35,423 nt of DNA from an uncultured Candidatus Saccharibacteria bacterium (GTDB lineage Bacteria > Patescibacteriota > Saccharimonadia > Saccharimonadales > Saccharimonadaceae), in assembly GCA_946560015.1 (NCBI GenBank), contig CAMNUC010000004.1:1-35423 (forward strand), given 5' to 3'. The notes under the pieces are model-generated. The model saw only the letters and a list, made by a program, of their open reading frames with translations. It was not told the origin of the DNA and did not search any database. The translations under genes were made by a program, and so were the position numbers. Of this stretch, positions 1-35,423 are shown one piece after another (the first letter of the stretch is position 1; each line of letters starts with the position of its first letter).

Positions 1-92
1 CTATTACCTTTCCAGTAGCCATATCCGTAGACTCTACCCTTCCTTCTGGTACTTACTCTACTGATGTGACTATTACTGCGGTGGGGAGCTAG
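1..92 (+). CDS. C-terminal end of a secreted/surface protein (5' truncated by window edge)
   Basis: Frame 3 reads ...ITFPVAISVDSTLPSGTYSTDVTITAVGS* ending at tag 90-92. The 'LPSGTYS.TVTITA' style is typical of beta-sandwich/FISUMP-associated surface repeats. Confidence 0.5.
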   Translation, partial: ITFPVAISVDSTLPSGTYSTDVTITAVGS

Positions 93-295
93 AGGCTACA
101 GCCGACTCTGGTAGGATATCCGTCAGCCCATGTTATAATATCCAATATACCACCTAATGCCGGAGCCGTCCTACGAAAGTCAAAAAATACTGCAAAATCG
201 ATCTCCAACGCAATGTTGTCTTCAGGTACCAAAGACCTCTTAAGTCTGGGCAAGAGTATTATCGTACTTTCCCCGAGGTAGAAATTGCCAAGCTC

Positions 296-1075
296 GTGCG
301 TAACCTCTCTCATGTGCCGCCGTTTCTTGCGGAAGGACCATATTTCTACAGCGAAAAATACATCAGCGGCAATTCGCTCGATTCTATCTATGCAGATTTT
401 ACACCTATTGCTAGGAGTGACATTGAGACCATTGTCAAGAATATTGTTGATGTTGCCCGTATCAAAAGCTCCACACTTAGGCACCGTCAACCTTGGGATA
501 ATAACCAGGAATTCTTCCTCTTTCAGATCAATAATACCATCAGCGCGCTACATCGACAATCTCGTCGTATACCCACTTGGCGCAAAGCTTTTGGGATAGA
601 TTGGGCCACCGTAGCGGTGCTCGACGAATTACCACGTCAGGTCAGCCAAAACCGCCCCCTCTGCCTCATTCATGGCGATCGCCACAAAAACAATATGATT
701 CGTAGTAACGGCACGCTATATTTTATAGATTGGGAGTACGGCTGCATCGGGGACTTAGCCTACGAGTTGGCTTTTCATATCCATCAGATGAAGTATAATG
801 ATACTGATTTGGCATACTTCTTGGCTTGTTTGCGCCAGCTGTTGCCGCCAAAGCTACTGTCAGCACTTAATGATATTGACGTATATATGAAATATATAGC
901 TTTACGCTCAGTCATGTATTACATGCGAATTTTGCAAGAATGCGCCTACACCGCACGCACCTGTGAGAAGTTTTATCTTCGTTTGCACGAGCTTGCTAAA
1001 TATTCCGAGTTTAATACAAAGGACTATAGCCTAGAAGAAGTCAAGACTATGGTTAAAGCCCTTAAAATGACCTAA
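296..1075 (+). CDS. Choline/aminoglycoside-phosphotransferase-family kinase; the true 5' end is probably upstream and frame-disrupted
   Basis: ORF contains the APH/choline kinase catalytic motif LCLIHGDRHKNNMIRSNGTLYFIDWEYGCIGDLAYELAFHI. The same frame is open back to 158 and encodes N-lobe-like NVVFRYQRPLKSGQEYYRTFPEVEIAKLVRN, but has no ATG/GTG/TTG start before GTG 296. Confidence 0.7.
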   Translation: MRNLSHVPPFLAEGPYFYSEKYISGNSLDSIYADFTPIARSDIETIVKNIVDVARIKSSTLRHRQPWDNNQEFFLFQINNTISALHRQSRRIPTWRKAFGIDWATVAVLDELPRQVSQNRPLCLIHGDRHKNNMIRSNGTLYFIDWEYGCIGDLAYELAFHIHQMKYNDTDLAYFLACLRQLLPPKLLSALNDIDVYMKYIALRSVMYYMRILQECAYTARTCEKFYLRLHELAKYSEFNTKDYSLEEVKTMVKALKMT

Positions 1076-1080
1076 GTAGC

Positions 1081-1094
1081 TTACATTATCGTAA
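1081..1094. promoter_or_regulatory. Candidate BceR-type operator, site 1
   Basis: TTACATTATCGTAA (TTAC-N6-GTAA), 4 nt upstream of the -35-like TTGTCG (1099-1104) of the response regulator promoter. Confidence 0.5.
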
Positions 1095-1098
1095 TGTT

Positions 1099-1127
1099 TT
1101 GTCGTATCGTTAGAAAAGTGTTATAAT
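1099..1127 (+). promoter_or_regulatory. Promoter of the response regulator gene
   Basis: TTGTCG - 17 bp - TATAAT with TG extended -10 (TGTTATAAT); ATG 8 nt after the -10. Confidence 0.75.
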
Positions 1128-1135
1128 AAGTTCAA

Positions 1136-1819
1136 ATGCAACGCATTCTGATTATTGAAGATGAGGAGCTTATGCGCCAAGGGTTAGCCGAACTTTTGCA
1201 AAGTTCCGGCTATGAGCCAATTTCACTAGAGTTAGAAACTAACCTCACGCCTAGCCTAGAATCTCTTACCGAGCAAATTCTCCAAAAGCAGCCACATTTA
1301 ATTTTACTGGACATTAATCTACCCGGCATTAACGGCGAGATGTTACTTAAGACCCTACGCACCAAATCCAACACACCAGTCATCATGGTTACTAGTAGTA
1401 GCGTAGAGATGGATGAAGTCTTATCTATGAGTTACGGTGCTGACGACTATGTCACTAAGCCGTATAATCCACAGGTTTTACTGCTTAGAATTGCCGCTGT
1501 GCTCAAGCGCGCCGAGGGTTCTAGTGGCCCTATTAAATACCGCGATCTTGAGATTGATCTTGCTCGTGGCGTTATGAAGAATCCCACCAAGCGCATTCTA
1601 CTCACCAAGAACGAGATGATCATCATTGGACATCTGCTCAAACACCAAGGCGAGATTGTTACGCGTGATGCCTTAATGACTGATCTTTGGAATAACCATG
1701 AATATATCAATGACAACGCCCTCACTGTCAATATTAGTCGCGTGCGTGCTAAAATGGCCACCCTTGGTAACCATGACGCCATTGAAACCCGCAAGGGTTT
1801 AGGGTACGTTTTACTATGA
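1136..1819 (+). CDS. OmpR/PhoB-family response regulator (BceR-like)
   Basis: Receiver domain (ILIIEDEELMRQGL, LILLDINLPGINGEMLL, PVIMVTSSS, GADDYVTKPY) plus winged-helix C-terminus (NALTVNISRVRAKM..IETRKGLGYVL). Confidence 0.93.
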   Translation: MQRILIIEDEELMRQGLAELLQSSGYEPISLELETNLTPSLESLTEQILQKQPHLILLDINLPGINGEMLLKTLRTKSNTPVIMVTSSSVEMDEVLSMSYGADDYVTKPYNPQVLLLRIAAVLKRAEGSSGPIKYRDLEIDLARGVMKNPTKRILLTKNEMIIIGHLLKHQGEIVTRDALMTDLWNNHEYINDNALTVNISRVRAKMATLGNHDAIETRKGLGYVLL

Positions 1820-2859
1820 AGTATGCAAGTTCCAATCTTGCCAAATTGGGTAGTTTTTTGCGTGGTAAAACTTACTTTCTGGGCCTCGCATCCTTCGTTA
1901 CTATCGCTGCACTTTTATTTCTCTGGGCTTTCAAAGTCCGCCTAGAAATTATTATTATGCTAGCAACTTTATGGTTCGGTTTTCTGCTGTTTAGTTTGGC
2001 TGTTGAATATTGGCGCAAAGCAGCCTTCTATAAAGCCTTGCTTGCCAATCTGGATCGCTTAGATCAAGCCTATTTAATACTAGAAACCCTCACGGAACCT
2101 CGCTTTTACGACGGCGAAATCCTTTACGCCGCGCTATATAAGATTAATAAGTCCATGCTCGAAAATGTCACTAACTACCGTATGCGCTCGCAAGAGTTCC
2201 AAGAATATGTCGAAATGTGGATTCACGAAGTAAAAACTCCCCTTGCTACTCTTAGCCTTATTTCGCACGATCCAAAAATCAACCAGCAAATTAAGCGTCT
2301 TAACGATTATGTTGAACAAATCCTATATTTCGTGCGAGCGGAGAACGCCGAGCAAGATTACCTTATCGCTGCCAATAATCTCGCCAATATCATCAATGAA
2401 GTCGCTAGCCGTAATCGAGAGGTTCTACTAGCCAAAAAGATAGATTTTGAAGTGCATGATGTTGGCTACGAAGTTTACACCGATGCAAAGTGGCTTGAAT
2501 TTATTTTGAACCAAATTATTAACAACAGTATCAAATACTCAAGTAGTAAAATTCGAATCACTACCACCATTACTGACCGAACTATTACGCTTACTATCAG
2601 TGATAATGGTATCGGTATCACCGAAAAAGACTTACCTCGCGTCTTCGATAAATCCTTTACTGGTAGCAACGGGCGTCTCGGCAAACAGTCCACTGGCATG
2701 GGCTTATACATTGCCAAAACTCTTTGTCAAAAACTTGGTCACAAAATTGAAATTGACTCTAAACCGCAACAATACACAAAGGTTAGTATTACTTTCGCCA
2801 AATCGAAGTATTTCAACGTCATTGATGCCCAAACTTACAAAAAAGTAACCGAAATGTAA
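1816..2859 (+). CDS. Intramembrane-sensing sensor histidine kinase (BceS-like)
   Basis: Two N-terminal TM helices with almost no extracellular loop, H-box MWIHEVKTPLATLSL, N-box NQIINNSIKYS, G-box TGMGLYIAK. ATGA overlap with the response regulator. Confidence 0.9.
   Translation: MKYASSNLAKLGSFLRGKTYFLGLASFVTIAALLFLWAFKVRLEIIIMLATLWFGFLLFSLAVEYWRKAAFYKALLANLDRLDQAYLILETLTEPRFYDGEILYAALYKINKSMLENVTNYRMRSQEFQEYVEMWIHEVKTPLATLSLISHDPKINQQIKRLNDYVEQILYFVRAENAEQDYLIAANNLANIINEVASRNREVLLAKKIDFEVHDVGYEVYTDAKWLEFILNQIINNSIKYSSSKIRITTTITDRTITLTISDNGIGITEKDLPRVFDKSFTGSNGRLGKQSTGMGLYIAKTLCQKLGHKIEIDSKPQQYTKVSITFAKSKYFNVIDAQTYKKVTEM
2835..2848. promoter_or_regulatory. Candidate BceR-type operator, site 2
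   Basis: TTACAAAAAAGTAA (TTAC-N6-GTAA) at the 3' end of the kinase gene, upstream of the ABC gene promoter. Confidence 0.5.
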
Positions 2860-2867
2860 TATTAGGC

Positions 2868-2898
2868 TTGCGACAAAACTTTTGCTCACTCGTATAAT
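2868..2898 (+). promoter_or_regulatory. Promoter of the Bce-like ABC operon
   Basis: TTGCGA - 19 bp - TATAAT (2893-2898), followed by aaggag SD and ATG 2916. Confidence 0.65.
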
Positions 2899-2915
2899 AC
2901 AACCAAGGAGATTTT

Positions 2916-3683
2916 ATGAAAACGATTTTAGAATTACAAAAAGTCGAAAAATATTATGGCAATAAGTCCTCGCTTACCAAAGCGATTAACAATATATCTT
3001 TCAAAGTCGATGAAGGCGAATTTGTTGCCATCATGGGGGCTAGCGGTTCCGGTAAAACCACTTTGCTCAATGTTATTTCTACCATCGACCGAGTGACCGC
3101 TGGACATATTTATATTAATGGTGAAGACATCACTGAACTGCGTGGCGAAGACCTTAATCGCTTCCGCAGGGAAGAGCTTGGCTTTATTTTTCAGGATTTT
3201 AACTTACTTGACTCCTTGACGGCTTATGAGAATATCGCTCTTGCACTCTCCATCCAAAACGTTAATGCTAATGAAATATCTGATCGCATTGATCGGGTTG
3301 CCAGAGAACTCAATATTAAAGATACCTTGCAGAAATTTCCATATCAGCTTAGTGGTGGTCAAAAGCAACGTATCGCATCAGCCCGCGCTATCGTAACCAA
3401 CCCTAAGTTAGTTCTCGCTGATGAGCCAACTGGCGCTCTTGACTCCAAATCTTCTCGCATGTTGCTTGAACAATTTGGTTCTCTCAACGAAAAATTCCAT
3501 ACCACTATCCTCATGGTTACGCACGACGCCTTTGCGGCTTCCTATGCCTCGCGTGTTATTTTTATCAAAGATGGAAAGATTTTCAACGAACTCCATCGTG
3601 GCAATGATGACCGCAAAAAATTCTTTAATTCCATTATTGATGTAATCACGTTGCTTGGTGGAGATCTCAACGATGCTTTATAA
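2916..3683 (+). CDS. ABC transporter ATP-binding protein (BceA-like)
   Basis: Walker A GASGSGKTT, Q-loop, signature LSGGQKQR, Walker B LVLADEPTGALDS. Adjacent to an FtsX-type permease and a two-component system. Confidence 0.92.
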   Translation: MKTILELQKVEKYYGNKSSLTKAINNISFKVDEGEFVAIMGASGSGKTTLLNVISTIDRVTAGHIYINGEDITELRGEDLNRFRREELGFIFQDFNLLDSLTAYENIALALSIQNVNANEISDRIDRVARELNIKDTLQKFPYQLSGGQKQRIASARAIVTNPKLVLADEPTGALDSKSSRMLLEQFGSLNEKFHTTILMVTHDAFAASYASRVIFIKDGKIFNELHRGNDDRKKFFNSIIDVITLLGGDLNDAL

Positions 3684-3712
3684 ATTAGCTATTTTGCTGG
3701 AGGTTTTACACA

Positions 3713-5791
3713 ATGTTTGCTAAGCTTGCTCTTAAAAATATCAAACGTAGTATCAAAGATTACGCGATCTATTTCTTTACCTTGGTGCTTGGTGTTGCGA
3801 TTTTCTACGTTTTTAACGCTCTCGACAGTCAGACAGTCATGATGGATGTTACGGAACGGGTGCGTGACATACTTGAACTTATAAGTGTGTTGCTCGGCGT
3901 TGTTAGCGTCTTCGTGTCTTTTATTCTCGGCGCTCTCATTATTTATGCCTCACGTTTTCTAATCAAAAGACGCAGTAAGGAATTTGGGCTCTATCTTGTT
4001 CTTGGTATGGGCAAACGAAAAATCTCACTCATTCTCTTGCTTGAAACTTTTTTCATCGGGTTGCTCTCTCTCGGCGTAGGTTTACTCCTCGGTGTTATCG
4101 CGTCGCAGTTTATGAGCGTGTTGGTAGCCAATATGTTTGAGGCTAATATGACTAACTTTCAGTTCGTTTTTTCGCTCTCAGCCTGTTTCAAAACACTAAC
4201 TTACTTTGGGATTATTTACCTCTTTGTTATGGTATTTAATACTATCAACATAAGCCGCCAGAAACTCATCAATCTGTTATCCAGCAGTAAACGCAACGAG
4301 GTGGTCAAAATGAAGAATCCTTGGCTTTGCACGATTGTCTTTCTTATTTCTTGTATTATGCTCGGTATCGCCTATTATTTAGTTACTGCTGGCTTAAATA
4401 AATTCATGGAAGACGCTAGTGGTGTTCAAAAACTTCTCATTCCGATCGTTATGGGTGTTGCCGCTACTTTCACACTGTTCTGGTCGCTGTCAGGTATTTT
4501 ACTAAAAATCTTTATGAGTTTCAAAAATACCTATTATAATAAGCTCAACTCCTTCATTCTTCGGCAATTCAGCAGTAAGATTAATACCACTGTTGCTTCG
4601 ATGAGCTTGATTTGCTTGATGCTGTTTGTGACGATATGTGTTCTCGGCTCGGCGTTATCTATTAACTCTACTCTGCACGCCGCCATCGAGCGCTCATTAC
4701 CATTTGATGCGCAGGTCGAAGGTTATGGTAGCAGTAAACCAAATATCGAAGAGGCGTATTGGCAAGAGAATGTTGATATTAATAACATTCTTCAAGATAT
4801 TGTCACTTATCGTAGGTTTGCGCTAGAAAGCTACAGCGTGAGTGATAGCTTAGGCAATGTTAGTGCTACACTCGACGAAAACGGAGTTGTGCAGGCTAGC
4901 CGCACTACAGAGTATTTCGTCAAACAAAGCGATTACAATAAAGTTGCACCGGCCTTTAGCTTACCAGCGCTCGACCTCGCTCAAGATGAATATGCCGTTG
5001 TTGCGAACTACCCAGAAATCGTCAAACTTCGCAATAAGGCGCTAGCCGCCGATACTCCTATCGAAGTCGAAGGTCAAGTTCTCCGTCCTAAGCTTGATCA
5101 TTGTATCGAAGGTACCCTTGAACTTGAAGCGATGGCTATGAATGGAGGAGTAATTATTGTGCCAGATAGCTTCCAAATCAAGACCACACATGTCTATTAT
5201 CGCGAAACTCTACTGGGCAACTACGTTAATACTGAACGCTCTGCAGAACTTGAACAGCAACTGATGAGCCTCAATAATCGCTTCTTTAATCCTGAAACCG
5301 GCGAAGAAGGCGCAATCTATAACCCTGGCATCGAAACCAACAGTCCGGTTTACTATTATAATGTAGAAACTCGTCAAAGTATTATAGACAATAATGTCGG
5401 TACCTCAGCCATGGTCACGTTCATTGGTTTATATCTTGGGATTATCTTCCTTATCTCTAGCGCAGCGGTGCTTGCTCTAAAAGAACTGTCCGAAAGTAGC
5501 GATAATCGTGCTAAGTATGCTATTCTTCGCAAGATTGGTGCCAGTAATAAATTACTCAATGCTGCTCTTTTCTGGCAAATCTTCATTTTCTTCCTCTTCC
5601 CGCTCCTTATTGCTATTTTGCACTCAATCTTCGGCTTGAAGTTCTGTAGCTACATACTTAGTAGCATCGGCGGAACTGATATTACTGGCAGTCTTCCGTG
5701 GGTAACTCTAATTCTCGGCGCTATTTATGGTGGGTACTTCGTTATTACGTATCTTTGTAGTCGTAATATTATCCGCGAGCACCGCAGCTAA
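3713..5791 (+). CDS. FtsX-domain ABC permease (BceB-like)
   Basis: 692 aa with multiple TM segments and a large extracytoplasmic region between them; N-terminus MFAKLALKNIKRSIKDYAIYFFTLVLGVAIFY typical of BceB-type permeases. SD ggagg upstream. Confidence 0.88.
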   Translation: MFAKLALKNIKRSIKDYAIYFFTLVLGVAIFYVFNALDSQTVMMDVTERVRDILELISVLLGVVSVFVSFILGALIIYASRFLIKRRSKEFGLYLVLGMGKRKISLILLLETFFIGLLSLGVGLLLGVIASQFMSVLVANMFEANMTNFQFVFSLSACFKTLTYFGIIYLFVMVFNTINISRQKLINLLSSSKRNEVVKMKNPWLCTIVFLISCIMLGIAYYLVTAGLNKFMEDASGVQKLLIPIVMGVAATFTLFWSLSGILLKIFMSFKNTYYNKLNSFILRQFSSKINTTVASMSLICLMLFVTICVLGSALSINSTLHAAIERSLPFDAQVEGYGSSKPNIEEAYWQENVDINNILQDIVTYRRFALESYSVSDSLGNVSATLDENGVVQASRTTEYFVKQSDYNKVAPAFSLPALDLAQDEYAVVANYPEIVKLRNKALAADTPIEVEGQVLRPKLDHCIEGTLELEAMAMNGGVIIVPDSFQIKTTHVYYRETLLGNYVNTERSAELEQQLMSLNNRFFNPETGEEGAIYNPGIETNSPVYYYNVETRQSIIDNNVGTSAMVTFIGLYLGIIFLISSAAVLALKELSESSDNRAKYAILRKIGASNKLLNAALFWQIFIFFLFPLLIAILHSIFGLKFCSYILSSIGGTDITGSLPWVTLILGAIYGGYFVITYLCSRNIIREHRS

Positions 5792-5804
5792 ACCTCATCA
5801 CGAG

Positions 5805-5835
5805 AATGCTCCAGATAAAACTCTGGAGCATTTTT
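5805..5835 (+). terminator. Rho-independent terminator after the Bce-like permease
   Basis: AATGCTCCAGA-taaaac-TCTGGAGCATT + TTT, 11-bp perfect stem. Confidence 0.93.
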
Positions 5836-5843
5836 GCTATTGG

Positions 5844-5852
5844 TGTTATAAT
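5844..5852 (+). promoter_or_regulatory. Extended -10 of rmuC
   Basis: TGTTATAAT, 7 nt before ATG 5860. Confidence 0.7.
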
Positions 5853-5859
5853 TAAGCTT

Positions 5860-7047
5860 ATGGAGCTGATACTCATAGTTTTGCTTGTGCTAGCAATTAT
5901 ACTGCTAGTTATTCTGGTTTTGCGCAAGCCTCAAATCCCAACCGTTGATACATCCCGTCTAGAGGAGCGCCTTATTCGTGTCGAAGCCGAGCTTGACAAG
6001 CTCGCTCCTAAAATTACCGAAGAGTTTCGTGAAAGCCGCAAAGAGATCTCTAACGGCATGCAAGGCAATCGCAAAGAAATCGCTGATAACCTACAAAATA
6101 TACAAAAGACCGTTGATAGTCGCGTCAAGAGTCTTCAAGATGACAACGCCAAAAAACTCGAAGAGATGCGCCAAACCGTAGATGAAAAGCTGCAGAAATC
6201 CGTTGAGCATCGCTTTAACGAAAGTTTCAAACAAATTTCTGGTCAGCTTACTCAAGTCTATCAAGGGCTCGGTGAAATGAAAACTCTTGCCAACGGCGTC
6301 GGTGATCTCAAAAAAGTTATGGAAGGCGTCAAGACGCGTGGTATTTATGGTGAAGTTCAACTTGGCAATATTATCTCTGACATTATGCCACATGAGCAGT
6401 ATGAAGAAAATATCGCCACCAAAAAAGGCAGCAATGATCGCGTTGAATTCGCCATCAGGATGCCCGGTAAAGACGATCTTACAGTCTACCTTCCAATCGA
6501 CTCCAAGTTTCCTGTAGAGAATTATAGCCGGTTGCTGGAAGCTTATGACAAAGGGAGCAAAGACGAAATCGAACTTCTGCGCAAAGCCCTCAAGGAAGAT
6601 GTCAAAGCCCAAGCAAAAAAGATCTCTACTAAATATCTCGACCCGCCCACTACGACCGATTTTGGTGTCATGTTTGTACCTACAGAGAGTTTGTATGCCG
6701 AGGTACTACGCATTCCGGGCCTTTCCGATGAAATCCGCCAGAAGTTCAATGTTACGATTTCTTCGCCGTCCACATTGCCCGTCATCCTGTCCGGTCTAAC
6801 TATGGGCTTCCGCAGTGTCGCTATCGAAAAGCGATCTGCCGAAGTCTGGCAAACTCTTGGTGCAGTCAAGACTCAGTTCAGCAAGTTTGGTGATTTGCTA
6901 GCTGCCACCAAGAAAAAGCTTGAAGAGACTGCCAATAAAATCGGATCTGCTGAAGTGACTTCGCGTCAAATTGAGCGTAAACTTAAAGCGGTCGAGAGTT
7001 TACCAGAAGGCGAAAGCGTTAAAATGATTGGAGATATTGAGGTATAA
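5860..7047 (+). CDS. rmuC: DNA recombination protein RmuC family
   Basis: N-terminal TM, coiled coil, conserved KTRGIYGEVQLGNII...VEFAIRMPG...LPIDSKFPVENYSRL. Start reassigned from 5806 (which lies in a terminator hairpin) to ATG 5860, 7 nt after TATAAT. Confidence 0.9.
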   Translation: MELILIVLLVLAIILLVILVLRKPQIPTVDTSRLEERLIRVEAELDKLAPKITEEFRESRKEISNGMQGNRKEIADNLQNIQKTVDSRVKSLQDDNAKKLEEMRQTVDEKLQKSVEHRFNESFKQISGQLTQVYQGLGEMKTLANGVGDLKKVMEGVKTRGIYGEVQLGNIISDIMPHEQYEENIATKKGSNDRVEFAIRMPGKDDLTVYLPIDSKFPVENYSRLLEAYDKGSKDEIELLRKALKEDVKAQAKKISTKYLDPPTTTDFGVMFVPTESLYAEVLRIPGLSDEIRQKFNVTISSPSTLPVILSGLTMGFRSVAIEKRSAEVWQTLGAVKTQFSKFGDLLAATKKKLEETANKIGSAEVTSRQIERKLKAVESLPEGESVKMIGDIEV

Positions 7048-7054
7048 TATAACT

Positions 7055-7855
7055 ATGCGTACGATCAAAGGCTATCTTGATGAATGGCGTGTTCAAGAAT
7101 ACCTATTGCTCACTTTTTTTATCAGTTGGCTTAGCTGGGGTATTCTCATCTTATTGACAGCATTTAAAGTAGCTGAGTTTACAAGTCCCATCGGTATTAT
7201 CCTATTTAGTATTGGCGGTTTCGGCCCAACTATCTCAGCCATAATGTGCTTAGAAGGTAAAATTACATTCAAAAAGGTGATCAACTTTATCTTCGATCAC
7301 AAAAAGAAAACTTTTCATTATTTTCTACTTTTTGCCATACTGGAAATAATGTGTATCGGCCTATCTTCACTAGAGGTAAATCCTGCCATACCATGGTTTA
7401 GCCTGCCTGCTGTTCTGCTCGTCTGTACGTTCATTGGCGGTGGCAACGAAGAACTTGGTTGGCGCGGTACGCTACAGCCAGTCATGGAACGCATTATGAG
7501 CAAGAAACTAAAGAGTAGAAGCCTTAGCTTTATCTTAGCGACTTTACTAGTCGGTTTGATTTGGGCGCTTTGGCATTTACCACTATGGTTTGTGGCTGGT
7601 AGCGGTCAACAAGGTATGAATTTCGGTCAGTTTGCACTTACGGCGGTGTTACTTTCGTTCTGGTTGGCCTGTGTTTATCGTCGCACCCACTCAGTATTCT
7701 ACTGCATGCTTCTACATGGTTTAGCCAATCTCGCGATGAGCTTTTTTATCGTTAAAATAAATTGGGCATTAATCTTAGGATACACATTTATGGCGGCACT
7801 AGCGATTATTCTAGCCAGAAACTCTACTCCAGCCCAAAAGGACGAGAGAAACTAG
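7055..7855 (+). CDS. CPBP (CAAX/Abi) family intramembrane protease
   Basis: GGGNEELGWRGTLQPVM motif and WHLPLWF / HGLANLAMSF motifs, multiple TMs. Start reassigned to ATG 7055, 6 nt after TATAAT 7043-7048. Confidence 0.85.
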   Translation: MRTIKGYLDEWRVQEYLLLTFFISWLSWGILILLTAFKVAEFTSPIGIILFSIGGFGPTISAIMCLEGKITFKKVINFIFDHKKKTFHYFLLFAILEIMCIGLSSLEVNPAIPWFSLPAVLLVCTFIGGGNEELGWRGTLQPVMERIMSKKLKSRSLSFILATLLVGLIWALWHLPLWFVAGSGQQGMNFGQFALTAVLLSFWLACVYRRTHSVFYCMLLHGLANLAMSFFIVKINWALILGYTFMAALAIILARNSTPAQKDERN

Positions 7856-7858
7856 GGA

Positions 7859-8551
7859 ATGCTAACTCTAGGTGAAATAGCAACTTGGTTTTTAATCTTC
7901 CTCACTTATTCTTGCATTGGCTGGTTCATGGAAGTTGTAGTAAGTGTTCAAATGCATCATCGCCCTAGCAACCGCGGTTTCTTAATCGGTCCGCTTTGCC
8001 CAATCTATGGCGCAGGCGCGCTCGTCATGACTTTCTTATTACGTAATACCGAAAATATCATCGAAATCTTCATAGTCTCTATAGTTGCTGCAACTGTATT
8101 GGAGTATGGTACAAGCTATGTTATGGAAAAGCTTTTTCGTGTGCGATGGTGGGACTATAGCCATGAGAAATTCAATATTAATGGGCGCGTTTGTCTAAAA
8201 ATGTTGCTAGCCTTTGGTATTATGGGCGTAATTGTTACTCGCATTACTAATCCAATACTACTAGATTTTTATAATAACATCAACGAAATCGGGCGTATTG
8301 CTATCGCTACAACATTATTTAGTATAGTTCTAACTGATATTATCGTTACAAGCTGGCTGATTATTGGCTGTCGCGCTACTGCAGGGACTTTACAAGCCGA
8401 TGCTACAGACGAAATCACGGCCAATATTCATGAGATTCTTATGAACCAAGGCAAACTTCGCCGCCGCCTTGCCAAAGCATTCCCCAATATGGAGATCCAG
8501 CAAAAGCCCAAGCGTCGACGTAGCTCTAAACCTAAAACTTCCGCAAAATAG
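7859..8551 (+). CDS. Putative ABC-transporter type IV / PF06541-like membrane protein
   Basis: YSCIGWFMEVVVSVQMHHRPSNRGFLIGPLCPIYGAGAL and TSYVMEKLFRVRWWDYSHEKFNINGRVCL are characteristic of the PF06541 family. Confidence 0.8.
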   Translation: MLTLGEIATWFLIFLTYSCIGWFMEVVVSVQMHHRPSNRGFLIGPLCPIYGAGALVMTFLLRNTENIIEIFIVSIVAATVLEYGTSYVMEKLFRVRWWDYSHEKFNINGRVCLKMLLAFGIMGVIVTRITNPILLDFYNNINEIGRIAIATTLFSIVLTDIIVTSWLIIGCRATAGTLQADATDEITANIHEILMNQGKLRRRLAKAFPNMEIQQKPKRRRSSKPKTSAK

Positions 8552-8553
8552 TA

Positions 8554-8559
8554 TATAAT
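8554..8559 (+). promoter_or_regulatory. -10 box of the DHH phosphoesterase gene
   Basis: TATAAT, 6 nt before ATG 8566. Confidence 0.65.
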
Positions 8560-8565
8560 TATAGC

Positions 8566-9564
8566 ATGTATCACAAATTTACTGAATTCCTCCAAAACAA
8601 AAAACGTGTTTGCATTATTCAAGCCGAGAATCCTGACGGAGATTCGCTTGGCTCGGCGATTGCATTGGATTATATTCTACAGCAAACCGAGAATTATTTA
8701 TATTGTCCAGTTGATATACCCAAATATTTGCACTACTTTGAAGACTGGTCGCGCGTTGAAATAGAATTTGATTACAAAGCAGACGGCTATATTATTGTCG
8801 ACACAGCTTCGAGTATCTTACTTTCCAAACTCCTAGATGACACCGCCATTAGGAATTGTCTCTATAATAAGCCCGTTTTAGTAATCGACCACCACGAAAG
8901 TGAAGACGATCTAGACTTTCCTCATGAAGCTATCATCGAGCCACTTCCTGCTTGCGCTGATTTGATCTATAAAATCGCTAAGGCCGAAAATCTCACTATT
9001 AATAAGCCTGCTGCCGAAGCTATCTATTCCGCAATCTCCTCCGATACATTGGGGCTAGTTAGCCAATCTGTCACGGCAGACACTATGCACACCATGGCAG
9101 AGCTTATTGAACTAGGCGCGAACCCAGCCGAACTCGACGAAAGGCGCCGCGAGTTCATGAAGAAGTCCCAAAGAATTCTCAGTTATAAAGCCGATCTCAT
9201 CAAACGCGTTGATTATTCTCTTGATGGCCAACTTGCCACAGTTTTAATTCCATTCGAAGAAATCCAGCAGTATTCCGACGAATACAACCCTAATGTTTTA
9301 ATTTTGGAAGAATTACGTCTTGTTGAAGGTGTTGTTGTTGCGATCGCTATCAAGACTTATCCCGATGGAAAAATTACTGGCAAAATTCGCACTAGCAAAC
9401 CAATTGCCGAGCAAATCGCGGGCTATTTTGGAGGTGGCGGACATCCATATGCGGCTGGCTTTCGCACTTATGATACCAATTATAGTGAAGTTGTGTCAGA
9501 CGTTGTTAAATTCCTACCAGGTCTTTTAACGGGGTGTGAAGGTATTGATGAACAAGTTATATAA
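8566..9564 (+). CDS. DHH-family phosphoesterase (NrnA-like oligoribonuclease/PAP phosphatase)
   Basis: QAENPDGDSLGSAIAL, VIDHHESEDDLDF, DTLGLV, GGGGHPYAAGF motifs. Confidence 0.88.
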   Translation: MYHKFTEFLQNKKRVCIIQAENPDGDSLGSAIALDYILQQTENYLYCPVDIPKYLHYFEDWSRVEIEFDYKADGYIIVDTASSILLSKLLDDTAIRNCLYNKPVLVIDHHESEDDLDFPHEAIIEPLPACADLIYKIAKAENLTINKPAAEAIYSAISSDTLGLVSQSVTADTMHTMAELIELGANPAELDERRREFMKKSQRILSYKADLIKRVDYSLDGQLATVLIPFEEIQQYSDEYNPNVLILEELRLVEGVVVAIAIKTYPDGKITGKIRTSKPIAEQIAGYFGGGGHPYAAGFRTYDTNYSEVVSDVVKFLPGLLTGCEGIDEQVI

Positions 9565-10405
9565 TGTCGCAACTTGGTTTTGGCACAAGTTCTTCCATGC
9601 TCCGATAAGTCTTACTAAAGCCTATGACAACAACGTTAAGAACGCTCAGATCACAATGGTATTTCTTCATGGCATCAGTGCTAATTCTGATACCTGGAAA
9701 CGGACATTTGCGCATCTCAGTAAGGAAAAAGACCTAACCACAGTTCGCATAGTCGCATTGGATTTACTAGGATTTGGTAAGTCCCTCAAGGCAGATTGGC
9801 TAAAGTATAACGAAGCAGAATATAGCAAAGCATTAGATGTCGCTTTGCGTAGGCTTAAAATGAAAGGCAAACGCATCTTGGTAGGGCACTCAATGGGCTC
9901 ACTTATTGCCGCTAATTATGCCATTAATTTCGAAAATCGTATCGAACTTGATCGTCTTATCTTAGTTTCTCCTCCCGTACTTATGGCTGACGAGCTCGCT
10001 AAACTCCCCGATAAGGCTTACGCGAAATCCTATAGCGCACTGCACAGGATTGCCGTTACCGTGCCTGCCGCTGAAACCATTGCAAAACTCGTACAGCGCT
10101 TTAGTAGTTTTCGGAGCGAGTACGTAAAGACCGCTGCTTTTGAACGCTCTATGGAGAATATCATATTGAACCGCAAAAATTATCAAACCTTTACCAATCT
10201 ACGTATACCTACGGTCATTATACACGGACACTTCGACCCCCTTGTAATGGGGTCAAATTTACGTCGTGCCGCTAAAAGGAACCCACGCTATATTAAATAT
10301 GTTAGTGTTATCGGACAACACGATTTATCGGTAGGGAAACGTGCTAAAATATTACTAGAAATAAGAAAAATGTTAAAAGAAGAGCGCAAGCATGAAACTA
10401 TTTAA
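9536..10405 (+). CDS. Alpha/beta hydrolase
   Basis: HGISANSDTW, LLGFGKS, nucleophile elbow VGHSMGS, GHFDP and a late His (GQHDL). Confidence 0.88.
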   Translation: MKVLMNKLYNVATWFWHKFFHAPISLTKAYDNNVKNAQITMVFLHGISANSDTWKRTFAHLSKEKDLTTVRIVALDLLGFGKSLKADWLKYNEAEYSKALDVALRRLKMKGKRILVGHSMGSLIAANYAINFENRIELDRLILVSPPVLMADELAKLPDKAYAKSYSALHRIAVTVPAAETIAKLVQRFSSFRSEYVKTAAFERSMENIILNRKNYQTFTNLRIPTVIIHGHFDPLVMGSNLRRAAKRNPRYIKYVSVIGQHDLSVGKRAKILLEIRKMLKEERKHETI

Positions 10406-11735
10406 TACTCTCACCCGCAAAGAAGACAATTTTAGTCCTTTTAATCCAAAGGAAGTCAAGATTTATACATGTGGACCTACAGTTTATAGCCAACCGCATA
10501 TTGGCAACTTTGCAGCCTACATCTACTGGGATTTGCTTGTACGTACATTATTAATGAATGGCTACGGTGTTAAGAGAGTTCTCAACTTTACGGATGTTGG
10601 GCATCTCACCTCCGATGCTGATGAAGGCGAGGATAAGTTAGAAAAAGGTGCTCGTCAAAGTGGCGAAACAGTTTGGCAGGTCGCCGAACGCTACATTAAG
10701 GCCTTTCGGGAGGATTTCCAAGAGCTCAATTGTATAGCCCCTGATGTATGGGCTCGCGCTACTGATTACATTGAAGAAGACAAGGACATTGTCGAAACAC
10801 TCATGGAGAAAGGCTATACTTACGAGACTAAAGACGGCGTATATTTTGATACTAGCAAATTCTCAGAATACGCAAATTTTGCCCATTTAGACCTAGACAA
10901 CTTGCGAGCTGGAGCCCGTGTAGAATATTCTAGTGAAAAGAAAAACCCGTCTGATTTCGCAGTCTGGAAATTCATTCAACCTGACGAACAGCATGCTATG
11001 CGCTGGGATTTTCTAGGCAGGCCAGGCTACCCAGGATGGCATCTTGAATGTTCCACAATTATCCACACGGAGCTTGGCGAAACCATTGATATTCATACTG
11101 GTGGTATTGATCACATTCCTGTACATCATACCAATGAGATTGCTCAAAGTGAAGCTGCCTTCGACAAAAAATTATCCAAATTTTGGCTCCATTGTAATTT
11201 CCTCACGATCGACAAGCACAAGATATCTAAATCGCTTGGTAACATATGGACTCTTGCCGACCTAGCCAAAAAAGGCTACAATGCAATGGATTTCAAACTA
11301 TGGGTTCTGCAAGGTCATTATCAGTCAGAGCGTGATTTTAGCTTTGAAAATCTCGAAGCAGCCCGCGTTCGTCGTCTCAACTGGCGTAATCGTATAGCCC
11401 TATGCTACCAGCACGAAGGTAAAGATATAGACTTTACACCCATTCTAACCGCCGTAAGCGATAATCTCAATTCTCCGAAGGCTTGTGCGCTCATTGATGA
11501 GATCAAAGATGAGAGCTTGCATTTCTGGGAACAAGTGGATGTCTTATTTGGCTTGCGACTTTATCAAGATTCGCCAGATATAACGATCGAACAGAAACAC
11601 CTCCTTGCTCTTCGCAGCGATGCTAAGGTCAAAAAATACTACGCCGAAGCCGACCGTATTCGTGACGAACTTCTAGCGCAGGGCATCGCTATCAAAGACA
11701 CCACCAATGGACAAATTTGGCAGTACTCCCGTTAG
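10392..11735 (+). CDS. cysS: Cysteinyl-tRNA synthetase
   Basis: YTCGPTVYSQPHIGNF, NFTDVGHLTSDADEGEDKLEKGA, GYPGWHLECS, HTNEIAQSEA, KISKSLGN. Confidence 0.97.
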   Translation: MKLFNTLTRKEDNFSPFNPKEVKIYTCGPTVYSQPHIGNFAAYIYWDLLVRTLLMNGYGVKRVLNFTDVGHLTSDADEGEDKLEKGARQSGETVWQVAERYIKAFREDFQELNCIAPDVWARATDYIEEDKDIVETLMEKGYTYETKDGVYFDTSKFSEYANFAHLDLDNLRAGARVEYSSEKKNPSDFAVWKFIQPDEQHAMRWDFLGRPGYPGWHLECSTIIHTELGETIDIHTGGIDHIPVHHTNEIAQSEAAFDKKLSKFWLHCNFLTIDKHKISKSLGNIWTLADLAKKGYNAMDFKLWVLQGHYQSERDFSFENLEAARVRRLNWRNRIALCYQHEGKDIDFTPILTAVSDNLNSPKACALIDEIKDESLHFWEQVDVLFGLRLYQDSPDITIEQKHLLALRSDAKVKKYYAEADRIRDELLAQGIAIKDTTNGQIWQYSR

Positions 11736-11805
11736 CTTAAGTTCACCTGAGAAAGTCATCATAGTAACCATGCGAGCATGTTGAAAGTATGGTAAAATAA
11801 AATAT

Positions 11806-12549
11806 ATGGGAAAAGTTATTGAAGTTCATGACTTAGTGAAAGTCTACGGCAAGCGTAGCACTGCTTTCGAAGCACTTAAAGGAGTTGACCTAGAGATTGA
11901 GGCTGGCGAATCGGTTGCCATCGTTGGCAAGTCTGGCTCCGGTAAATCTACACTAATGCACTTGCTGGCGCTTCTAGATAAGCCTACTGCCGGAACTATC
12001 AAAATCGATGGAATTGATTCGACAAAGCTCAGTAATCGCGAACTAAATAAGCTGCGCAATCGTACATTTGGCTTTGTGTTTCAGCAATTTTTCATGAACC
12101 CAAATGACACCGTCATAGAAAATGTAATGTTGCCACTTAAGATTGCTGGTGTCGCCGGAAAAGAACGACGCAACCGAGCTGAGCGCGCGCTTGAGACCGT
12201 CGGTCTTAGTGAGCGCAAAAAATTCAAGGCTACAGATCTATCTGGCGGTCAAAAACAACGCGTATGTATTGCTCGAGCGATAGTGAATAGCCCTAAAATC
12301 ATCTTTGCCGATGAGCCAACTGGCAACCTTGACTCAGCTACCGGTGAACAAGTAATCAAATTACTTTTTGATCTAAACAAAGACAAAAATGCCACTCTGA
12401 TCATCGTTACCCATGATGAAGATCTTGCTAAGCTCTGTGACCGACAGATCCGTATTATGGATGGTCGGATCGTTGAGGGACTCGAAGATAATCCTCATGG
12501 AGAATGGGTTGATGGTAAATGGAAAATGAAAGCAAAAGCGGAGGCCTAG
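11806..12549 (+). CDS. ABC transporter ATP-binding protein (MacB/LolD-like)
   Basis: GKSGSGKSTLMHLLALLDKPTAG, LSGGQKQRVCIARAI, IIFADEPTGNLDS. Confidence 0.93.
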   Translation: MGKVIEVHDLVKVYGKRSTAFEALKGVDLEIEAGESVAIVGKSGSGKSTLMHLLALLDKPTAGTIKIDGIDSTKLSNRELNKLRNRTFGFVFQQFFMNPNDTVIENVMLPLKIAGVAGKERRNRAERALETVGLSERKKFKATDLSGGQKQRVCIARAIVNSPKIIFADEPTGNLDSATGEQVIKLLFDLNKDKNATLIIVTHDEDLAKLCDRQIRIMDGRIVEGLEDNPHGEWVDGKWKMKAKAEA

Positions 12550-13851
12550 ATGGGATTCTTTGAAATTATTAAAAGCGCGAACCATAACTTATTTAGAAAT
12601 AAAGCTCGTACTTTTTTGACAATTCTGGCCATCTTCATTGGAAGTTTTACTATTAGCTTGAATGCTGCTATCAATGCTGGTGTAAATAGCTTCATTGACG
12701 AACAGACCGACAGTCTAGGTGGGGAAGATTACATTATGATTATGCCAGAGGGATCTGTTAATACTATGAGCTCGATGATGATGGGGAGCAGCAGCAACAA
12801 CGATCCACGTGAATACGATCCTAACCGAACCCTAACTGCTTTTTCCAAAGAACAACTTGAGAAGCTCAAAAAAATTGACGGCATTGACGGCGAGAACCTT
12901 TACGTTGCCAAGCAAATTCCGGTAGAATACATTACGAGCACCGACACTGACAAAAAGTACACCATTAACATTGGTGCTATGCCACCAGGAGATTTCAATG
13001 TTTCAACTACTGCAGGCGTCTTGCCAAACCGAGACTCTAAAGAATACGAGATCACTCTTGAGCCTGGCTACCCAAAAGCTCTCGGCTTTGGTTCTGACGA
13101 AAATGCTATCGGTAAGACTGTTGAGTTGGTGATTACAGACCCAGTCACAAAGAAGCCACTCACATATAAAGCTAAAGTTGTCGGTGTTCAAGCAAAAGGC
13201 GTAGTTGCTGTAAATGGTGCGATAGTGAGCCCATCTCTTGAAGAAGCTATGCATGACGCCATTACTAAGTATTACCCTGCGGAACAAAGAGAACAGGCTT
13301 ATGTAGTGCAAACGCGCTTTGACACTAGCAAATATACTGAAGCAGAGATCAAAGATATCCTCAAAGAAAACGGCTTTTATGGCCTTACGGTATCAGATAT
13401 GATGGGCGCCATCCGTACCTTCTTTGATATTATCATGGTTGTCTTCACGATATTTGGCGGTATTGCTCTGCTAGCAGCGGCGATTGGCATTATCAATACT
13501 TTGCTCATGTCTGTCGAAGAGCGCACTAGAGAGATTGGTCTTGATAAGGCGCTTGGCATGCCATCAGGTAAAATCTTCCTCAACTTTTCTATTGAAGCGA
13601 TCTCGCTCGGGTTCTGGGGGTCAGTCCTAGGCATAGTTATTGCAATGCTAGTGGGCTATACAGCTAACGTTGTCTTGCATCAACCAGGCGGCTTCCTAGA
13701 AGTCTTTCCGACTTTCAGCCTATTTAGATTCACACTAGAGAATATGATACCTATCGTTGTCACGGTTATGATTATAGCATTTGTTGCTGGCACAGTTCCA
13801 GCTTGGAAAGCTGCCCATAAGAATCCCATCGATGCGCTGAGGTACGAGTAG
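12550..13851 (+). CDS. MacB-like ABC permease (MacB-PCD + FtsX)
   Basis: N-terminal NKARTFLTILAIFIGSF, large periplasmic-type domain, C-terminal IGIINTLLMSVEERTREIGLDKALGM and PAWKAAHKNPIDALRYE. Confidence 0.92.
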   Translation: MGFFEIIKSANHNLFRNKARTFLTILAIFIGSFTISLNAAINAGVNSFIDEQTDSLGGEDYIMIMPEGSVNTMSSMMMGSSSNNDPREYDPNRTLTAFSKEQLEKLKKIDGIDGENLYVAKQIPVEYITSTDTDKKYTINIGAMPPGDFNVSTTAGVLPNRDSKEYEITLEPGYPKALGFGSDENAIGKTVELVITDPVTKKPLTYKAKVVGVQAKGVVAVNGAIVSPSLEEAMHDAITKYYPAEQREQAYVVQTRFDTSKYTEAEIKDILKENGFYGLTVSDMMGAIRTFFDIIMVVFTIFGGIALLAAAIGIINTLLMSVEERTREIGLDKALGMPSGKIFLNFSIEAISLGFWGSVLGIVIAMLVGYTANVVLHQPGGFLEVFPTFSLFRFTLENMIPIVVTVMIIAFVAGTVPAWKAAHKNPIDALRYE

Positions 13852-13854
13852 TCA

Positions 13855-15015
13855 ATGGAATCAATACGCATTGAAAAGCTCATTCCAGGCGGTCAAGCCC
13901 TGGGCACTCTATCAAGTGGCAAGAAGGTTATGCTGTGGGGTGCTCTGCCTGGTGAGCTAGTATTGGAGTGGCAAGTTACCAAAGATAAGTATAGTTATTG
14001 CGAAGGCATCGCTACCCAGGTTACCGATGATTCCCAGAGTCGCATCAAACCTCGCGATGAGGCATATCTAGCCACTTCACCTTGGCAAATCATGGTTTAT
14101 TCCTACGAACTTCAACAAAAACAGTCCCTACTTATAGAAATCATTCGTCAGCAAAAGCTCACAGACATTGTGCCGTCATCCGTTAAAACTGACGGCATAG
14201 ACTTCTTTTATCGCAACAAGATGGAGTATGCACTCTACTATGCTCACGAAGACCAAAGAATCTACCCAGCCTTTCGGGCGCGCGGTACGCACCGTAAGCT
14301 CCCCATCCCGCAATCAAGCATTGAGCGCCCCGAAATCTGGCAAGCTGCTCAAAAAATCATCGCAAATATGAATACTCGAGGCGATGAAGCTCGTAAGTAT
14401 CAATCATTACTTCTTCGCTGCAATCAATCCGGTGAAGTCAGTGGCGGCCTGCTTGAAAACGGCAAAAAGCACCCCTCATTCGCCAACCTTACCGATACCA
14501 TCCTTGGCAAAGAATATAGCTACTCCCCCAACGGCTTCTTTCAGATTAATCTACCAGTCTACGAGATGGTGCTCCAAGAAATCCAAACCTGGGTCAAGTG
14601 CAACAATGTACTGGATCTCTATGCTGGTGTTGGTACTATTGGCTTGTCTGTGGCGCGCGATAAGAAACTTACACTAGTAGAATGCGATAAATCTGCCTAT
14701 CGCGAGATGAAACGCAATTGCCAGGGAACGGGAGCTCAGCCAGTCCTTGCCAAAAGCGAAGAAGTGCTTGGTTACATCCAGCCTCACCAAACTGTCATTA
14801 TTGACCCGCCACGTGCTGGTTGTTTGCCTGAAGTTATCGAAAAAATCAAACAAATTTTACCAGAACAACTCATTTATCTTTCGTGTAACCCTATTACCCA
14901 GATGCGCGATATCAGTATGCTTACAGCCGTTTATAACATTAAATGTTGCACGCCGTATAATTTTTTCCCACGTACTCCACATCTAGAAAATTTGGTCGTT
15001 TTGGAGAGAAAATAG
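13855..15015 (+). CDS. Class I SAM-dependent RNA m5U methyltransferase (TrmA/RumA family)
   Basis: FFQIN, DLYAGVGTIGLSVA, IDPPRAGC, IYLSCNPITQMRD catalytic motif. Confidence 0.92.
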   Translation: MESIRIEKLIPGGQALGTLSSGKKVMLWGALPGELVLEWQVTKDKYSYCEGIATQVTDDSQSRIKPRDEAYLATSPWQIMVYSYELQQKQSLLIEIIRQQKLTDIVPSSVKTDGIDFFYRNKMEYALYYAHEDQRIYPAFRARGTHRKLPIPQSSIERPEIWQAAQKIIANMNTRGDEARKYQSLLLRCNQSGEVSGGLLENGKKHPSFANLTDTILGKEYSYSPNGFFQINLPVYEMVLQEIQTWVKCNNVLDLYAGVGTIGLSVARDKKLTLVECDKSAYREMKRNCQGTGAQPVLAKSEEVLGYIQPHQTVIIDPPRAGCLPEVIEKIKQILPEQLIYLSCNPITQMRDISMLTAVYNIKCCTPYNFFPRTPHLENLVVLERK

Positions 15016-18000
15016 ATGCCGCTGAATATCGAACAGCAAGCTGCCGTTGAATATCTTGAGGGACCACTCTTAGTCTTGGCGGGGCCTGGCACCGGTAAGA
15101 CTCAGCTTCTCTCGGCCAAAGTCGCCTATATTCTGCAGAATATAGATACTAATCCCGAGAATATACTCTGCTTAACTTTCACCGACGCTGGAGCCGAAAA
15201 TATGCGCGCCCGTCTCCAAAGTATGATTGGTAAAGCTGCGCTTGATGTAAATATTCATACTTATCACGCCTTCGGATCCAATATACTCGATCGCTACAAG
15301 AATTATGCCGAAACATTTGATCGTAAATTAGACGCTCCTATTGATGAGACTACTCAATATAAGATTATTCACGAGATTCAAAAGAAACTTCCTGTACTAG
15401 ATATTCTGCGCGACAGTGATACTAAAGACATCATCTCCACTATTGGCAATGCTAAATCTGCACGCCTTACTGCGGCAGATCTTCAGAAGATTGCCGAAAC
15501 TAATATCCACGACAGTATAGACCTTGCTGATGAGATTTCTCCATTTCTATTAGAGCTCAAACCCCGTGAAAAAGTTGATGTCGCTCTTCAGGAAACATAC
15601 CAACCGATCCTAGAGATCTTACTTAAACACAGATCTACCGAACCTATCGTCGGTAATGTTGAGCGTATCGCCAATGTGCTTGCAAAAGATCTGCATAAAA
15701 TCATTCAAGAAGTTACCGCCGAGGAAAAACCCAAGCTCAAAAAACTCTCCGATTGGAAGACCAAAAATTTTGAAGCCTATGTTCGTGACCCTAAGCACCC
15801 TGAGACCAAAACCTATCGGCTTAAGGATCACATTGCTAATAAAAAACTTGCCTCACTCGCTAATATTATGCAGAAATACGAAGATAGGTTGCGTGAAGAT
15901 GGCCTTTATGATTTTAATGATATGATTGAATGTGCAATTCAATATCTTAAGGAAGACGACGGTTTTCGCTTACAGCTTTCTGAATTATTCCAATACATTT
16001 TACTAGACGAATTTCAAGACACCAACGCTTCACAGTTTGAGCTCATCAAACTTCTCACGCAATACGAAAAACCCATCGTAATGGCAGTAGGTGATGACGA
16101 TCAGGCAATTTTTGAGTTTCAAGGTGCTAATGCTTCAAACTTGCGGGATTTCCAAGATTACTATAATGCTAAAATCATTACCCTGCTCAATAATTACCGT
16201 AGCACTGGCGAGATACTTAGTTTATCGCGTAAGGTTGCCGATCAAATTGAAGATAGCTTTGCTAAAAACTATCAAATCGACAAAGCTTTAACCTCAATGA
16301 AAGATCTCTGGGAACAAGACCACACCACGCCGCCTCAAGTCATGCGGCATGAATTCCCCGGAACAGTAGCTGAATATCATTGGATCGCTCGAGAGATTCG
16401 CAAATTGGTTGACTCAGGTGAGGACCCTACCGAAATAGCTATTATCGCCCCCAAACACAAAAACATTGCCCCCATCTTGCCATACCTCAAAAATCAGAAT
16501 CTAGATGTCACTTATGAAAAACGCGACAATATCCTACTTGATGATAAAATAGCTAAGCTTGCCCAGCTTGCTCGCTTTGTTTATCGCTTGGCACATCGCG
16601 AGCAGCCCGTAGAAAATTTGCTTGAAATATTATCATACGACTTTTGGCAAGTACCACCTGTAATAGCTATTAAAGCTATTGAGAAAAAATGGGATTCTAC
16701 TAAAAGCGTCGTAGACTATCTCGAAGGCGATCCGCAGCTCGAACCTATCGCAGAGCTTCTTGCTAGTCTGGCCGCTACTGCTGAGACCGTTCCACTTGAA
16801 CTCTGGTTAGATTATCTCACTGGCAGCGCTAACCTAGGTAGTTTACACTCCCCAATCCTGGATTATTATCAAAAATCTTGTAGTGAAGCAGAGCTGCTAG
16901 AGTTTTATGAGAATTTGGCCACTCTGCGTCAAAAAGTTCTTACTCATGCTCACGGTACACACGCTACCGAAGTCGATTTTATACCCAAGCTCCATGATTT
17001 TGTCGTCACGATGGACGATTTTGAGCTGGCCGGCAGCGAAATTATGCGTGTTAGCGTTTATCGCGACAGCGGTCGTGCTATCCAGGTAATGACCAGTCAC
17101 AAGAGTAAAGGTTTGGAGTTTAAGCACGTCTTCCTGACTTCTGTTGATGATGCGGCCTGGGGCAAATCAAAAGGGAATAATAACCTCCTGACCTTACCCA
17201 AAAACCTTTCTTATATCCGTCATACTGGCATCACGGACGATGAGCAGCTACGTCTGTTTTTCGTAGCGCTTACTCGCGCCAAAGACACACTATACCTTAC
17301 CAGTAGTATTCATAAAGAAGATGGTAGTGAGCTCAAGCGCCTACGTTACCTCTCTGAAAGTAGCCGCGATGATGCTGAGCAGATTTCGCCGTATTTACTA
17401 GAGCCTGCACGCACCATTATCTCTCATAATGAACTCAGCACTGCCGAAAAAATCGAAACCATGCGCCTAGGTTGGGTATCCACCTATCAATGGCTCACTC
17501 CCGATGCCATTACTATTCTACGTGAACGCATGAAAACCTACCGTCTTAGCGCTACTGACCTGACTGATTTTATCGATATCATCTACGCTGGGCCCCAATC
17601 CGTCTATCAGAAAAGGATTTTACGCGCACCTAGCGAACCGGCTAATTTTTCACTTTGTTATGGCAATATCCTACATACAGTTTTTGAACAAATCACTTCT
17701 CATGGTCTCTCCGACCAGCAAGCTTTGGATCTCTTTCGCAGTGAAGCTAAAAAATCCATCTTGGAAGACGAAGAGAAGCAAGACCTTCTCGACAAAGGCG
17801 AATATAGCCTTAAGATCGCCTTGCAGGAGTTCGGTGGTATTCTTCGTCACGAAAATGCTAAAGCCGAGCTCAATCTTTCTTCTGAACATCTTACCTTTAA
17901 CGGCGTACCTATTACTGGGAAAATCGACCACCTCGAGATTGACCATGCCACCAAGACTATCGAAATCTACGACTACAAGACCGGCAAATTCCACGACAAA

Positions 18001-18345
18001 AAATGGAACAGCCAACCTAGCCTCTTCAAGTACAGTCTACAACTGATTTTCTACAAACTTTTGCTTAATCTCTCGCTTAATTACCGTAATTACAAAGTCA
18101 CCAAGGGCCACATCCTCTTCGTCACACCTGATGGTGACGATCAGGTTCACGATAAAGAATATTTGTTTAATGACGCCGAAGATTCACGACTTAAGCAGCT
18201 CATCGGAATAGTCCATCACTACCTTACTACGCTCGATTTTCTCCAAGACGACGATATCTTCCTGCCACCCGATAAGAACAAGTCCATGAAGCACATCAAT
18301 GCTTTTATTGATCAGCTCATAGAAAAAGTCGAAGGCAAGAAATAA
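15016..18345 (+). CDS. UvrD/Rep-family superfamily I helicase with C-terminal RecB-like PD-(D/E)XK nuclease domain
   Basis: Walker A LAGPGTGKTQLL, ILLDEFQDTNASQ, GDDDQAIFEFQGA, VMTSHKSKGLEFKHVFL, LFFVALTRAKDTLYLTSS; C-terminal GKIDHLEIDHATKTIEIYDYKTGK. Confidence 0.93.
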   Translation: MPLNIEQQAAVEYLEGPLLVLAGPGTGKTQLLSAKVAYILQNIDTNPENILCLTFTDAGAENMRARLQSMIGKAALDVNIHTYHAFGSNILDRYKNYAETFDRKLDAPIDETTQYKIIHEIQKKLPVLDILRDSDTKDIISTIGNAKSARLTAADLQKIAETNIHDSIDLADEISPFLLELKPREKVDVALQETYQPILEILLKHRSTEPIVGNVERIANVLAKDLHKIIQEVTAEEKPKLKKLSDWKTKNFEAYVRDPKHPETKTYRLKDHIANKKLASLANIMQKYEDRLREDGLYDFNDMIECAIQYLKEDDGFRLQLSELFQYILLDEFQDTNASQFELIKLLTQYEKPIVMAVGDDDQAIFEFQGANASNLRDFQDYYNAKIITLLNNYRSTGEILSLSRKVADQIEDSFAKNYQIDKALTSMKDLWEQDHTTPPQVMRHEFPGTVAEYHWIAREIRKLVDSGEDPTEIAIIAPKHKNIAPILPYLKNQNLDVTYEKRDNILLDDKIAKLAQLARFVYRLAHREQPVENLLEILSYDFWQVPPVIAIKAIEKKWDSTKSVVDYLEGDPQLEPIAELLASLAATAETVPLELWLDYLTGSANLGSLHSPILDYYQKSCSEAELLEFYENLATLRQKVLTHAHGTHATEVDFIPKLHDFVVTMDDFELAGSEIMRVSVYRDSGRAIQVMTSHKSKGLEFKHVFLTSVDDAAWGKSKGNNNLLTLPKNLSYIRHTGITDDEQLRLFFVALTRAKDTLYLTSSIHKEDGSELKRLRYLSESSRDDAEQISPYLLEPARTIISHNELSTAEKIETMRLGWVSTYQWLTPDAITILRERMKTYRLSATDLTDFIDIIYAGPQSVYQKRILRAPSEPANFSLCYGNILHTVFEQITSHGLSDQQALDLFRSEAKKSILEDEEKQDLLDKGEYSLKIALQEFGGILRHENAKAELNLSSEHLTFNGVPITGKIDHLEIDHATKTIEIYDYKTGKFHDKKWNSQPSLFKYSLQLIFYKLLLNLSLNYRNYKVTKGHILFVTPDGDDQVHDKEYLFNDAEDSRLKQLIGIVHHYLTTLDFLQDDDIFLPPDKNKSMKHINAFIDQLIEKVEGKK

Positions 18346-18432
18346 TCCTAAGTTGTAATTTGGATACCACTCACCCCTAACCATACCGCTCATGCTTGCG
18401 GTTTTGTAACCACTGTAGTAAAATAGGAGAAC

Positions 18433-18455
18433 TAAGCAAACTTCTCGCTTAGTAT
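18433..18455 (+). other. Leader hairpin upstream of the 113-aa ORF
   Basis: ACTAAGC-aaacttctc-GCTTAGT perfect 7-bp inverted repeat, downstream of a TAAAAT -10-like box at 18419-18424. Confidence 0.5.
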
Positions 18456-18503
18456 GTTCCTTATTCATTCTGGGGCCCATTCGATGAAAGGATGTGATTA
18501 TGA

Positions 18504-18845
18504 ATGGGATTTTTCGATGAAATGTTTGGTGTTGCTCCTCCGCCCGAACCTGCCTCTCATGGCTTGTTTGATTCGCTCTTTGGAGGTTTTTCCCCGAGTC
18601 GCTCTGAGAGCCATGTGCCATTCGGCGGCTACAGTGAACCCATCATGCCCGCCGCTTCACAGACGCGTGGCTATGGCGGCCAGATGTTCGGCAGCTTCGG
18701 CGAAGCCGACAAAAGCCGTTTGATGAGTGGCATCGTCACAGACCCGGATACCGGCTACGTTGGCACTCCGGCAGAAATCTACGACCGTTACAAAGCCGAA
18801 GGTCGCGATCCGCGTCCGTTGGTGGCACGCTTCCACCGCTATTAA
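18504..18845 (+). CDS. Hypothetical 113-aa protein with repeated FG-containing motifs
   Basis: ATG preceded by gaaaggatgtgatt (SD-like). Translation MGFFDEMFGVAPPPEPASHGLFDSLFGGFSPS...FGGYSE...MFGSFGEADKS...DPDTGYVGTPAEIYDRYKAEGRDPRPLVARFHRY, closed by a terminator. Confidence 0.65.
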   Translation: MGFFDEMFGVAPPPEPASHGLFDSLFGGFSPSRSESHVPFGGYSEPIMPAASQTRGYGGQMFGSFGEADKSRLMSGIVTDPDTGYVGTPAEIYDRYKAEGRDPRPLVARFHRY

Positions 18846-18880
18846 GCCAGCTCTTCTCGACAAAGCACCTACTCCCATCA

Positions 18881-18909
18881 AAAAGCCTCGACCATTGGTC
18901 GGGGCTTTT
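18881..18909. terminator. Bidirectional rho-independent terminator between the 113-aa ORF and rpmE
   Basis: aaaaGCCTCGACC-att-GGTCGGGGCtttt: 9-bp stem flanked by A and T runs, between convergent genes. Confidence 0.9.
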
Positions 18910-18927
18910 CTATCGCTCGGTACTAGC

Positions 18928-19272
18928 TTACTTGCTAGCTTCTCTTTCAGCTTTAGCAGCCTTTTTCTCAGCTTCTTTTTCAGCTTTCTTGGTCTTGTTG
19001 CCAAGAGTAGCGCGAAGCTTGGCTGCACGCTCGGCGCGAGCTTTGAAACGATCAACGCGACCTTCGGTATCGATAATCTTCTCTTCACCAGTAAAGAATG
19101 GATGTGAAGCCGAAGAGATCTGTACTTTGATCAAAGGATATTCTTGACCATCGGTCCACTTAATCGTCTCGTCGCTAGTAGCTGTGGAGCGAGTCAAGAA
19201 CGAATAATTCGCGGCCTCGTCCATAAAAACAACAAAGCGATAATCTTGTGGTTGTGCAACTTTATTACTCAT
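18928..19272 (-). CDS. rpmE: 50S ribosomal protein L31 type B (cysteine-free) with charged C-terminal extension
   Basis: [71 protein letters not shown]. No CxxC zinc motif. Confidence 0.92.
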
Positions 19273-19282
19273 AACTCCCCCC

Positions 19283-19312
19283 AGTTTACCACACTTTCTC
19301 TAAGCTGTAAAC
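19283..19312 (-). promoter_or_regulatory. Promoter for rpmE (minus strand), within a GTTTAC-N17-GTAAAC inverted repeat
   Basis: On the minus strand: TTTACA-17 bp-TAAACT with TG extended -10, 10 nt from the ATG. Confidence 0.55.
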
Positions 19313-19325
19313 CCCTAGATTTTGA

Positions 19326-19354
19326 TTGACTTTTTGTATAATGTAAGTTATAAT
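19326..19354 (+). promoter_or_regulatory. Promoter for rpsB-tsf
   Basis: TTGACT (19326-19331) - 17 bp - TATAAT (19349-19354), with an extra TATAAT at 19337-19342. Confidence 0.75.
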
Positions 19355-19360
19355 GAAGAG

Positions 19361-19472
19361 GTAAAGTACTAAACGAAACAGCTACGGGAGGTTTCCTGGG
19401 TAATCGCAAGCTAATACGTGTGTATTAACGGTGCAATACCTCAGCCCCATAGCAAAGAGAAAGGAAAACCAA
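19361..19472 (+). promoter_or_regulatory. Candidate structured rpsB 5' leader
   Basis: About 110 nt between the predicted TSS and ATG. TAATAC-GTGT-GTATTA hairpin (19412-19427); GAGGTA (19358-19363) complementary to TACCTC (19437-19442). Confidence 0.45.
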
Positions 19473-20180
19473 ATGACAATCGATCCAAAAAACATCGATA
19501 TGAAAGCCCTGCTCGACGCAGGTGCGCATTTTGGTCACAAGACCAGCCGCTGGCACCCAAAGATGGCACCATACATCCACAGCAAACGCCAAGGCGGACA
19601 CATCATCAACCTTGAGAAGACTGCCGAAGCCCTCGAAAAGGCTCTTCCTGAGCTCACTAAGATTGCTGCTAGCGGCAAGAAAATTCTCTTCGTTGGCACC
19701 AAAAAGCAGCTTAAGGATATCACCAAAGCTGCTGCCGAGTCTGTCAATATGCCCTACGTTACCGTGCGTTGGGTAGGCGGTATTTTGACCAATGTTGAGA
19801 CCATCAATCGCCAAATCAAGAAACTCAAGGATTTGGAACGCCGCATGGCTTCCGGTGAGCTAGAAGCCCGCTATTCTAAACTCGAAGTCCAGCGTTATCA
19901 AGAAGAAATCGACCTCTTAAACGAGCGCTACGGTGGTGTCAAAGAAATGACCGAACAGCCAGCTGCTATCATCGTAGTTGATGCCTGCCAAGACAAGAAC
20001 GCCATCAAGGAAGCTAAGACCCTTGGCATTCCAGTCTTCGCCATTACTGATACGAATGTCGATCCTACCAACATCGACTACGTTATCCCAGCCAACGATG
20101 ACGCCGTCAAGGCCGTCCAATTATTACTCGATTACTTTGTCGCCGCTATCAAAGCTGGCGAAGGCAAGCAAGAAGCTTAA
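19473..20180 (+). CDS. rpsB: 30S ribosomal protein S2
   Basis: MKALLDAGAHFGHKTSRWHPKMAPYI...LFVGTKKQ...RWVGGILTN...PAAIIVVDACQDKNAIKEAKTLGIPVFAITDTNVDP. Start chosen at ATG 19473, preceded by agaaagga. Confidence 0.97.
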   Translation: MTIDPKNIDMKALLDAGAHFGHKTSRWHPKMAPYIHSKRQGGHIINLEKTAEALEKALPELTKIAASGKKILFVGTKKQLKDITKAAAESVNMPYVTVRWVGGILTNVETINRQIKKLKDLERRMASGELEARYSKLEVQRYQEEIDLLNERYGGVKEMTEQPAAIIVVDACQDKNAIKEAKTLGIPVFAITDTNVDPTNIDYVIPANDDAVKAVQLLLDYFVAAIKAGEGKQEA

Positions 20181-20185
20181 AACCA

Positions 20186-20266
20186 AAACTCTACCCACTA
20201 GGTAGAGTTTCCCAGCAAGCTAACAGGGGTAGAGAAATCTCAAACTCTACCCAACAGGTAGAGTTT
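20186..20266 (+). other. 81-nt double-hairpin element, copy A
   Basis: AAACTCTACC-CACTA-GGTAGAGTTT / 31-nt spacer containing ACAGGGGTAG / AAACTCTACC-CAACA-GGTAGAGTTT. Both stems are perfect 10-bp and identical. Confidence 0.85.
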
Positions 20267-20287
20267 TATAAAACTAAAGGAGGCAAA

Positions 20288-20911
20288 ATGAGCCAAGAAT
20301 TTAAAGACAAAGCCAACGAGGCCAAGGCAATTTCTATCGAACTTATCAAAAAACTCAAAGAATTATCTGGTGTTGGCCTTACCGATGCTAAGCAAGCCCT
20401 CGTCGAAGCCAAAGGTGACTTCGATAAAGCTCTTGATGCCATGCGCAAGAAAGGTATGACTAAAGCCGAGAAACGTGGCGACCGCGAAACTCGTGAAGGC
20501 ATCATCGAAACTTACGTCCATGATGGTCGCCTGGGCGCCATTGTGGAGGTCAACTGCGAAACTAGTTTCGTCGCCAAGACCGAAGAGTTCAAAGAACTCG
20601 CTCACAAGATCGCCATGCAAGTCGCTTCCATGAACCCGGTCTATGTCAGTCTCGAAGACATTCCGGCAGACGTTTTAGATAAGAAAAAGGCCGAATTTGA
20701 AGCTAATTTCAAAGGCCCAGAAAACATGAAAGACCAAATCATCGGTGGCCAGATCAAAAAAGCTTTCTCCGATCAAGTTTTGATGGAGCAACCATATATT
20801 TTGGATGACAATATGACTGTAGCTGGATTCATTAAAGAAGCTATTGCTAAGACCGGCGAAAACATCACTGTTCGTCAATTCAAACGCCTTGAGCTCGGTG
20901 TCACCGAATAG
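20288..20911 (+). CDS. tsf: Elongation factor Ts
   Basis: IKKLKELSGVGLTDAKQALVEAKGDFDKALDAMRKKGMTKAEKR...VEVNCETSFVAKTEEF. SD aaaggagg. Confidence 0.97.
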   Translation: MSQEFKDKANEAKAISIELIKKLKELSGVGLTDAKQALVEAKGDFDKALDAMRKKGMTKAEKRGDRETREGIIETYVHDGRLGAIVEVNCETSFVAKTEEFKELAHKIAMQVASMNPVYVSLEDIPADVLDKKKAEFEANFKGPENMKDQIIGGQIKKAFSDQVLMEQPYILDDNMTVAGFIKEAIAKTGENITVRQFKRLELGVTE

Positions 20912-20922
20912 CCAAAAAACAA

Positions 20923-20956
20923 ATGCTGGGAGTGTATCTGTGGCAAGTCCCAGCAT
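20923..20956 (+). terminator. Intercistronic hairpin between tsf and frr (attenuator or processing stem)
   Basis: ATGCTGGGA - 16-nt loop - TCCCAGCAT, perfect 9 bp, followed by attttg. Confidence 0.6.
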
Positions 20957-20993
20957 ATTTTGCAAATAACCTAAAGGAGGTAACAACAAAACT

Positions 20994-21536
20994 ATGTTCG
21001 ATGATACTGAATATCGCAAAGCCATGGAGGGCGCCGTTAATCGGTTTAACGATGAAATGAAAAAAGTCCGCACCGGACGCGCTCACCCAGACATGCTTGC
21101 CAACATCAAGGTTGAAGTCTATGGGCAATATTCACCACTCAACCAAGTTGCTAATGTTGTCGCTACTGACGCTACGCTCTTACAAATCACACCATTTGAC
21201 CCTAGTACTATCCAGGCTATTGCCGGTGCCATTCGTAGCGACGCCACGCTCGGCCTTAACCCTTCCGATGACGGGCGTGTAGTGCGCGTGCCAGTGCCGC
21301 CGCTCACCGAAGAGCGTCGTAAAGAGATCGTCAAAAATGCTTCTAGCAAAGTTGAAGATGCCAAGGTAGCCATCCGCAATATTCGTGAAGATGCCCGCAA
21401 AGAGCTCAAGAATGCTGAGCTTCCCGAGGATATAAAAAAACGTGCCGAGAAATCCGTTGATGAACTCACCAAAACTTTCACCGACAAGATTGACGAAGCT
21501 TTCAAAGTTAAATCCGCGGAGATTATGTCGATCTAA
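20994..21536 (+). CDS. frr: Ribosome recycling factor
   Basis: EVYGQYSPLNQVANV, RVPVPPLTEERRKEIVK, RNIREDARKELK. SD aaaggagg. Confidence 0.97.
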   Translation: MFDDTEYRKAMEGAVNRFNDEMKKVRTGRAHPDMLANIKVEVYGQYSPLNQVANVVATDATLLQITPFDPSTIQAIAGAIRSDATLGLNPSDDGRVVRVPVPPLTEERRKEIVKNASSKVEDAKVAIRNIREDARKELKNAELPEDIKKRAEKSVDELTKTFTDKIDEAFKVKSAEIMSI

Positions 21537-22219
21537 TGGCAGCTAATCTCACCCACATTGGCTTTATCGCTGATGGCAATCGCCGATGGGCTCGTGAACG
21601 CGGCTTACCTACGCTCAAGGGTCACAGTAAGGGCTTTGATCAAGTCCAAATGATTGTTGATGAGCTAAAAAACAGCAACGAGGTCAAGTTTGTCTCCTTC
21701 TTCGTTTTTAGCACCGAAAACTGGGATCGTTCCGAAGAAGAAATCAATTACCTTATGAAGCTGATTGGTAATTCCATTAAAACCCTTGCCCAAAAAGCCC
21801 AAAAAGACAATCTCCGTATCATATTAATGGGACGCCCAGAGCCAGTCGACCCCAAACTCTGGCAAAGCCTCATACAGATTGAGGTGGACACCAAAGACAA
21901 CACTGGGCTTACTGTGGCTTTCTGCTTTAATTATGGTGGCCATTGGGAGATTGCCGACGCCGCGCGTAAAATGTGCGAAGCTGGCGAAACTAACTTTACC
22001 CCCGAGAGCTTTCGCAAGTATCTCTACCATCCAGAAGTGCCTGATTGTGATCTCGTCGTCCGCACCAGCGGGGAAGAACGCATTTCTGGATTTCAACTTT
22101 GGCGCGCCAGCTACTCCGAATTCCTTTTTCTTGATAAACACTTCCCAGCAATTGAGCCCGCTGATGTCCAATTCGTCCTTGACGAATACCACAAACGTCA
22201 ACGCCGCTTCGGTAAATAA
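21536..22219 (+). CDS. uppS: Isoprenyl transferase (undecaprenyl-PP synthase family)
   Basis: HIGFIADGNRRWARERGLPTLKGHSKGFD, FVSFFVFSTENWDRSEEEI, RTSGEERISGFQLWRASYSEFLFLDKHFP. Confidence 0.95.
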   Translation: MAANLTHIGFIADGNRRWARERGLPTLKGHSKGFDQVQMIVDELKNSNEVKFVSFFVFSTENWDRSEEEINYLMKLIGNSIKTLAQKAQKDNLRIILMGRPEPVDPKLWQSLIQIEVDTKDNTGLTVAFCFNYGGHWEIADAARKMCEAGETNFTPESFRKYLYHPEVPDCDLVVRTSGEERISGFQLWRASYSEFLFLDKHFPAIEPADVQFVLDEYHKRQRRFGK

Positions 22220-22228
22220 TTCAGAAAG

Positions 22229-22256
22229 TGGTACTCCGCTCTGGGTGCCATTTTTT
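22229..22256 (+). terminator. Rho-independent terminator after uppS
   Basis: TGGTACTC-cgctct-GGGTGCCA (8 pairs, 2 G-U) followed by TTTTTT. Confidence 0.75.
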
Positions 22257-22321
22257 GTTGTCTAAAGATAAAAATAAGCTAAATTCCACCATATGCCCAT
22301 CATCTATGCTATCATAGATAC

Positions 22322-23560
22322 ATGAATATACTTTTTGGGATTATTATTGGTCTATTGATTTTAATGTTGCTAGTCGTCGCACATGAATTTGGACATTTCA
22401 TCATGGCACGTCGCAATGGCGTCAAAGTCTTAGAATTTGGTATTTGTATGCCGCCACGCGCTGTCGCCTGGGTGTACAAGACCGTTGAGATTAAAGACCA
22501 AAATGGCAAGCCCATAACTAAGAAAAAATGGGTTAAGATCCCAAAGTCTGAATGGGGTAAAGACCAAGATGGTCTTATCTTCAGCCTCAACTGGCTACCA
22601 ATCGGTGGATTTTGCTCCATGTATGGTGAATCCGCCGCCGACAAGCGCAAAGACACCTTCGGTGCGGCTAGCTTTTGGGCTAAGACCAAGATTCTCTTCG
22701 GTGGCGTAGCCATGAACTGGCTTGTAGCTTTTGGTATTCTTACTATTCTCGCTTGGACTGGTATGCCGCAGTTTATTCCCAATCAATTCTACCTCGGCAA
22801 TGACGCCAAGACCATCAATACCACACGCAGCGTAGTAGTGCAGGACGTTATGGCGGGGTCTCCCGCCGAGAAAGCCGGTTTTGCTAAAGATGATGAGATC
22901 ATTGCCATCAATGGACAAAAAGTCACCAATGCTAATGAGGTCACTACCTTCGGCAAAGAACATGCCGGACAAGAAGTTTCATATATTATCAAACGTGGCG
23001 ATGAGGAAAAAACTCTAGCCACTAAGCTTAACCCTGCCGACGCTGAATATGCCCTTGGTGTTAGTATGGCAAGTTTTGGACAAACCTTTATTCGCTCTAC
23101 TTGGTCGGCACCTATTGTCGGCGCAGGGCTCACTGTCCAACTTACCGGTGAGACTTTCAAGGGTCTTGGCGAGCTAGTTTGGAATCTTATCTCTGGTGTC
23201 GCACGGCAATTCAGCTTTGATGATGCTACCCGTGAGGAGGGTCGCGTCGATATTGGCGCGGCTGGCGATGCTGTTTCTGGCCCAGTCGGCATTGTTGGCG
23301 TCATTTTTCCGGCTTTCGCTAGCAGCGGACTTACAAATCTCGCCTTCCTAGCTGCACTTATTTCAGTTTCACTGGCTTGTATGAACGTTCTGCCGATTCC
23401 TGCTCTTGATGGTGGTCGTTGGCTCCTCATTGCCATTTATAAATTGCGTCGCAAAGAACTCACCAAAGAAACCGAAGAAAAAATCGTTTCCCGCGCCTTC
23501 ATGGTCTTGCTAGCTCTAATTGTTTTAGTAACCGCATTAGATATTCTCAAATTTTTCTAA
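22322..23560 (+). CDS. rseP: Site-2 zinc metalloprotease RseP with PDZ domain
   Basis: VVAHEFGHFIMARRNGVKVLEFGI, PDZ segment VMAGSPAEKAGFAKDDEIIAINGQKV, NVLPIPALDGGRWLL. Confidence 0.93.
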   Translation: MNILFGIIIGLLILMLLVVAHEFGHFIMARRNGVKVLEFGICMPPRAVAWVYKTVEIKDQNGKPITKKKWVKIPKSEWGKDQDGLIFSLNWLPIGGFCSMYGESAADKRKDTFGAASFWAKTKILFGGVAMNWLVAFGILTILAWTGMPQFIPNQFYLGNDAKTINTTRSVVVQDVMAGSPAEKAGFAKDDEIIAINGQKVTNANEVTTFGKEHAGQEVSYIIKRGDEEKTLATKLNPADAEYALGVSMASFGQTFIRSTWSAPIVGAGLTVQLTGETFKGLGELVWNLISGVARQFSFDDATREEGRVDIGAAGDAVSGPVGIVGVIFPAFASSGLTNLAFLAALISVSLACMNVLPIPALDGGRWLLIAIYKLRRKELTKETEEKIVSRAFMVLLALIVLVTALDILKFF

Positions 23561-23575
23561 ATAGGGATATATAAA

Positions 23576-24421
23576 ATGGACACACAATCAACAAAAGTCT
23601 CAGCAACCCGTCAAAAATCTCAAAGTCCATTGAGGTCCGCCAAATCTACCGCAAAATCTCCTCGAAAGATCCACAAATACGATATATTCTTTACCATCTT
23701 TGTCCTTGCCTGGACTATGCTTGCCACCGTAGCTGGGCAAATTCTAGCCGCTTATCCTTTGCATTGGATTCTTGGTGATAAGCTTCAAGAGCCAGGTTGG
23801 ATGCTACTATATTACTTACTTACCTACGCCATTGGCCTAGGCATGTTGATTTGGATTCCACCTGCTCTCGTCAAGCTCTATCGCAAAAATCATCCCGACC
23901 TCAACAACAAAGCCGTTGCTCAAGTTGAACAAGATCTTGCTTCGACGCCAACTGAGATGGGAGTACAGCATTTACCTACTTTTATAGATATTGGCTTGGC
24001 GCCTATTGGCTATGTGATCTATCTTTTTATGGCTGCCGTACTCACCAGCCTCATGAGTGCCTTTACTTGGTTTAATGTCGACCAAGCTCAAGATGTTGGC
24101 TTTGGCTATTTTGTTACCGATCTTGATCGCATATTTGCTTTGCTTGCAGTCGTCTTTATCGCTCCCATTGCTGAAGAATTAATCATGCGAGGTTGGCTAT
24201 ATGGCAAGGTTCGTCGCAAATTGCAAGCTCCAGTGGCCATCCTGCTTGTTTCGTTTGTTTTTGCTGTCTTACATGGGCAATGGAATGTCGGAGTGAGCGT
24301 ATTCGCCCTTAGTATTATACTCTGCACACTTCGCGAGATTACAGGCACCATCTGGAGCGGAATGTTGTTGCATATCTTATCTAATGGTATAGCCTTTTAC
24401 CTATTATATATTGCAATATAA
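23576..24421 (+). CDS. CPBP family intramembrane protease
   Basis: IAPIAEELIMRGWLYGKVRRKL, SFVFAVLHGQWN, HILSNGIAFYLL. Confidence 0.88.
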   Translation: MDTQSTKVSATRQKSQSPLRSAKSTAKSPRKIHKYDIFFTIFVLAWTMLATVAGQILAAYPLHWILGDKLQEPGWMLLYYLLTYAIGLGMLIWIPPALVKLYRKNHPDLNNKAVAQVEQDLASTPTEMGVQHLPTFIDIGLAPIGYVIYLFMAAVLTSLMSAFTWFNVDQAQDVGFGYFVTDLDRIFALLAVVFIAPIAEELIMRGWLYGKVRRKLQAPVAILLVSFVFAVLHGQWNVGVSVFALSIILCTLREITGTIWSGMLLHILSNGIAFYLLYIAI

Positions 24422-24443
24422 TTAATTTGTTTTAATGAAAATA

Positions 24444-24452
24444 TGCTATAAT
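24444..24452 (+). promoter_or_regulatory. Extended -10 of proS
   Basis: TGCTATAAT, 10 nt before ATG 24463. Confidence 0.7.
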
Positions 24453-24462
24453 ACGAGTTATT

Positions 24463-25701
24463 ATGCGTTTTAGTAAAACTTTTGTAAAAACTCTTCGCTC
24501 TGCCCCTAAAGATGAAACTGCTCGTGGTGCACAGTACCTCTGTCGCGCCGGCTTTGTTCACAAAGAACTTGCCGGGGTTTACGATTATCTACCCCTAGGT
24601 CTTAAGACTTTAGATAATATCAAACGTATCATTCGTGACGAGCTTGATAAGATCGGTTGCCAGGAAGTTCTCTTGTCCACCCTCCAAAACCCCGAGCCTT
24701 GGCAAAAAACTGACCGTTGGGATATCAAAAAAATGGACATCTGGTTTCGTACGCAGCTTGCCGCTGGCGGCGAACTTGGTCTTGCCCCTACCCACGAGGA
24801 ACCCGTTGTTGAACTTATGAAAAGCTACATCGGCAGCTACAAAGATCTTCCAGTTGCCGCCTATCAGATCCAAACCAAATTCCGTAACGAACTACGCGCC
24901 AAATCTGGCATTATGCGCGGCCGCGAGTTTATTATGAAAGACCTCTACAGCTTTGCAGCCACTGAGGAGCAGCACGACGAATTCTACCACAAAGCCGAAG
25001 TTGCCTACAAAAAGATCTTCGATCGTTTAGGTATTGGCGATGACACCTATCAAACCTTTGCTAGCGGTGGCGTTTTCTCTAAATATAGTCACGAATTTCA
25101 AACTGTTGTAGGTGTCGGCGAAGATACTATCTACTATAATAAAGACAGAAGTGTTGTCCTCAACGAAGAAGTTCTAAATGACGAAGTGCTTGCCGAAATG
25201 GGCGTCAAACGCGAAGAGCTCGAGTCTACCAAAGCCGCCGAAGTTGGCAACATATTCACCCTCAAGACCAAATATTCCGAACCTCTAGATCTACAATTTA
25301 CCGACAAAGACGGCACCCGCAAGACTGTTCTCATGGGCTGCTATGGTATTGGCGTTTCGCGTCTCATGGGCGTCATTGCCGAGAAACTCTGTGACGATAA
25401 AGGTCTCATCTGGCCAGCCGAAGTTGCGCCGTATCAATATTATCTTGTTGGTATTGGCGACAAAGGCACCAAGTTCGCTAACGATCTTTATCATGGGAAC
25501 GAAGATAACACCCTCTTTGACGATCGCGACATGCGCCCTGGCGAAAAATTTGCCGATAGTGAATTGATCGGGTTGCCGTATCGTGTTGTGGTTTCAGATC
25601 GTGGCCTCGAAAATAACGAAATCGAAGTCACCAAGCGTAGCAGCGGCGAAACCCGAAAATACCGCGCTGAAGAATTTTCGCTTAAGCATATTGACTTTTA
25701 G
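24463..25701 (+). CDS. proS: Prolyl-tRNA synthetase lacking the INS editing domain
   Basis: QYLCRAGFVHKELAGVYDYLPLGLK, LGLAPTHEEPVVELM, RGREFIMKDLYSF, GNIFTLKTKYSEPL, GCYGIGVSRLMGVIAE. Only 412 aa. Confidence 0.94.
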   Translation: MRFSKTFVKTLRSAPKDETARGAQYLCRAGFVHKELAGVYDYLPLGLKTLDNIKRIIRDELDKIGCQEVLLSTLQNPEPWQKTDRWDIKKMDIWFRTQLAAGGELGLAPTHEEPVVELMKSYIGSYKDLPVAAYQIQTKFRNELRAKSGIMRGREFIMKDLYSFAATEEQHDEFYHKAEVAYKKIFDRLGIGDDTYQTFASGGVFSKYSHEFQTVVGVGEDTIYYNKDRSVVLNEEVLNDEVLAEMGVKREELESTKAAEVGNIFTLKTKYSEPLDLQFTDKDGTRKTVLMGCYGIGVSRLMGVIAEKLCDDKGLIWPAEVAPYQYYLVGIGDKGTKFANDLYHGNEDNTLFDDRDMRPGEKFADSELIGLPYRVVVSDRGLENNEIEVTKRSSGETRKYRAEEFSLKHIDF

Positions 25702-25729
25702 AAAATTGTGTAATAAACTGTGAGGAGTT

Positions 25730-26173
25730 ATGAAAAAAGTAGTCAACCTTACGAAAGCTGGTAAAGCTGAGTTAGAACAAGAATTAGCCAATTTGATTGC
25801 ACAACGTCCCGCTATTGCCGAACGTATTGCGACTGCTCGTGCTTTTGGTGACCTCTCCGAAAACCAAGAATACACTGATGCTCGTGCCGAACAAAAAGTC
25901 GTCGAAAATCGCATCCTCGAGATCCAAGATACCCTCAAGAACGCCGTTCTTATCAAAACTCGCAAAAGTGATAAAGTAAATATCGGTTCTACAGTAAACA
26001 TTAGTATGGGTGGTAAGGATTTTACTTATAGCGTAGTCGGACCAGTTGAAGCCAATCCGCTTGAAGGCAAAATCTCACACGAATCCCCTATCGGCAAAGA
26101 GCTTCTTGGTCGTAAAGTCGGTGACGAATTCGCCTTCAACGGCAAACAAGTTAAGATTAAGAGTGTCGAATAA
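25730..26173 (+). CDS. greA: Transcription elongation factor GreA
   Basis: LTKAGKAELEQELANL, ARAFGDLSENQEYTDARAEQ, ISHESPIGKELLGRKVGDE. Confidence 0.94.
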   Translation: MKKVVNLTKAGKAELEQELANLIAQRPAIAERIATARAFGDLSENQEYTDARAEQKVVENRILEIQDTLKNAVLIKTRKSDKVNIGSTVNISMGGKDFTYSVVGPVEANPLEGKISHESPIGKELLGRKVGDEFAFNGKQVKIKSVE

Positions 26174-26280
26174 CGGGATAATACCCCTATCCTCTCATTA
26201 TAGCACACTTTTGTTAAAAAGTCAATATCCTTAGCAGAATTTGCCATAACTCGGTAAAGCGTGTTACAATATACAGTATT

Positions 26281-27738
26281 ATGACAACATTAAGCGATTA
26301 CCGTGAAGAAAGATTAAAGAAGTTAACTGAGATACGATCTCAAGGCATTGACCCATACCCTTCTAAATCATATAGAAATACCAAAATCTCCACTATTCTC
26401 AACCATTTTGATGAAAAAGATGGTCAAGAGGTCTGTGTGGCGGGTCGTATTATAGCCATACGTTCCTTCGGCAAAATCGCTTTTGTCAAAATTCGAGATT
26501 ATTTCGGTGAAATCCAAATCTTTATGCAAGCCACCGACGATGTCAAAGAAGGTGAGTTTGGTGTCAAGCAACTCAAGCTTCTCGATACAGGCGACTTTGT
26601 CGAGGCTAATGGTGTCGTTGGTAAGTCTAGCACTGGCGAAATCTCCGTTTTTGCCAATAGTATTCGTTTGCTCACCAAAGCCCTTCGACCACTCCCTGGT
26701 CATGATGGTCTAAAAAATAAAGAGGAACGTTATCGACGTCGTTATGTCGACATGAACGTCAACCCAGAAGTGCGTGAACGCCTAGTGCGTCGATCCAAAT
26801 TCTGGCAAGCTACTCGAGAATTCATGATAAACCACGGCTTCATTGAAGTGAATACCCCAGTACTCGAACTCACCACAGGCGGTGCCGACGCCAATCCTTT
26901 CGTTACTCATATGGATGCCCTAGATACAGATTATTATTTGCGCATTTCTCAAGAGTTACCTCTCAAGCGCCTTCTTGGGGGTGGATTTGAAAAAGTTTTT
27001 GATATCGGCCCACGTTTTCGTAATGAAGGCGTTGACGATGAACATCTTCCAGAGCATATCGCCTTTGAGAGCTATGCTGCTTACGAAGACTACGAAGATG
27101 GCATGGAGCTTTACGAAGCCATGATTAAATATGTTGCCCAGCAAACTTGGGGTACTCTAAAATTCAATGTAGGCGGCTTTGAAGTCGATCTTGATTGTGA
27201 GTGGCCTCGCATTAAGTACTCTGACTTGTTGAAAGAAAAGTTTGACATTGATGTATTTGATGTTGATCGCGAAAAGGCTCTCGCTATTCTCAAGGACAAC
27301 AAAGTTACCATCGACCCTAAAGCCAGTGATGCTCGCTTGCTAGATAATCTTTGGAAATTAATCCGCAAAACTTCTGCTGGCCCGTATTGGTTAGTCGAAG
27401 AGCCTTTAGCTCTCAGCCCACTCGCTAAGATCCTGCCAGAAAATCCGCTTGTTACTCAACGCTTCCATCCAGTGATCGCCGGCACCGAAATGGGTAATGG
27501 CTATAGTGAGCTCAACGATCCGCTTGATCAGCTTGAACGCTTCCAAGAACAACAAGCCATGCGTGATAGCGGTGACGATGAGGCGCAAATGCTTGATATG
27601 GATTTCGTCGAAATGCTTGAATATGGCATGCCACCAGCTTGTGGATGGGGAAATAGCGAACGTAATTTCTGGCTTCTTGAAGGCGTTAGCGGTCGTGAAG
27701 CTGTTCCATTTCCTATTATCAAAGCTCGTAGTGAATAG
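26281..27738 (+). CDS. lysS: Lysyl-tRNA synthetase (class II)
   Basis: YRRRYVDMNVNPEVRERLVRRSKFWQATREFMINHGFIEVNTPVLE, FDIGPRFRNEGVDDEHLPE, GTEMGNGYSELNDPLDQ. Confidence 0.96.
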   Translation: MTTLSDYREERLKKLTEIRSQGIDPYPSKSYRNTKISTILNHFDEKDGQEVCVAGRIIAIRSFGKIAFVKIRDYFGEIQIFMQATDDVKEGEFGVKQLKLLDTGDFVEANGVVGKSSTGEISVFANSIRLLTKALRPLPGHDGLKNKEERYRRRYVDMNVNPEVRERLVRRSKFWQATREFMINHGFIEVNTPVLELTTGGADANPFVTHMDALDTDYYLRISQELPLKRLLGGGFEKVFDIGPRFRNEGVDDEHLPEHIAFESYAAYEDYEDGMELYEAMIKYVAQQTWGTLKFNVGGFEVDLDCEWPRIKYSDLLKEKFDIDVFDVDREKALAILKDNKVTIDPKASDARLLDNLWKLIRKTSAGPYWLVEEPLALSPLAKILPENPLVTQRFHPVIAGTEMGNGYSELNDPLDQLERFQEQQAMRDSGDDEAQMLDMDFVEMLEYGMPPACGWGNSERNFWLLEGVSGREAVPFPIIKARSE

Positions 27739-27746
27739 CTTATTCT

Positions 27747-28097
27747 ATGGCCGTTCCAGATCTTCAGGCAGAATGGTCTCAAGCTATTGTTGCTGAACCG
27801 ATTGGTTTTGTTGATGAGTCTCTCCATACTGTAGGTGCCGTCACTCTTAGATCTGGCATTGTCACTATCTTGTCTCTCAGCCCCGGTGAAGATTTTGAAC
27901 TTAATACCGATATTATCCATGATTGGAAAATTGTCTTTCAGACTAGCGATAGCGAAGTCCTTGGCGATGCTGATTACCGGCGCGCTATCAAAGAACTCAA
28001 GCCGTACATTCTTGATCAGCAAAATGGCAGTTTGCTAGTACGAGCCCTCGATGACAACGAGTTGCATGAATTATTTGTACAATGTATATTTGACTAG
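27747..28097 (+). CDS. Hypothetical 116-aa protein
   Basis: ORF 8 nt downstream of lysS, probably co-transcribed; no family recognised. Confidence 0.55.
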   Translation: MAVPDLQAEWSQAIVAEPIGFVDESLHTVGAVTLRSGIVTILSLSPGEDFELNTDIIHDWKIVFQTSDSEVLGDADYRRAIKELKPYILDQQNGSLLVRALDDNELHELFVQCIFD

Positions 28098-28152
28098 CGA
28101 TAAAGTACTTTCACACAACAACCAACTCATTTTATGCTACAATTAAGTTAGT

Positions 28153-29067
28153 ATGAGTGGAAAAATAATGATTGTGGGCACAGGGAATGTTGGTGCAAGC
28201 ATCGCATTTGCGATTCTGAATCAACGCACCGCTGTCAAAGAAATAATCTTAACCGACATCAATACTGCAGATGCCGAAGGCGAAGTTATGGATCTAAATG
28301 ATGCTCTAGCTGTTGCTCCTGGTTTTGTCAAAATTAGTACAGGAGATTACGGTAAGGCTCGTGATTGCGACATCTGTATCATAACCGCTGGCGCAAACCA
28401 AAAACCAGGTGAGACCCGCACTGATCTTGTTCAAAAAAACGCCAAAATCATCCAGAGTATAGTTGGCCCTGTCATGGCTTCTGGATTTGATGGAATTTTT
28501 CTAGTCGTTTCCAACCCAGTCGATACGCTAAGCTTTCTTACCTGGAATTATTCACGCTTACCATCTGAGCGCGTGATTGGTAGTGGCACCGTTTTAGATT
28601 CTGCTCGTCTTCGCCTCAAACTCTCCGAAAAGCTCGGTGTTAATCCTAAATCCATCCATGCTTACCAAGTCGGTGAGCATGGCGATAGCGAGCTTACACT
28701 TTGGTCTACTGCCAATATCGGTGGCGAAAGGCTAGAAACCCTACTACCAGCACATGAGCGCGATAATATTGAAAGTTTCGTTAAGAACAAAGCCTACGAG
28801 ATCATTGAGAAAAAAGGCGCTACTCATTATGGCGTTGCTGTCTGCGTCGTTCAAATTATCAATTGCATACTTAATGACGAGCGTCGTGTTTTGCCGGTTT
28901 CATCGCTTGATGATAACTCTGGCGTGTACAATGGCTTCCCAGCTGTTATTGGGCGCGCTGGTGTCATTCGTCGTCTAGAAACCAAGATGTCCGAGCAGGA
29001 AAGCATCAAATTCCAACAATCAGTCAATATTTTACGCAATACTATCAAGGAGGTCCAAGATGCTTAA
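28153..29067 (+). CDS. ldh: L-lactate dehydrogenase
   Basis: MIVGTGNVGASIAFAIL, ITAGANQKPGETRTDL, VVSNPVDTLSF, GSGTVLDSARLR, GEHGDSE. Confidence 0.92.
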   Translation: MSGKIMIVGTGNVGASIAFAILNQRTAVKEIILTDINTADAEGEVMDLNDALAVAPGFVKISTGDYGKARDCDICIITAGANQKPGETRTDLVQKNAKIIQSIVGPVMASGFDGIFLVVSNPVDTLSFLTWNYSRLPSERVIGSGTVLDSARLRLKLSEKLGVNPKSIHAYQVGEHGDSELTLWSTANIGGERLETLLPAHERDNIESFVKNKAYEIIEKKGATHYGVAVCVVQIINCILNDERRVLPVSSLDDNSGVYNGFPAVIGRAGVIRRLETKMSEQESIKFQQSVNILRNTIKEVQDA

Positions 29068-31027
29068 GAAAATATCTGCTATTATACTCTGTGCTTTCAT
29101 TAGCCTCATTCCGTACACTAACGCAAACGCTGTTACTTATGGTGCCAATGCTTTTTATTTCAAAGATTTTACGGCTAGTTATTATCTCTACCGTGACGAT
29201 TCTGGCACTAGCCACCTCCTCGTCACGGAACAACTCACTGCCGTATTCCCGTCCACTGACCAAAACCATGGCATTACTCGTGTTATACCATTTACGAACA
29301 ATAATGGTAAGAATCTCACAATGAACACCGGTGACACTATCTATATTGATGTTGAACGTAACGGCCAAGAAGAGCCTGTAAGCAAAGTAGAGGTTGGCGA
29401 CGGTTATTATAATGTATATATTGGCGACGCCGATAAATACCTGCATGGTGAACAAATCTATACCCTAACCTACGAGTTCGAGAATGTCATCCTCGATCAA
29501 CACGAGTACATTGACAAATCTGATATCTCCAAGGGTGTCAAAAGCTGGCAAGAGCTTTACTGGGATACTAATGGCAACGATTGGGAGCAGCGCTTCGATA
29601 AAGTCACTGCACGCGTTTATCTTGACGAAGAAATTGCTGACAAATTTAATGGTGAAACTGCTTGCTATGTTGGGCGTTATGGTGAAACTGGTTCCAGGCG
29701 CTGCAAGACTAAAGAAATCTCCGAGGAAGTCGAACTCGATGACGGCGCGGTTACTTTGAGTGGTGTGGAATTTACAACTTCGGCTCTTCTACGCGGTGAA
29801 AATTTAACATTTGTCATGGGTTTTGAAGAGGACACTTTTGCCTCACCTCCTCTACATTTTGATTATCGCTTAGTGATTATTACAGTCATCGCCCTCATTG
29901 GGGGCGCCGGCATGATTTTTCTTATGTTTAAGGCTTATCGAACTACTGCTGAGAAACGTCGCTACTATAAAGGCCTATTCGCTAAACCCGAATATACTCC
30001 GCTCAAAGACATCACGGTAGCTGAAATGGCCGAAAATTACATTGGCAAAGGTCGTAGAGGTGATGCTAAAGTCGCCACCCTACTTGATATGGCAGTCAAC
30101 CACAAAGTCGAAATGATCAAGACCGAAAAAGACGGCATGTTTGGCAAAAAACGAGCCGAATGGAAAGTTCGCATCAAAACCAACACTATGAACAAACAGC
30201 AGGCTACCGTATTAAAGATTCTCGCCGGCGACGACACCGCCCTTAAGAACGATCAAGAAATCGTTATCACAAGTCATACCGCTAATTCCGAGCTTCAAGG
30301 TCTTCTAAAGAAGTTTAATGAACTTGTCCAAGATGGCTTAGTGCGCAAAGAACTCGCTGTTGATCTTGATAAGAAAACCTCCAAAGGCAAAAAACCAACC
30401 AATTGGAGCAACATCTTATTGGTCTGCCTTATGGTCTGGTTCTTCGCTGGGCTATTCGGATTTATACTTATTGTCGAAGACATCCCAAGCTATCTTACTC
30501 TAGCCGGGGAGGATTTTCTACCCCAGATATATATTGCTACTATTGCAGGTATCTTTATTGCTTCCTTCATCACCTTTATCAAAACTAACAAATATGTTTC
30601 CCGCACCCACAAAGGTCTTGAGACATCTAAATATCTTGAGGGCTTAAAGATGTATATGGAGATGGCTGAGGCAGACCGCCTCAAGATGCTCCAAAGTGTC
30701 AAGGGCGCCGATACTACTCATGAAGGCGTTGTTCGGCTCTATGAAAAACTTCTCCCTTATGCAATTCTCTTCAAACTCGAAGAAAGCTGGCTTAAAGAGC
30801 TCAGTCACTACTACGAGTTCGATGATGTCGTCCAGCCCGCTTGGTACATTGGCGTAGGTGCTTTCTCGGCACGCGACTTCAGCGCTGCTATGATTTCGGC
30901 AAGCCAGTCCGTCTCCAGCACTATTGCCCATTCTACCACTTCAGCATCCAGCTCGGGGTCTTCTGGGTTCGGTGGAGGAGGCTTCTCCGGCGGCGGGGGC
31001 GGTGGTGGAGGCGGTGGTGGCTGGTAA
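29060..31027 (+). CDS. DUF2207-type membrane protein with poly-glycine C-terminus
   Basis: Signal peptide, extracellular N-domain (FKDFTASYYLYRDDSGTSHLLVTEQLTAVFP..HGITRVIPF), internal TMs, C-terminus SSGFGGGGFSGGGGGGGGGGGW. Confidence 0.82.
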   Translation: MLKKISAIILCAFISLIPYTNANAVTYGANAFYFKDFTASYYLYRDDSGTSHLLVTEQLTAVFPSTDQNHGITRVIPFTNNNGKNLTMNTGDTIYIDVERNGQEEPVSKVEVGDGYYNVYIGDADKYLHGEQIYTLTYEFENVILDQHEYIDKSDISKGVKSWQELYWDTNGNDWEQRFDKVTARVYLDEEIADKFNGETACYVGRYGETGSRRCKTKEISEEVELDDGAVTLSGVEFTTSALLRGENLTFVMGFEEDTFASPPLHFDYRLVIITVIALIGGAGMIFLMFKAYRTTAEKRRYYKGLFAKPEYTPLKDITVAEMAENYIGKGRRGDAKVATLLDMAVNHKVEMIKTEKDGMFGKKRAEWKVRIKTNTMNKQQATVLKILAGDDTALKNDQEIVITSHTANSELQGLLKKFNELVQDGLVRKELAVDLDKKTSKGKKPTNWSNILLVCLMVWFFAGLFGFILIVEDIPSYLTLAGEDFLPQIYIATIAGIFIASFITFIKTNKYVSRTHKGLETSKYLEGLKMYMEMAEADRLKMLQSVKGADTTHEGVVRLYEKLLPYAILFKLEESWLKELSHYYEFDDVVQPAWYIGVGAFSARDFSAAMISASQSVSSTIAHSTTSASSSGSSGFGGGGFSGGGGGGGGGGGW

Positions 31028-31084
31028 GCTCTACCTATATCCCAAAGTGCAAAATAAGATCTATAAATATGGTAAAATATTAAT

Positions 31085-32329
31085 ATGTTAGATATCAATT
31101 TTATTCGGCAAAATCAAGACCTAGTTACCAAGTCAGCCCAGGAAAAAGGCTATCGCGTAAACATCCAGGATCTACTCCACCTTGACGACCAGCGTCGCGA
31201 ATTACTGCAAAAAGTCGACGACTTACGCCGTCAACGCAATGAGATCTCTGCCAAAATGGGCAAAGGCAAACCAGATCCAGAAATTCTAGAAACTGCCAGA
31301 AAGATTAAATCTGAACTCACCGTTGAAGAGCCAAAGCTGAACGAAGTTGAACAGCAACTCAAGGATCTTCTTAAGCAAGTCCCAAACATTATTTTCGATG
31401 ACGTACCGCTAGGCGGGGAAGAATGCAGTGTCGAGATCAAGCAATGGGGTGGTCAGAAGTCTGAAGGCGTCGATCATCTCGACTATGCCCTTAGCCGTGA
31501 CTGGGTTGATTTTGAGCGTGGTGCCAAAGTTGCTGGCGCTAAATTCTACTACCTCAAAAATGGTCTTGCTCTACTTGAAAATGCCCTCCTGCAATTCGGT
31601 CTAAAGAAAGTTATCGAGCACGGTTTTAGTTTTATGACCGTACCGGACATGGTTTCTAGCAAAATTCTTGAAGGCTGTGGCTTCAACCCGCGCAGCAGCG
31701 AGCAAAGCGACGAATATTATATCGAAGGTGAAGATCTCGCGATGATTGCTACTGCCGAAATGCCTCTTACTGGCTACTACATGGACGAGATTCTAAATGA
31801 AAAAGATCTGCCCATCTGCTTGGCTGGCTACAGCGCCTGCTTCCGCAAAGAGGCCGGCACCTATGGCAAACATACCCGTGGGCTTTTCCGCGTTCATCAG
31901 TTCAATAAACTAGAAATGTACGTTTTCTGCTTGCCGGAGCAATCCAAAGACATGCATGAAAAAATCCGTACTATCGAAGAAGAAATTTGGCAAGAGTTAG
32001 GTATCCCTTACCGCGTCATTAATATTGCCGCTGGCGACTTAGGCTCACCCGCTGCCAAGAAATACGATATTGAATACTGGTCTCCAGTCGATCAAAAATA
32101 CCGTGAACTGACTAGTTGTTCTAACTGTACGGATTTCCAAGCGCGTAGCCTTAATATTCGCGTCAAGCGAGAAGATGGCTCGCTAGAAACTGTGCATACC
32201 CTCAACGGCACCGCCGTTTCGCTTGCTCGTACCATGGTCGCCGTCATCGAGAATTATGCCCAAAAAGATGGCAAGCTCAAAGTCCCAGAAGTTCTCAAAC
32301 CGTATCTAAATGGAGCGGATGAGGTGTAA
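31085..32329 (+). CDS. serS: Seryl-tRNA synthetase
   Basis: MLDINFIRQNQDLV, TAEMPLTGYYMDEIL, CFRKEAGTYGKHTRGLFRVHQFNKLEMYVF, NGTAVSLARTMVAVIENY. Confidence 0.96.
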   Translation: MLDINFIRQNQDLVTKSAQEKGYRVNIQDLLHLDDQRRELLQKVDDLRRQRNEISAKMGKGKPDPEILETARKIKSELTVEEPKLNEVEQQLKDLLKQVPNIIFDDVPLGGEECSVEIKQWGGQKSEGVDHLDYALSRDWVDFERGAKVAGAKFYYLKNGLALLENALLQFGLKKVIEHGFSFMTVPDMVSSKILEGCGFNPRSSEQSDEYYIEGEDLAMIATAEMPLTGYYMDEILNEKDLPICLAGYSACFRKEAGTYGKHTRGLFRVHQFNKLEMYVFCLPEQSKDMHEKIRTIEEEIWQELGIPYRVINIAAGDLGSPAAKKYDIEYWSPVDQKYRELTSCSNCTDFQARSLNIRVKREDGSLETVHTLNGTAVSLARTMVAVIENYAQKDGKLKVPEVLKPYLNGADEV

Positions 32330-34002
32330 TGCCGGAAGAATACCAATTCATTCCAGGGCACTCACCCAAACCAAAGAAAAAATTTCGTTTTAAATCAGTT
32401 GTCGCCTTGGCTAACCGCAAGCTGTCTGTACAATTTGCGGCTATCGTGCTGGCTAGCTCCACGCTTGTCTCGGCACTACTCGGTATCTTTCGCGACCGCC
32501 TACTGAATTCATATTATCTCGACACCTACCCCACAGGTATTGATGCCTACACTGCTGCTTTTACTATTCCGGACTTTATGTTTTTTATTCTCACTTCGGG
32601 TGCACTTGCCGTTTCTTTTATACCAGTTTTCAATCAACGCCTCATGGGCGGCAATAAAAAATCCGCTTGGGAGCTCAGCTCTAGCTTACTCAATCTCATG
32701 GCCTTGCTTACGCTAGCCGCATCTGTGCTTATCATGATCTTTGCTGATCCACTCGTGCGCTACGTTGTTGGTCCAGGCCTCGATGAGTCTGGTACCATTC
32801 TTGCTATCAATATGATGCGCGTTATCGCTATCAACCCCTTTCTTTTCTCAATCTCTACTATCCTATCCAGTATTCAGCAAGCACTCGGTAGATTTGTCTT
32901 CTACGCTCTAGCGCCTGCGCTATATAACGTTGGTATTTTGATCGGTATCGTGTGGTTCACTGGTGGTATTAATATCTTTGGCTTCCAACTTTTTGAAGGC
33001 GGCATTATGGGCGTCGCACTCGGTGTAGTGCTTGGCGCCATCATGCAGCTTACAGTGAGTTTAATTGGGCTTTTCGGACTCGGTTTTGACTACGAGTTCA
33101 AGATCAGTTGGCGCAACCAAGGCTTTCGCTCAGTGCTCAAACTTCTCCCTGCCCGTTCGCTCGATCAAGGTATTGATTACCTTAACACCATTGTTACCAC
33201 CAACCTCTCCTCTCGCATGGGTGCAGGCGCGCTGCGTTCTTATAACCAAGCCGCCAGCTTATCCCAGATGCCGGTCAATCTAGTCGGCGTTGCTATTTCT
33301 ACCGCATTCTTCCCAAAGCTCACAGAAGAGCTTGGCAAAGGCAAAGACACTGAGTATCGCAAGACCTTCCGTACCGCTCTTAGTACTATTATTTGGATTG
33401 CCGCCCCTATAGCCACTATTGCCTTTTTTGCGCGTGGCTATGTGGTTAGCTTCATCAAGAATGGTGGCGACTCGCTTATCGCTTCCATTCTTGCTACGCT
33501 TATCATTTCTATCTTTGCCCACTCTATATTTCATATTGCCACCCGAGGTTTCTATGCGGAACAAGATACTCGTACACCGTTTATAGTATCGGTTGTAGCT
33601 GTCGGCTTTACCATCTTACTCTCCATCGGTTTCACCATGCTTGGTATGGGCCCAGAAGGTCTGGGTTGGGCGCAATCTATCGGTGCACTCCTCGAAGTCG
33701 GGATTTTACTAGTACTATTACAACGTCGCAGTAAAAACAAGCTTCTCGACAAAGACTTTTGGCGCAACTTTACCAAGATCGCCTTTGCTACCGCCATCAC
33801 TGGTTGCGTTGCCTACTCTATGACCAAGTTCTTCCCATTGATGGCTGCCGACAATTCCTTCTTCGATACCTTCCCGAAGTTCTGCCTCATCACCCTAGTT
33901 TCGCTTATTACCTACATTATCGCTGGGTGGTTCTTAGGACTAGAGCAAGTCCGACCGCTCCTCGAAAAGCTCAAGAGAGTACTCTTCAAAAACTACAAAT
34001 AA
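32329..34002 (+). CDS. murJ: Lipid II flippase MurJ
   Basis: Multi-TM MATE-like protein; FRDRLLNSYYL, AAFTIPDFMFFILTSGALAVSFIPVF, SQMPVNLVGVAISTAFFPKLTE, RGFYAEQDTRTPF. Confidence 0.93.
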   Translation: MPEEYQFIPGHSPKPKKKFRFKSVVALANRKLSVQFAAIVLASSTLVSALLGIFRDRLLNSYYLDTYPTGIDAYTAAFTIPDFMFFILTSGALAVSFIPVFNQRLMGGNKKSAWELSSSLLNLMALLTLAASVLIMIFADPLVRYVVGPGLDESGTILAINMMRVIAINPFLFSISTILSSIQQALGRFVFYALAPALYNVGILIGIVWFTGGINIFGFQLFEGGIMGVALGVVLGAIMQLTVSLIGLFGLGFDYEFKISWRNQGFRSVLKLLPARSLDQGIDYLNTIVTTNLSSRMGAGALRSYNQAASLSQMPVNLVGVAISTAFFPKLTEELGKGKDTEYRKTFRTALSTIIWIAAPIATIAFFARGYVVSFIKNGGDSLIASILATLIISIFAHSIFHIATRGFYAEQDTRTPFIVSVVAVGFTILLSIGFTMLGMGPEGLGWAQSIGALLEVGILLVLLQRRSKNKLLDKDFWRNFTKIAFATAITGCVAYSMTKFFPLMAADNSFFDTFPKFCLITLVSLITYIIAGWFLGLEQVRPLLEKLKRVLFKNYK

Positions 34003-34014
34003 GTTTACCAAGCA

Positions 34015-34023
34015 TGGTATAAT
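34015..34023 (+). promoter_or_regulatory. Extended -10 of uppP
   Basis: TGGTATAAT, 6 nt before ATG 34030. Confidence 0.7.
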
Positions 34024-34029
34024 GAGCAT

Positions 34030-34836
34030 ATGGATATTTTTGAAGCAATTATATTGGGTCTAACACAGGGAATCACCGAGTTTATTCCAGTATCATCTTC
34101 TGGACATCTTGAGATCGTCCGGCAAATCTTTAACTTCTCTACCGAAAATTTTCACTTAATCCTCGAGTTTATTAACCTCGGTACTCTGCTTGCTCTGCTA
34201 ATCTATTTCCGTAAGCGTATCTGGAAAATTCTGCGTGATATTTTCAAAGAACGAAATTACAAAACCGCTCTCAATATAGTCATCACCTGCATTCCAGCTG
34301 GGATCGCTGGTCTCATCCTAGGTGATTTTATCGAAAGTAATGACTTCTTTGGCAACATCTTTACAGTTGCCGCTGCCATGGGCATCGTTGGTATCATTAT
34401 GGTGTTAATTGATAAAATCCCCCACATGTCCCATCTTGAGAACGAAGACCACCTCACCCCAGCCCGCGCTCTTATTATCGGTATTTTGCAAGTTTTCGCA
34501 TTAATACCTGGTACTTCTCGATCTGGCACCACTATTATCGCTGGCCGTATCGTTGGGCTTGATTCCGAGTCCGCTGCCGAGTATTCCTTCCTCGCCAGCA
34601 TCCCCCTCATGATCGCAGTTTGTCTCAAAATGTTCCTTTCCGACACCGGACGCACTTTTTTTAGTACCAACATGGGTCCACTAGTGCTAAGCAATCTTGT
34701 CGCTTTTATAGTCGGTTGCCTAGCCCTCACTTTCGTCATGAAATACCTCAAAAAGCCCAAATCCCTCCAATCTTTCGGCAAATATCGTATCACAGTCGCC
34801 TGTCTAGTTATTGGCATTTTGCTTATACTAGTCTAG
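34030..34836 (+). CDS. uppP: Undecaprenyl-diphosphatase (BacA/UppP)
   Basis: GLTQGITEFIPVSSSGHLEIV and PGTSRSGTTIIAGRIVGL motifs. Confidence 0.96.
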   Translation: MDIFEAIILGLTQGITEFIPVSSSGHLEIVRQIFNFSTENFHLILEFINLGTLLALLIYFRKRIWKILRDIFKERNYKTALNIVITCIPAGIAGLILGDFIESNDFFGNIFTVAAAMGIVGIIMVLIDKIPHMSHLENEDHLTPARALIIGILQVFALIPGTSRSGTTIIAGRIVGLDSESAAEYSFLASIPLMIAVCLKMFLSDTGRTFFSTNMGPLVLSNLVAFIVGCLALTFVMKYLKKPKSLQSFGKYRITVACLVIGILLILV

Positions 34837-34847
34837 CCGCATTTTGC

Positions 34848-34928
34848 AAACCTAAGCTCGCAGCTTAGGTTTAGGACTACGTTCACAGGGGTAGCAAACC
34901 AGAAAACCTAAGCCCAGAGCTTAGGTTT
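34848..34928 (+). other. 81-nt double-hairpin element, copy B
   Basis: AAACCTAAGC-TCGCA-GCTTAGGTTT / 31-nt spacer with ACAGGGGTAG / AAACCTAAGC-CCAGA-GCTTAGGTTT. Same geometry as copy A with a different stem sequence. Confidence 0.85.
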
Positions 34929-35013
34929 TTGGCTTACATCGCGTCAACGTGTTTCGCAGACTAGCCAGTAAGATTATTCGCAACCAAGATAAGTCTAAAT
35001 TAACAGAGAAGAA

Positions 35014-35035
35014 CATGCCCCCTTACGGGAGCATG
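35014..35035 (-). terminator. Likely terminator of the FISUMP gene (minus strand)
   Basis: Minus strand CATGCTCCCGTAAGGGGGCATG followed by TTCTTCTCT, just downstream of the TGA stop. Confidence 0.6.
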
Positions 35036-35044
35036 ATCCCTTAA

Positions 35045-35423
35045 TCAAAGAGTAAAAGAAGCTGGCTCCCAGAAGTCATCAGAATTCGTTTTCACCAGAC
35101 ACCGCACAGAGAAACCATAGTAGCGATTGCCGTTGCTGGACGGATCGGCGAAGCTACTGTTGAGGAGCAAGCGGTACGCGTTGTCTGATCCGTTAGGCGT
35201 AGACGACCAATACCAGCCGACGCTGCCGACATTGAGGATACCGCCGGAGTACGCGTACCCGCTATACTGGAAGTACATCGGGCTACCTCGCATAATGGTA
35301 GAGCCAGCAGAGTTATTACCTGCCCCATAAGCCGTAGTTAATCCACCAAAAGAACCTTTAGCTGTAGTATTACTAGTCGGCAGATGCCAGCCATTAGGAC
35401 AAATGCCTTGTACTTGCCCAGTC
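35045..35423 (-). CDS. FISUMP-domain surface protein (Fibrobacter succinogenes major paralogous domain), truncated at window edge
   Basis: Minus strand from the right edge: TGQVQGICPNGWHLPTSNTTAKGSFGGLTTAYGAGNNSAGSTIMRGSPMYFQYSGYAYSGGILNVGSVGWYWSSTPNGSDNAYRLLLNSSFADPSSNGNRYYGFSVRCL...; CPNGWHLP and GWYWSST..YGFSVRC are hallmark motifs. The 35293 start in the ORF track is internal. Confidence 0.88.
   Translation of the reverse strand, partial: TGQVQGICPNGWHLPTSNTTAKGSFGGLTTAYGAGNNSAGSTIMRGSPMYFQYSGYAYSGGILNVGSVGWYWSSTPNGSDNAYRLLLNSSFADPSSNGNRYYGFSVRCLVKTNSDDFWEPASFTL

Follow-up and report, generated by a model that had tools for sequence, protein, structure and literature searches.

Two copies of a short twin-hairpin element, here called A and B, were present in the window (the whole 35,423 nt stretch of DNA that was analysed), and these are probably non-autonomous, dispersed palindromic DNA repeats of one Saccharibacteria genus, which resemble REP/BIME repeats in behaviour without being proven members of that class. 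Spread in the manner of REP repeats, within one gut Saccharibacteria genome and a small number of related ones, is the most likely reading. The genome holding the window (G000) is a MAG of 831 kb in 54 contigs, 82% complete with 6% estimated contamination, and the relatives with which it was compared are also MAGs.

Copies A and B and their conserved core

Copy B was located at positions 34848–34928 of the forward strand, with sequence and coordinates exactly as given in the first-pass annotation. It consists of hairpin 1 (HP1, 34848–34872; 10-5-10, AAACCTAAGC-TCGCA-GCTTAGGTTT, stem subfamily AAACCTAAGC), a 12 nt linker (34873–34884) with GTTC at its end where the consensus is GCTA, the conserved core ACAGGGGTAG (34885–34894; family consensus YTAACAGRGGTRG), a second linker of 9 nt (34895–34903), and hairpin 2 (HP2, 34904–34928; 10-5-10, AAACCTAAGC-CCAGA-GCTTAGGTTT) with the same stem as HP1. 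Copy A (20186–20266), also on the forward strand, has its first hairpin at 20186–20210 (stem subfamily AAACTCTACC), the core ACAGGGGTAG at 20223–20232 and its second hairpin at 20242–20266. The single layout previously described for both copies (10/5/10/12+10+9/10/5/10) was confirmed, as was the adenine as last base of all four loops.

Both copies closely follow a gene. The forward-strand uppP/BacA gene (34030–34836, PF02673) ends 11 nt ahead of copy B, in agreement with the position 3′ of uppP noted earlier, and the 3′ part of a FISUMP gene (PF09603, 35045–35422, reverse strand) lies approximately 116 nt away in convergent orientation, with the contig ending within the gene. A terminator-like hairpin, CATGCTCCCGTAAGGGGGCATG, is located directly behind this FISUMP gene (35014–35035, reverse strand) and is separate from copy B. 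Copy A splits the rpsB-tsf pair, starting 5 nt past the end of an rpsB-like gene (30S S2, named by protein sequence; 19431–20180, forward strand) and ending 21 nt before the start of tsf (EF-Ts, PF00889; 20288–20911, forward strand). An unbiased scan of the window for twin hairpins with a common arm of 7 or 8 bases, spaced 10–80 nt apart, detected only A and B, and no twin same-arm hairpins were found in 100 dinucleotide shuffles of the window. Both copies fold much better than shuffled sequences (z about −6 for DNA and about −5 for RNA).

The core ACAGGGGTAG occurs twice in the window (0.03 expected) and four times in the whole genome, with no matches for the reversed-pattern control. All four genomic occurrences are inside twin-hairpin elements at an equal offset (A, B, C6:20622 and C40:5761). 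The identical core at identical offset in A and B was thus correctly described in the first-pass annotation, which had also raised the possibility of a core restricted to these two loci; that possibility falls, because the further exact cores sit in twin-hairpin elements. Of 13 occurrences of ACAGGGGTRG in the genome, 12 adjoin such a hairpin. The core was also considered as a motif enriched across the order, and this was rejected: the order-wide excess of ACAGGGGTAG over the reversed control was not taken as evidence because coding sequence (TTA ACA GGG GTA G, specifying LTGV, for example in tsf of L044) makes up at least part of it. The pattern GYTMACAGGGGTAG matched in 35 of the 394 genomes of the order that were scanned, and no twin hairpins were present at the fetched loci outside G000. 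Several loci in other genomes of the genus (L242, L238, L243 and L080) display an ACAGGGG-type motif, in one orientation or the other, with a terminator-like hairpin on one side and a promoter-like sequence on the other, and such motifs may be the source of the element core.

Family members, stem subfamilies and turnover

Allowing one change in the core added C5, C8, C10, C25, C30, C35, C15 and C9 to the members in G000, with C16 and C19 consisting of HP1 and core only. With looser cores, approximately 13 two-hairpin and 8 partial copies were counted, numbers which vary with the scoring of partial copies. A covariance model built from six members added C2 and C11, plus the decayed or partial copies C22 and C31. 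Solo hairpins with family stems also exist, at C15:272 (identical to HP1 of copy A in 25/25 bases) and just ahead of the C40 element. Four or more additional species of the genus also contain members (G015, G461, G417 and G390), with three copies in G015, eight in G417 and two in G390, the latter on inspection; genus-wide, matches at E ≤ 0.01 were obtained in only 15 of 148 genomes, with several of these being weak or chance matches. The dispersed family postulated from A and B is therefore real, with fixed geometry and a conserved core in about 20 copies at unrelated loci, and with members in other species. No description of a twin-hairpin repeat family of this kind was found in the literature searched.

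The stems fall into a few subfamilies, with each stem found at several loci, and were not locus-specific as first proposed. Stem AAACCTAAGC is common to B, C40, C8, C2, C15 and G461:C59, stem AGTTTTCGAC to C6, C5, C10, C25, C30, C9 and the right half of C35 (a chimeric element), stem AAACTCTAC(C/A) to A, C11 and the G015 copies, and stem GAACTTGTAC to C16, C19 and L099. Maintenance of stem identity within an element, a further proposal of the first-pass annotation, did not hold up either, as mismatches between HP1 and HP2 of one element (mean 3.8 and 5.0 in the two best-sampled subfamilies) were about as frequent as those between HP1 and HP2 of different elements of one subfamily (mean 3.8 and 4.6). 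Many stems show decay: most copies pair imperfectly, and many, such as C8, C15 and C10, contain uncompensated stem mismatches. An HP1 variant, GCTTAGCTTT, is common to C40, C8, C2 and G461:C59, and its presence at several loci argues that inheritance and spread involve entire elements. On these comparisons the elements appear to be copied whole, with the hairpins diverging afterwards.

Pairwise BLAST of copies with 800 nt on either side placed the bounds of homology, counted from the core, at −37 to −40 and +44 to +47 (C6-C9, C10-C9, C10-C30, B-C40, B-C2, C40-C8 and others), with the exact edges uncertain by a few bases, and most pairs at unrelated loci had no homology in their flanks. Since homology between unrelated loci halts at the element edges, the element is a discrete dispersed unit of approximately 81–84 nt. 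Exceptions were duplicated FISUMP gene blocks (C10-C25 and the three G015 copies) and the G417 set, where homology extends past the edges; some copies (C10-C25 and the G015 set) thus moved with FISUMP gene blocks, and ordinary gene duplication accounts for part of the dispersal.

Copy A was absent from the rpsB-tsf gap in all 12 closest relatives. The same gap in L099, which was assigned to the G461 genome on the basis of identical match positions, contains a hairpin of a different subfamily with a core-like sequence, and therefore this gap was hit twice. No element was present behind the uppP orthologues of relatives with a readable downstream region. Judged from these sites, A and B represent gains in the G000 lineage relative to the relatives examined. 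Turnover was seen at a site 3′ of a FISUMP gene, where G461:C59 and G000:C31 have near-identical flanks and a 56-nt difference, with a full element in the former and a single hairpin in the latter. This single hairpin combines the HP1 loop with the HP2 right arm, and deletion between the direct-repeat hairpins therefore fits better than insertion with hairpin duplication, which was also considered. The two states of this orthologous site, two hairpins with core versus a single hairpin, indicate that the hairpins act as direct repeats that recombine or slip.

Association with FISUMP surface-protein genes

Eight of about 18 G000 copies are within approximately 500 nt of a FISUMP (PF09603) gene, while FISUMP genes occupy about 4.5% of the genome on a generous estimate. 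The binomial probability of this proximity is about 5e-7, or about 3e-3 with linked copies collapsed, both being rough, post hoc values. All three copies in G015 start at a FISUMP stop codon. At four loci in G417 and two loci in G390 the element is exactly central between back-to-back, different FISUMP 3′ cassettes of 60–70 aa, with identical ends (FVRSG and SLRCLAIE / PLRCLSTVLGM) that are conserved at the DNA level. These cassette pairs (G417: L273:6610–7165, L274:98–610, L275:5048–5551 and L276 around 273–575; G390: L374:2662–3190 and L375:2768–3349) are scattered among housekeeping genes, with most centred on a twin-hairpin element, and the back-to-back arrangement suggests that a variable surface protein has a silent repertoire. 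FISUMP genes were also observed at or near many G000 contig ends (C3, C4, C16, C31, C40, C42 and others), a pattern that repeated loci, or loci mixed within the population, would be expected to produce.

About half of the G000 copies have no FISUMP neighbour (A in rpsB-tsf, C6, C8, C30, C2, C9 and C15), and a causal role for the element is therefore only a minority reading. In its most far-reaching form, this reading would have the element operate within an antigenic-variation-like system of Saccharibacteria, in which silent back-to-back FISUMP 3′ cassettes occur genome-wide in pairs centred on the twin-hairpin core element, with the element promoting their spread and exchange into full-length surface-protein genes; we regard this as unlikely.

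Relation to known repeats and alternative explanations

GTAG REPs are small extragenic palindromes with a GTAG/GTGG motif, several stem families per genome, and dimers (PMC3733652). As with our element, GTAG REPs and BIMEs, including the Stenotrophomonas SMAG repeats, are dispersed short extragenic palindromes often found behind genes, in families which differ in stem and loop and have the GTAG/GTGG tag in common, and are often paired 20–100 bp apart (PMC3733652). The palindromes of 25–26 nt found here at about 20 intergenic loci fall within the 20–40 bp of REP/BIME palindromes, at a copy number low for REPs. The element differs in that its two hairpins are invariably head-to-tail, at a fixed distance and around a central core of 10–14 nt, with stems of 10 bp, loops of 5–6 nt, a low copy number and no RAYT found. 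In GTAG REPs the tag is at the stem foot and head-to-tail dimers are rare (PMC3733652), whereas in A and B the GTAG/GTGG starts 18 nt after HP1 and ends 9 nt before HP2, and the element is therefore filed as REP-like in behaviour and not as a REP. The REP/BIME-like nature suggested in the first-pass annotation was consequently upheld for size, palindromy, extragenic position and a core resembling a GTRG tag, but not for the placement of the tag relative to the stem, nor for an associated Y1 transposase.

Other structured repeats show partial similarity. Miniature elements derived from IS200/IS605 (PATEs) insert 3′ of a fixed tetra- or pentanucleotide and generate no target-site duplication, and resemble the element in that a subterminal hairpin lies at either end, the two having similar stems; here only about 31 nt separate the hairpins, the stems vary by subfamily with the middle conserved, the edges have no tetranucleotide in common and no TnpA was found. 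Integron attC sites are likewise imperfect palindromes behind genes, variable in sequence and conserved in structure, and follow an R-box pattern of RYYYAAC ... GTTRRRY. Judged by eye, these boxes are absent from the element ends, which read AAAC...GTTT or AGTTTT...AAAACT, and attC sites do not have a conserved core inside them. A CRISPR mini-array would offer palindromic direct repeats of 25–26 nt around a spacer of 30–31 nt, but in the element the spacer core is common to all loci, the repeats differ between loci, and the units are single and dispersed.

The TnpA_REP/Y1 partner that had been proposed was not encountered, with no Y1_Tnp (PF01797) match in G000 and matches in only three of 100 genomes of the genus; as G000 is only 82% complete, a transposase gene could be missing. 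Neither a target-site duplication nor a conserved flanking tetranucleotide was present at the element edges, with left-edge tetranucleotides differing between copies (ACCA, TTGC, GGCA, CTCA, TTGG, GTTG and ATAA, given edges uncertain by a few bases). There was no autonomous relative with the same ends among the loci seen (the domain searched was Y1_Tnp, in G000), and no copy B homologue in phage or plasmid collections; a core scan of IMG/VR returned 61 contigs with the core and none with the twin element. Reverse transcriptase was considered as partner and rejected: it is present in all four genomes tested, but in differing types (IGNLTSQ, PGSQ and QGSPIS forms), and there is therefore no common partner. 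Two diversity-generating retroelements were observed. In L285 (G000:C8) a reverse transcriptase gene (1261–2373, reverse strand) is accompanied by 80-nt repeats at 2516–2595 and 3188–3267, approximately 670 nt apart, with six differences, all at positions where one repeat has an adenine on the coding strand, while the second, in L286 (G417), has 11 differences, all at adenines. A tyrosine-recombinase-like gene lies about 1 kb from copy C8 (L018 / L285, G000:C8:7188–10600), and the retroelement lies about 2.5 kb from this copy; its immediate neighbour is a small MerR-like gene, and the locus may border a mobile island.

Coincidence, or one recent duplication of a single locus, would account for the similarity of A and B and nothing further, and is refuted by the empty shuffles, the approximately 20 copies at unrelated loci and the members in other species. 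Mobilisation as a classical GTAG REP/BIME by a RAYT (TnpA_REP) is very improbable and for G000 largely refuted: small size, extragenic palindromy, the GTAG/GTGG motif, several stem families and dimers are as in GTAG REPs (PMC3733652), but the GTRG is 9 nt from the hairpin instead of at its foot, the head-to-tail dimers that are rare in GTAG REPs (PMC3733652) are universal here, Y1_Tnp is missing from G000 and from all but three of the 100 genus genomes, and about 20 copies compare with >100. It is also distinctly doubtful that the element is a functional RNA or transcription end, with twin hairpins forming an attenuator or bidirectional terminator at mRNA 3′ ends, the core serving as a protein- or RNA-binding site, and two alternative folds (two hairpins, or a long hairpin with the core in its loop). 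Copies A, B, C8, C16 and those of G015 do follow a stop codon by at most about 30 nt in the same orientation, and one long hairpin is the minimum-energy RNA fold of A, B and C40. However, neither orientation nor position is kept (C30 follows rpsH in inverted orientation, C25 separates divergent genes and C9 precedes a gene start), the terminator scan (GC-rich stem plus T run) scored no element hairpin of A or B, there were no Rfam matches at gathering score in the window, and the elements are absent from relatives. Pairing has decayed in many copies, and the two-hairpin and long-hairpin folds are preserved to the same degree (364 versus 363 of 400 pairs), so that covariation cannot tell which fold matters.

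It may be, though we consider it rather unlikely, that the element serves a dispersed FISUMP surface-protein repertoire at sites of recombination or at cassette junctions, marking or promoting the exchange of variable 3′ cassettes by gene conversion or site-specific recombination, with isolated copies such as A as relics. The above-expectation proximity in G000, the stop-codon positions in G015 and the central position within the G417 and G390 cassette pairs favour such a junction, whereas the many copies without a FISUMP neighbour and the lack of a linked recombinase count against it, as does a G417:C56 pair with only about 80 nt between its FVRSG sites, which is too short for an element and has no core match. 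Moreover, surface-gene regions tolerate insertions, and the enrichment could follow from this tolerance alone.

REP-like spread has points counted against it as well, namely that no transposase, no target-site duplication and no conserved flanking tetranucleotide were found, that about 20 copies is low compared with usual REPs, that some copies moved inside FISUMP gene blocks, and that the proximity to FISUMP genes suggests the element may be more than parasitic DNA. The unit is hairpin – ~12 nt – YTAACAGRGGTRG – ~9 nt – hairpin (81–84 nt), and under REP-like spread whole elements would be spread in trans by machinery recognising the folded single strand and the core, following REP/IS200-like logic, with this machinery presumably encoded elsewhere or now lost. 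After insertion, copies would decay as mostly harmless intergenic sequence, and some may terminate transcription weakly in both directions or form mRNA 3′ ends.

Most catalogued REP-like repeats come from Proteobacteria, and a limited search found no literature treating REPs jointly with the Candidate Phyla Radiation. A small-genome episymbiont with a compact hairpin-core-hairpin repeat and no usual transposase offers a simple case for how such repeats spread, and the position of the element between variable surface-protein cassettes may indicate a mechanism of diversification in bacteria which live attached to other bacteria.
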